From the NCBI RefSeq assembly GCF_000003605.2, contig NW_003125307.1, positions 1 to 64,000 on the forward strand: a DNA stretch of 64,000 nucleotides, read 5' to 3'. The position numbers and the translations under genes were made by a program. Source of the stretch: Saccoglossus kowalevskii. Taxonomy: Eukaryota; Hemichordata; Enteropneusta; Harrimaniidae. The notes beneath the pieces are model-generated. The model searched no databases. It saw nothing but the letters and a program-made list of their open reading frames with translations, and was not told the DNA's origin. Each line of letters starts with the position of its first letter. Position 1 is the first letter of the stretch. This document shows positions 1 through 64,000 of the stretch, one piece after another.

Positions 1-943
1 GCCAGTTGAAGCAGCACATAGATGTTCATGTGAGCTGAGTGTAAAATGTTAGAAAACAGCGTGCAAAGTTGGAAAAAACGAAGGAAATGTTGGCACAGTT
101 GCTTGTATATTTAACCTAAGTCATTAACATGGCAACCCCGCAGTTAAATTTCAAAATACTAAGTAAATGTTCCGAGAATGTCTTATATATAAGCTGATTA
201 TCACAACAGTCACCCGAAAAATTGACAACAAACTGCTTACAAAGTTGTGAAAAGCGATTGCAAAGTTAGTAGTTTCAATCGGAATTTTTACCTGTGATAT
301 CATATTAACAAGTCCCATGATTAAAAGTTTGGAAATGTGAATAAATATTACGCCAATTGATGTAAAATTACCGTAGTGTTACTCCATGTATTCAGAGGTC
401 ATAGGTCAATTCTAGAAGGTACTCGAGCAGGCCATATCGATTGAAAACACCCAAAAACATAAAATAGCCGCTAATTCGGCTTAATTTCAAATATAAACCA
501 TGTAGCTGTGTTGTTAGGTGACCGATAAATGTTTAATGTAAAGCTCAATCGGGCGTGGTTAGTCGTTGCCTGGGAGACTCCCTGCGTAAACAAGGTGTTG
601 CATTCATTTTTTTTTTCATCACAAACATTAAGAAAATATATAAGACAACGTTCCAGCATTTTTTGGTACTGTGATGTAAATCATTTATAGTGAAAAATCG
701 TGTCATTTTTGTAACTTTCTAAACTAATGGAAAATTTTCAAATTCCTTCTAATCTTCAAGAACGAGTTGCTGATGCTGTCGGCACGTAGTCGGTTTGAAG
801 CTATAGCACACCGTGCAAAGGTGTTCAAAGTGAATGCAAAGTGTGCAAAGTCGTTCCAAAGCTGCTAGATGTATTGTATATATGACTTTAGTTGTTGGCA
901 TATAGAAACGCGCAGTTGTAAAGTCAAAAAAAAATTAATAAAA
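1..943 (+). repeat. Satellite unit 1 (943 bp)
   Basis: Full unit. It carries CCCATGATT with TTTGG, the CTCGAG form, GTCACCCG and the rare GCCTGGGAG form of the second hairpin, shared with units 54 and 55. The minus-strand frame is open. Confidence 0.95.
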
Positions 944-1888
944 GCCAGTTGAAAGCAGCACATAGATGTTCATGTGAGCTGAGTGTTATTTGTTAGAAAA
1001 CAGCGTGCAAAGTTGGAAAAAACGAAGGAAATGTTGGCACAGTTGCTTGTATATTTAACCTAAGTCATTAACATGGCAACCCCGCAGTTAAATTTCAAAA
1101 TACTAAGTAAATGTTCCGAGAATGTCTTATATATAAGCAGATTATCACAACAGTCAACCGAAAAATTGACAACAAACTGCTTACAAAGTTGTGAAAAGCG
1201 ATTGCAAAGTTAGTAGTTTCAATCGGAATTGTTACCTGTGATATCATATTAACAAGTCCCATGATTAAAAGTTTGGAAATGTGAATAAATATTACGCCAA
1301 TTGATGTAAAATTACCGTAGTGTTACTCCATGTATTCAGAGGTCATAGGTCAATTCTAGAAGGTACTCGAGCAGGCCATATCGATTGAAAACATCCAAAA
1401 ACATAAAATAGCCGCTAATTCGGCTTAATTTCAAATATAAACCATGTAGCTGTGTTGTTAGGTTACCGATAAATGTTTAATGTAACGCTCAATCGGGCGT
1501 GGTTAGTCGTTGCATGGGAGACTCACTGCGTAAACAAGGTGTTGCATTCATTTTTGTTCATCACAAACATTAAGAAAATATATAAGACAACGTTCCAGCA
1601 TTTTTTGGTACTGTGATGTAAATCATTTATAGTGAAAAATCGTGTCATTTTTGTAACTTTCTAAACTAATGGAAAATTTTCAAATTCCTTCTAATCTTCA
1701 AGAACGAGTTGCTGATGCTGTCGGCACGTAGTCGGTTTGAAGCTATTAGCACACCGTGCAAAGGTGTTCAAAGTGAATGCAAAGTTGTGCAAAGTCGTTC
1801 CAAAGCTGCTAGATGTATTTGTATATATGACCTTAGTTGTTGGCATATAGAAACGCGCAGTTGTAAAGTCAAAAAAAAATTAATAAAA
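944..1888 (+). repeat. Satellite unit 2 (945 bp)
   Basis: Near-twin of unit 3. Both have GGTTACC instead of GGTGACC, ACTCACTGCG in the hairpin arm and a T run interrupted by G. Confidence 0.95.
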
Positions 1889-2832
1889 GCCAGTTGAAAG
1901 CAGCACATAGATGTTCATGTGAGCTGAGTGTTATATGTTAGAAAACAGCGTGCAAAGTTGGAAAAAACGAAGGAAATGTTGGCACAGTTGCTTGTATATT
2001 TAACCTAAGTCATTAACATGGCAACCCCGCAGTTAAATTTCAAAATACTAAGTAAATGTTCCGAGAATGTCTTATATATAAGCAGATTATCACAACAGTC
2101 AACCGAAAAATTGACAACAAACTGCTTACAAAGTTGTGAAAAGCGATTGCAAAGTTAGTAGTTTCAATCGGAATTGTTACCTGTGATATCATATTAACAA
2201 GTCCCATGATTAAAAGTTTGGAAATGTGAATAAATATTACGCCAATTGATGTAAAATTACCGTAGTGTTACTCCATGTATTCAGAGGTCATAGGTCAATT
2301 CTAGAAGGTACTCGAGCAGGCCATATCGATTGAAAACACCCAAAAACATAAAATAGCCGCTAATTCGGCTTAATTTCAAATATAAACCATGTAGCTGTGT
2401 TGTTAGGTTACCGATAAATGTTTAATGTAACGCTCAATCGGGCGTGGTTAGTCGTTGCATGGGAGACTCACTGCGTAAACAAGGTGTTGCATTCATTTTT
2501 GTTCATCACAAACATTAAGAAAATATATAAGACAACGTTCCAGCATTTTTTGGTACTGTGATGTAAATCATTTATAGTGAAAAATCGTGTCATTTTTGTA
2601 ACTTTCTAAACTAATGGAAAATTTTCAAATTCCTTCTAATCTTCAAGAACGAGTTGCTGATGCTGTCGGCACGTAGTCGGTTTTAAGCTATTAGCACACC
2701 GTGCAAAGGTGTTCAAAGTGAATGCAAAGTTGTGCAAAGTCGTTCCAAAGCTGCTAGATGTATTTGTATATATGACCTAAGTTGTTGGCATATAGAAACG
2801 CGCAGTTGTAAAGTCAAAAAAAATTAATAAAA
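1889..2832 (+). repeat. Satellite unit 3 (944 bp)
   Basis: Near-twin of unit 2, with the same GGTTACC, ACTCACTGCG and interrupted T run. The adjacent pair looks like a recent single-unit duplication. Confidence 0.95.
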
Positions 2833-3777
2833 GCCAGTTGAAAGCAGCACATAGATGTTCATGTGAGCTGAGTGTAAAATGTTAGAAAACAGCGTGCAAA
2901 GTTGGAAAAAACGAAGGAAATGTTGGCACAGTTGCTTGTATATTTAACCTAAGTCATTAACATGGCAACCCCGCAGTTAAATTTCAAAATACTAAGTAAA
3001 TGTTCCGAGAATGTCTTATATATAAGCAGATTATCACAACAGTCAACCGAAAAATTGACAACAAACTGCTTACAAAGTTGTGAAAAGCGATTGAAAAGTT
3101 AGTAGTTTCAATCGGAATTGTTACCTGTGATATCATATTAACAAGTCCCATGATTAAAAGTTTGGAAATGTGAATAAATATTACGCCAATTGATGTTAAA
3201 TTACCGTAGTGTTACTCCATGTATTCAGAGGTCATAGGTCAATTCTAGAAGGTACTGGAGCAGGCCATATCGATTGAAAACACCCAAAAACATAAAATAG
3301 CCGCTAATTCGGAGTAATTTCAAATATAAACCATGTAGCTGTGTTGTTAGGTGACCGATAAATGTTTAATGTAAAGCTCAATCGGGCGTGGTTAGTCGTT
3401 GCATGGGAGACTCCCTGCGTAAACAAGGTGTTGCATTCATTTTTTTTTCATCACAAACATTAAGAAAATATATAAGACAACGTTCCAGCATTTTTTGGTA
3501 CTGTGATGTAAATCATTTATAGTGAAAAATCGTGTCATTTTTGTAACTTTCTAAACTAATGGAAAATTTTCAAATTCCTTCTAATCTTCAAGAACGAGTT
3601 GCTGATGCTGTCGGCACGTAGTCGGTTTTAAGCTATTAGCACACCGTGCAAAGGTGTTCAAAGTGAATGCAAAATTGTGCAAAGTCGTTCCAAAGCTGCT
3701 AGATGTATTTGTATATATGACCTAAGTTGTTGGCATATAGAAACGCGCAGTTGTAAAGTCAAAAAAAATTAATAAAA
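2833..3777 (+). repeat. Satellite unit 4 (945 bp)
   Basis: CTGGAG form with TTCGGAGTAATT after an unchanged AGCCGC, a combination shared with unit 60. One CAAAG of the middle cluster is changed to AAAAG. Confidence 0.95.
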
Positions 3778-4722
3778 GCCAGTTGAAAGCAGCACATAGA
3801 TGTACATGTGAGCTGAGTGTAAAATGTTAGAAAACAGCGTGCAAAGTTGGAAAAAACGAAGGAAATATTGGCACAGTTGCTTGTATATTTAACCTAAGTC
3901 ATTAACCTGGCAACACCGCAGTTAAATTTCAAAATACTAAGTAAATGTTCCGAGAATGTCTTATATATAAGCAGATTATCACAACAGTCAACCGAAAAAT
4001 AGACAACAAACTGCTTACAAAGTTGTGAAAAGCGATTGCAAAGTTAGTATTTTCAATCGGAATTGTTACCTGTGATATCATATTAACAGGTCCCATAATT
4101 AAAAGTTCGGAAATGTGAATAAATATTACGCCAATTGATGTTACATTACCGTAGTGTTACTCCATGTATTCAGAGGTCATAGGTCAATTCTAGAAGGTAC
4201 TCGAGCAGGCCATATCGATTGAAAACACCCAAAAACATAAAATAGCCGCTAATTCGGCTTAATTTCAAATATAAACCATGTAGCTGTGTTGTTAGGTGAC
4301 CGATAAATGTTTAATGTAAAGCTCAATCTGGCGTGGTTAGTCGTTGCATGGGAGACTCCCTGCGTAAACAAGGTGTTGCATTCGTTTTTTTTTATCACAA
4401 ACATTAAGAAAATATTATATAAGACAACGTTCCTGCATTTTTTTGTACTGTGATGTCAATCATTTATAGTGAAAAATCGTGTCATTTTTGGAACTTTCTA
4501 AACTAATGGAAAATTTTCAAATTCCTTCTAATCTTCAAGAACGAGTTGCTGATGCTGTCGGCACGTAGTCGGTTTTAAGCTATTGGCACACCGTGCAAGG
4601 TGTTCAAAGTGAATGCAAAGTTGTGCAAAGTCGTTCCAAAGTTGCTAGATGTATTTGCATATATGACCTAAGTTGTTGGCATATATAAACGCGCAGTTGT
4701 AAAGTCGAAAAATGTAATAAAA
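3778..4722 (+). repeat. Satellite unit 5 (945 bp)
   Basis: Shares with unit 6 the private forms ACCTGGCAACACCG and AACAGGTCCCATAATT. The T run is altered. Confidence 0.95.
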
Positions 4723-5665
4723 GCCAGTTGAAAGCAGCACATAGATGTTCATGTGAGCTGAGTGTAAAATGTTAGAAAACAGCGTGCAAAGTTGGAAAAA
4801 ACGAAGGAAATGTTGGCACAGTTGCTTGTATATTTAACCTAAGTCATTAACCTGGCAACACCGCAGTTAAATTTCAAAATACTAAGTAAATGTTCCGAGA
4901 ATGTCTTATATATAAGCAGATTATCACAACAGTCAACCGAAAAATTGACAACAAACTGCTTACAAAGTTGTGAAAAGCGATTGCAAAGTTAGTATTTTCA
5001 ATCGGAATTGTTACCTATGATATCATATTAACAGGTCCCATAATTAAAAGTTCGGAAATGTGAATAAATATTACGCCAATTGATGTAAAATTACCGTAGT
5101 GTTACTCCATGTATTCAGAGGTCATAGGTCAATTCTAGAAGGTACTCGAGCAGGCCTTATCGATTGAAAACACCCAAAAACATAAAATAGCCGCTAATTC
5201 GGCTTAATTTCAAATATAAACCATGTAGCTGTGTTGTTAGGTGACCGATAAATGTTTAATGTAAAGCTCAATCGGGCGTGGTTAGTCGTTGCATGGGAGA
5301 CTCCTGCGTAAACATGGTGTGTATTCATTTTTTTTTCATCACAAACATTAAGAAAATATATAAGACAACGTTCCAACATTTTTTGGTACTGTGATGTAAA
5401 TCATTTATAGTGAAAAATCGTGTCATTTTTGTAACTTTCTAAACTAATGGAAAATTTTCAAATTCCTTCTAATCTTCAAGAACGAGTTGCTGATGCTATC
5501 GGCACGTAGTCGGTTTTAAGCTATTAACACACCGTGCAAAGGTGTTCAAAGTGAATGCAAAGTTGTGCAAAGTCGTTCCAAAGCTGCTAGATGTATTTGT
5601 ATATATGACCTAAGTTGTTGGCATATAGAAACGCGCAGTTGTAAAGTCAAAAAAAATTAATAAAA
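4723..5665 (+). repeat. Satellite unit 6 (943 bp)
   Basis: Sister of unit 5 (ACCTGGCAACACCG, AACAGGTCCCATAATT), with its own small losses in the second hairpin and before the T run. Confidence 0.95.
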
Positions 5666-6610
5666 GCCAGTTGAAAGCAGCACATAGATGTTCATGTGAG
5701 CTGAGTGTTAAATGTTAGAAAACAGCGTGCAAAGTTGGAAAAAACGAAGGAAATGTTGGCACAGTTGCTTGTATATTTAACCTAAGTCATTAACATGGCA
5801 ACCCCGCAGTTAAATTTCAAAATACTAAGTAAATGTTCCGAGAATGTCTTATATATAAGCAGATTATCACAACAGTCAACCGAAAAATTGACAACAAACT
5901 GCTTACAAAGTTGTGAAAAGCGATTGCAAAGTTAGTAGTTTCAATAGGAATTGTTACCTGTGATATCATATTAACAAGTCCCATAATTAAAAGTTCGGAA
6001 ATGTGAATAAATATTACGCCAATTGATGTTAAATTACCGTAGTGTTACTCCATGTATTCAGAGGTCATAGGTCAATTCTAGAAGGTACTCGAGCAGGCCA
6101 TATCGATTGAAAACACCCAAAAACATAAAATAGCCGCTAATTCGAATTAATTTCAAATATAAACCATGTAGCTGTGTTGTTAGGTGACCGATAGATGTTT
6201 AATGTAAAGCTCAATCGGGCGTGGTTAGTCGTTGCATGGGAGACTCCCTGCGTAAACAAGGTGTTGCATTCATTTTTTTTTCATCACAAACATTAAGAAA
6301 ATATATAAGACAACGTTCCAGCATTTTTTGGTACTGTGATGTAAATCATTTATAGTGAAAAATCGTGTCATTTTTGTAACTTTCTAAACTAATGGAAAAT
6401 TTTCAAATTCCTTCTAATCTTCAAGAACGAGTTGCTGATGCTGTCGGCACGTAGTCGGTTTTAAGCTATTAGCACACCGTGCAAAGGTGTTCAAAGTGAT
6501 TGCAAAGTTGTGCAAAGTCGTTCCAAAGCTGCTAGATGTATTTGTATATATGACCTAAGTTGTTGGCATATAGAAACACGCAGTTGTAAAGTCAAAAAAA
6601 TTTAATAAAA
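5666..6610 (+). repeat. Satellite unit 7 (945 bp)
   Basis: CAATAGG with CCCATAATT haplotype, CTCGAG form, and a private TTCGAATTAATT at the first hairpin. Confidence 0.95.
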
Positions 6611-7555
6611 GCCAGTTGAAAGCAGCACATAGATGTTCATGTGAGCTGAGTGTTAAATGTTAGAAAACAGCGTGCAAAGTTGGAAAAAACGAAGGAAATG
6701 TTGGCACAGTTGCTTGTATATTTAAACTAAGTCATTAACATGGCAACCCCGCAGTTAAATTTCAAAATACTAAGTAAATGTTCCGAGAATGTCTTATATA
6801 TAAGCAGATTATCACAACAGTCAACCAAAAAATTGACAACAAACTGCTTACAAAGTTGTGAAAAGCGATTGCAAAGTTAGTAGTTTCAATCGGAATTGTT
6901 ACCTGTGATATCATATTAACAAGTCCCACGATTAAAAGTTCGGAAATGTGAATAAATATTACGCCAATTGATGTTAAATTACCGTAGTGTTACTCCATGT
7001 ATTCAGAGGTCATAGGTCAATTCTAGAAGGTACTCGAGCAGGCCATATCGATTGAAAACACCCAAAAACATAAAATAGCCGCTAATTCGGCTTAATTTTA
7101 AATATAAACCATGTAGCTGTGTTGTTAGGTGACCGATAAATGTTTAATGTAAAGCTCAATCGGGCGTGGTTAGTCGTTGCATGGGAGACTCCTGCGTAAA
7201 CAAGGTGTTGCATTCATTTTTTTTTTCATCACAAACATTAAGAAAATATATAAGACAACGTTCCAACATTTTTTGGTACTGTGATGTAAATCATTTATAG
7301 TGAAAAATCGTGTCATTTTTGTAACTTTCTAAACTAATGGAAAATTTTCAAATTCCTTCTAATCTTCAAGAACGAGTTGCTGATGCTGTCGGCACGTAGT
7401 CGGTTTTAAGCTATTAACACACCGTGCAAAGGTGTTCAAAGTGAATGCAAAGTTGTGCAAAGTCGTTCCAAAGCTGCTAGATGTATTTGTATATATGACC
7501 TAAGTTGTTGGCATATAGAAACGCGCAGTTGTAAAGTCAAAAAATTTTAATAAAA
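6611..7555 (+). repeat. Satellite unit 8 (945 bp)
   Basis: CCCACGATT/TTCGG haplotype, CTCGAG form, CGGCTTAATTTTA variant. Two bases are missing in the second hairpin. Confidence 0.95.
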
Positions 7556-8501
7556 GCCAGTTGAAAGCAGCACATAGATGTTCATGTGTGCTGAGTGTTA
7601 AATGTTAGAAAACAGCGTGCAAAGTTGGAAAAAACGAAGGAAATGTTGGCACAGTTGCTTGTATATTTAACCTAAGTCATTAACATGGCAACCCCGCAGT
7701 TAAATTTCAAAATACTAAGTAAATGTTCCGAGAATGTCTTATATATAAGCAGATTATCACAACAGTCAACCGAAAAATTGACAACAAACTGCTTACGAAG
7801 TTGTGAAAAGCGATTGCAAAGTTAGTAGTTTCAATCGGAATTGTTACCTGTGATATCATATTAACAAGTCCCACGATTAAAAGTTCGGAAATGTGAATAA
7901 ATATTACGCCAATTGATGTTAAATTACCGTAGTGTTACTCCATGTATTCAGAGGTCATAGGTCAATTCTAGAAGGTACTGGAGCAGGCCATATCGATTGA
8001 AAACACCCAAAAACATAAAATAGCCGCTAATTCGTCTTTATTTTAAATATAAACCATGTAGCTGTGTTGTTAGGTGACCGATAAATGTTTAATGTAAAGC
8101 TCAATCGGGCGTGGTTAGTCGTTGCATGGGAGACTCCCTGCGTAAACAAGGTGTTGCATTCATTTTTTTTTTCATCACAAACATTAAGAAAATATATAAG
8201 ACAACGTTCCAACATTTTTTGGTACTGTGATGTAAATCATTTATAGTGAAAAATCGTGTCATTTTTGTAACTTTCTAAACTAATGGAAAATTTTCAAATT
8301 CCTTCTAATCTTCAAGAACGAGTTGCTGATGCTGTTGGCACGTAGTCGGTTTTAAGCTATTAGCACACCGTGCAAAGGTGTTCAAAGTGATTGCAAAGTT
8401 GTGCAAAGTCGTTCCAAAGCTGCTAGATGTATTTGTATATATGACCTAAGTTGTTGGCATATAGAAACGCGCAGTTGTAAAGTCAAAAAATTTTAATAAA
8501 A
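7556..8501 (+). repeat. Satellite unit 9 (946 bp)
   Basis: CCCACGATT haplotype, CTGGAG form, TTCGTCTTTATT variant. Shares CATGTGTGCTG with unit 21, twelve units downstream. Confidence 0.95.
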
Positions 8502-9439
8502 GCCAGTTGAAAGCAGCACATAGATGTTCATGTGAGCTGAGTGTAAAATTTTAGAAACAGCGTGCAAAGTTGGAAAAAACGAAGGAAATGTGGCACAGTG
8601 CTGTATATTTAACTAAGTCATTAACATGGCAACCCCGCATTAAATTCAAAATACTAAGTAAATGTTCCGAGAATGTCTTATATATAAGCAGATTATCACA
8701 ACAGTCAACCGAAAAATTTACAACAAACTGCTTACAAAGTTGTGAAAAGCGATTGCAAAGTTAGTAGTTTCAATCGGAATTGTTACCTGTGATATCATAT
8801 TAACAAGTCCCACGATTAAAAGTTCGGAAATGTGAATAAATATTACGCCAATTGATGTTAAATTACCGTAGTGTTACTCCATGTATTCAGAGGTCATAGG
8901 TCAATTCTAGAAGGTACTGGAGCAGGCCATATCGATTGAAAACACCCAAAAACATAAAATAGTCGCTAATTCGGAGTAATTTCAAATATAAACCATGTAG
9001 CTGTGTTGTTAGGTGACCGATAAATGTTTAATGTAAAGCTCAATCGGGCGTGGTTAGTCGTTGCATGGGAGACTCCCTGCGTAAACAAGGTGTTGCATTC
9101 AATTTTTTTTCATCAAAAACATTAAGAAAATATATAAGACAACGTTCCAGCATTTTTTGGTACTGTGATGTAAATCTCTTATAGTGAAAAATCGTGTCAT
9201 TTTTGTAACTTTCTAAACTAATGGAAAATTTTCAAATTCCTTCTAATCTTCAAGAACGAGTTGCTGATGCTGTCGGCACGTAGTCGGTTTTAAGCTATTA
9301 GCACACCGTGCAAAGGTGTTCAAAGTGAATGCAAAGTTGTGCAAAGTCGTTCCAAAGCTGCTAGATGTATTTGTATATATGACCTAAGTTGTTGGCATAT
9401 AGAAACGCGCAGTTGTAAAGTCAAAAAAAAATAATAAAA
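8502..9439 (+). repeat. Satellite unit 10 (938 bp)
   Basis: AGTCGC plus CGGAGTAATT variant, CTGGAG form, as in units 11, 34, 56 and 57. Several single-base losses are crowded into 8549-8650. Confidence 0.95.
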
Positions 9440-10381
9440 GCCAGTTGAAAGCAGCACATAGATGCTCATGTGAGCTGAGTGTAAAATGTTAGAAAACAGC
9501 GTGCAAAGTTGGAAAAAACGAAGGAAATGTTGGCACAGTTGCTTGTATATTTAACCTAAGTCATTAACATGGCAACCCCGCATTTAAATTTCAAAATACT
9601 AAGTAAATGTTCCGAGAATGTCTTATATATAAGCAGATTATCACAACAGTCAACCGAAAAATTGACAACAAACTGCTTACAAAGTTGTGAAAAGCGATTG
9701 CAAAGTTAGTAGTTTCAATCGGAATTGTTACCTGTGATATCATATTAACAAGTCCCACGATTAAAAGTTCGGAAATGTGAATAAATATTACGCCAATTGA
9801 TGTTAAATTACCGTAGTGTTACTCCATGTATTCAGAGGTCATAGGTCAATTCTAGAAGGTACTGGAGCAGGCCATATCGATTGAAAACACCCAAAAACAT
9901 AAAATAGTCGCTAATTCGGAGTATTTCAATATAAACCATGTAGCTGTGTTGTTAGGTGACCGATAGATGTTAATGTAAAGCTCAATCGGGCGTGGTTAGT
10001 CGTTGCATGGGAGACTCCCTGCGTAAACAAGGTGTTGCATTCATTTTTTTTTCATCACAAACATTAAGAAAATATATAAGACAACGTTCCAGCATTTTTT
10101 GGTACTGTGATGTAAATCATTTATAGTGAAAAATCGTGTCATTTTTGTAACTTTCTAAACTAATGGAAAATTTTCAAATTCCTTCTAATCTTCAAGAACG
10201 AGTTGCTGATGCTGTCGGCACGTAGTCGGTTTTAAGCTATTAGCACACCGTGCAAAGGTGTTCAAAGTGAATGCAAAGTTGTGCAAAGTCGTTCCAAAGC
10301 TGCTAGATGTATTTGTATATATGACCTAAGTTGTTGGCATATAGAAACGCGCAGTTGTAAAGTCAAAAAAATTTAATAAAA
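9440..10381 (+). repeat. Satellite unit 11 (942 bp)
   Basis: Same subfamily as units 10, 34, 56 and 57 (GATGCTCATG, CCGCATTTAAAT, AGTCGC). Single-base losses cluster near 9920-9970. Confidence 0.95.
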
Positions 10382-11328
10382 GCCAGTTGAAAGCAGCACA
10401 TAGATGTTCATGTGAGCTGAGTGTTAAATGTTAGAAAACAGCGTGCAAAGTTGGAAAAAACGAAGGAAATGTTGGCACAGTTGCTTGTATATTTAACCTA
10501 AGTCATTAACATGGCAACCCCGCAGTTAAATTTCAAAATACTAAGTAAATGTTCCGAGAATGTCTTATATATAAGCAGATTATCACAACAGTCAACCGAA
10601 AAATTGACAACAAACTGCTTACAAAGTTGTGAAAAGCGATTGCAAAGTTAGTATTTTCAATCGGAATTGTTACCTGTGATATCATATTAACAAGTCCCAT
10701 GATTAAAAGTTTGGAAATGTGAATAAATATTACGCCAATTGATGTAAAATTACCGTAGTGTTACTCCATGTATTCAGAGGTCATAGGTCAATTCTAGAAG
10801 GTACTCGAGCAGGCCATATCGATTGAAAACACCCAAAAACATAAAATAGCCGCTAATGCGGCTTAATTTCAAATATAAACCATGTAGCTGTGTTGTTAGG
10901 TGACCGATAAATGTTTAATGTAAAGCTCAATCGGGCGTGGTTAGTCGTTGCATGGGAGACTCCCTGCGTAAACAAGGTGTTGCATTCATTTTTTTTTTTC
11001 ATCACAAACATTAAGAAAATATATAAGACAACGTTCCAGCATTTTTTGGTACTGTGATGTAAATCATTTATAGTGAAAAATCGTGTCATTTTTGTAACTT
11101 TCTAAACTAATGGAAAATTTTCAAATTCCTTCTAATCTTCAAGAACGAGTTGCTGATGCTGTCGGCACGTAGTCGGTTTGAAGCTATTAGCACACCGTGC
11201 AAATGTGTTCAAAGTGAATGCAAAGTTGTGCAAAGTCGTTCCAAAGCTGCTAGATGTATTTGTATATATGACCTAAGTTGTTGGCATATAGAAACGCGCA
11301 GTTGTAAAGTCAAAAAAATTTAATAAAA
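10382..11328 (+). repeat. Satellite unit 12 (947 bp)
   Basis: Carries GTATTTTCAATCGG with CCCATGATT, the combination seen again in unit 59. The T run is longer than usual, which shifts the minus-strand frame. Confidence 0.95.
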
Positions 11329-12274
11329 GCCAGTTGAAAGCAGCACATAGATGTTCATGTGAGCTGAGTGTTAAATGCTAGAAAACAGCGTGCAAAGTTG
11401 GAAAAAACGAAGGAAATGTTGGCACAGTTGCTTGTATATTTAACCTAAGTCATTAACATGGCAACCCCGCAGTTAAATTTCAAAATACTAAGTAAATGTT
11501 CCGAGAATGTCTTATATATAAGCAGATTATCACAACAGTCAACCGAAAAATTGACAACAAACTACTTACAAAGTTGTGAAAAGCGATTGCAAAGTTAGTA
11601 GTTTCAATCGGAATTGTTACCTGTGATATCATATTAACAAGTCCCATGATTAAAAGTTTGGAAATGTGAATAAATATTACGCCAATTGATGTTAAATTAC
11701 CGTAGTGTTACTCCATGTATTCAGAGGTCATAGGTCAATTCTAGAAGGTACTCGAGCAGGCCATATCGATTGAAAACACCCAAAAACATAAAATAGCCGC
11801 TAATTCAACTTAATTTCAAATATAAACCATGTATATGTGTTGTTAGGTGACCGATAAATGTTTAATGTAAAGCTCAATCGGGCGTGGTTAGTCATTGCAT
11901 GGGAGACGCCCTGCGTAAACAAGGTGTTGTATTCATTATTTTTTTCATCACAAACATTAAGAAAATATATAAGACAACGTTCCAACATTTTTTGGTACTG
12001 TGATGTAAATCATTTATAGTGAAAAATCGTGTCATTTTTGTAACTTTCTAAACTAATGGAAAATTTTCAAATTCCTTCTAATCTTCAAGAACGAGTTGCT
12101 GATGCTGTCGGCACGTAGTCGGTTTTAAGCTATTAACACACCGTGCAAAGGTGTTCAAAGTGAATGCAAAGTTGTGCAAAGTCGTTCCAAAGCTGCTAGA
12201 TGTATTTGTATATATGACCTAAGTTGTTGGCATATAGAAACGCGCAGTTGTAAAGTCAAAAAAATTTAATAAAA
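11329..12274 (+). repeat. Satellite unit 13 (946 bp)
   Basis: TTCAACTTAATT with CATGTATATGTG and ACTACTTAC, shared with units 14 and 35 (and the first two with unit 24). Confidence 0.95.
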
Positions 12275-13219
12275 GCCAGTTGAAAGCAGCACATAGATGT
12301 TCATGTGAGCTGAGTGTTAAATGTTAGAAAACAGCGTGCAAAGTTGGAAAAAACGAAAGAAATGTTGGCACAGTTGCTTGTATATTTAACCTAAGTCATT
12401 AACATGGCAACCCCGCAGTTAAATTTCAAAATACTAAGTAAATGTTCCGAGAATGTCTTATATATAAGCAGATTATCACAACAGTCAACCGAAAAATTGA
12501 CAACAAACTACTTACAAAGTTGTGAAAAGCGATTGCAAAGTTAGTAGTTTCAATCGGAATTGTTACCTGTGATATCATATTAACAAGTCCCATGATTAAA
12601 AGTTTGGAAATGTGAATAAATATTACGCCAATTGATGTTAAATTACCGTAGTGTTACTCCATGTATTCAGAGGTCATAGGTCAATTCTAGAAGGTACTCG
12701 AGCAGGCCATATCGATTGAAAACACCCAAAAACATAAAATAGCCGCTAATTCAACTTAATTTCAAATATAAACCATGTATATGTGTTGTTAGGTGACCGA
12801 TAAATGTTTAATGTAAAGCTCAATCGGGCGTGGTTAGTCGTTGCATGGGAGACTCCCTGCGTAAACAAGGTGTTGTATTCATTTTTTTTTCATCACAAAC
12901 ATTAAGAAAATATATAAGACAACGTTCCAACATTTTTTGGTACTGTGATGTAAATCATTTATAGTGAAAAATCGTGTCATTTTTGTAACTTTCTAAACTA
13001 ATGGAAAATTTTCAAATTCCTTCTAATCTTCAAGAACGAGTTGCTGATGCTGTCGGCACGTAGTCGGTTTTAAGCTATTACCACACCGTGCAAAGGTGTT
13101 CAAAGTGAATGCAAAGTTGTGCAAAGTCGTTCCAAAGCTGCTAGATGTATTTGTATATATGACCTAAGTTGTTGGCATATAGAAACGCGCAGTTGTAAAG
13201 TCAAAAAAATTTAATAAAA
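12275..13219 (+). repeat. Satellite unit 14 (945 bp)
   Basis: Adjacent copy of unit 13 type (TTCAACTTAATT, CATGTATATGTG, ACTACTTAC). Confidence 0.95.
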
Positions 13220-14159
13220 GCCAGTTGAAAGCAGCACATAGATGTTCATGTGAGCTGAGTGTTAAATGTTAGAAAACAGCGTGCAAAGTTGGAAAAAACG
13301 AAGGAAATGTTGGCACAGTTGCTTGTATATTTAAGCTAAGTCATTAACATGGCAACCCCGCAGTTAAATTTCAAAATACTAAGTAAATGTTCCGAGAATG
13401 TCTTATATATAAGCAGATTATCACAACAGTCAACCGAAAAATTGACAACAAACTGCTTACAAAGTTGTGAAAAGCGATTGCAAAGTTAGTAGTTTCAATA
13501 GGAATTGTTACCTGTGATATCATATTAACAAGTCCCATAATTAAAAGTTCGGAAATGTGAATAAATATTACGCCAATTGATGTTAAATTACCGTAGTGTT
13601 ACTCCATGTATTCAGAGGTCATAGGTCAATTCTAGAAGGTACTCGAGCAGGCCATATCGATTGAAAACACCCAAAAACATAAAATAGCCGGTAATTCGGC
13701 TTAATTTCAAATATAAACCATGTAGCTGTGTTGTTAGGTGACCGATAGATGTTTAATGTAAAGCTCAATCGGGCGTGCTTAGTCGTTGCATGGGAGACTC
13801 CCTGCGTAAACAAGGTGTTGCATTCATTTTTTTTTCATCACAAACATTAAGAAAATATATAAGACAACGTTCCAGCATTTTTTGGTACTGTGATGTAAAT
13901 CATTTATAGTGAAAAATCGTGTCATTTTTGTAACTTTCTAAACTAATGGAAAATTTTCAATTCCTTCTAATCTTCAAGAACGAGTTGCTGATGCTGTCGG
14001 CACGTAGTCGGTTTTAAGCTATTAGCACACCGTGCAAGATGTTCAAGTGAATGCAAAGTGTGCAAGTCGTTCCAAAGCTGCTAGATGTATTTGTATATAT
14101 GACCTAAGTTGTTGGCATATAGAAACGCGCAGTTGTAAAGTCAAAAAAATTTAATAAAA
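13220..14159 (+). repeat. Satellite unit 15 (940 bp)
   Basis: TTAAGCTAAG, CAATAGG, CCCATAATT and GCCGGTAATT, the same set as unit 25. GGGCGTGCTTAG is shared only with unit 67. Base losses cluster at 13955-14060 and disturb the CAAAG spacing. Confidence 0.95.
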
Positions 14160-15104
14160 GCCAGTTGAAAGCAGCACATAGATGTTCATGTGAGCTGAGT
14201 GTTAAATGTTAGAAAACAGCGTGCAAAGTTGGAAAAAACGAAGGAAATGTTGGCACAGTTGCTTGTATATTTAACCTAAGTCATTAACATGGCAACCCCG
14301 CAGTTAAATTTCAAAACACTAAGTAAATGTTCCGAGAATGTCTTATATATAAGCAGATTATCACAACAGTCAACCGAAAAATTGACAACAAACTGCTTAC
14401 AAAGTTGTGAAAAGCGATTGCAAAGTTAGTAGTTTCAATCGGAATTGTTACCTGTGATATCATATTAACAAGTCCCATGATTAAAAGTTTGGAAATGTGA
14501 ATAAATATTACGCCAATTGATGTAAAATTACCGTAGTGTTACTCCATGTATTCAGAGGTCATAGGTCAATTCTAGAAGGTACTCGAGCAGGCCATATCGA
14601 TTGAAAACACCCAAAAACATAAAATAGCCGCTAATTCGGCTTAATTTTAAATATAAACCATGTAGCTGTGTTGTTAGGTGACCGATAAATGTTTAATGTA
14701 AAGCTCAATCGGGCGTGGTTAGTCGTTGCATGGGAGACTCCCTGCGTAAACAAGGTGTTGCATTCATTTTGTTTTCATCACAAACATTAAGAAAATATAT
14801 AAGACAACGTTCCAACATTTTTTGGTACTGTGATGTAAATCATTTATAGTGAAAAATCGTGTCATTTTTGTAACTTTCTAAACTAATGGAAAATTTTCAA
14901 ATTCCTTCTAATCTTCAAGAACGAGTTGCTGATGCTGTCGGCACGTAGTCGGTTTTAAGCTATTAGCACACCGTGCAAAGGTGTTCAAAGTGAATGCAAA
15001 GTTGTGCAAAGTCGTTCCAAAGCTGCTAGATGTATTTGTATATATGACCTAAGTTGTTGGCATATAGAAACGCGCAGTTGTAAAGTCAAAAAAATTTAAT
15101 AAAA
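14160..15104 (+). repeat. Satellite unit 16 (945 bp)
   Basis: CCCATGATT/TTTGG haplotype, CTCGAG form, CGGCTTAATTTTA variant. A G interrupts the T run. Confidence 0.95.
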
Positions 15105-16050
15105 GCCAGTTGAAAGCAGCACATAGATGTTCATGTGAGCTGAGTGTTAAATGTTAGAAAACAGCGTGCAAAGTTGGAAAAAACAAAGGAAATGTTGGCA
15201 CAGTTGCTTGTATATTTAACCTAAGTCATTAACATGGCAACCCCGCAGTTAAATTTCAAAATACTAAGTAAATGTTCCGAGAATGTCTTATATATAAGCA
15301 GATTATCACAACAGTCAACCGAAAAATTGACAACAAACTGCTTACAAAGTTGTGAAAAGCGATTGCAAAGTTAGTAGTTTCAATCGGAATTGTTACCTGT
15401 GATATCATATTAACAAGTCCCATGATTAAAAGTTTGGAAATGTGAATAAATATTACGCCAATTGATGTAAAATTACCGTAGTGTTACTCCATGTATTCAG
15501 AGGTCATAGGTCAATTCTAGAAGGTACTCGAGCAGGCCATATCGATTGAAAACACCCAAAAACATAAAATAGCCGCTAATTCGGCTTAATTTTAAATATA
15601 AACCATGTAGCTGTGTTGTTAGGTGACCGATAAATGTTTAATGTAAAGCTCAATCGGGCGTGGTTAGTCGTTGCATGGGAGACTCCCTGCGTAAACAAGG
15701 TGTTGCATTCATTTTTTTTTTCATCACAAACATTAAGAAAATATATAAGACAACGTTCCAACATTTTTTGGTACTGTGATGTAAATCATTTATAGTGAAA
15801 AATCGTGTCATTTTTATAACTTTCTAAACTAATGGAAAATTTTCAAATTCCTTCTAATCTTCAAGAACGAGTTGCTGATGCTGTCGGCACGTAGTCGGTT
15901 TTAAGCTATTAGCACACCGTGCAAAGGTGTTCAAAGTGAATGCAAAGTTGTGCAAAGTCGTTCCAAAGCTGCTAGATGTATTTGTATATATGACCTAAGT
16001 TGTTGGCATATAGAAACGCGCAGTTGTAAAGTCAAAAAAATTTAATAAAA
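15105..16050 (+). repeat. Satellite unit 17 (946 bp)
   Basis: Like unit 16 with an uninterrupted T run. Shares AAAACAAAGGAAATG with unit 18. Confidence 0.95.
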
Positions 16051-16996
16051 GCCAGTTGAAAGCAGCACATAGATGTTCATGTGAGCTGAGTGTTAAATGT
16101 TAGAAAACAGCGTGCAAAGTTGGAAAAAACAAAGGAAATGTTGGCACAGTTGCTTGTATATTTAACCTAAGTCATTAACATGGCAACCCCGCAGTTAAAT
16201 TTCAAAATACTAAGTAAATGTTCCGAGAATGTCTTATATATAAGCAGATTATCACAACAGTCAACCGAAAAATTGACAACAAACTGCTTACAAAGTTGTG
16301 AAAAGCGATTGCAAAGTTAGTAGTTTCAATAGGAATTGTTACCTGTGATATCATATTAACAAGTCCCATAATTAAAAGTTCGGAAATGTGAATAAATATT
16401 ACGCCAATTGATGTTAAATTACCGTAGTGTTACTCCATGTATTCAGAGGTCATAGGTCAATTCTAGAAGGTACTCGAGCAGGCCATATCGATTGAAAACA
16501 CCCAAAAACATAAAATAGCCGCTAATTCGGCTTAATTTCAAATATAAACCATGTAGCTGTGTTGTTAGGTGATCGATAAATGTTTAATGTAAAGCTCAAT
16601 CGGGCGTGGTTAGTCGTTGCATGGGAGACTCCCTGCGTAAACAAGGTGTTGCATTCATTTTTTTTTTCATCACAAACATTAAGAAAATATATAAGACAAC
16701 GTTCCGACATTTTTTGGTACTGTGATGTAAATCATTTATAGTGAAAAATCGTGTCATTTTTGTAACTTTCTAAACTAATGGAAAATTTTCAAATTCCTTC
16801 TAATCTTCAAGAACGAGTTGCTGATGCTGTTGGCACGTAGTCGGTTTTAAGCTATTAGCACACCGTGCAAAGGTGTTCAAAGTGAATGCAAAGTTGTGCA
16901 AAGTCGTTCCAAAGCTGCTAGATGTATTTGTATATATGACCTAAGTTGTTGGCATATAGAAACGCGCAGTTGTAAAGTCAAAAAAATTTAATAAAA
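16051..16996 (+). repeat. Satellite unit 18 (946 bp)
   Basis: CAATAGG/CCCATAATT haplotype, CTCGAG form, AAAACAAAGG at its start, private GTGATCGATA. Confidence 0.95.
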
Positions 16997-17942
16997 GCCA
17001 GTTGAAAGCAGCACATAGATGTTCATGTGAGCTGAGTGTTAAATGTTAGAAAACAGCGTGCAAAGTTGGAAAAAACGAAGGAAATGTTGGCACAGTTGCT
17101 TGTATATTTAATCTAAGTCATTAACATGGAAACCCCGCAGTTAAATTTCAAAATACTAAGTAAATGTTCCGAGAATGTCTTATATATAAGCAGATTATCA
17201 CAACAGTCAACCGAAAAATTGACAACAAACTGCTTACAAAGTTGTGAAAAGCGATTGCAAAGTTAGTAGTTTCAATCGGAATTGTTACCTGTGATATCAC
17301 ATTAACAAGTCCCACGATTAAAAGTTCGGAAATGTGAATAAATATTACGCCAATTGATGTAAAATTACCGTAGTATTACTCCATGTATTCAGAGGTCATA
17401 GGTCAATTCTAGAAGGTACTCGAGCAGGCCATATCGATTGAAAACACCCAAAAACATAAAATAGCCGCTAATTCGGCTTAATTTCAAATATCAACCATGT
17501 AGCTGTGTTGTTAGGTGACCGATAAATGTTTAATGTAAAGCTCAATCGGGCGTGGTTAGTCGTTGCATGGGAGACTCCCTGCGTAAACAAGGTGTTGCAT
17601 TCATTTTTTTTTTCATCACAAACATTACGAAAATATATAAGACAACGTTCCAACATTTTTTGGTACTGTGATGTAAATCATTTATAGTGAAAAATCGTGT
17701 CATTTTTGTAACTTTCTAAACTAATGGAAAATTTTCAAATTCCTTCTAATCTTCAAGAACGAGTTGCTGATGCTGTTGGCACGTAGTCGGTTTTAAGCTA
17801 TTAGCACACCGTGCAAAGGTGTTCAAAGTGATTGCAAAGTTGTGCAAAGTCGTTCCAAAGCTGCTAGATGTATTTGTATATATGACCTAAGTTGTTGGCA
17901 TATAGAAACGCGCAGTTGTAAAGTCAAAAAAAATTAATAAAA
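16997..17942 (+). repeat. Satellite unit 19 (946 bp)
   Basis: CATGGAAACCCCG, TATCACATTAAC and CATTACGAAAAT together match unit 49, thirty units downstream. Confidence 0.95.
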
Positions 17943-18888
17943 GCCAGTTGAAAGCAGCACATAGATGTTCATGTGAGCTGAGTGTAAAATGTTAGAAAAC
18001 AGCGTGCAAAGTTGGAAAAAACGAAGGAAATGTTGGCACAGTTGCTTGTATATTTAACCTAAGTCATTAACATGGCAACCCCGCAGTTAAATTTCAAAAT
18101 ACTAAGTAAATGTTCCGAGAATGTCTTATATATAAGCAGATTATCACAACAATCAACCGAAAAATTGACAACAAACTGCTTACAAAGTTGCGAAAAGCGA
18201 TTGCAAAGTTAGTAGTTTCAATCGGAATTGTTACCTGTGATATCATATTAACAAGTCCCACGATTAAAAGTTCGGAAATGTGAATAAATATTACGCCAAT
18301 TGATGTTAAATTACCGTAGTGTTACTCCATGTATTCAGAGGTCATAGGTCAATTCTAGAAGGTACTGGAGCAGGCCATATCGATTGAAAACACCCAAAAA
18401 CATAAAATAGCCGCTAATTCGTCTTTATTTCAAATATAAACCATGTAGCTGTGTTGTTAGGTGACCGATAAATGTTTAATGTAAAGCTCAATCGGGCGTG
18501 GTTAGTCGTTGCATGGGAGACTCCCTGCGTAAACAAGGTGTTGCATTCATTTTTTTTTTCATCACAAACATTAAGAAAATATATAAGACAACGTTCCAAC
18601 ATTTTTTGGTACTGTGATGTAAATCATTTATAGTGAAAAATCGTGTCATTTTTGTAACTTTCTAAACTAATGGAAAATTTTCAAATTCCTTCTAATCTTC
18701 AAGAACGAGTTGCTGATGCTGTCGGCACGTAGTCGGTTTTAAGCTATTAGCACACCGTGCAAAGGTGTTCAAAGTGAATGCAAAGTTGTGCAAAGTCGTT
18801 CCAAAGCTGCTAGATGTATTTGTATATATGACCTAAGTTGTTGGCATATAGAAACGCGCAGTTGTAAAGTCAAAAAAATTTAATAAAA
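17943..18888 (+). repeat. Satellite unit 20 (946 bp)
   Basis: TTCGTCTTTATT, CTGGAG and CACAACAATC, all shared with adjacent unit 21. Confidence 0.95.
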
Positions 18889-19835
18889 GCCAGTTGAAAG
18901 CAGCACATAGATGTTCATGTGTGCTGAGTGTTAAATGTTAGAAAACAGCGTGCAAAGTTGGAAAAAACGAAGGAAATGTTGGCACAGTTGCTTGTATATT
19001 TAACCTAAGTCATTAACATGGCAACCCCGCAGTTAAATTTCAAAATACTAAGTAAATGTTCCGAGAATGTCTTATATATAAGCAGATTATCACAACAATC
19101 AACCGAAAAATTGACAACAAACTGCTTACAAAGTTGTGAAAAGCGATTGCAAAGTTAGTAGTTTCAATCGGAATTGTTACCTGTGATATCATATTAACAA
19201 GTCCCACGATTAAAAGTTCGGAAATGTGAATAAATATTACGCCAATTGATGTTAAATTACCGTAGTGTTACTCCATGTATTCAGAGGTCATAGGTCAATT
19301 CTAGAAGGTACTGGAGCAGGCCATATCGATTGAAAACACCCAAAAACATAAAATAGCCGCTAATTCGTCTTTATTTCAAATATAAACCATGTAGCTGTGT
19401 TGTTAGGTGACCGATAAATGTTTAATGTAAAGCTCAATCGGGCGTGGTTAGTCGTTGCATGGGAGACTCCCTGCGTAAACAAGGTGTTGCATTCATTTTT
19501 TTTTTCATCACAAACATTAAGAAAATATATAAGACAACGTTCCAACATTTTTTGGTACTGTGATGTAAATCATTTATAGTGAAAAATCGTGTCATTTTTG
19601 TAACTTTCTAAACTAATGGAAAATTTTCAAATTCCTTCTAATCTTCAAGAACGAGTTGCTGATGCTGTCGGCACGTAGTCGGTTTTAAGCTATTAGCACA
19701 CCGTGCAAAGGTGTTCAAAGTGATTGCAAAGTTGTGCAAAGTCGTTCCAAAGCTGCTAGATGTATTTGTATATATGACCTAAGTTGTTGGCATATAGAAA
19801 CGCGCAGTTGTAAAGTCAAAAAAAATTTAATAAAA
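18889..19835 (+). repeat. Satellite unit 21 (947 bp)
   Basis: Near-twin of unit 20, and shares CATGTGTGCTG with unit 9. Confidence 0.95.
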
Positions 19836-20781
19836 GCCAGTTGAAAGCAGCACATAGATGTTCATGTGAGCTGAGTGTTAAATGTTAGAAAACAGCGTGC
19901 AAAGTTGGAAAAAACGAAGGAAATGTTGGCACAGTTGCTTGTATATTTAACCTAAGTCATTAACATGGCAACCCCGCAGTTAAATTTCAAAATACTAAGT
20001 AAATGTTCCGAGAATGTCTTATATATAAGCAGATTATCACAACAGTCAACCGAAAAATTGACAACAAACTGCTTACAAAGTTGTGAAAAGCGATTGCAAA
20101 GTTAGTAGTTTCAATCGGAATTGTTACCTGTGATATCATATTAACAAGTCCCATGATTAAAAGTTTGGAAATGTGAATAAATATTACGCCAATTGATGTA
20201 AAATTACCGTAGTGTTACTCCATGTATTCAGAGGTCATAGGTCAATTCTAGAAGGTACTCGAGCAGGCCATATCGATTGAAAACACCCAAAAACATAAAA
20301 TAGCCGCTAATTCGGCTTAATTTTAAATATAAACCATGTAGCTGTGTTGTTAGGTGAACGATAAATGTTTAATGTAAAGCTCAATTGGGCGTGGTTAGTC
20401 GTTGCATGGGAGACTCCCTGCGTAAACAAGGTGTTGCATTCATTTTTTTTTCATCACAAACATTAAGAAAATATATAAGACAACTTTCCAGCATTTTTTG
20501 GTACTGTGATGTAAATCATTTATAGTGAAAAATCGTGTCATTTTTGTAACTTTCTAAACTAATGGAAAATTTTCAAATTCCTTCTAATCTTCAAGAACGA
20601 GTTGCTGATGCTGTCGGCACGTAGTCGGTTTTAAGCTATTAGCACACCGTGCAAAGGTGTTCAAAGTGATTGCAAAGTTGTGCAAAGTCGTTCCAAAGCT
20701 GCTAGATGTATTTGTATATATGACCTAAGTTGTTGGCATATAGAAACGCGCAGTTGTAAAGTCAAAAAAAATTTAATAAAA
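19836..20781 (+). repeat. Satellite unit 22 (946 bp)
   Basis: CCCATGATT/TTTGG, CGGCTTAATTTTA, and CAATTGGGCG shared with unit 23 only. Confidence 0.95.
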
Positions 20782-21726
20782 GCCAGTTGAAAGCAGCACA
20801 TAGATGTTCATGTGAGCTGAGTGTTAAATGTTAGAAAACAGCGTGCAAAGTTGGAAAAAACGAAGGAAATGTTGGCACAGTTGCTTGTATATTTAACCTA
20901 AGTCATTAACATGGCAACCCCGCAGTTAAATTTCAAAATACTAAGTAAATGTTCCGAGAATGTCTTATATATAAGCAGATTATCACAACAGTCAACCGAA
21001 AAATTGACAACAAACTGCTTACAAAGTTGTGAAAAGCGATTGCAAAGTTAGTAGTTTCAATCGTAATTGTTACCTGTGATATCATATTAACAAGTCCCAT
21101 GATTAAAAGTTTGGAAATGTGAATAAATATTACGCCAATTGATGTAAAATTACCGTAGTGTTACTCCATGTATTCAGAGGTCATAGGTCAATTCTAGAAG
21201 GTACTCGAGCAGGCCATATCGATTGAAAACACCCAAAAACATAAAATAGCCGCTAATTCGGCTTAATTTTAAATATAAACCATGTAGCTGTGTTGTTAGG
21301 TGACCGATAAATGTTTAATGTAAAGCTCAATTGGGCGTGGTTAGTCGTTGCATGGGAGACTCCCTGCGTAAACAAGGTGTTGCATTCATTTTTTTTTCAT
21401 CACAAACATTAAGAAAATATATAAGACAACGTTCCAGCATTTTTTGGTACTGTGATGTAAATCATTTATAGTGAAAAATCGTGTCATTTTTGTAACTTTC
21501 TAAACTAATGGAAAATTTTCAAATTCCTTCTAATCTTCAAGAACGAGTTGCTGATGCTGTCGGCACGTAGTCGGTTTTAAGCTATTAGCACACCGTGCAA
21601 AGGTGTTCAAAGTGAATGCAAAGTTGTGCAAAGTCGTTCCAAAGCTGCTAGATGTATTTGTATATATGACCTAAGTTGTTGGCATATAGAAACGCGCAGT
21701 TGTAAAGTCAAAAAATTTTAATAAAA
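20782..21726 (+). repeat. Satellite unit 23 (945 bp)
   Basis: Near-twin of unit 22 (CAATTGGGCG), with a private ATCGTAATTG. Confidence 0.95.
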
Positions 21727-22671
21727 GCCAGTTGAAAGCAGCACATAGATGTTCATGTGAGCTGAGTGTTAAATGTTAGAAAACAGCGTGCAAAGTTGGA
21801 AAAAACGAAGGAAATGTTGGCACAGTTGCTTGTATATTTAACCTAAGTCATTAACATGGCAACCCCGCAGTTAAATTTCAAAATACTAAATAAATGTTCC
21901 GAGAATGTCTTATATATAAGCAGATTATCACAACAGTCAACCGAAAAATTGACAACAAACTGCTTACAAAGTTGTGAAAAGCGATTGCAAAGTTAGTAGT
22001 TTCAATCGGAATTGTTACCTGTGATATCATATTAACAAGTCCCACGATTAAAAGTTCGGAAATGTGAATAAATATTACGCCAATTGATGTTAAATTACCG
22101 TAGTGTTACTCCATGTATTCAGAGGTCATAGGTCAATTCTAGAAGGTACTCGAGCAGGCCATATCGATTGAAAACACCCAAAAACATAAAATAGCCGCTA
22201 ATTCAACTTAATTTCAAATATAAACCATGTATATGTGTTGTTAGGTGACCGATAAATGTTTAATGTAAAGCTCAATCGGGCGTGGTTAGTCGTTGCATGG
22301 GAGACTCCCTGCGTAAACAAGGTGTTGTATTCATTTTTTTTTCATCACAAACATTAAGAAAATATATAAGACAACGTTCCAACATTTTTTGGTACTGTGA
22401 TGTAAATCATTTATAGTGAAAAATCGTGTCATTTTTGTAACTTTCTAAACTAATGGAAAATTTTCAAATTCCTTCTAATCTTCAAGAACGAGTTGCTGAT
22501 GCTGTCGGCACGTAGTCGGTTTTAAGCTATTAACACACCGTGCAAAGGTGTTCAAAGTGAATGCAAAGTTGTGCAAAGTCGTTCCAAAGCTGCTAGATGT
22601 ATTTGTATATATGACCTAAGTTGTTGGCATATAGAAACGCGCAGTTGTAAAGTCAAAAAAAATTAATAAAA
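21727..22671 (+). repeat. Satellite unit 24 (945 bp)
   Basis: TTCAACTTAATT and CATGTATATGTG as in units 13, 14 and 35, but on the CCCACGATT haplotype. Confidence 0.95.
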
Positions 22672-23610
22672 GCCAGTTGAAAGCAGCACATAGATGTTCA
22701 TGTGAGCTGAGTGTTAAATGTTAGAAAACAGCGTGCAAAGTTGGAAAAAACGAAGGAAATGTTGGCACAGTTGCTTGTATATTTAAGCTAAGTCATTAAC
22801 ATGGCAACCCCGCAGTTAAATTTCAAAATACTAAGTAAATGTTCCGAGAATGTCTTATTTATAAGCAGATTATCACAACAGTCAACCGAAAAATTGACAA
22901 CAAACTGCTTACAAAGTTGTGAAAAGCGATTGCAAAGTTAGTAGTTTCAATAGGAATTGTTACCTGTGATATCATATTAACAAGTCCCATAATTAAAAGT
23001 TCGGAAATGTGAATAAATATTACGCCAATTGATGTTAAATTACCGTAGTGTTACTCCATGTATTCAGAGGTCATAGGTCAATTCTAGAAGGTACTCGAGC
23101 AGGCCATATCGATTGAAAACACCCAAAAACATAAAATAGCCGGTAATTCGGCTTAATTTCAAATATAAACCATGTAGCTGTGTTGTTAGGTGACCGATAA
23201 ATGTTTAATGTAAAGCTCAATCGGGCGTGGTTAGTCGTTGCATGGGAGACGTAAACAAGGTGTTGCATTCATTTTTTTTTCATCACAAACATTAAGAAAA
23301 TATATAAGACAACGTTCCAACATTTTTTGGTACTGTGATGTAAATCATTTATAGTGAAAAATCGTGTCATTTTTGTAACTTTCTAAACTAATGGAAAATT
23401 TTCAAATTCCTTCTAATCTTCAAGAACGAGTTGCTGATGCTGTTGGCACGTAGTCGGTTTTAAGCTATTAGCACACCGTGCAAAGGTGTTCAAAGTGATT
23501 GCAAAGTTGTGCAAAGTCGTTCCAAAGCTGCTAGATGTATTTGTATATATGACCTAAGTTGTTGGCATATAGAAACGCGCAGTTGTAAAGTCAAACAAAA
23601 TTTAATAAAA
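22672..23610 (+). repeat. Satellite unit 25 (939 bp)
   Basis: Matches unit 15 (TTAAGCTAAG, CAATAGG, CCCATAATT, GCCGGTAATT). A 7-base loss near 23250 removes one arm of the second hairpin. The TATA palindrome reads CTTATTTATAAG. Confidence 0.95.
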
Positions 23611-24555
23611 GCCAGTTGAAAGCAGCACATAGATGTTCATGTGAGCTGAGTGTTAAATGTTAGAAAACAGCGTGCAAAGTTGGAAACAACGAAGGAAATG
23701 TTGGCACAGTTGCTTGTATATTTAACCTAAGTCATTAACATGGCAACCCCGCAGTTAAATTTCAAAATACTAAGTAAATGTTCCGAGAATGTCTTATATA
23801 TAAGTAGATTATCACAACAGTCAACCGAAAAATTGACAACAAACTGCTTACAAAGTTGTGAAAAGCGATTGCAAAGTTAGTAGTTTCAATCGGAATTGTT
23901 ACCTGTGATATCATATTAACAAGTCCCATGATTAAAAGTTTGGAAATGTGAATAAATATTACGCCAATTGATGTAAAATTACCGTAGTGTTACTCCATGT
24001 ATTCAGAGGTCATAGGTCAATTCTAGAAGGTACTGGAGCAGGCCATATCGATTGAAAACACCCAAAAACATAAAATAGCCGCTAATTCGGCTTAATTCCA
24101 AATATAAACCGTGTAGCTGTGTTGTTAGGTGACCGATAAATGTTTAATGTAAAGCTGAATCGGGCGTGGTTAGTCGTTGCATGGGAGACTCCCTGTGTAA
24201 ACTAGGTGTTACATTCATTTTTTTTCATCACAAACATTAAGAAAATATATAAGACAACGTTCCAGCATTTTTTGGTACTGTGATGTAAATCATTTATAGT
24301 GAATAATCGTGTCATTTTTGTAACTTTCTAAACTAATGGAAAATTTTCAAATTCCTTCTAATCTTCAAGAACGAGTTGCTGATGTTGTTGGAACGTAGTC
24401 GGTTTTAAGCTATTAGCACACCGTGCAAAGGTGTTCAAAGTGATTGCAAAGTTGTGCAAAGTCGTTCCAAAGCTGCTAGATGTATTTGTATATATGACCT
24501 AAGTTGTTGGCATATAGAAACGCGCAGTTGTAAAGTCAAAAAAAAATTAATAAAA
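23611..24555 (+). repeat. Satellite unit 26 (945 bp)
   Basis: First unit of the local 26-32 subfamily (TTGGAAACAACGAAGG). Also AATTCCAAATATAAACCGTG and CTGTGTAAACTAGG. Confidence 0.95.
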
Positions 24556-25501
24556 GCCAGTTGAAAGCAGCACATAGATGTTCATGTGAGCTGAGTGTTA
24601 AATGTTAGAAAACAGCGTGCAAAGTTGGAAACAACGAAGGAAATGTTGGCACAGTTGCTTGTATATTTAACCTAAGTCATTAACATGGCAACCCCGCAGT
24701 TAAATTTCAAAATACTAAGTAAATGTTCCGAGAATGTCTTATATATAAGTAGAATATCACAACAGTCAACCGAAAAATTGACAACAAACTGCTTACAAAG
24801 TTGTGAAAAGCAATTGCAAAGTTAGTAGTTTCAATCGGAATTGTTACCTGTGATATCATATTAACAAGTCCCATGATTAAAAGTTTGGAAATGTGAATAA
24901 ATATTACGCCAATTGATGTAAAATTACCGTAGTGTTACTCCATGTATTCAGAGGTCATAGGTCAATTCTAGAAGGTACTCGAGCAGGCCATATCGATTGA
25001 AAACACCCAAAAACATAAAATAGCCGCTAATTCGGCATAATTTCAAATATAAACCGTGTAGCTGTGTTGTTAGGTGACCGATAAATGTTTAATGTAAAGC
25101 TCAATCGGGCGTGGTTAGTCGTTGCATGGGAGACTCCCTGCGTAAACAAGGTGTTGCATTCATTTTTTTTTCATCACAAACATTAAGAAAATATATAAGG
25201 CAACATTCCAGCATTTTTTGGTACTGTGATGTAAATCATTTATAGTGAAAAATCGTGTCATTTTTGTAACTTTCTAAACTAATGGAAAATTTTCAAATTC
25301 CTTCTAATCTTCAAGAACGAGTTGCTGATGCTGTCGGCACGTAGTCGGTTTTAAGCTATTAGCACACCGTGCAAAGGTGTTCAAAGTGATTGCAAAGTTG
25401 TGCAAAGTCGTTCCAAAGCTGCTAGATGTATTTGTATATATGACCTAAGTTGTTGGCATATAGAAACGCGCAGTTGTAAAGTCAAAAAAAATTTAATAAA
25501 A
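24556..25501 (+). repeat. Satellite unit 27 (946 bp)
   Basis: 26-32 subfamily. ATAAGGCAACATTCC is shared only with unit 31. Confidence 0.95.
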
Positions 25502-26446
25502 GCCAGTTGAAAGCAGCACATAGATGTTCATGTGAGCTGAGTGTTAAATGTTAGAAAACAGCGTGCAAAGTTGGAAACAACGAAGGAAATGTTGGCACAG
25601 TTGCTTGTATATTTAACCTAAGTCATTAACATGGCAACCCCGCAGTTAAATTTCAAAATACTAAGTAAATGTTCCGAGAATGTCTTATATATAAGCAGAT
25701 TATCACAACAGTCAACCGAAAAATTGACAACAAACTGCTTACAAAGTTGTGAAAAGCGATTGCAAAGTTAGTAGTTTCAATCGGAATTGTTACCTGTGAT
25801 ATCATATTAACAAGTCCCACGATTAAAAGTTCGGAAATGTGAATAAATATTACGCCAATTGATGTTAAATTACCGTAGTGTTACTCCATGTATTCAGAGG
25901 TCATAGGTCAATTCTAGAAGGTACTGGAGCACGCCATATCGATTGAAAACACCCAAAAACATAAAATAGCCGCTAATTCGACTTTATTTCAAATATAAAC
26001 CATGTAGCTGTGTTGTTAGATGACCGATAAATGTTTAATGTAAAGCTCAATCGGGCGTGGTTAGTCGTTGCATGGAAGACTCCCTGTGTAAACAAGGTGT
26101 TACATTCATTTTTTTTCATCACAAACATTAAGAAAATATATAAGACAACGTTCCAGCATTTTTTGGTACTGTGATGTAAATCATTTATAGTGAATAATCG
26201 TGTCATTTTTGTAACTTTCTAAACTAATGGAAAATTTTCAAATTCTTTCTAATCTTCAAGAACGAGTTGCTGATGCTGTTGGCACGTAGTCGGTTTTAAG
26301 CTATTAGCACACCGTGCAAAGGTGTTCAAAGTGAATGCAAAGTTGTGCAAAGTCGTTCCAAAGCTGCTAGATGTATTTGTATATATGACCTAAGTTGTTG
26401 GCATATAGAAACGCGCAGTTGTAAAGTCAAAAAAAATTTAATAAAA
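25502..26446 (+). repeat. Satellite unit 28 (945 bp)
   Basis: 26-32 subfamily at its start but CCCACGATT, CTGGAG and TTCGACTTTATT in the middle, so it looks like a mosaic. Confidence 0.95.
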
Positions 26447-27391
26447 GCCAGTTGAAAGCAGCACATAGATGTTCATGTGAGCTGAGTGTTAAATGTTAGA
26501 AAACAGCGTGCAAAGTTGGAAACAACGAAGGAAATGTTGGCACAGTTGCTTGTATATTTAACCTAAGTCATTAACATGGCAACCCCGCAGTTAAATTTCA
26601 AAATACTAAGTAAATGTTCCGAGAATGTCTTATATATAAGTAGATTATCACAACAGTCAACCGAAAAATTGACAACAAACTGCTTACAAAGTTGTGAAAA
26701 GCGATTGCAAAGTTAGTAGTTTCAATCGGAATTGTTACCTGTGATATCATATTAACAAGTCCCATGATTAAAAGTTTGGAAATGTGAATAAATATTACGC
26801 CAATTGATGTAAAATTACCGTAGTGTTACTCCATGTATTCAGAGGTCATAGGTCAATTCTAGAAGGTACTCGAGCAGGCCATATCGATTGAAAACACCCA
26901 AAAACATAAAATAGCCGCTAATTCGGCTTAATTCCAAATATAAACCGTGTAGCTGTGTTGTTAGGTGACCGATAAATGTTCAATGTAAAGCTCAATCGGG
27001 CGTGGTTAGTCGTTGCATGGGAGACTCCCTGTGTAAACAAGGTGTTACATTCATTTTTTTTCATCACAAACATTAAGAAAATATATAAGACAACGTTCCA
27101 GCATTTTTTGGTACTGTGATGTAAATCATTTATAGTGAAAAATCGTGTCATTTTTGTAACTTTCTAAACTAATGGAAAATTTTCAAATTCCTTCTAATCT
27201 TCAAGAACGAGTTGCTGATGCTGTTGGCACGTAGTCGGTTTTAAGCTATTAGCACACCGTGCAAAGGTGTTCAAAGTGATTGCAAAGTTGTGCAAAGTCG
27301 TTCCAAAGCTGCTAGATGTATTTGTATATATGACCTAAGTTGTTGGCATATAGAAACGCGCAGTTGTAAAGTCAAAAAAAATTTAATAAAA
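26447..27391 (+). repeat. Satellite unit 29 (945 bp)
   Basis: 26-32 subfamily, very close to unit 30 (AATTCCAAAT, ACCGTGTAG, CTGTGTAAAC, GTTACATTC). Confidence 0.95.
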
Positions 27392-28336
27392 GCCAGTTGA
27401 AAGCAGCACATAGATGTTCATGTGAGCTGAGTGTTAAATGTTAGAAAACAGCGTGCAAAGTTGGAAACAACGAAGGAAATATTGGCACAGTTGCTTGTAT
27501 ATTTAACCTAAGTCATTAACATGGCAACCCCGCAGTTAAATTTCAAAATACTAAGTAAATGTTTCGAGAATGTCTTATATATAAGTAGATTATCACAACA
27601 GTCAACCGAAAAATTGACAACAAACTGCTTACAAAGTTGTGAAAAGCGATTGCAAAGTTAGTAGTTTCAATCGGAATTGTTACCTGTGATATCATATTAA
27701 CAAGTCCCATGATTAAAAGTTTGGAAATGTGAATAAATATTACGCCAATTGATGTAAAATTACCGTAGTGTTACTCCATGTATTCAGAGGTCATAGGTCA
27801 ATTCTAGAATGTACTCGAGCAGGCCATATCGATTGAAAACACCCAAAAACATAAAATAGCCGCTAATTCGGCTTAATTCCAAATATAAACCGTGTAGCTG
27901 TGTTGTTAGGTGACCGATAAATGTTTAATGTAAAGCTCAATCGGGCGTGGTTAGTCGTTGCATGGGAGACTCCCTGTGTAAACAAGGTGTTACATTCATT
28001 TTTTTTCATCACAAACATTAAGAAAATATATAAGACAACGTTCCAGCATTTTTTGGTACTGTGATGTAAATCATTTATAGTGAAAAATCGTGTCATTTTT
28101 GTAACTTTCTAAACTAATGGAAAATTTTCAAATTCCTTCTAATCTTCAAGAACGAGTTGCTGATGCTGTTGGCACGTAGTCGGTTTTAAGCTATTAGCAC
28201 ACCGTGCAAAGGTGTTCAAAGTGATTGCAAAGTTGTGCAAAGTCGTTCCAAAGCTGCTAGATGTATTTGTATATATGACCTAAGTTGTTGGCATATAGAA
28301 ACGCGCAGTTGTAAAGTCAAAAAAAATTTAATAAAA
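27392..28336 (+). repeat. Satellite unit 30 (945 bp)
   Basis: 26-32 subfamily. GAAATATTGG and GTTTCGAGAATG are shared only with unit 31. Confidence 0.95.
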
Positions 28337-29282
28337 GCCAGTTGAAAGCAGCACATAGATGTTCATGTGAGCTGAGTGTTAAATGTTAGAAAACAGCGTG
28401 CAAAGTTGGAAACAACGAAGGAAATATTGGCACAGTTGCTTGTATATTTAACCTAAGTCATTAACATGGCAACCCCGCAGTTAAATTTCAAAATACTAAG
28501 TAAATGTTTCGAGAATGTCTTATATATAAGTAGATTATCACAACAGTCAACCGAAAAATTGACAACAAACTGCTTACAAAGTTGTGAAAAGCGATTGCAA
28601 AGTTAGTAGTTTCAATCGGAATTGTTACCTGTGATATCATATTAACAAGTCCCATGATTAAAAGTTTGGAAATGTGAATAAATATTACGCCAATTGATGT
28701 AAAATTACCGTAGTGTTACTCCATGTATTCAGAGGTCATAGGTCAATTCTAGAAGGTACTCGAGCAGGCCATATCGATTGAAAACACCCAAAAACATAAA
28801 ATAGCCGCTAATTCGGCTTAATTTCAAATATAAACCGTGTAGCTGTGTTGTTAGGTGACCGATAAATGTTTAATGTAAAGCTCAATCGGGCGTGGTTAGT
28901 CGTTGCATGGGAGACTCCCTGCGTAAACAAGGTGTTGCATTCATTTTTTTTTCATCACAAACATTAAGAAAATATATAAGGCAACATTCCAGCATTTTTT
29001 GGTACTGTGATGTAAATCATTTATAGTGAAAAATCGTGTCATTTTTGTAACTTTCTAAACTAATGGAAAATTTTCAAATTCCTTCTAATCTTCAAGAACG
29101 AGTTGCTGATGCTGTCGGCACGTAGTCGGTTTTAAGCTATTAGCACACCGTGCAAAGGTGTTCAAAGTGATTGCAAAGTTGTGCAAAGTCGTTCCAAAGC
29201 TGCTAGATGTATTTGTATATATGACCTAAGTTGTTGGCATATAGAAACGCGCAGTTGTAAAGTCAAAAAAAATTTAATAAAA
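28337..29282 (+). repeat. Satellite unit 31 (946 bp)
   Basis: Front half like unit 30, back half like unit 27 (ATAAGGCAACATTCC), which suggests exchange inside the subfamily. Confidence 0.95.
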
Positions 29283-30217
29283 GCCAGTTGAAAGCAGCAC
29301 ATAGATGTTCATGTGAGCTGAGTGTTAAATGTTAGAAAACAGCGTGCAAAGTTGGAAACAACGAAGGAAATGTTGGCACAGTTGCTTGTATATTTAACCT
29401 AAGTCATTAACATGGCAACCCCGCAGTTAAATTTCAAAATACTAAGTAAATGTTCCGAGAATGTCTTATATATAAGTAGATTATCACAACAGTCAACCGA
29501 AAAATTGACAACAAACTGCTTACAAAGTTGTGAAAAGCGATTGCAAAGTTAGTAGTTTCAATCGGAATTGTTAACTGTGATATCATATTAACAAGTCCCA
29601 TGATTACAAGTTTGGAAATGTGAATAAATATTACCCCAATTGATGTAAAATTACCGTAGTGTTACTCCATGTATTCAGAGGTCATAGGTCAATTCTAGAA
29701 GGTACTCGAGCAGGCCATATCGATTGAAAACACCCAAAAACATAAAATAGCCGCTAATTCGGCTTAATTTCAAATATAAACCATGTAGCTGTGTTGTTAG
29801 GTGACCGATAAATGTTTAATGTAAAGCTCAATCGGGCGTGGTTAGTCGTTGCATGGGAGACTCCCTGCGTAAACGAGGTGTTGCATTCATTTTTTTTTTA
29901 TCACAAACATTAAGAAAATATATAAGACAACGTTCCAACATTTTTTGGTACTGTGATGTAAATCATTTATAGTGAAAAATCGTGTCATTTTTGTAACTTT
30001 CTAAACTAATGGAAAATTTTCAAATTCCTTCTAATCTTCAAGAACGAGTTGCTGATGCTGTCGGCACGCAGTCAGTTTGCACACCGTGCAAAGGTGTTCA
30101 AAGTGAATGCAAAGTTGTGCAAAGTCGTTCCAAAGCTGCTAGATGTATTTGTATATATGACCTAAGTTGTTGGCATATATAAACGCGCAGTTGTAAAGTC
30201 AAAAATTATTAATAAAC
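29283..30217 (+). repeat. Satellite unit 32 (935 bp, shortest)
   Basis: Last unit of the 26-32 subfamily. About ten bases are lost near 30070, just before the five-step CAAAG cluster, making this the shortest complete unit. Confidence 0.95.
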
Positions 30218-31163
30218 GGCAGTTGAAAGCAGCACATAGATGTTCATGTGAGCTAAGTGTAAAATGTTAGAAAACAGCGTGCAAAGTTGGAAAAAACGAA
30301 GGAAATGTTGGCACAGTTGCTTGTATAGTTAACCTAAGACATTAACATGGCAACCCCGCAGTTAAATTTCAAAATACTAAGTAAATGTTCCGAGAATGTC
30401 TTATATATAAGCAGATTATCACAACAGTCAACCGAAAAATTGACAACAAACTGCTTACAAAGTTGTGAAAAGCGATTGCAAAGTTAGTAGTTCCAATAGG
30501 AATTGTTACCTGTGATATCATATTAACAAGTCCCATAATTAAAAGTTCGGAAATGTGAATAAATATTACGCCAATTGATGTTAAATTACCGTAGTGTTAC
30601 TCCATGTATTCAGAGGTCATAGGTCAATTCTAGAAGGTACTGGAGCAGGCCATATCGATTGAAAACACTCAAAAACATAAAATAGCCGCTAATTCGGCTT
30701 AATTTCAAATATAAACCATGTAGCTGTGTTGTTAGGTGACCGATAAATGTTTAATGTAAAGCTCAATCGGGCGTGGTTAGTCGTTGCATGGGAGACTCCC
30801 TGCGTAAACAAGGTGTTGCATTCATTTTTTTTTTCATCACAAACATTAAGAAAATATATAAGACAACGTTCCAGCATTTTTTGGTACTGTGATGTAAATC
30901 ATTTATAGTGAAAAATCGTGTCATTTTTGTAACTTTCTAAACTAATGGAAAATTTTCAAATTCCTTCTAATCTTCAAGAACGAGTTGCTGATGCTGTCGG
31001 CACGTAGTCGGTTTGAAGCTATTAGCACACCGTGCAAAGGTGATCAAAGTGAATGCAAAGTTGTGCAAAGTCGTTCCAAAGCTGCTAGATGTATTTGTAT
31101 ATATGACCTAAGTTGTTGGCATATAGAAACGCGCAGTTGTAAAGTCAAAAAAAAATAATAAAA
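30218..31163 (+). repeat. Satellite unit 33 (946 bp)
   Basis: Starts with GGCAGTTG instead of GCCAGTTG. CAATAGG/CCCATAATT haplotype, CTGGAG form, private GGTGATCAAAG. Confidence 0.93.
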
Positions 31164-32109
31164 GCCAGTTGAAAGCAGCACATAGATGCTCATGTGAGCT
31201 GAGTGTAAAATGTTAGAAAACAGCGTGCAAAGTTGGAAAAAACGAAGGAAATGTTGGCACAGTTGCTTGTATATTTAACCTAAGTCATTAACATGGCAAC
31301 CCCGCATTTAAATTTCAAAATACTAAGTAAATGTTCCGAGAATGTCTTATATATAAGCAGATTATCACAACAGTCAACCGAAAAATTTACAACAAACTGC
31401 TTACAAAGTTGTGAAAAGCGATTGCAAAGTTAGTAGTTTCAATCGGAATTGTTACCTGTGATATCATATTAACAAGTCCCACGATTAAAAGTTCGGAAAT
31501 GTGAATAAATATTACGCCAATTGATGTTAAATTACCGTAGTGTTACTCCATGTATTCAGAGGTCATAGGTCAATTCTAGAAGGTACTGGAGCAGGCCATA
31601 TCGATTGAAAACACCCAAAAACATAAAATAGTCGCTAATTCGGAGTAATTTCAAATATAAACCATGTAGCTGTGTTGTTAGGTGACCGATAAATGTTTAA
31701 TGTAAAGCTCAATCGGGCGTGGTTAGTCGTTGCATGGGAGACTCCCTGCGTAAACAAGGTGTTGCATTCATTTTTTTTTTTCATCAAAAACATTAAGAAA
31801 TATATAAGACAACGTTCCAGCATTTTTTGGTACTGTGATGTAAATCTCTTATAGTGAAAAATCGGTGTCATTTTTGTACTTTCTAAACTAATGGAAAATT
31901 TTCAAATTCCTTCTAATCTTCAAGAACGAGTTGCTGATGCTGTCGGCACGTAGTCGGTTTTAAGCTATTAACACACCGTGCAAAGGTGTTCAAAGTGAAT
32001 GCAAAGTTGTGCAAAGTCGTTCCAAAGCTGCTAGATGTATTTGTATATATGACCTAAGTTGTTGGCATATAGAAACGCGCAGTTGTAAAGTCAAAAAAAT
32101 TTAATAAAA
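31164..32109 (+). repeat. Satellite unit 34 (946 bp)
   Basis: GATGCTCATG, CCGCATTTAAAT, AGTCGC and ATCTCTTATAG place it with units 10, 11, 56 and 57. Confidence 0.95.
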
Positions 32110-33054
32110 GCCAGTTGAAACCAGCACATAGATGTTCATGTGAGCTGAGTGTAAAATGTTAGAAAACAGCGTGCAAAGTTGGAAAAAACGAAGGAAATGT
32201 TGGCACAGTTGCTTGTATATTTAACCTAAGTCATTAACATGGCAACCCCGCAGTTAAATTTCAAAATACTAAGTAAATGTTCCGAGAATGTCTTATATAT
32301 AAGCAGATTATCACAACAGTCAACCGAAAAATTGACAACAAACTACTTACAAAGTTGTGAAAAGCGATTGCAAAGTTAGTAGTTTCAATCGGAATTGTTA
32401 CCTGTGATATCATATTAACAAGTCCCATGATGAAAAGTTTGGAAATGTGAATAAATATTACGCCAATTGATGTTAAATTACCGTAGTGTTACTCCATGTA
32501 TTCAGAGGTCATAGGTCAATTCTAGAAGGTACTCGAGCAGGCCATATCGATTGAAAACACCCAAAAACATAAAATAGCCGCTAATTCAACTTAATTTCAA
32601 ATATAAACCATGTATATGTGTTGTTAGGTGACCGATAAATGTTTAATGTAAAGCTCAATCGGGAGTGGTTAGTCGTTGCATGGGAGACTCCCTGCGTAAA
32701 CAAGGTGTTGTATTCATTTTTTTTTCATCACAAACATTAAGAAAATATATAAGACAACGTTCCAACATTTTTTGGTACTGTGATGTAAATCATTTATAGT
32801 GAAAAATCGTGTCATTTTTGTAACTTTCTAAACTAATGGAAAATTTTCAAATTCCTTCTAATCTTCAAGAACGAGTTGCTGATGCTGTCGGCACGTAGTC
32901 GGTTTTAAGCTATTAACACACCGTGCAAAGGTGTTCAAAGTGAATGCAAAGTTGTGCAAAGTCGTTCCAAAGCTGCTAGATGTATTTGTATATATGACCT
33001 AAGTTGTTGGCATATAGAAACGCGCAGTTGTAAAGTCAAAAAAATTTAATAAAA
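32110..33054 (+). repeat. Satellite unit 35 (945 bp)
   Basis: TTCAACTTAATT, CATGTATATGTG and ACTACTTAC as in units 13 and 14. Confidence 0.95.
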
Positions 33055-34000
33055 GCCAGTTGAAAGCAGCACATAGATGTTCATGTGAGCTGAGTGTTAA
33101 ATGTTAGAAAACAGCGTGCAAAGTTGGAAAAAACGAAGGAAATGTTGGCACAGTTGCTTGTATATTTAAGCTAAGTCATTAACATGGCAACCCCGCAGTT
33201 AAATTTCAAAATACTAAGTAAATGTTCCGAGAATGTCTTATATATAAGCAGATTATCACAACAGTCAACCGAAAAATTGACAACAAACTGCTTACAAAGT
33301 TGTGAAAAGCGATTGCAAAGTTAGTAGTTTCAATAGGAATTGTTACCTGTGATATCATATTAACAAGTCCCATAATTAAAAGTTCGGAAATGTGAATAAA
33401 TATTACGCCAATTGATGTTAAATTACCGTAGTGTTACTCCATGTATTCAGAGGTCATAGGTCAATTCTAGAAGGTACTCGAGCAGGCCATATCGATTGAA
33501 AACACCCACAAACACAAAATAGCCGCTAATTCGGCTTAATTTCAAATATAAACCATGTAGCTGTGTTGTTAGGTGACCGATAAATGTTTAATGTAAAGCT
33601 CAATCGGGCGTGGTTAGTCGTTGCATGGGAGACTCCCTGCGTAAACAAGGTGTTGCATTCATTTTTTTTTTCATCACAAACATTAAGAAAATATATAAGA
33701 CAACGTTCCAACATTTTTTGGTACTGTGATGTAAATCATTTATAGTGAAAAATCGTGTCATTTTTGTAACTTTCTAAACTAATGGAAAATTTTCAAATTC
33801 CTTCTAATCTTCAAGAACGAGTTGCTGATGCTGTTGGCACGTAGTCGGTTTTAAGCTATTAGCACACCGTGCAAAGGTGTTCAAAGTGAATGCAAAGTTG
33901 TGCAAAGTCGTTCCAAAGCTGCTAGATGTATTTGTATATATGACCTAAGTTGTTGGCATATAGAAACGCGCAGTTGTAAAGTCAAAAATATTTAATAAAA
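33055..34000 (+). repeat. Satellite unit 36 (946 bp)
   Basis: TTAAGCTAAG, CAATAGG and CCCATAATT as in units 15 and 25, plus ACAAACACAAAAT and an AAAAATATTTAAT end as in units 47 and 63. Confidence 0.95.
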
Positions 34001-34945
34001 GCCAGTTGAAAGCAGCACATAGATGTTCATGTGAGCTGAGTGTAAAATGTTAGAAAACAGCGTGCAAAGTTGGAAAAAATGAAGGAAATGTTGGCACAGT
34101 TGCTTGTATATTTAACCTAAGTCATTAACATGGCAACCCCGCAGTCAAATGTCAAAATACTAAGTAAATGTTCCGAGAATGTCTTATATATAAGCAGATT
34201 ATCACAACAGTCAACCGAAAAATTGACAACAAACTGCTTACAAAGTTGTGAAAAGCGATTGCAAAGTTAGTAGTTTCAATCGGAATTGTTACCTGTGATA
34301 TCACATTAACAAGTCCCACGATTAAAAGTTCGGAAATGTGAATAAATATTACGCCAATTGATGTAAAATTACCGTAGTGTTACTCCATGTATTCAGAGGT
34401 CATAGGTCAATTCTAGAAGGTACTCGAGCAGGCCATATCGATTGAAAACACCCAAAAACATAAAATAGCCGCTAATTCGGATTAATTTCAAATATAAACC
34501 ATGTAGCTGTGTTGTTAGGTTACCGATAAAAGTTTAATGTAAAGCTCAATCGGGCGTGGTTAGTCGTTGCATGGGAGACTCCCTGCGTAAACAAGGTGTT
34601 GCATTCATTTTTTTTTCATCACAAACATTAAGAAAATATATAAGACAACGTTCCAGCATTTTTTGGTACTGTGATGTAAATCATTTATAGTGAAAAATCG
34701 TGTCATTTTTGTAACTTTCTAAACTAATGGAAAATTTTCAAATTCCTTCTAATCTTCAAGAACGAGTTGCTGATGCTGTCGGCACGTAGTCGGTTTTAAG
34801 CTATTAGCACACCGTGCAAAGGTGTTCAAAGTGAATGCAAAGTTGTGCAAAGTCGTTCCAAAGCTGCTAGATGTATTTGTATATATGACCTAAGTTGTTG
34901 GCATATAGAAACGCGCAGTTGTAAAGCCAAAAAAAATTAATCAAA
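34001..34945 (+). repeat. Satellite unit 37 (945 bp)
   Basis: GGAAAAAATGAAGG start, TATCACATTAAC, CGGATTAATT and GATAAAAGTTTAATG. The last two features link it to unit 45. Confidence 0.95.
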
Positions 34946-35888
34946 GCCAGTTGAAAGCAGCACATAGATGTTCATGTGAGCTGAGTGTAAAATGTTAGAA
35001 AACAGCGTGCAAAGTTGGAAAAAACGAAGGAAATGTTGGCACAGTTGCTTGTATATTTAACCTAAGTCATTAACATGGCAACCCCGCAGTTAAATTTCAA
35101 AATACTAAGTAAATGTTCCGAGAATGTCTTATATATAAGCAGATTATCACAACAGTCACCCGAAAAATTGACAACAAACTGCTTACAAAGTTGTGAAAAG
35201 CGATTGCAAAGTTAGTAGTTTCAATCGGAATTGTTACCTGTGATATCATATTAACAAGTCCCATGATTAAAAGTTTGGAAATGTGAATAAATATACGCCA
35301 ATGATGTAAATTACCGTAGTGTTACTCCATGTATTCAGAGGTCATAGGTCAATTTCTAGAAGGTACTGGAGCAGGCCATATCGATTGAAAACACCCAAAA
35401 ACATAAAATAGACGCTAATTCGGCTTTATTTCAAATATAAACCATGTAGCTGTGTTGTTAGGTGACCGATAAATGTTTAATGTAAAGCTCAATCGGACGT
35501 GGTTAGTCGTTGCATGGGAGTCTCCCTGCGTAAACAAGGTGTTGCATTCATTTTTTTTTCATCACAAACATTAAGAAAATATATAAGACAACGTTCCAGC
35601 ATTTTTTGGTACTGTGATGTAAATCATTTATAGTGAAAAATCGTGTCATTTTTGTAACTTTCTAAACTAATGGAAAATTTTCAAATTCCTTCTATTCTTC
35701 AAGAACGAGTTGCTGATGCTGTCGGCACATAGTCGGTTTTAAGCTATTAGCACACCGTGCAAAGGTGTTCAAAGTGAATGCAAAGTTGTGCAAAGTCGTT
35801 CCAAAGCTGCTAGATGTATTTGTATATATGACCTAAGTTGTTGGCATATAGAAACGCGCAGTTGTAAAGTCAAAAAAATTTAATAAAA
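34946..35888 (+). repeat. Satellite unit 38 (943 bp)
   Basis: AGACGC/CGGCTTTATT, ATCGGACGTGG, GGGAGTCTCC, CTATTCTTC and GGCACATAG, shared with units 40 and 53. Small indels cluster at 35293-35360. Confidence 0.95.
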
Positions 35889-36835
35889 GCCAGTTGAAAG
35901 CAGCACATAGATGTTCATGTGAGCTGAGTGTAAAATGTTAGAAAACAGCGTGCAAAGTTGGAAAAAACGAAGGAAATGTTGGCACAGTTGCTTGTATATT
36001 TAACCTAAGTCATTAACATGGCAACCCCGCAGTTAAATTTCAAAATACTAAGTAAATGTTCCGAGAATGTCTTATATATAAGCAGATTATCACAACAGTC
36101 AACCGAAAAATTGACAACAAACTGCTTACAAAGTTGTGAAAAGCGATTGCAAAGTTAGTAGTTTCAATCGGAATTGTTACCTGTGATATCATATTAACAA
36201 GTCCCATGATTAAAAGTTTGGAAATGTGAATAAATATTACGCCAATTGATGTTAAATTACCGTAGTGTTACTCCATGTATTCAGAGGTCATAGGTCAATT
36301 CTAGAAGGTACTGGAGCAGGCCATATCGATTGAAAACACCCAAAAACATAAAATAGACGCTAATTCGGCTTTATTTCAAATATAAACCATGTAGCTGTGT
36401 TGTTAGGTGACCGATAAATGTTTAATGTAAAGCTCAATCGGGCGTGGTTAGTCGTTGCATGGGAGACTCCCTGCGTAAACAAGGTGTTGCATTCATTTTT
36501 TTTTTCATCACAAACATTAAGAACATATATAAGACAACGTTCCAACATTTTTTGGTACTGTGATGTAAATCATTTATAGTGAAAAATCGTGTCATTTTTG
36601 TAACTTTCTAAACTAATGGAAAATTTTCAAATTCCTTCTAATCTTCAAGAACGAGTTGCTGATGCTGTTGGCACGTAGTCGGTTTTAAGCTATTAGCACA
36701 CCGTGCAAAGGTGTTCAAAGTGATTGCAAAGTTGTGCAAAGTCGTTCCAAAGCTGCTAGATGTATTTGTATATATGACCTAAGTTGTTGGCATATAGAAA
36801 CGCGCAGTTGTAAAGTCAAAAATTTTTTAATAAAA
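35889..36835 (+). repeat. Satellite unit 39 (947 bp)
   Basis: AGACGC/CGGCTTTATT with CCCATGATT/TTTGG and CTGGAG. Private AAGAACATATATAAG. Confidence 0.95.
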
Positions 36836-37780
36836 GCCAGTTGAAAGCAGCACATAGATGTTCATGTGAGCTGAGTGTTAAATGTTAGAAAACAGCGTGC
36901 AAAGTTGGAAAAAACGAAGGAAATGTTGGCACAGTTGCTTGTATATTTAACCTAAGTCATTAACATGGCAACCCCGCAGTTAAATTTCAAAATACTAAGT
37001 AAATGTTCCGAGAATGTCTTATATATAAGCAGATTATCACAACAGTCAACCGAAAAATTGACAACAAACTGCTCACAAAGTTGTGAAAAGCGATTGCAAA
37101 GTTAGTAGTTTCAATCGGAATTGTTACCTGTGATATCATATTAACAAGTCCCACGATTAAAAGTTCGGAAATGTGAATAAATATTACGCCAATTGATGTT
37201 AAATTACCGTAGTGTTACTCCATGTATTCAGAGGTCATAGGTCAATTCTAGAAGGTACTGGAGCAGGCCATATCTATTGAAAACACCCAAAAACATAAAA
37301 TAGACGCTAATTCGGCTTTATTTCAAATATAAACCATGTAGCTGTGTTGTTAGGTGACCGATAAATGTTTAATGTAAAGCTCAATCGGACGTGGTTAGTC
37401 GTTGCATGGGAGTCTCCCTGCGTAAACAAGGTGTTGCATTCATTTTTTTTTCATCACAAACATTAAGAAAATATATAAGACAACGTTCCAGCATTTTTTG
37501 GTACTGTGATGTAAATCATTTATAGTGAAAAATCGTGTCATTTTTGTAACTTTCTAAACTAATGGAAAATTTTCAAATTCCTTCTATTCTTCAAGAACGA
37601 GTTGCTGATGCTGTCGGCACATAGTCGGTTTTAAGCTATTAGCACACCGTGCAAAGGTGTTCAAAGTGAATGCAAAGTTGTGCAAAGTCGTTCCAAAGCT
37701 GCTAGATGTATTTGTATATATGACCTAAGTTGTTGGCATATAGAAACGCGCAGTTGTAAAGTCAAAAAAATTTAATAAAA
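36836..37780 (+). repeat. Satellite unit 40 (945 bp)
   Basis: GCTCACAAAG, ATCGGACGTGG, GGGAGTCTCC, CTATTCTTC and GGCACATAG. All five are shared with unit 53. Confidence 0.95.
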
Positions 37781-38726
37781 GCCAGTTGAAAGCAGCACAT
37801 AGATGTTCATGTGAGCTGAGTGTAAAATGTTAGAAAACAGCGTGCAAAGTTGGAAAAAACGAAGGAAATGTTGGCACAGTTGCTTGTATATTTAACCTAA
37901 GTCATTAACATGGCAACCCCGCAGTTAAATTTCAAAATACTAAGTAAATGTTCCGAGAATGTCTTATATATAAGCAGATTATCACAACAGTCAACCGAAA
38001 AATTGACAACAAACTGCTTACAAAGTTGTGAAAAGCGATTGCAAAGTTAGTAGTTTCAATAGGAATTGTTACCTGTGATATCATATTAACAAGTCCCATA
38101 ATTAAAAGTTCGGAAATGTGAATAAATATTACGCCAATTGATGTAAAATTACCGTAGTGTTACTCCATGTATTCAGAGGTCATAGGTCAATTCTAGAAGG
38201 TACTGGAGCAGGCCATATCGATTGAAAACACCCACAAACATAAAATAGCCGCTAATTCGGCTTAATTTCAAATATAAACCATGTAGCTGTGTTGTTAGGT
38301 GACCGATAAATGTTTAATGTAAAGCTCAATCGGGCGTGGTTAGTCGTTGCATGGGAGACTCCCTGCGTAAACAAGGTGTTGCATTCATTTTTTTTTTCAT
38401 CACAAACATTAAGAAAATATATAAGACAACGTTCCAACATTTTTTGGTACTGTGATGTAAATCATTTATAGTGAAAAATCGTGTCATTTTTGTAACTTTC
38501 TAAACTAATGGAAAATTTTCAAATTCCTTCTAATCTTCAAGAACGAGTTGCTGATGCTGTTGGCACGTAGTCGGTTTTAAGCTATTAGCACACCGTGCAA
38601 AGGTGTTCAAAGTGAATGCAAAGTTGTGCAAAGTCGTTCCAAAGCTGCTAGATGTATTTGTATATATGACCTAAGTTGTTGGCATATAGAAACGCGCAGT
38701 TGTAAAGTCAAAAAATTTTAATAAAA
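37781..38726 (+). repeat. Satellite unit 41 (946 bp)
   Basis: CAATAGG/CCCATAATT haplotype, CTGGAG form, CCCACAAACAT. Confidence 0.95.
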
Positions 38727-39671
38727 GCCAGTTGAAAGCAGCACATAGATGTTCATGTGAGCTGAGTGTAAAATGTTAGAAAACAGCGTGCAAAGTTGGA
38801 AAAAACGAAGGAAATGTTGGCACAGTTGCTTGTATATTTAACCTAAGTCATTAACATGGCAACCCCGCAGTTAAATTTCAAAATACTAAGTAAATATTCC
38901 GAGAATGTCTTATATATAAGCAGATTATCACAACAGTCAACCGAAAAATTGACAACAAACTGCTTACAAAGTTGTGAAAAGCGATTGCAAAGTTAGTAGT
39001 TTCAATCGGAATTGTTACCTGTGATATCATATTAACAAGTCCCACGATTAAAAGTTCGGAAATGTGAATAAATATTACGCCAATTGATGTTAAATTACCG
39101 TAGTGTTACTCCATGTATTCAGAGGTCATAGGTCAATTCTAGAAGGTACTGGAGCAGGCCATATCGATTGAAAACACCCAAAAACATAAAATAGCCGCTA
39201 ATTCGGCTTAATTTCAAATATAAACCATGGAGCTGTGTTGTTAGGTGACCGATAAATGTTTAATGTAAAGCTCAATCGGGCGTGGTTAGTCGTTGCATGG
39301 GAGACTCCCTGCGTAAACAAGGTGTTGCATTCATTTTTTTTTCATCACAACCATTAAGAAAATATATAAGACAACGTTCCAACATTTTTTGGTACTGTGA
39401 TGTAAATCATTTATAGTGAAAAATCGTGTCATTTTTGTAACTTTCTAAACTAATGGAACATTTTCAAATTCCTTCTAATCTTCAAGAACGAGTTGCTGAT
39501 GCTGTTGGCACGTAGTCGGTTTTAAGCTATTAGCACACCGTGCAAAGGTGTTCAAAGTGATTGCAAAGTTGTGCAAAGTCGTTCCAAAGCTGCTAGATGT
39601 ATTTGTATATATGACCTAAGTTGTTGGCATATAGAATCGCGCAGTTGTAAAGTCAAAAAAATTTAATAAAA
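38727..39671 (+). repeat. Satellite unit 42 (945 bp)
   Basis: CACAACCATT, GGAACATTTTC and AGAATCGCGC together match unit 61. Private CCATGGAGCTG. Confidence 0.95.
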
Positions 39672-40619
39672 GCCAGTTGAAAGCAGCACATAGATGTTCA
39701 TGTGAGCTGAGTGTAAAATGTTAGAAAACAGCGTGCAAAGTTGGAAAAAACGAAGGAAATGTTGGCACAGTTGCTTGTATATTTAACCTAAGTCATTAAC
39801 ATGGCAACCCCGCAGTTAAATTTCAAAATACTAAGTAAATGTTCCGAGAATGTCTTATATATAAGCAGATTATCACAACAGTCAACCGAAAAATTGACAA
39901 CAAACTGCTTACAAAGTTGTGAAAAGCGATTGCAAAGTTAGTAGTTTCAATCGGAATTGTTACCTGTGATATCATATTAACAAGTCCCATGATTAAAAGT
40001 TTGGAAATGTGAATAAATATTACGCCAATTGATGTTAAATTACCGTAGTGTTACTCCATGTATTCAGAGGTCATAGGTCAATTCTAGAAGGTACTGGAGC
40101 AGGCCATATCGATTGAAAACACCCAAAAACATAAAATTGACGCTAATTCGGCTTTATTTCAAATATAAACCATGTAGCTGTGTTGTTAGGTGACCGATAA
40201 ATGTTTAATGTAAAGCTCAATCGGGCGTGGTTTAGTCGTTGCATGGGAGACTCCCCTGCGTAAACAAAGTGTTGCATTCATTTTTTTTTTCATCACAAAC
40301 ATTAAGAAAATATATAAGACAACGTTCCAACATTTTTTGGTACTGTGATGTAAATCATTTATAGTGAAAAATCGTGTCATTTTTGTAACTTTCTAAACTA
40401 ATGGAAAATTTTCAAATTCCTTCTAATCTTCAAGAACGAGTTGCTGATGCTGTTGGCACGTAGTCGGTTTTAAGCTATTAGCACACCGTGCAAAGGTGTT
40501 CAAAGTGATTGCAAAGTTGTGCAAAGTCGTTCCAAAGCTGCTAGATGTATTTGTATATATGACCTAAGTTGTTGGCATATAGAAACGCGCAGTTGTAAAG
40601 TCAAAAAAAAATAATAAAA
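39672..40619 (+). repeat. Satellite unit 43 (948 bp, longest)
   Basis: AATTGACGC with CGGCTTTATT. Two single-base gains near 40231 and 40255 make it the longest unit. Confidence 0.95.
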
Positions 40620-41564
40620 GCCATTTGAAAGCAGCACATAGATGTTCATGTGAGCTGAGTGTAAAATGTTAGAAAACAGCGTGAAAAGTTGGAAAAAACG
40701 AAGGAAATGTTGGCACAGTTGCTTGTATATTTAACCTAAGTCATTAACATGGCAACCCCGCAGTTAAATTTCAAAATACTAAGTAAATGTTCCGAGAATG
40801 TCTTATATATAAGCAGATTATCACAACAGTCAACCAAAAAATTGACAACAAACTGCTTACAAAGTTGTGAAAAGCGATTGCAAAGTTAGTAGTTTCAATC
40901 GGAATTGTTACCTGTGATATCATATTAACAAGTCCCATGATTAAAAGTTTGGAAATGTGAATAAATATTACGCCAATTGATGTAAAATTACCGTAGTGTT
41001 ACTCCATGTATTCAGAGGTCATAGGTCAATTCTAGAAGGTACTCGAGCAGGCCATATCGATTGAAAACACCCAAAAACATAAAATAGCCGCTAATTCGGC
41101 TTAATTTCAAATATAAACCATGTAGCTGTGTTGTTAGGTGACCGATAAATGTTTAATGTAAAGCTCAATCGGGCGTGGTTAGTCGTTGCATGGGAGACTC
41201 CCTGCGTAAACAAGGTGTTGCATTCATTTTTTTTTCATCACAACCATTAAGAAAATATATAAGACGACGTTCCAACATTTTTTGGTACTGTGATGTAAAT
41301 CATTTATAGTGAAAAATCGTGTCATTTTTGTAACTTTCTAAACTAATGGAAAATTTTCAAATTCCTTCTAATCTTCAAGAACGAGTTGCTGGTGCTGTTG
41401 GCACGTAGTCGGTTTTAAGCTATTAGCACACCGTGCAAAGGTGTTCAAAGTGATTGCAAAGTTGTGCAAAGTCGTTCCAAAGCTGCTAGATGTATTTGTA
41501 TATATGACCTAAGTTGTTGGCATATAGAAACGCGCAGTTGTAAAGTCAAAAAAATTTAATAAAA
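40620..41564 (+). repeat. Satellite unit 44 (945 bp)
   Basis: Starts with GCCATTTG. The first CAAAG is changed to AAAAG. Private AAGACGACG and GCTGGTGCTG. Confidence 0.94.
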
Positions 41565-42510
41565 GCCAGTTGAAAGCAGCACATAGATGTTCATGTGAGC
41601 TGAGTGTTAAATGTTAGAAAACAGCGTGCAAAGTTGGAAAAAACGAAGGAAATGTTGGCACAGTTGCTTGTATATTTAACCTAAGTCATTAACATGGCAA
41701 CCCCGCAGTTAAATTTCAAAATACTAAGTAAATGTTCCGAGAATGTCTTATATATAAGCAGATTATCACAACAGTCAACCGAAAAATTGACAACAAACTG
41801 CTTACAAAGTTGTGAAAAGCGATTGCAAAGTTAGTAGTTTCAATCGGAATTGTTACCTGTGATATCACATTAACAAGTCCCACGATTAAAAGTTCGGAAA
41901 TGTGAATAAATATTACGCCAATTGATGTAAAATTACCGTAGTGTTACTCCATGTATTCAGAGGTCATAGGTCAATTCTAGAAGGTACTCGAGCAGGCCAT
42001 ATCGATTGAAAACACCCAAAAACATAAAATAGCCGCTAATTCGGATTAATTTCAAATATAAACCATGTAGCTGTGTTGTTAGGTGACCGATAAAAGTTTA
42101 ATGTAAAGCTCAATCGGGCGTGGTTAGTCGTTGCATGGGAGACTTCCTGCGTAAACAAGGTTTTGCATTCATTTTTTTTTTCATCACAACCATTAAGAAA
42201 ATATATAAGACAACGTTCCAACATTTTTTGGTACTGTGATGTAAATCATTTATAGTGAAAAATCGTGTCATTTTTGTAACTTTCTAAACTAATGGAAAAT
42301 TTTCAAATTCCTTCTAATCTTCAAGAACGAGTTGCTGATGCTGTTGGCACGTAGTCGGTTTTAAGCTATTAGCACACCGTGCAAAGGTGTTCAAAGTGAA
42401 TGCAAAATTGTGCAAAGTCGTTCCAAAGCTGCTAGATGTATTTGTATATATGACCTAAGTTGTTGGCATATAGAAACGCGCAGTCGTAAAGTCAAAAATA
42501 TTTAATAAAA
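41565..42510 (+). repeat. Satellite unit 45 (946 bp)
   Basis: TATCACATTAAC, CGGATTAATT, GATAAAAGTTTAATG (as unit 37) and GACTTCCTGCG with GGTTTTGC (as units 65 and 66). Confidence 0.95.
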
Positions 42511-43455
42511 GCCAGTTGACAGCAGCACATAGATGTTCATGTGAGCTGAGTGTAAAATGTTAGAAAACAGCGTGCAAAGTTGGAAAAAATGAAAGGAAAT
42601 GTTGGCACAGTTGCTTGTATATTTAACTAAGTCATTAACATGGCAACCCCGCAGTTAAATTTCAAAATACTAAGTAAATGTTCCGAGAATGTCTTATATA
42701 TAAGCAGATTATCACAACAGTCAACTGAAAAATTGACAACAAACTGCTTACAAAGTTGTGAAAAGCGATTGCAAAGTTAGTAGTTTCAATCGGAATTGTT
42801 ACCTGTGATATCATATTAACAAGTCCCACGATTAAAAGTTCGGAAATGTGAATAAATATTACGCCAATTGATGTTAAATTACCGTAGTGTTACTCCATGT
42901 ATTCAGAGGTCATAGGTCAATTCTAGAAGGTACTCGAGCAGGCCATATCGATTGAAATCACCCAAAAACATAAAATAGCCGCTAATTCGTCTTTATTTCA
43001 AATATAAACCATGTAGCTGTGTTGTTAGGTGACCGATAAATGTTTAATGTAAAGCTCAATCGGGCGTGGTTAGTCGTTGCATGGGAGACTCCCTGCGTAA
43101 ACAAGGTGTTGCATTCATTTTTTTTTCATCACAAACATTAAGAAAATATATAAGACAACGTTCCAACATTTTTTGGTACTGCGATGTAAATCATTTATAG
43201 TGAAAAATCGTGTCATTTTTGTAACTTTCTAAACTAATGGAAAATTTTCAAATTCCTTCTAATCTTCAAGAACGAGTTGCTGATGCTGTTGGCACGTAGT
43301 CGGTTTTAAGCTATTAGCACACCGTGCAAAGGTGTTCAAAGTGAATGCAAAGTTGTGCAAAGTCGTTCCAAAGCTGCTAGATGTATTTGTATATATGACC
43401 TAAGTTGTTGGCATATAGAAACGCGCAGTTGTAAAGTCAAAAAAATTTAATAAAA
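42511..43455 (+). repeat. Satellite unit 46 (945 bp)
   Basis: GTCAACTGAAAA, TTCGTCTTTATT, and an AAAAAATGAAAGG start. Confidence 0.95.
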
Positions 43456-44401
43456 GCCAGTTGAAAGCAGCACATAGATGTTCATGTGAGCTGAGTGTTA
43501 AATGTTAGAAAACAGCGTGCAAAGTTGGAAAAAACGAAGGAAATGTTGGCACAGTTGCTTGTATATTTAACCTAAGTCATTAACATGGCAACCCCGCAGT
43601 TAAATTTCAAAATACTAAGTAAATGTTCCGAGAATGTCTTATATATAAGCAGATTATCACAACAGTCAACCGAAAAATTGACAACAAACTGCTTACAAAG
43701 TTGTGAAAAGCGATTGCAAAGTTAGTAGTTTCAATAGGAATTGTTACCTGTGATATCATATTAACAAGTCCCATGATTAAAAGTTCGGAAATGTGAATAA
43801 ATATTACGCCAATTGATGTTAAATTACCGTAGTGTTACTCCATGTATTCAGAGGTCATAGGTCAATTTTAGAAGGTACTCGAGCAGGCCATATCGATTGA
43901 AAACACCCACAAACACAAAATAGCCGCTAATTCGGCTTAATTTCAAATATAAACCATGTAGCTGTGTTGTTAGGTGACCGATAAATGTTTAATGTAAAGC
44001 TCAATCGGGCGTGGTTAGTCGTTGCATGGGAGACTCCCTGCGTAAACAAGGTGTTGCATTCATTTTTTTTTTCATCACAAACATTAAGAAAATATATAAG
44101 ACAACGTTCCAACATTTTTTGGTACTGTGATGTAAATCATTTATAGTGAAAAATCGTGTCATTTTTGTAACTTTCTAAACTAATGGAAAATTTTCAAATT
44201 CCTTCTAATCTTCAAGAACGAGTTGCTGATGCTGTTGGCACGTAGTCGGTTTTAAGCTATTAGCACACCGTGCAAAGGTGTTCAAAGTGAATGCAAAGTT
44301 GTGCAAAGTCGTTCCAAAGCTGCTAGATGTATTTGTATATATGACCTAAGTTGTTGGCATATAGAAACGCGCAGTTGTAAAGTCAAAAATATTTAATAAA
44401 A
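43456..44401 (+). repeat. Satellite unit 47 (946 bp)
   Basis: CAATAGG with CCCATGATT and TTCGG, a recombinant-looking haplotype. ACAAACACAAAAT and AAAAATATTTAAT match units 36 and 63. Confidence 0.95.
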
Positions 44402-45347
44402 GCCAGTTGAAAGCAGCACATAGATGTTCATGTGAGCTGAGTGTAAAATGTTAGAAAACAGCGTGCAAAGTTGGAAAAAATGAAGGAAATGTTGGCACAG
44501 TTGCTTGTATATTTAACCTAAGTCATTAACATGGCAACCCCGCAGTTAAAATTCAAAATACTAAGTAAATGTTCCGAGAATGTCTTATATATAAGCAGAT
44601 TATCACAACAGTCAACTGAAAAATTGACAACAAACTGCTTACAAAGTTGTGAAAAGCGATTGCAAAGTTAGTAGTTTCAATCGGAATTGTTACCTGTGAT
44701 ATCATATTAACAAGTCCCATGATTAAAAGTTTGGAAATGTAAATAAATATTACGCCAATTGATGTAAAATTACCGTAGTGTTACTCCATGTATTCAGAGG
44801 TCATAGGTCAATTGTAGAAGGTACTGGAGCAGGCCATATCGATTGAAAACACCCAAAAACATAAAATAGCCGCTAATTCGGCTTAATTTCAAATATAAAC
44901 CATGTAGCTGTGTTGTTAGGTGACCGATAAATGTTTAATGTAAAGCTCAATCGGGCGTGGTTAGTCGTTGCATGGGAGACTCCCTGCGTAAACAAGGTGT
45001 TGCATTCATTTTTTTTTTTATCACAAACATTACGAAAATATATAAGACAACGTTCCAACATTTGTTGGTACTGTGATGTAAATCATTTATAGTGAAAAAT
45101 CGTGTCATTTTTGTAACTTTCTAAACTAATGGAAAATTTTCAAATTCCTTCTAATCTTCAAGAACGAGTTGCTGATGCTGTTGGCACGTAGTCGGTTTTA
45201 AGCTATTAGCACACCGTGCAAAGGTGTTCAAAGTGATTGCAAAGTTGTGCAAAGTCGTTCCAAAGCTGCTAGATGTATTTGTATATATGACCTAAGTTGT
45301 TGGCATATAGAAACGCGCAGTTGTAAAGTCAAAAAAATTTAATAAAA
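44402..45347 (+). repeat. Satellite unit 48 (946 bp)
   Basis: AAAAAATGAAGG start, GTCAACTGAAAA, CAATTGTAGAAGG and CATTACGAAAAT match unit 64. Confidence 0.95.
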
Positions 45348-46294
45348 GCCAGTTGAAAGCAGCACATAGATGTTCATGTGAGCTGAGTGTTAAATGTTAG
45401 AAAACAGCGTGCAAAGTTGGAAAAAACGAAGGAAATGTTGGCACAGTTGCTTGTATATTTAACCTAAGTCATTAACATGGAAACCCCGCAGTTAAATTTC
45501 AAAATACTAAGTAAATGTTCCGAGAATGTCTTATATATAAGCAGATTATCACAACAGTCAACCGAAAAATTGACAACAAACTGCTTACAAAGTTGTGAAA
45601 AGCGATTGCAAAGTTAGTAGTTTCAATCGGAATTGTTACCTGTGATATCACATTAACAAGTCCCACGATTAAAAGTTCGGAAATGTGAATAAATATTACG
45701 CCAATTGATGTAAAATTACCGTAGTGTTACTCCATGTATTCAGAGGTCATAGGTCAATTCTAGAAGGTACTCGAGCAGGCCATATCGATTGAAAACACCC
45801 AAAAACATAAAATAGCCGCTAATTCGGCTTAATTTCAAATATAAACCATGTAGCTGTGTTGTTAGGTGACCGATAAATGTTTAATGTAAAGCTCAATCGG
45901 GCGTGGTTAGTCGTTGCATGGGAGACTCCCTGCGTAAACAAGGTGTTGCATTCATTTTTTTTTTCATCACAAACATTACGAAAATATATAAGACAACGTT
46001 CCAACATTTTTTGGTACTGTGATGTAAATCATTTATAGTGAAAAATCGTGTCATTTTTGTAACTTTCTAAACTAATGGAAAATTTTCAAATTCCTTCTAA
46101 TCTTCAAGAACGAGTTGCTGATGCTGTTGGCACGTAGTCGGTTTTAAGCTATTAGCACACCGTGCAAAGGTGTTCAAAGTGATTGCAAAGTTGTGCAAAG
46201 TCGTTCCAAAGCTGCTAGATGTATTTGTATATATGACCTAAGTTGTTGGCATATAGAAACGCGCAGTTGTAAAGTCAAAAATTTTTTAATAAAA
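45348..46294 (+). repeat. Satellite unit 49 (947 bp)
   Basis: CATGGAAACCCCG, TATCACATTAAC and CATTACGAAAAT match unit 19. Confidence 0.95.
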
Positions 46295-47240
46295 GCCAGT
46301 TGAAAGCAGCACATAGATGTTCATGTGAGCTGAGTGTTAAATGTTAGAAAACAGCGTGCAAAGTTGGAAAAAACGAAGGAAATGTTGGCACAGTTGCTTG
46401 TATATTTAACCTAAGTCATTAACATGGCAACCCCGCAGTTAAATTTCAAAATACTAAGTAAATGTTCCGAGAATGTCTTATATATAAGCAGATTATCACA
46501 ACAGTCAACCGAAAAATTGACAACAAACTGCTTACAAAGTTGTGAAAAGCGATTGCAAAGTTAGTAGTTTCAATCGGAATTGTTACCTGTGATATCATAT
46601 TAACAAGTCCCACGATTAAAAGTTCGGAAATGTGAATAAATATTACGCCAATTGATGTTAAATTACCGTAGTGTTACTCCATGTATTCAGAGGTCATAGG
46701 TCAATTCTAGAAGGTACTGGAGCAGGCCATATCGATTGAAAACACCCAAAAACATAAAATAGACGCTAATTCGGCTTTATTTCAAATATAAACCATGTAG
46801 CTGTGTTGTTAGGTGACCGATAAATGTTTAATGTAAAGCTCAATCGGGCGTGGTTAGTCGTTGCATGGGAGACTCCCTGCGTAAACAAGGTGTTGCATTC
46901 ATTTTTTTTTCATCACAAACATTAAGAAAATATATAAGACAACGTTCCAGCATTTTTTGGTACTGTGATGTAAATCATTTATAGTGAAAAATCGTGTCAT
47001 TTTTGTAACTTTCTAAACTAATGGAAAATTTTCAAATTCCTTCTAATCTTCAAGAACGAGTTGCTGATGCTGTTGGCACGTAGTCGGTTTTAAGCTATTA
47101 GCACACCGTGCAAAGGTGTTCAAAGTGATTGCAAAGTTGTGCAAAGTCGTTCCAAAGCTGCTAGATGTATTTGTATATATGACCTAAGTTGTTGGCATAT
47201 AGAAACGCGCAGTTGTAAAGTCAAAAAATTTTTAATAAAA
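46295..47240 (+). repeat. Satellite unit 50 (946 bp)
   Basis: CCCACGATT haplotype, CTGGAG, AGACGC/CGGCTTTATT. Confidence 0.95.
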
Positions 47241-48186
47241 GCCAGTTGAAAGCAGCACATAGATGTTCATGTGAGCTGAGTGTTAAATGTTAGAAAACAG
47301 CGTGCAAAGTTGGAAAAAACGAAGGAAATGTTGGCACAGTTGCTTTTATATTTAACCTAAGTCATTAACATGGCAACCCCGCAGTTAAATGTCAAAATAC
47401 TAAGTAAATGTTCCGAGAATGTCTTATATATAAGCAGATTATCACAACAGTCAACCGAAAAATTGACAACAAACTGCTTACAAAGTTGTGAAAAGCGATT
47501 GCAAAGTTAGTAGTTTCAATCGGAATTGTTACCTGTGATATCATATTAACAAGTCCCACGATTAAAAGTTCGGAAATGTGAATAAATATTACGCCAATTG
47601 ATGTTAAATTACCGTAGTGTTACTCCATGTATTCAGAGGTCATAGGTCAATTCTAGAAGGTACTGGAGCAGGCCATATTGATTGAAAACACCCAAAAACA
47701 TAAAATAGCCGCTAATTCGGCTTAATTTTAAATATAAACCATGTAGCTGTGTTGTTAGGTGACCGATAAATGTTTAATGTAAAGCTCAATCGGGCGTGGT
47801 TAGTCGTTGCATGGGAGACTCCCTGCGTAAAGAAGGTGTTGCATTCATTTTTTTTTCATCACAAACATTAAGAAAATATATAAGACAACGTTCCAACATT
47901 TTTTGGTACTGTGATGTAAAACATTTATAGTGAAAAATCGTGTCATTTTTGTAACTTTCTAAACTAATGGAAAATTTTCAAATTCCTTCTAATCTTCAAG
48001 AACGAGTTGCTGATGCTGTTGGCACGTAGTCGGTTTTAAGCTATTAGCACACCGTGCAAAGGTGTTCAAAGTGATTGCAAAGTTGTGCAAAGTCGTTCCA
48101 AAGCTGCTAGATGTATTTGTATATATGACCTAAGTTGTTGGCATATAGAAACGCGCAGTTGTAAAGTCAAAAAATTTTTAATAAAA
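47241..48186 (+). repeat. Satellite unit 51 (946 bp)
   Basis: GCTTTTATATTT and TTAAATGTCAAAAT are shared with unit 52. The ATCGAT site is lost (CATATTGATTG). Confidence 0.95.
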
Positions 48187-49128
48187 GCCAGTTGAAAGCA
48201 GCACATAGATGTTCATGTGAGCTGAGTGTTAAATGTTAGAAAACAGCGTGCAAAGTTGGAAAAAACGAAGGAAATGTTGGCACAGTTGCTTTTATATTTA
48301 ACCTAAGTCATTAACATGGCAACCCCGCAGTTAAATGTCAAAATACTAAGTAAATGTTCCGAGAATGTCTTATATATAAGCAGATTATCACAACAGTCAA
48401 CCGAAAAATTGACAACAAACTGCTTACAAAGTTGTGAAAAGCGATTGCAAAGTTAGTAGTTTCAATCGGAATTGTTACCTGTGATATCATATTAACAAGT
48501 CCCACGATTAAAAGTTCGGAAATGTGAATAAATATTACGCCAATTGATGTTAAATTACCGTAGTGTTACTCCATGTATTCAGAGGTCATAGGTCAATTCT
48601 AGAAGTACTGGAGCAGGCCATATCGATTGAAAACACCCAAAAACATAAAATATACGCTAATTCGGCTTTATTTTAAATATAAACCATGTAGCTGTGTTGT
48701 TAGTGACCGATAAATGTTTATGTGAAGCTCAATCGGGCGTGGTTAGTCGTTGCATGGGAGACTCCCTGTGTAAACAAGGTGTTGCATTCATTTTTTTTTC
48801 ATCACAAACATTAAGAAAATATATAAGACAACGTTCCAGCATTTTTTGGTACTGTGATGTAAATCATTTATAGTGAAAAATCGTGTCATTTTTGTAACTT
48901 TCTAAACTAATGGAAAATTTTCAAATTCCTTCTATTCTTCAAGAACGAGTTGCTGATGCTGTCGGCACGTAGTCGGTTTTAAGCTATTAGCACACCGTGC
49001 AAAGGTGTTCAAAGTGAATGCAAAGTTGTGCAAAGTCGTTCCAAAGCTGCTAGATGTATTTGTATATATGACCTAAGTTGTTGGCATATAGAAACGCGCA
49101 GTTGTAAAGTCAAAAAAATTTAATAAAA
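48187..49128 (+). repeat. Satellite unit 52 (942 bp)
   Basis: Front like unit 51, back like unit 53 (CTATTCTTC). Single-base losses cluster at 48600-48725. Confidence 0.95.
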
Positions 49129-50073
49129 GCCAGTTGAAAGCAGCACATAGATGTTCATGTGAGCTGAGTGTTAAATGTTAGAAAACAGCGTGCAAAGTTG
49201 GAAAAAACGAAGGAAATGTTGGCACAGTTGCTTGTATATTTAACCTAAGTCATTAACATGGCAACCCCGCAGTTAAATTTCAAAATACTAAGTAAATGTT
49301 CCGAGAATGTCTTATATATAAGCAGATTATCACAACAGTCAACCGAAAAATTGACAACAAACTGCTCACAAAGTTGTGAAAAGCGATTGCAAAGTTAGTA
49401 GTTTCAATCGGAATTGTTACCTGTGATATCATATTAACAAGTCCCACGATTAAAAGTTCGGAAATGTGAATAAATATTACGCCAATTGATGTTAAATTAC
49501 CGTAGTGTTACTCCATGTATTCAGAGGTCATAGGTCAATTCTAGAAGGTACTGGAGCAGGCCATATCGATTGAAAACACCCAAAAACATAAAATAGACGC
49601 TAATTCGGCTTTATTTCAAATATAAACCATGTAGCTGTGTTGTTAGGTGACCGATAAATGTTTAATGTAAAGCTCAATCGGACGTGGTTAGTCGTTGCAT
49701 GGGAGTCTCCCTGCGTAAACAAGGTGTTGCATTCATTTTTTTTTCATCACAAACATTAAGAAAATATATAAGACAACGTTCCAGCATTTTTTGGTACTGT
49801 GATGTAAATCATTTATAGTGAAAAATCGTGTCATTTTTGTAACTTTCTAAACTAATGGAAAATTTTCAAATTCCTTCTATTCTTCAAGAACGAGTTGCTG
49901 ATGCTGTCGGCACATAGTCGGTTTTAAGCTATTAGCACACCGTGCAAAGGTGTTCAAAGTGAATGCAAAGTTGTGCAAAGTCGTTCCAAAGCTGCTAGAT
50001 GTATTTGTATATATGACCTAAGTTGTTGGCATATAGAAACGCGCAGTTGTAAAGTCAAAAAAATTTAATAAAA
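49129..50073 (+). repeat. Satellite unit 53 (945 bp)
   Basis: Five rare variants in common with unit 40, thirteen units (about 12.3 kb) upstream. Confidence 0.95.
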
Positions 50074-51020
50074 GCCAGTTGAAAGCAGCACATAGATGTT
50101 CATGTGAGCTGAGTGTAAAATGTTAGAAAACAGCGTGCAAAGTTGGAAAAAACGAAGGAAATGTTGGCACAGTTGCTTGTATATTTAACCTAAGTCATTA
50201 ACATGGCAACCCCGCAGTTAAATTTCAAAATACTAAGTAAATGTTCCGAGAATGTCTTATATATAAGCAGATTATCACAACAGTCACCCGAAAAATTGAC
50301 AACAAACTGCTTACAAAGTTGTGAAAAGCGATTGCAAAGTTAGTAGTTTCAATCGGAATTGTTACCTGTGATATCATATTAACAAGTCCCATGATTAAAA
50401 GTTTGGAAATGTGAATAAATATTACGCCAATTGATGTAAAATTACCGTAGTGTTACTCCATGTATTCAGAGGTCATAGGTCAATTCTAGAAGGTACTCGA
50501 GCAGGCCATATCGATTGAAAACACCCAAAAACATAAAATAGCCGCTAATTCGGCTTAATTTCAAATATAAACCATGTAGCTGTGTTGTTAGGTGACCGAT
50601 AAATGTTTAATGTAAAGCTCAATCGGGCGTGGTTAGTCGTTGCCTGGGAGACTCCCTGCGTAAACAAGGTGTTGCATTCATTTTTTTTTTTCATCACAAA
50701 CATTAAGAAAATATATAAGACAACGTTCCAGCATTTTTTGGTACTGTGATGTAAATCATTTATAGTGAAAAATCGTGTCATTTTTGTAACTTTCTAAACT
50801 AATGGAAAATTTTCAAATTCCTTCTAATCTTCAAGAACGAGTTGCTGATGCTGTCGGCACGTAGTCGGTTTGAAGCTATTAGCACACCGTGCAAAGGTGT
50901 TCAAAGTGAATGCAAAGTTGTGCAAAGTCGTTCCAAAGCTGCTAGATGTATTTGTATATATGACCTTAGTTGTTGGCATATAGAAACGCGCAGTTGTAAA
51001 GTCAAAAAAAATTAATAAAA
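50074..51020 (+). repeat. Satellite unit 54 (947 bp)
   Basis: GTCACCCG and GCCTGGGAG as in unit 1, GACCTTAG as in unit 2. The T run is one base longer than in unit 1. Confidence 0.95.
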
Positions 51021-51965
51021 GCCAGTTGAAAGCAGCACATAGATGTTCATGTGAGCTGAGTGTTAAATGTTAGAAAACAGCGTGCAAAGTTGGAAAAAAC
51101 GAAGGAAATGTTGGCACAGTTGCTTGTATATTTAACCTAAGTCATTAACATGGCAACCCCGCAGTTAAATTTCAAAATACTAAGTAAATGTTCCGAGAAT
51201 GTCTTATATATAAGCAGATTATCACAACAGTCAACCGAAAAATTGACAACAAACTGCTTACAAAGTTGTGAAAAGCGATTGCAAAGTTAGTAGTTTCAAT
51301 CGGAATTGTTACCTGTGATATCATATTAACAAGTCCCATGATTAAAAGTTTGGAAATGTGAATAAATATTACGCCAATTGATGTAAAATTACCGTAGTGT
51401 TACTCCATGTATTCAGAGGTCATAGGTCAATTCTAGAAGGTACTCGAGCAGGCCATATCGATTGAAAACACCCAAAAACATAAAATAGCCGCTAATTCGG
51501 CTTAATTTCAAATATAAACCATGTATCTGTGTTGTTAGGTGACCGATAAATGTTTAATGTAAAGCTCAATCGGGCGTGGTTAGTCGTTGCCTGGGAGACT
51601 CCCTGCGTAAACAAGGTGTTGCATTCATTTTTTTTTTCATCACAAACATTAAGAAAATATATAAGACAACGTTCCAGCATTTTTTGGTACTGTGATGTAA
51701 ATCATTTATAGTGAAAAATCGTGTCATTTTTGTAACTTTCTAAACTAATGGAAAATTTTCAAATTTCCTTCTAATCTTCAAGAACGAGTTGCTGATGCTG
51801 TCGGCACGTAGTCGGTTTGAAGCTATTAGCACACCGTGCAAAGGTGTTCAAAGTGATTGCAAAGTTGTGCAAAGTCGTTCCAAAGCTGCTAGATGTATTT
51901 GTATATATGACCTTAGTTGTTGGCATATAGAAACGCGCAGTTGTAAAGTCAAAAAAATTATAAAA
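51021..51965 (+). repeat. Satellite unit 55 (945 bp)
   Basis: GCCTGGGAG and GACCTTAG as in unit 54. Private CATGTATCTGTG and one extra base in AAATTTCC. Confidence 0.95.
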
Positions 51966-52911
51966 GCCAGTTGAAAGCAGCACATAGATGCTCATGTGAG
52001 CTGAGTGTAAAATGTTAGAAAACAGCGTGCAAAGTTGGAAAAAACGAAGGAAATGTTGGCACAGTTGCTTGTATATTTAACCTAAGTCATTAACATGGCA
52101 ACCCCGCATTTAAATTTCAAAATACTAAGTAAATGTTCCGAGAATGTCTTATATATAAGCAGATTATCACAACAGTCAACCGAAAAATTTACAACAAACT
52201 GCTTACAAAGTTGTGAAAAGCGATTGCAAAGTTAGTAGTTTCAATCGGAATTGTTACCTGTGATATCATATTAACAAGTCCCACGATTAAAAGTTCGGAA
52301 ATGTGAATAAATATTACGCCAATTGATGTTAAATTACCGTAGTGTTACTCCATGTATTCAGAGGTCATAGGTCAATTCTAGAAGGTACTGGAGCAGGCCA
52401 TATCGATTGAAAACACCCAAAAACATAAAATAGTCGCTAATTCGGAGTAATTTCAAATATAAACCATGTAGCTGTGTTGTTAGGTGACCGATAAATGTTT
52501 AATGTAAAGCTCAATCGGGCGTGGTTAGTCGTTGCATGGGAGACTCCCTGCGTAAACAAGGTGTTGCATTCATTTTTTTTTTCATCAAAAACATTAAGAA
52601 AATATATAAGACAACGTTCCAGCATTTTTTGGTACTGTGATGTAAATCTCTTATAGTGAAAAATCGTGTCATTTTTGTAACTTTCTAAACTAATGGAAAA
52701 TTTTCAAATTCCTTCTAATCTTCAAGAACGAGTTGCTGATGCTGTCGGCACGTAGTCGGTTTTAAGCTATTAGCACACCGTGCAAAGGTGTTCAAAGTGA
52801 ATGCAAAGTTGTGCAAAGTCGTTCCAAAGCTGCTAGATGTATTTGTATATATGACCTAAGTTGTTGGCATATAGAAACGCGCAGTTGTAAAGTAAAAAAA
52901 AAATAATAAAA
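51966..52911 (+). repeat. Satellite unit 56 (946 bp)
   Basis: GATGCTCATG, CCGCATTTAAAT, AGTCGC, ATCTCTTATAG. Adjacent twin of unit 57. Confidence 0.95.
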
Positions 52912-53856
52912 GCCAGTTGAAAGCAGCACATAGATGCTCATGTGAGCTGAGTGTAAAATGTTAGAAAACAGCGTGCAAAGTTGGAAAAAACGAAGGAAAT
53001 GTTGGCACAGTTGCTTGTATATTTAACCTAAGTCATTAACATGGCAACCCCGCATTTAAATTTCAAAATACTAAGTAAATGTTCCGAGAATGTCTTATAT
53101 ATAAGCAGATTATCACAACAGTCAACCGAAAAATTGACAACAAACTGCTTACAAAGTTGTGAAAAGCGATTGCAAAGTTAGTAGTTTCAATCGGAATTGT
53201 TACCTGTGATATCATATTAACAAGTCCCACGATTAAAAGTTCGGAAATGTGAATAAATATTACGCCAATTGATGTTAAATTACCGTAGTGTTACTCCATG
53301 TATTCAGAGGTCATAGGTCAATTCTAGAAGGTACTGGAGCAGGCCATATCGATTGAAAACACCCAAAAACATAAAATAGTCGCTAATTCGGAGTAATTTC
53401 AAATATAAACCATGTAGCTGTGTTGTTAGGTGACCGATAAATGTTTAATGTAAAGCTCAATCGGGCGTGGTTAGTCGTTGCATGGGAGACTCCCTGCGTA
53501 AACAAGGTGTTGCATTCATTTTTTTTTCATCACAAACATTAAGAAAATATATAAGACAACGTTCCAGCATTTTTTGGTACTGTGATGTAAATCTCTTATA
53601 GTGAAAAATCGTGTCATTTTTGTAACTTTCTAAACTAATGGAAAATTTTCAAATTCCTTCTAATCTTCAAGAACGAGTTGCTGATGCTGTCGGCACGTAG
53701 TCGGTTTTAAGCTATTAGCACACCGTGCAAAGGTGTTCAAAGTGAATGCAAAGTTGTGCAAAGTCGTTCCAAAGCTGCTAGATGTATTTGTATATATGAC
53801 CTAAGTTGTTGGCATATAGAAACGCGCAGTTGTAAAGTCAAAAAAAATTAATAAAA
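52912..53856 (+). repeat. Satellite unit 57 (945 bp)
   Basis: Twin of unit 56, same subfamily as units 10, 11 and 34. Confidence 0.95.
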
Positions 53857-54802
53857 GCCAGTTGAAAGCAGCACATAGATGTTCATGTGAGCTGAGTGTA
53901 AAATGTTAGAAAACAGCGTGCAAAGTTGGAAAAAACGAAGGAAATGTTGGCACAGTTGCTTGTATATTTAACCTAAGTCATTAACATGGCAACCCCGCAG
54001 TTAAATTTCAAAATACTAAGTAAATGTTCCGAGAATGTCTTATATATAAGCAGATTATCACAACAGTCAACCGAAAAATTGACAACACACTGCTTACAAA
54101 GTTGTGAAAAGCGATTGCAAAGATAGTAGTTTCAATAGGAATTGTTACCTGTGATATCATATTAACAAGTCCCATAATTAAAAGTTCGGAAATGTGAATA
54201 AATATTACGCCAATTGATGTAAAATTACCGTAGTGTTACTCCATGTATTCAGAGGTCAGAGGTCAATTCTAGAAGGTACTCGAGCAGGCCATATCGATTG
54301 AAAACACCCAAAAACATAAAATAGCCGCTAATTCGGCTTAATTTCAAATATAAACCATGTAGCTGTGTTGTTAGGTGACCGATAAATGTTTAATGTAAAG
54401 CTCAATCGGGCGTGGTTAGTCGTTGCATGGGAGACTCCCTGCGTAAACAAGGTGTTGCATTCATTTTTTTTTTCATCACAAACATTAAGAAAATATATAA
54501 GACAACGTTCCAGCATTTTTTGGTACTGTGATGTAAATCATTTATAGTGAAAAATCGTGTCATTTTTGTAACTTTCTAAACTAATGGAAAATTTTCAAAT
54601 TCCTTCTAATCTTCAAGAACGAGTTGCTGATGCTGTCGGCACGTAGTCGGTGTGAAGCTATTAGCACACCGTGCAAAGGTGTTCAAAGTGAATGCAAAGT
54701 TGTGCAAAGTCGTTCCAAAGCTGCTAGATGTATTTGTATATATGACCTAAGTTGTTGGCATATAGAAACGCGCAGTTGTAAAGTCAAAAAAATTTAATAA
54801 AA
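53857..54802 (+). repeat. Satellite unit 58 (946 bp)
   Basis: CAATAGG/CCCATAATT, ACACACTGC, and G in the spacer of the AGGTCA direct repeat. All are shared with unit 68, ten units downstream. Confidence 0.95.
54253..54265 (+). promoter_or_regulatory. DR1 copy with spacer G (unit 58)
   Basis: AGGTCA-G-AGGTCA. The half-sites are unchanged and only the non-contacted spacer differs from the common form. Confidence 0.55.
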
Positions 54803-55748
54803 GCCAGTTGAAAGCAGCACATAGATGTTCATGTGAGCTGAGTGTTAAATGTTAGAAAACAGCGTGCAAAGTTGGAAAAAACGAAGGAAATGTTGGCACA
54901 GTTGCTTGTATATTTAACCTAAGTCATTAACATGGCAACCCCGCAGTTAAATTTCAAAATACTAAGTAAATGTTCCGAGAATGTCTTATATATAAGCAGA
55001 TTATCACAACAGTCAACCGAAAAATTGACAACAAACTGCTTACAAAGTTGTGAAAAGCGATTGCAAAGTTAGTATTTTCAATCGGAATTGTTACCTGTGA
55101 TATCATATTAACAAGTCCCATGATTAAAAGTTTGGAAATGTGAATAAATATTACGCCAATTGATGTAAAATTACCGTAGTGTTACTCCATGTATTCAGAG
55201 GTCAGAGGTCAATTCTAGACGGTACTCGAGCAGGCCATATCGATTGAAAACACCCAAAAACATAAAATAGCCGCTAATTCGGCTTAATTTCAAATATAAA
55301 CCATGTAGCTGTGTTGTTAGGTGACCGATAAATGTTTAATGTAAAGCTCAATCGGGCGTGGTTAGTCATTGCATGGGAGACTCCCTGTGTAAACAAGGTG
55401 TTGCATTCATTTTTTTTTCATCACAAACATTAAGAAAATATATAAGACAACGTTCCAGCATTTTTTGGTACTGTGATGTAAATCATTTATAGTGAAAAAT
55501 GCGTGTCATTTTTGTAACTTTCTAAACTAATGGAAAATTTTCAAATTCGTTCTAATCTTCAAGAACGAGTTGCTGATGCTGTCGGCACGTAGTCGGTTTT
55601 AAGCTATTAGCACACCGTGCAAAGGTGTTCAAAGTGAATGCAAAGTTGTGCAAAGTCGTTCCAAAGTTGCTAGATGTATTTGTATATATGACCTAAGTTG
55701 TTGGCATATAGAAACGCGCAGTTGTAAAGTCAAAAAAATTTAATAAAA
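54803..55748 (+). repeat. Satellite unit 59 (946 bp)
   Basis: GTATTTTCAATCGG with CCCATGATT (as unit 12) and G in the AGGTCA repeat spacer. Confidence 0.95.
55199..55211 (+). promoter_or_regulatory. DR1 copy with spacer G (unit 59)
   Basis: AGGTCA-G-AGGTCA, same spacer change as unit 58 directly upstream. Confidence 0.55.
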
Positions 55749-56693
55749 GCCAGTTGAAAGCAGCACATAGATGTTCATGTGAGCTGAGTGTAAAATGTTA
55801 GAAAACAGCGTGCAAAGTTGGAAAAAACGAAGGAAATGTTGGCACAGTTGCTTGTATATTTAACCTAAGTCATTAACATGGCAACCCCGCAGTTAAATTT
55901 CAAAATACTAAGTAAATGTTCCGAGAATGTCTTATATATAAGCAGATTATCACAACAGTCAACCGAAAAATTGACAACAAACTGCTTACAAAGTTGTGAA
56001 AAGCGATTGCAAAGTTAGTAGTTTCAATCGGAATTGTTACCTTGAAATCATATTAACAAGTCCCATGATTAAAAGTTCGGAAATGTGAATAAATATTACG
56101 CCAATTGATGTTAAATTACCGTAGTGTTACTCCATGTATTCAGAGGTCATAGGTCAATTCTAGAAGGTACTGGAGCAGGCCATATCGATTGAAAACACCC
56201 AAAAACATAAAATAGCCGCTAATTCGGAGTAATTTCAAATATAAACCATGTAGCTGTGTTGTTAGGTGACCGATAAATGTTTAATGTAAAGCTCAATCGG
56301 GCGTGGTTAGTCGTTGCATGGGAGACTCCCTGCGTAAACAAGGTGTTGCATTCATTTTTTTTTTCATCACAAACATTTAAAAGATATATAAGACAACGTT
56401 CCAGCATTTTTTGGTACTGTGATGTAAATCATTTATGGTGAAAAATCGTGTCATTTTTGTAACTTTCTAAACTAATGGAAAATTTTCAAATTCCTTCTAA
56501 TCTTCAAAAACGAGTTGCTGATGCTGTCGGCACGTAGTCGGTTTTAAGCTATTAGCACACCGTGCAAAGGTGTTCAAAGTGATTGCAAAGTTGTGCAAAG
56601 TCGTTCCAAAGCTGCTAGATGTATTTGTATATATGACCTAAGTTGTTGGCATATAGAATCGCGCAGTTGTAAAGTCAAAAAAATTTAATAAAA
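55749..56693 (+). repeat. Satellite unit 60 (945 bp)
   Basis: CCCATGATT with TTCGG (recombinant-looking), AGCCGC with CGGAGTAATT (as unit 4). A small loss removes the GATATC site. Confidence 0.95.
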
Positions 56694-57639
56694 GCCAGTT
56701 GAAAGCAGCACATAGATGTTCATGTGAGCTGAGTGTAAAATGTTAGAAAACAGCGTGCAAAGTTGGAAAAAACGAAGGAAATGTTGGCACAGTTGCTTGT
56801 ATATTTAACCTAAGTCATTAACATGGCAACCCCGCAGTTAAATTTCAAAATACTAAGTAAATGTTCCGAGAATGTCTTATATATAAGCAGATTATCACAA
56901 CAGTCAACCGAAAAATTGACAACAAACTGCTTACAAAGTTGTGAAAAGCGATTGCAAAGTTAGTAGTTTCAATCGGAATTGTTACCTGTGATATCATATT
57001 AACAAGTCCCACGATTAAAAGTTCGGAAATGTGAATAAATATTACGCCAATTGATGTTAAATTACCGTAGTGTTACTCCATGTATTCAGAGGTCATAGGT
57101 CAATTCTAGAAGGTACTGGAGCAGGCCATATCGATTGAAAACACCCAAAAACATAAAATAGCCGCTAATTCGGCTTAATTTCATATATAAACCATGTAGC
57201 TGTGTTGTTAGGTGACCGATAAATGTTTAATGTAAAGCTCAATCGGGCGTGGTTAGTCGTTGCATGCGAGACTCCCTGCGTAAACAAGGTGTTGCATTCA
57301 TTTTTTTTTTCATCACAACCATTAAGAAAATATATAAGACAACGTTCCAACATTTTTTGGTACTGTGATGTAAATCATTTATAGTGAAAAATCGTGTCAT
57401 TTTTGTAACTTTCTAAACTAATGGAACATTTTCAAATTCCTTCTAATCTTCAAGAACGAGTTGCTGATGCTGTTGGCACGTAGTCGGTTTTAAGCTATTA
57501 GCACACCGTGCAAAGGTGTTCAAAGTGATTGCAAAGTTGTGCAAAGTCGTTCCAAAGCTGCTAGATGTATTTGTATATATGACCTAAGTTGTTGGCATAT
57601 AGAATCGCGCAGTTGTAAAGTCAAAAAAATTTAATAAAA
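56694..57639 (+). repeat. Satellite unit 61 (946 bp)
   Basis: CACAACCATT, GGAACATTTTC, AGAATCGCGC as in unit 42. Private GCATGCGAG in the second hairpin. Confidence 0.95.
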
Positions 57640-57821
57640 GCCAGTTGAAAGCAGCACATAGATGTTCATGTGAGCTGAGTGTAAAATGTTAGAAAACAGC
57701 GTGCAAAGTTGGAAAAAACGAAGGAAATGTTGGCACAGTTGCTTGTATATTTAACCTAAGTCATTAACATGGCAACCCCGCAGTTAAATTTCAAAATACT
57801 AAGTAAATGTTCCGAGAATGT

Positions 57822-57833
57822 CTTATATATAAG
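57822..57833. promoter_or_regulatory. Palindromic TATA-like element CTTATATATAAG (reference copy)
   Basis: A perfect 12-base palindrome that contains TATATAAG, a TATA-box match, on both strands. Nearly all units keep it; unit 25 has CTTATTTATAAG. In an AT-rich satellite this may be chance. A promoter role is not shown. Confidence 0.35.
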
Positions 57834-57879
57834 CAGATTATCACAACAGTCAACCGAAAAATTGACAACAAACTGCTTA

Positions 57880-57905
57880 CAAAGTTGTGAAAAGCGATTG
57901 CAAAG
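57880..57905 (+). repeat. Three-step CAAAG/AAAAG cluster (reference copy)
   Basis: CAAAG at 57880, AAAAG at 57890 and CAAAG at 57901, again steps of 10 and 11 bases. Its text CAAAGTTGTG is repeated exactly in the five-step cluster, so the two clusters look related by an old internal duplication. Another CAAAG followed by a six-base A-tract lies at 57704. Confidence 0.75.
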
Positions 57906-57935
57906 TTAGTAGTTTCAATCGGAATTGTTACCTGT

Positions 57936-57941
57936 GATATC
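57936..57941. other. GATATC site, once per unit (reference copy)
   Basis: EcoRV recognition sequence, present in nearly every unit and lost in unit 60. It predicts a ladder of about 945 bases in digests of genomic DNA. Confidence 0.8.
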
Positions 57942-57979
57942 ATATTAACAAGTCCCACGATTAAAAGTTCGGAAATGTG

Positions 57980-57985
57980 AATAAA
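57980..57985 (+). terminator. AATAAA, polyadenylation-like signal (reference copy)
   Basis: AATAAA in GTGAATAAATATTACG, conserved in most units. No downstream GT-rich element is clear, so use as a poly(A) signal is only possible. Confidence 0.2.
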
Positions 57986-58035
57986 TATTACGCCAATTGA
58001 TGTTAAATTACCGTAGTGTTACTCCATGTATTCAG

Positions 58036-58048
58036 AGGTCATAGGTCA
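58036..58048 (+). promoter_or_regulatory. Perfect DR1 direct repeat AGGTCA-T-AGGTCA (reference copy)
   Basis: Two identical AGGTCA half-sites separated by one base form the textbook DR1 site bound in animals by nuclear receptors such as RXR heterodimers and HNF4. Reading all 68 units, both half-sites are intact every time. The only change seen in these 13 bases is T to G in the spacer, in units 58, 59 and 68. The sequence match is certain; binding or function is inference, and a 7-base local duplication could also have produced it by chance. Confidence 0.6.
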
Positions 58049-58050
58049 AT

Positions 58051-58056
58051 TCTAGA
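58051..58056. other. TCTAGA within TTCTAGAA (reference copy)
   Basis: XbaI-type site two bases after the DR1. With its flanks it reads TTCTAGAA, a tail-to-tail pair of heat-shock-element pentamers, but neighbouring pentamers are only partial. It is changed in units 47, 48 and 64. Confidence 0.4.
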
Positions 58057-58061
58057 AGGTA

Positions 58062-58067
58062 CTCGAG
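58062..58067. other. CTCGAG/CTGGAG dimorphic site (reference copy)
   Basis: About half the units have CTCGAG (XhoI-type) and the rest CTGGAG; unit 67 has CTTGAG. The two forms occur in runs and blocks along the array, so the site marks subfamilies. Confidence 0.8.
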
Positions 58068-58105
58068 CAGGCCATATCGATTGAAAACACCCAAAAACAT
58101 AAAAT

Positions 58106-58121
58106 AGCCGCTAATTCGGCT
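58106..58121. other. Small hairpin AGCCG-CTAATT-CGGCT, variation hotspot (reference copy)
   Basis: Five paired bases around a six-base loop. The 3' arm is the most variable spot of the unit: CGGCTT, CGGAGT, CGTCTTT, CAACTT, CGGATT, CGGCTTT and CGACTTT all occur, and the 5' arm varies as AGCCG, AGTCG and AGACG. Most variants destroy the pairing, so a conserved structure is unlikely. Confidence 0.5.
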
Positions 58122-58207
58122 TAATTTTAAATATAAACCATGTAGCTGTGTTGTTAGGTGACCGATAAATGTTTAATGTAAAGCTCAATCGGGCGTGGTT
58201 AGTCGTT

Positions 58208-58225
58208 GCATGGGAGACTCCCTGC
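58208..58225. other. Small hairpin GCA-t-GGGA-gac-TCCC-TGC (reference copy)
   Basis: Seven paired bases with one bulged T and a three-base loop. Several units alter it (GCCTGGGAG in 1, 54 and 55; GGGAGTCTCC in 38, 40 and 53; a 7-base loss in 25), so any structural role is weakly supported. Confidence 0.4.
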
Positions 58226-58246
58226 GTAAACAAGGTGTTGCATTCA

Positions 58247-58256
58247 TTTTTTTTTT
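58247..58256 (+). repeat. Length-variable T run (reference copy, 10 T)
   Basis: A mononucleotide run, mostly about 8 to 11 T between units and interrupted by G in units 2, 3 and 16. Its length sets which minus-strand frame is open across it. Confidence 0.85.
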
Positions 58257-58276
58257 CATCACAAACATTAAGAAAA

Positions 58277-58284
58277 TATATAAG
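58277..58284 (+). promoter_or_regulatory. Second TATATAAG element (reference copy)
   Basis: TATA-box-like TATATAAG just after the T run, followed by ACAACGTTCC. Conserved in most units. Possible start region for satellite transcripts, weak evidence only. Confidence 0.3.
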
Positions 58285-58456
58285 ACAACGTTCCAGCATT
58301 TTTTGGTACTGTGATGTAAATCATTTATGGTGAAAAATCGTGTCATTTTTGTAACTTTCTAAACTAATGGAAAATTTTCAAATTCCTTCTAATCTTCAAA
58401 AACGAGTTGCTGATGCTGTCGGCACGTAGTCGGTTTTAAGCTATTAGCACACCGTG

Positions 58457-58503
58457 CAAAGGTGTTCAAAGTGATTGCAAAGTTGTGCAAAGTCGTTCCA
58501 AAG
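58457..58503 (+). repeat. Five-step CAAAG cluster, 10.5-bp phased (reference copy)
   Basis: CAAAG begins at 58457, 58467, 58478, 58488 and 58499, so the steps are 10, 11, 10 and 11 bases. This averages 10.5, the helical repeat of B-DNA. It can also be read as just over two copies of a 21-base unit. The cluster sits about 90 bases before the unit end and recurs in nearly every unit; units 1, 5, 13, 15 and 63 have altered members or spacing. What it does is unknown: phased short A-tracts can bend DNA, and WWCAAAG resembles the TCF/LEF core. Confidence 0.85.
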
Positions 58504-58578
58504 CTGCTAGATGTATTTGTATATATGACCTAAGTTGTTGGCATATAGAATCGCGCAGTTGTAAAGTCAAAAAAATTT

Positions 58579-58584
58579 AATAAA
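58579..58584 (+). terminator. AATAAA at the unit end (reference copy)
   Basis: AATAAA followed directly by AGCC, after an A/T run of variable composition. Conserved in most units. It may be only a product of the A-rich run. Confidence 0.2.
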
Positions 58585-58585
58585 A

Positions 58586-59530
58586 GCCAGTTGAAAGCAG
58601 CACATAGATGTTCATGTGAGCTGAGTGTAAAATGTTAGAAAACAGCGTGCAAAGTTGGAAAAAACGAAGGAAATGTTGGCACAGTTGCTTGTATATTTAA
58701 CCTAAGTCATTAACATGGCAACCCCGCAGTTAAATTTCAAAATACTAAGTAAATGTTCCGAGAATGTCTTATATATAAGCAGATTATCACAACAGTCAAC
58801 TGAAAAATTGACAACAAACTGCTTACAAAGTTGTGAAAAGCGATTGCAAAGTTAGTAGTTTCAATCGGAATTGTTACCTGTGATATCATATTAACAAGTC
58901 CCACGATTAAAAGTTCGGAAATGTGAATAAATATTACGCCAATTGATGTTAAATTACCGTAGTGTTACTCCATGTATTCAGAGGTCATAGGTCAATTCTA
59001 GAAGGTACTCGAGCAGGCCATATCGATTGAAAACACCCACAAACACAAAATAGCCGCTAATTCGGCTTAATTTCAAATATAAACCATGTAGCTGTGTTGT
59101 TAGGTGACCGATAAATGTTTAATGTAAAGCTCAATCGGGCGTGGTTAGTCGTTGCATGGGAGACTCCCTGCATAAACAAGGTGTTGCATTCATTTTTTTT
59201 TCATCACAAACATTAAGAAAATATATAAGACAACGTTCCAACATTTTTTGGTACTGTGATGTAAATCATTTATAGTGAAAAATCGTGTCATTTTTGTAAC
59301 TTTCTAAACTAATGGAAAATTTTCAAATTCCTTCTAATCTTCAAGAACGAGTTGCTGATGCTGTTGGCACGTAGTCTGTTTTAAGCTATTAGCACACCGT
59401 GTAAAGGTGTTCAAAGTGAATGCAAAGTTGTGCAAAGTCGTTCCAAAGCTGCTAGATGTATTTGTATATATGACCTAAGTTGTTGGCATATAGAAACGCG
59501 CAGTTGTAAAGTCAAAAATATTTAATAAAA
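58586..59530 (+). repeat. Satellite unit 63 (945 bp)
   Basis: ACAAACACAAAAT, GTCAACTGAAAA and an AAAAATATTTAAT end. Matches unit 47 for the first and last. Confidence 0.95.
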
Positions 59531-60476
59531 GCCAGTTGAAAGCAGCACATAGATGTTCATGTGAGCTGAGTGTAAAATGTTAGAAAACAGCGTGCAAAGT
59601 TGGAAAAAATGAAGGAAATGTTGGCACAGTTGCTTGTATATTTAACCTAAGTCATTAACATGGCAGCCCCGCAGTTAAATTTCAAAATACTAAGTAAATG
59701 TTCCGAGAATGTCTTATATATAAGCAGATTATCACAACAGTCAACTGAAAAGTTGACAACAAACTGCTTACAAAGTTGTGAAAAGCGATTGCAAAGTTAG
59801 TAGTTTCAATCGGAATTGTTACCTGTGATATCATATTAACACGTCCCATGATTAAAAGTTTGGAAATGTGAATAAATATTACGCCAATTGATGTAAAATT
59901 ACCGTAGTGTTACTCCATGTATTCAGAGGTCATAGGTCAATTGTAAAAGGTACTCGAGCAGGCCATATCGATTGAAAACACCCAAAAACATAAAATAGCC
60001 GCTAATTCGGCTTAATTTCAAATATAAACCATGTAGCTGTGTTGTTAGGTGACCGATAAATGTTTAATGTAAAGCTCAATCGGGCGTGGTTAGTCGTTGC
60101 ATGGGAGACTCCCTGCGTAAACAAGGTGTTGCATTCATTTTTTTTTTCATCACAGACATTACGAAAATATATAAGACAACGTTCCAACATTTTTTGGTAC
60201 TGTGATGTAAATCATTTATAGTGAAAAATCGTGTCATTTTTGTAACTTTCTAAACTAATGGAAAATTTTCAAATTCCTTCTAATCTTCAAGAACGAGTTG
60301 CTGATGCTGTTGGCACGTAGTCGGTTTTAAGCTATTAGCACACCGTGCAAAGGTGTTCAAAGTGATTGCAAAGTTGTGCAAAGTCGTTCCAAAGCTGCTA
60401 GATGTATTTGTATATATGACCTAAGTTGTTGGCATATAGAAACGCGCAGTTGCAAAGTCAAAAATATTTAATAAAA
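59531..60476 (+). repeat. Satellite unit 64 (946 bp)
   Basis: AAAAAATGAAGG, GTCAACTG, CAATTGTA and CATTACGAAAAT as in unit 48. Private AACACGTCCC. Confidence 0.95.
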
Positions 60477-61421
60477 GCCAGTTGAAAGCAGCACATAGAT
60501 GTTCATGTGAGCTGAGTGTAAAATGTTAGAAAACAGCGTGCAAAGTTGGAAAAAATGAAGGAAATGTTGGCACAGTTGCTTGTATATTTAACCTAAGTCA
60601 TTAACATGGCAACCCCGCAGTTAAATTTCAAAGTACTAAGTAAATGTTCCGAGAATGTCTTATATATAAGCAGATTATCACAACAGTCAACCGAAAAATT
60701 GACAACAAACTGCTTACAAAGTTGTGAAAAGCGATTGCAAAGTTAGTAGTTTCAATCGGAATTGTTACCTGTGATATCACATTAACAAGTCCCACGATTA
60801 AAAGTTCGGAAATGTGAATAAATATTACGCCAATTGATGTAAAATTACCGTAGTGTTACTCCATGTATTCAGAGGTCATAGGTCAATTCTAGAAGGTACT
60901 CGAGCAGGCCATATCGATTGAAAACACCCCAAAACATAAAATAGCCGCTAATTCGGCTTAATTTCAAATATAAACCATGTAGCTGTGTTGTTAGGTGACC
61001 GATAAATGTTTAATGTAAAGCTCAATCGGGCGTGGTTAGTCGTTGCATGGGAGACTTCCTGCGTAAACAAGGTTTTGCATGCATTTTTTTTTCATCACAA
61101 CCATTAAGAAAATATATAAGACAACGTTCCAACATTTTTTGGTACTGTGATGTAAATCATTTATAGTGAAAAATCGTGTCATTTTTGTAACTTTCTAAAC
61201 TAATGGAAAATTTTCAAATTCCTTCTAATCTTCAAGAACGAGTTGCTGATGCTGTTGGCACGTAGTCGGTTTTAAGCTATTAGCACACCGTGCAAAGGTG
61301 TTCAAAGTGATTGCAAAGTTGTGCAAAGTCGTTCCAAAGCTGCTAGATGTATTTGTATATATGACCTAAGTTGTTGGCATATAGAAACGCGCAGTTGTAA
61401 AGTCAAAAAAATTTAATAAAA
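60477..61421 (+). repeat. Satellite unit 65 (945 bp)
   Basis: TATCACATTAAC, GACTTCCTGCG, GGTTTTGCATGCAT. Near-twin of unit 66. Confidence 0.95.
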
Positions 61422-62366
61422 GCCAGTTGAAAGCAGCACATAGATGTTCATGTGAGCTGAGTGTTAAATGTTAGAAAACAGCGTGCAAAGTTGGAAAAAA
61501 CGAAGGAAATGTTGGCACAGTAGCTTGTATATTTAACCTAAGTCATTAACATGGCAACCCCGCAGTTAAATTTCAAAATACTAAGTAAATGTTCCGAGAA
61601 TGTCTTATATATAAGCAGATTATCACAACAGTCAACCGAAAAATTGACAACAAACTGCTTACAAAGTTGTGAAAAGCGATTGCAAAGTTAGTAGTTTCAA
61701 TCGGAATTGTTACCTGTGATATCACATTAACAAGTCCCACGATTAAAAGTTCGGAAATGTGAATAAATATTACGCCAATTGATGTAAAATTACCGTAGTG
61801 TTACTCCATGTATTCAGAGGTCATAGGTCAATTCTAGAAGGTACTCGAGCAGGCCATATCGATTGAAAACACCCAAAAACATAAAATAGCCGCTAATTCG
61901 GCTTAATTTCAAATATAAACCATGTAGCTGTGTTGTTAGGTGACCGATAAATGTTTAATGTAAAGCTCAATCGGGCGTGGTTAGTCGTTGCATGGGAGAC
62001 TTCCTGCGTAAACAAGGTTTTGCATGCATTTTTTTTTCATCACAACCATTAAGAAAATATATAAGACAACGTTCCAACATTTTTTGGTACTGTGATGTAA
62101 ATCATTTATAGTGAAAAATCGTGTCATTTTTGTAACTTTCTAAACTAATGGAAAATTTTCAAATTCCTTCTAATCTTCAAGAACGAGTTGCTGATGCTGT
62201 CGGCACGTAGTCGGTTTGAAGCTATTAGCACACCGTGCAAAGGTGTTCAAAGTGAATGCAAAGTTGTGCAAAGTCGTTCCAAAGCTGCTAGATGTATTTG
62301 TATATATGACCTTAGTTGTTGGCATATAGAAACGCGCAGTTGTAAAGTCAAAAAAAATTAATAAAA
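61422..62366 (+). repeat. Satellite unit 66 (945 bp)
   Basis: Near-twin of unit 65 in the middle, but its end has GGTTTGAAGC and GACCTTAG like units 2, 54 and 55. Confidence 0.95.
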
Positions 62367-63307
62367 GCCAGTTGAAAGCAGCACATAGATGTTCATGTGA
62401 GCTGAGTGTTAAATGTTAGAAAACAGCGTGCAAAGTTGGAAAAAACGAAGGAAATGTTGGCACAGTTGCTTGTATATTTAACCTAAGTCATTAACATGGC
62501 AACCCCGCAGTTAAATTTCAAAATACTAAGTAAATGTTCCTAGAATGTCTTATATATAAGCAGATTATCACAACAGTCAACCGAAAAATTGACAACAAAC
62601 TGCTTACAAAGTTGTGAAAAGCGATTGCAAAGTTAGTAGTTTCAATCGGAATTGTTACCTGTGATATCATATTAACAAGTCCCATGATTAAAAGTTTGGA
62701 AATGTGAATAAATATTACGCCAATTGATGTTAAATTACCGTAGTGTTACTCCATGTATTCAGAGGTCATAGGTCAATTCTAGAATGTACTTGAGCAGCCA
62801 TATCGATTGAAACACCCAAAAACATAAATAGCCGCTAATTCGGCTTAATTTCAAATATAAACCATGTAGCTGTGTTGTTAGGTGACCGATAGATGTTAAT
62901 GTAAAGCTCAATCGGGCGTGCTTAGTCGTTGCATGGGAGACTCCCTGCGTAAACAAGGTGTTGCATTCATTTTTTTTTCATCACAAACATTAAGAAAATA
63001 TATAAGACAACGTTCCAGCATTTTTTGGTACTGTGATGTAAATCATTTATAGTGAAAAATCGTGTCATTTTTGTAACTTTCTAAACTAATGGAAAATTTT
63101 CAAATTCCTTCTAATCTTCAAGAACGAGTTGCTGATGCTGTCGGCACGTAGTCGGTTTTAAGCTATTAGCACACCGTGCAAAGATGTTCAAAGTGAATGC
63201 AAAGTTGTGCAAAGTCGTTCCAAAGCTGCTAGATGTATTTGTATATATGACCTAAGTTGTTGGCATATAGAAACGCGCAGTTGTAAAGTCAAAAAAATTT
63301 AATAAAA
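62367..63307 (+). repeat. Satellite unit 67 (941 bp)
   Basis: GGGCGTGCTTAG and GATAGATG as in unit 15. Single-base losses cluster at 62785-62905. Confidence 0.95.
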
Positions 63308-64000
63308 GCCAGTTGAAAGCAGCACATAGATGTTCATGTGAGCTGAGTGTTAAATGTTAGAAAACAGCGTGCAAAGTTGGAAAAAACGAAGGGAATGTTG
63401 GCACAGTTGCTTGTATATTTAACCTAAGTCATTAACATGGCAACCCCGCAGTTAAATTTCAAAATACTAAGTAAATGTTCCGAGAATGTCTTATATATAA
63501 GCAGATTATCACAACAGTCAACCGAAAAATTGACAACACACTGCTTACAAAGTTGTGAAAAGCGATTGCAAAGTTAGTAGTTTCAATAGGAATTGTTACC
63601 TGTGATATCATATTAACAAGTCCCATAATTAAAAGTTCGGAAATGTGAATAAATATTACGCCAATTGATGTAAAATTATCGTAGTGTTACTCCATGTATT
63701 CAGAGGTCAGAGGTCAATTCTAGAAGGTACTCGAGCAGGCCATATCGATTGAAAACACCCAAAAACATAAAATAGCCGCTAATTCGGCTTAATTTCAAAT
63801 ATAAACCATGTAGCTGTGTTGTTAGGTGACCGATAAATGTTTAATGTAAAGCTCAATCGGGCGTGGTTAGTCGTTGCATGGGAGACTCCCTGCGTAAACA
63901 AGGTGTTGCATTCATTTTTTTTTTCATCACAAACATTAAGAAAATATATAAGACAACGTTCCAGCATTTTTTGGTACTGTGATGTAAATCATTTATAGTG
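63308..64000 (+). repeat. Satellite unit 68 (partial, cut by window edge)
   Basis: First 693 bases of a unit. CAATAGG/CCCATAATT, ACACACTGC and G in the AGGTCA repeat spacer match unit 58. Confidence 0.95.
63704..63716 (+). promoter_or_regulatory. DR1 copy with spacer G (unit 68)
   Basis: AGGTCA-G-AGGTCA. It shares its other variants with unit 58, so the change probably spread by duplication. Confidence 0.55.

Follow-up and report, generated by a model that had tools for sequence, protein, structure and literature searches.

Satellite DNAs evolve fast, and which of their short segments are held in place by proteins or nucleosomes is an open question. In CENP-B box satellites, a short conserved box of 17 bp lies inside an otherwise diverging monomer of ~170 bp; in phased A-tract curved DNA, with its periodic clusters of An/Tn, short A-runs follow one another ~10–11 bp apart. 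A satellite derived from 5S rDNA is reportedly carried by the B chromosome of Plantago lagopus. The nearest described kind that we found is PcP190 of hyloid frogs, a tandem satellite with units of ~190 bp that include a 120-bp 5S-like region ~70% similar to 5S rDNA (PMC11675491). Some PcP190 segments are conserved and others (the hypervariable region) are variable, and the satellite is thought to derive from 5S rDNA and is transcribed in different tissues (PMC11675491). The 5S arrays of Tribolium freemani contain 5S genes joined with satellite DNA (PMC11202950).

Here we analyse a satellite array in which a cluster of CAAAG words had drawn attention through its helical spacing. We show that the cluster belongs to an ancestral box whose A-runs follow one another at about one helical turn and which is present once per ~172-bp sub-repeat in a composite, 5S rRNA-derived satellite. 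The structural account (a composite satellite with paralogous boxes, a 5S relic and several unit types) is well supported; for the function of the box we offer a tentative proposal. In its origin this satellite seems to resemble PcP190, and both are tandem satellites with a 5S-like part; unlike those of PcP190, the units here measure ~726–945 bp and combine the 5S relic with many other parts, three sub-repeats bearing phased A-runs among them. Identity with PcP190 is excluded by unit lengths of 945, 883 and ~726 bp against ~190 bp. The likeness to the Plantago lagopus satellite lies in the reported 5S rDNA origin. CENP-B box satellites share with this one a short conserved box and a ~170-bp repeat, but no CENP-B box occurs here (no match within three mismatches of the consensus across the window). 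The spacing is similar to that of phased A-tract curved DNA (general context, PMC7537859), whereas the A-runs of the first cluster are just 3 bases long and their predicted bend is ordinary. Within the literature searched, six words from these units were printed in no paper, and no paper was recognised as describing the unit. The array adds a satellite type that joins a 5S relic to nucleosome-sized sub-repeats, and because one genome holds at least three diverged unit types built on one plan, the slowly changing boxes can be identified and put to a direct test.

A composite satellite unit

The window, which is the whole 64,000-base stretch analysed, comprises bases 1–64000 (+ strand) of a 101,759-bp contig in an assembly of 572 Mb and 4830 contigs. 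It is filled by one head-to-tail array of ~945-bp units, 67 complete and 2 partial, in a single orientation. The complete units are 935–948 bp long (945 or 946 bp in 50 of the 67) and share a mean pairwise identity of 98.1%. The array continues past the window to about base 101,528 of the contig, ~101.5 kb in all, where it breaks inside a unit at position 161; the DNA beyond this right end is unlike the unit. Such a long, head-to-tail, near-identical and non-coding array is satellite DNA in the usual sense, and further repeated matches lie on other contigs. Across the whole array, adjacent units differ by a mean of 16.6 bases and more distant units by ~19–23, a sign of weak local homogenisation. 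From the 98% identity and the slightly greater similarity of neighbours we infer tandem amplification and homogenisation, which would have made the box described below common to the window's copies.

The unit is composite, consisting of three diverged ~172-bp sub-repeats and a degenerate full-length 5S rRNA relic that is followed by a T-run (Table 1). Self-alignment gave ~60% identity among the sub-repeats, with z of 4.0 to 6.6 (60 shuffles each), and a three-way alignment places their starts near unit positions 486, 659 and 833, counted from the first base of the reference unit.

Table 1. Features of the reference unit, in coordinates of the window
Feature	Position	Strand	Description
Reference unit	57946..58891	+	Unit base 1 = 57946
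Degenerate 5S rRNA-derived segment	58138..58246	+	Rfam RF00001, model positions 1-120, 16.6 bits
T-run	58247..58256	+	Immediately follows the 5S relic; resembles a Pol III terminator
Sub-repeat A	58432..58604 (~173 bp, ends approximate)	+	Register of the three-way alignment
A box	58457..58503 (unit 511-557)	+	Five CAAAG, steps 10, 11, 10, 11
Sub-repeat B	58605..58778 (~174 bp, ends approximate)	+	Register of the three-way alignment
B box	58630..58673	+	Five A-runs of 3-6 bases, centres 9.5-11.5 bp apart; single CAAAG (58650)
Sub-repeat C	58779..58983 (crosses the unit boundary, ends approximate)	+	Register of the three-way alignment
C box	58803..58851	+	Five A-runs, centres 9.5-12 bp apart; same unit place as the 57880-57905 cluster

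The relic gives the unit a segment homologous to the 5S rRNA gene, as in 5S rDNA-derived satellites, with an Rfam match that stays below threshold: its score compares with a gathering score of 38 and has an E of 0.45 in a 221-base search, the best E of 11 matches. Rfam returns no match of any family at the gathering level across the window and none at E up to 1 in 2 kb. The 5S identity is drawn from alignments and from recurrence in relatives, the Rfam match appearing when the short slice alone is searched. Aligned with human 5S, the relic matches bases 23–121 with a score of 69.5 against a shuffle mean of ~30 (z 9.9–10.3), a score equalled in 0 of 300 and 0 of 500 shuffles; against other 5S sequences it scores 60 (Drosophila), 52 (Arabidopsis) and 44.5 (C. 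elegans). With C. elegans excepted, the scores favour animal over plant 5S, as a hint only.

Two other identities for this segment were considered and rejected. A functional 5S rRNA gene is excluded by the 16.6 of 38 bits and the lack of any gathering-level match in the window. 5S-headed SINEs are interspersed, with a 5S head running into a body and a 3′ tail; the copies here are tandem, with the T-run directly behind the 5S part, which excludes a SINE of this kind. No tRNA was found in 57000–60000.

Related satellites in the same genome

Contig C4454 holds a diverged version of the three sub-repeats, and a genome search with it, in which 40 first-look candidates out of 2257 were scored, returned at least 42 matches spread over 11 contigs; one place from each of 10 of these 11 contigs was used as a relative. 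Two further unit types emerged, one with an 883-bp period (contig C1044, one pair of copies) and one with ~726-bp spacing (contig C3418). Both carry the sub-repeats and the 5S relic in the same order as the 945-bp unit, so that at least three unit types (945, 883 and ~726 bp) have diverged within one genome while keeping their layout. Against human 5S, the relics in C1044 and C3418 reach z of 6.4 and 7.3, and a run of 7 T stands behind the C1044 relic as well. In C3418, Rfam finds 5S positions 70–106 on the matching strand and at the equivalent position (15.5 bits, E 2.9), one of five matches with chance-level scores. By sequence comparison the 5S relic is an old part of the satellite group, since it keeps its place and order in the C1044 and C3418 units.

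The CAAAG cluster is one of three paralogous boxes

The five CAAAG words of the A box were verified at their exact starts, 58457, 58467, 58478, 58488 and 58499. The original prediction placed this spacing in every unit; it is intact in 60 of the 67 complete units, but in the remaining seven a motif is lost or a step changed (three lack the first motif, two lack the third, one has a 9-bp step and one retains two motifs only). The spacing recurs from unit to unit because the copies are homologous, and the 67 copies are one observation with an effective sample of one unit. Chance was accordingly assessed on a single consensus unit with dinucleotide shuffles. A chain of at least three CAAAG appeared in 0 of 5000 shuffles, which bears out the claim that the helical spacing exceeds chance; when the count was opened to all pentamers and to steps of 8 to 30, a chain of 5 arose in 0 of 500 shuffles and a chain of 4 in 3 of 500. 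The window has 534 CAAAG on its + strand and none on its − strand. TRF reports the cluster as a 21-bp repeat with 76–80% matches (59 rows). Prokaryote genome contigs and viral contigs alike contained no exact match to a 25-mer of the cluster.

A second cluster at 57880–57905 had been said to repeat the 10, 11 step. It does so for AAAG, but CAAAG itself is found just twice, at 57880 and 57901 and thus 21 bases apart, with GAAAAG as the middle member. The two clusters are paralogous boxes, and the second does not count as an independent recurrence; a more decayed third, the B box, lies between them. Read from the consensus unit, the A-runs of the A box start at unit 512, 522, 533, 543 and 554; those of the B box occupy 684–686, 693–696, 705–707, 713–718 and 725–727, and those of the C box 857–861, 870–872, 881–883, 890–893 and 902–904. 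Among the A, B and C paralogues, A-tract columns are kept in 13 of 15 cases against 22 of 53 other A-majority columns (23 of 52 under another alignment setting). Over unit 505–945 the AAA signal in the 10–11 bp band lies above that of all 300 shuffles, and over the whole unit 10 of 300 shuffles are as high; the signal is common to the paralogous boxes through descent.

A-runs persist while the CAAAG word changes

For comparison between relatives, 11 aligned sequences (the window consensus and the 10 relatives) were collapsed by eye to five lineages: the window, C4454, C4150, a C3418-like group of six and a C1044-like group of two. Among fully aligned cases, phased AAA triples are invariant across the five lineages in 7 of 9 instances, compared with 6 of 26 other AAA triples (Fisher p = 0.006); the corresponding figures are 25 of 29 for tract columns and 76 of 119 for other A-majority columns (p = 0.015). 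When C4454 is the sole comparison, phased tracts are kept in 12 of 15 cases against 13 of 20 other AAA triples, the 12 of 15 including one alignment artefact (the first tract of A, with a falsely placed gap). What persists is the A-runs, not the word CAAAG, which is not conserved: relatives carry CAAAC, TAAAC, GAAAA and others in its place, and the first CAAAG of the cluster is CAAAG in 0 of the 8 relatives covering the site.

Conservation is unevenly spread over the boxes. Across the three unit types, the two clusters, taken together and with their boundaries as first noted, have 53 of 72 aligned columns invariant against 350 of 640 others (p = 0.0013), a joint signal that comes mainly from the second cluster (22 of 26 columns, p = 0.002); the first alone has 31 of 46 (p = 0.08). 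The B box shows no conservation above background in the same comparison (22 of 42 columns, p = 0.77), and all three boxes together reach 89 of 137 (p = 0.017). The picture was the same in an earlier count that took wider boxes and less background. Of the 49-bp windows of the sub-repeats, the most conserved lie at unit 858–917, on the C box; the percentile ranks are 67th for the A box and 23rd for the B box. Phasing is not significantly better among conserved AAA runs than among AAA runs as a whole (P = 0.29), nor does the share of in-phase near pairs differ significantly (0.80 versus 0.65, P = 0.11).

In the A-box consensus, all five CAAAG columns are perfect, with 25 positions intact, and the spacers vary (P = 0.018 under uniform decay). 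Between copies of the array, the CAAAG bases of the cluster are no more protected than the spacers (variable in 6 of 25 versus 4 of 22). The 40 CAAAG bases of the unit have a mean variability of 0.4% against 1.1% at context-matched sites (P = 0.02), which is lower because common variants are absent; in the count of variable sites there is no difference (9 versus 12.4 expected, P = 0.16).

Bend and nucleosome scores at the first cluster and the boxes

Phased A-containing motifs had been noted as able to bend DNA or to position a nucleosome, which the scores at the first cluster do not support. In a single wedge model, the bend at the first cluster falls at the 48th–65th percentile of the unit for arcs of 42–84 bp and at the 12th for 126 bp. 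Taking the three boxes in three families, 9 of 9 values exceed the unit median at arc 84 (56th–98th percentile), and at arc 126 the boxes span the 20th–96th percentile with 3 of 9 below the median (20th, 45th and 48th); at neither arc are the values independent of one another. WW/SS rotational scores are ordinary at the first cluster, as are the WW/SS signals at the A and C boxes. The AAA amplitude over 52 bp is raised at the first cluster (P = 0.03), as expected from the cluster itself.

Constraint or descent

The reading of the cluster as a functional element thus draws support from spacing beyond chance and from the joint conservation of the two clusters, but not from the bend, the WW/SS scores, the phase of conserved AAA runs or protection within the array. 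With less than even confidence, we favour a weakly constrained box for DNA shape or protein recognition, made up of the A-runs of the A and C boxes. Weak constraint on the shape of one face of the DNA would hold these A-runs in place; the box may be a recognition site for a satellite-binding protein, or it may set the rotational and translational position of a nucleosome on each sub-repeat. This functional step, protein recognition or nucleosome setting, we infer from sequence. Almost as likely is that the spacing is a functionless relic: a short 10/11-bp (21-bp) tandem duplication in an ancestral sub-repeat would have spread with larger duplications, and unequal exchange would have homogenised it. 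The 21-bp repeat found by TRF fits such an origin, the paralogy of the boxes explains recurrence by descent, and the equal polymorphism of CAAAG and spacers within the array, the non-significant phase test for conserved AAA, the ordinary bend of the cluster and the unconserved B box all agree with it. It accounts less readily for spacers that have decayed around 25 of 25 intact consensus CAAAG positions, for tract triples conserved between lineages beyond other AAA triples, and for a second cluster conserved above background. The favoured constraint on the A-runs draws on these observations and also on the rejection of chance spacing, the tract columns kept among the paralogues, the most conserved windows on the C box and the arc-84 bend values. 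Against it stand the phase test, the unconserved B box and weakly conserved A box, the comparison with C4454 alone, the variability of CAAAG within the array, the ordinary bend and WW/SS scores of the first cluster, the arc-126 values below the median and the lack of the first CAAAG in relatives.

The remaining explanations give the weight to other properties of the unit. The 5S segment might be its active part, with Pol III transcription, present or past, from the internal control region spreading the satellite or keeping it in heterochromatin through RNA, and with the CAAAG box as a passenger in the spacer. In all three unit types the relic does sit at a matching position; across these types, invariant columns number 37 of 54 in the part that corresponds to the 5S internal control region, compared with 366 of 658 elsewhere (p = 0.04). 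T-runs stand behind the relic in the 945-bp and C1044 units, and a 5S-derived satellite is transcribed in frogs (PMC11675491). This account is nonetheless unlikely, given a segment far below the Rfam gathering score that is also, within the array, the most variable of the six regions compared (share of variable columns 0.41, against 0.21–0.28 elsewhere). A combination of the two ideas, which we regard as improbable, would make the unit a two-part module in which the A-run boxes are read by a dedicated, CENP-B-like satellite-binding protein and the captured 5S promoter makes a local RNA, together keeping centromere or heterochromatin chromatin; if so, selection would account for the third box and the promoter stretch being among the slowest-changing parts across the three unit types. 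More improbable still is a specific array of five nucleosomes per unit (945 = 5 × 189 = 90 × 10.5) whose phase is fixed by the boxes: the unit-length arithmetic and the ~172-bp sub-repeats are all that speaks for it, the 883- and ~726-bp units break the arithmetic, and neither the A box nor the C box has an unusual WW/SS signal.

Other features of the array and its relatives

Several further observations concern the unit outside the boxes. Polymorphism has a hotspot at a short hairpin, AGCCG-CTAATT-CGGCT, at unit 163–183 (window 58108–58128), and the surrounding region, unit 155–190, has 22 haplotypes in 67 units; by eye, no compensating pairs were seen among the many variants of unit 161–176. 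The right end of the array, at unit position 161, falls just before this hotspot. A perfect direct repeat, AGGTCA-N-AGGTCA, which we take to be the nuclear-receptor half-site pair named DR1, lies at window 58036–58048 and is present in 68 of the 68 copies covering the site, with variation in the spacer base alone (G in 3 of 68); nearly the whole repeat falls inside a stretch absent from the C1044 and C3418 units. Over the whole array, rare-variant transitions run at 0.28 per site in CG, 0.23 in CHG and 0.13 in CHH contexts, small numbers that would be consistent with cytosine methylation, perhaps in CHG contexts as well.

On contig C4454, broken satellite pieces in both orientations lie at the end of the 331-kb contig (L012:1-1626), beside the diverged sub-repeat copy. 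For a peptide from this contig, the PDB offered nothing better than E 0.67. An inverted repeat with arms of ~45 bp was noted by eye at about L012:1698-1836, and the same contig (L012, L013, L029) carries protein-like minisatellites, long open frames of short repeated words.
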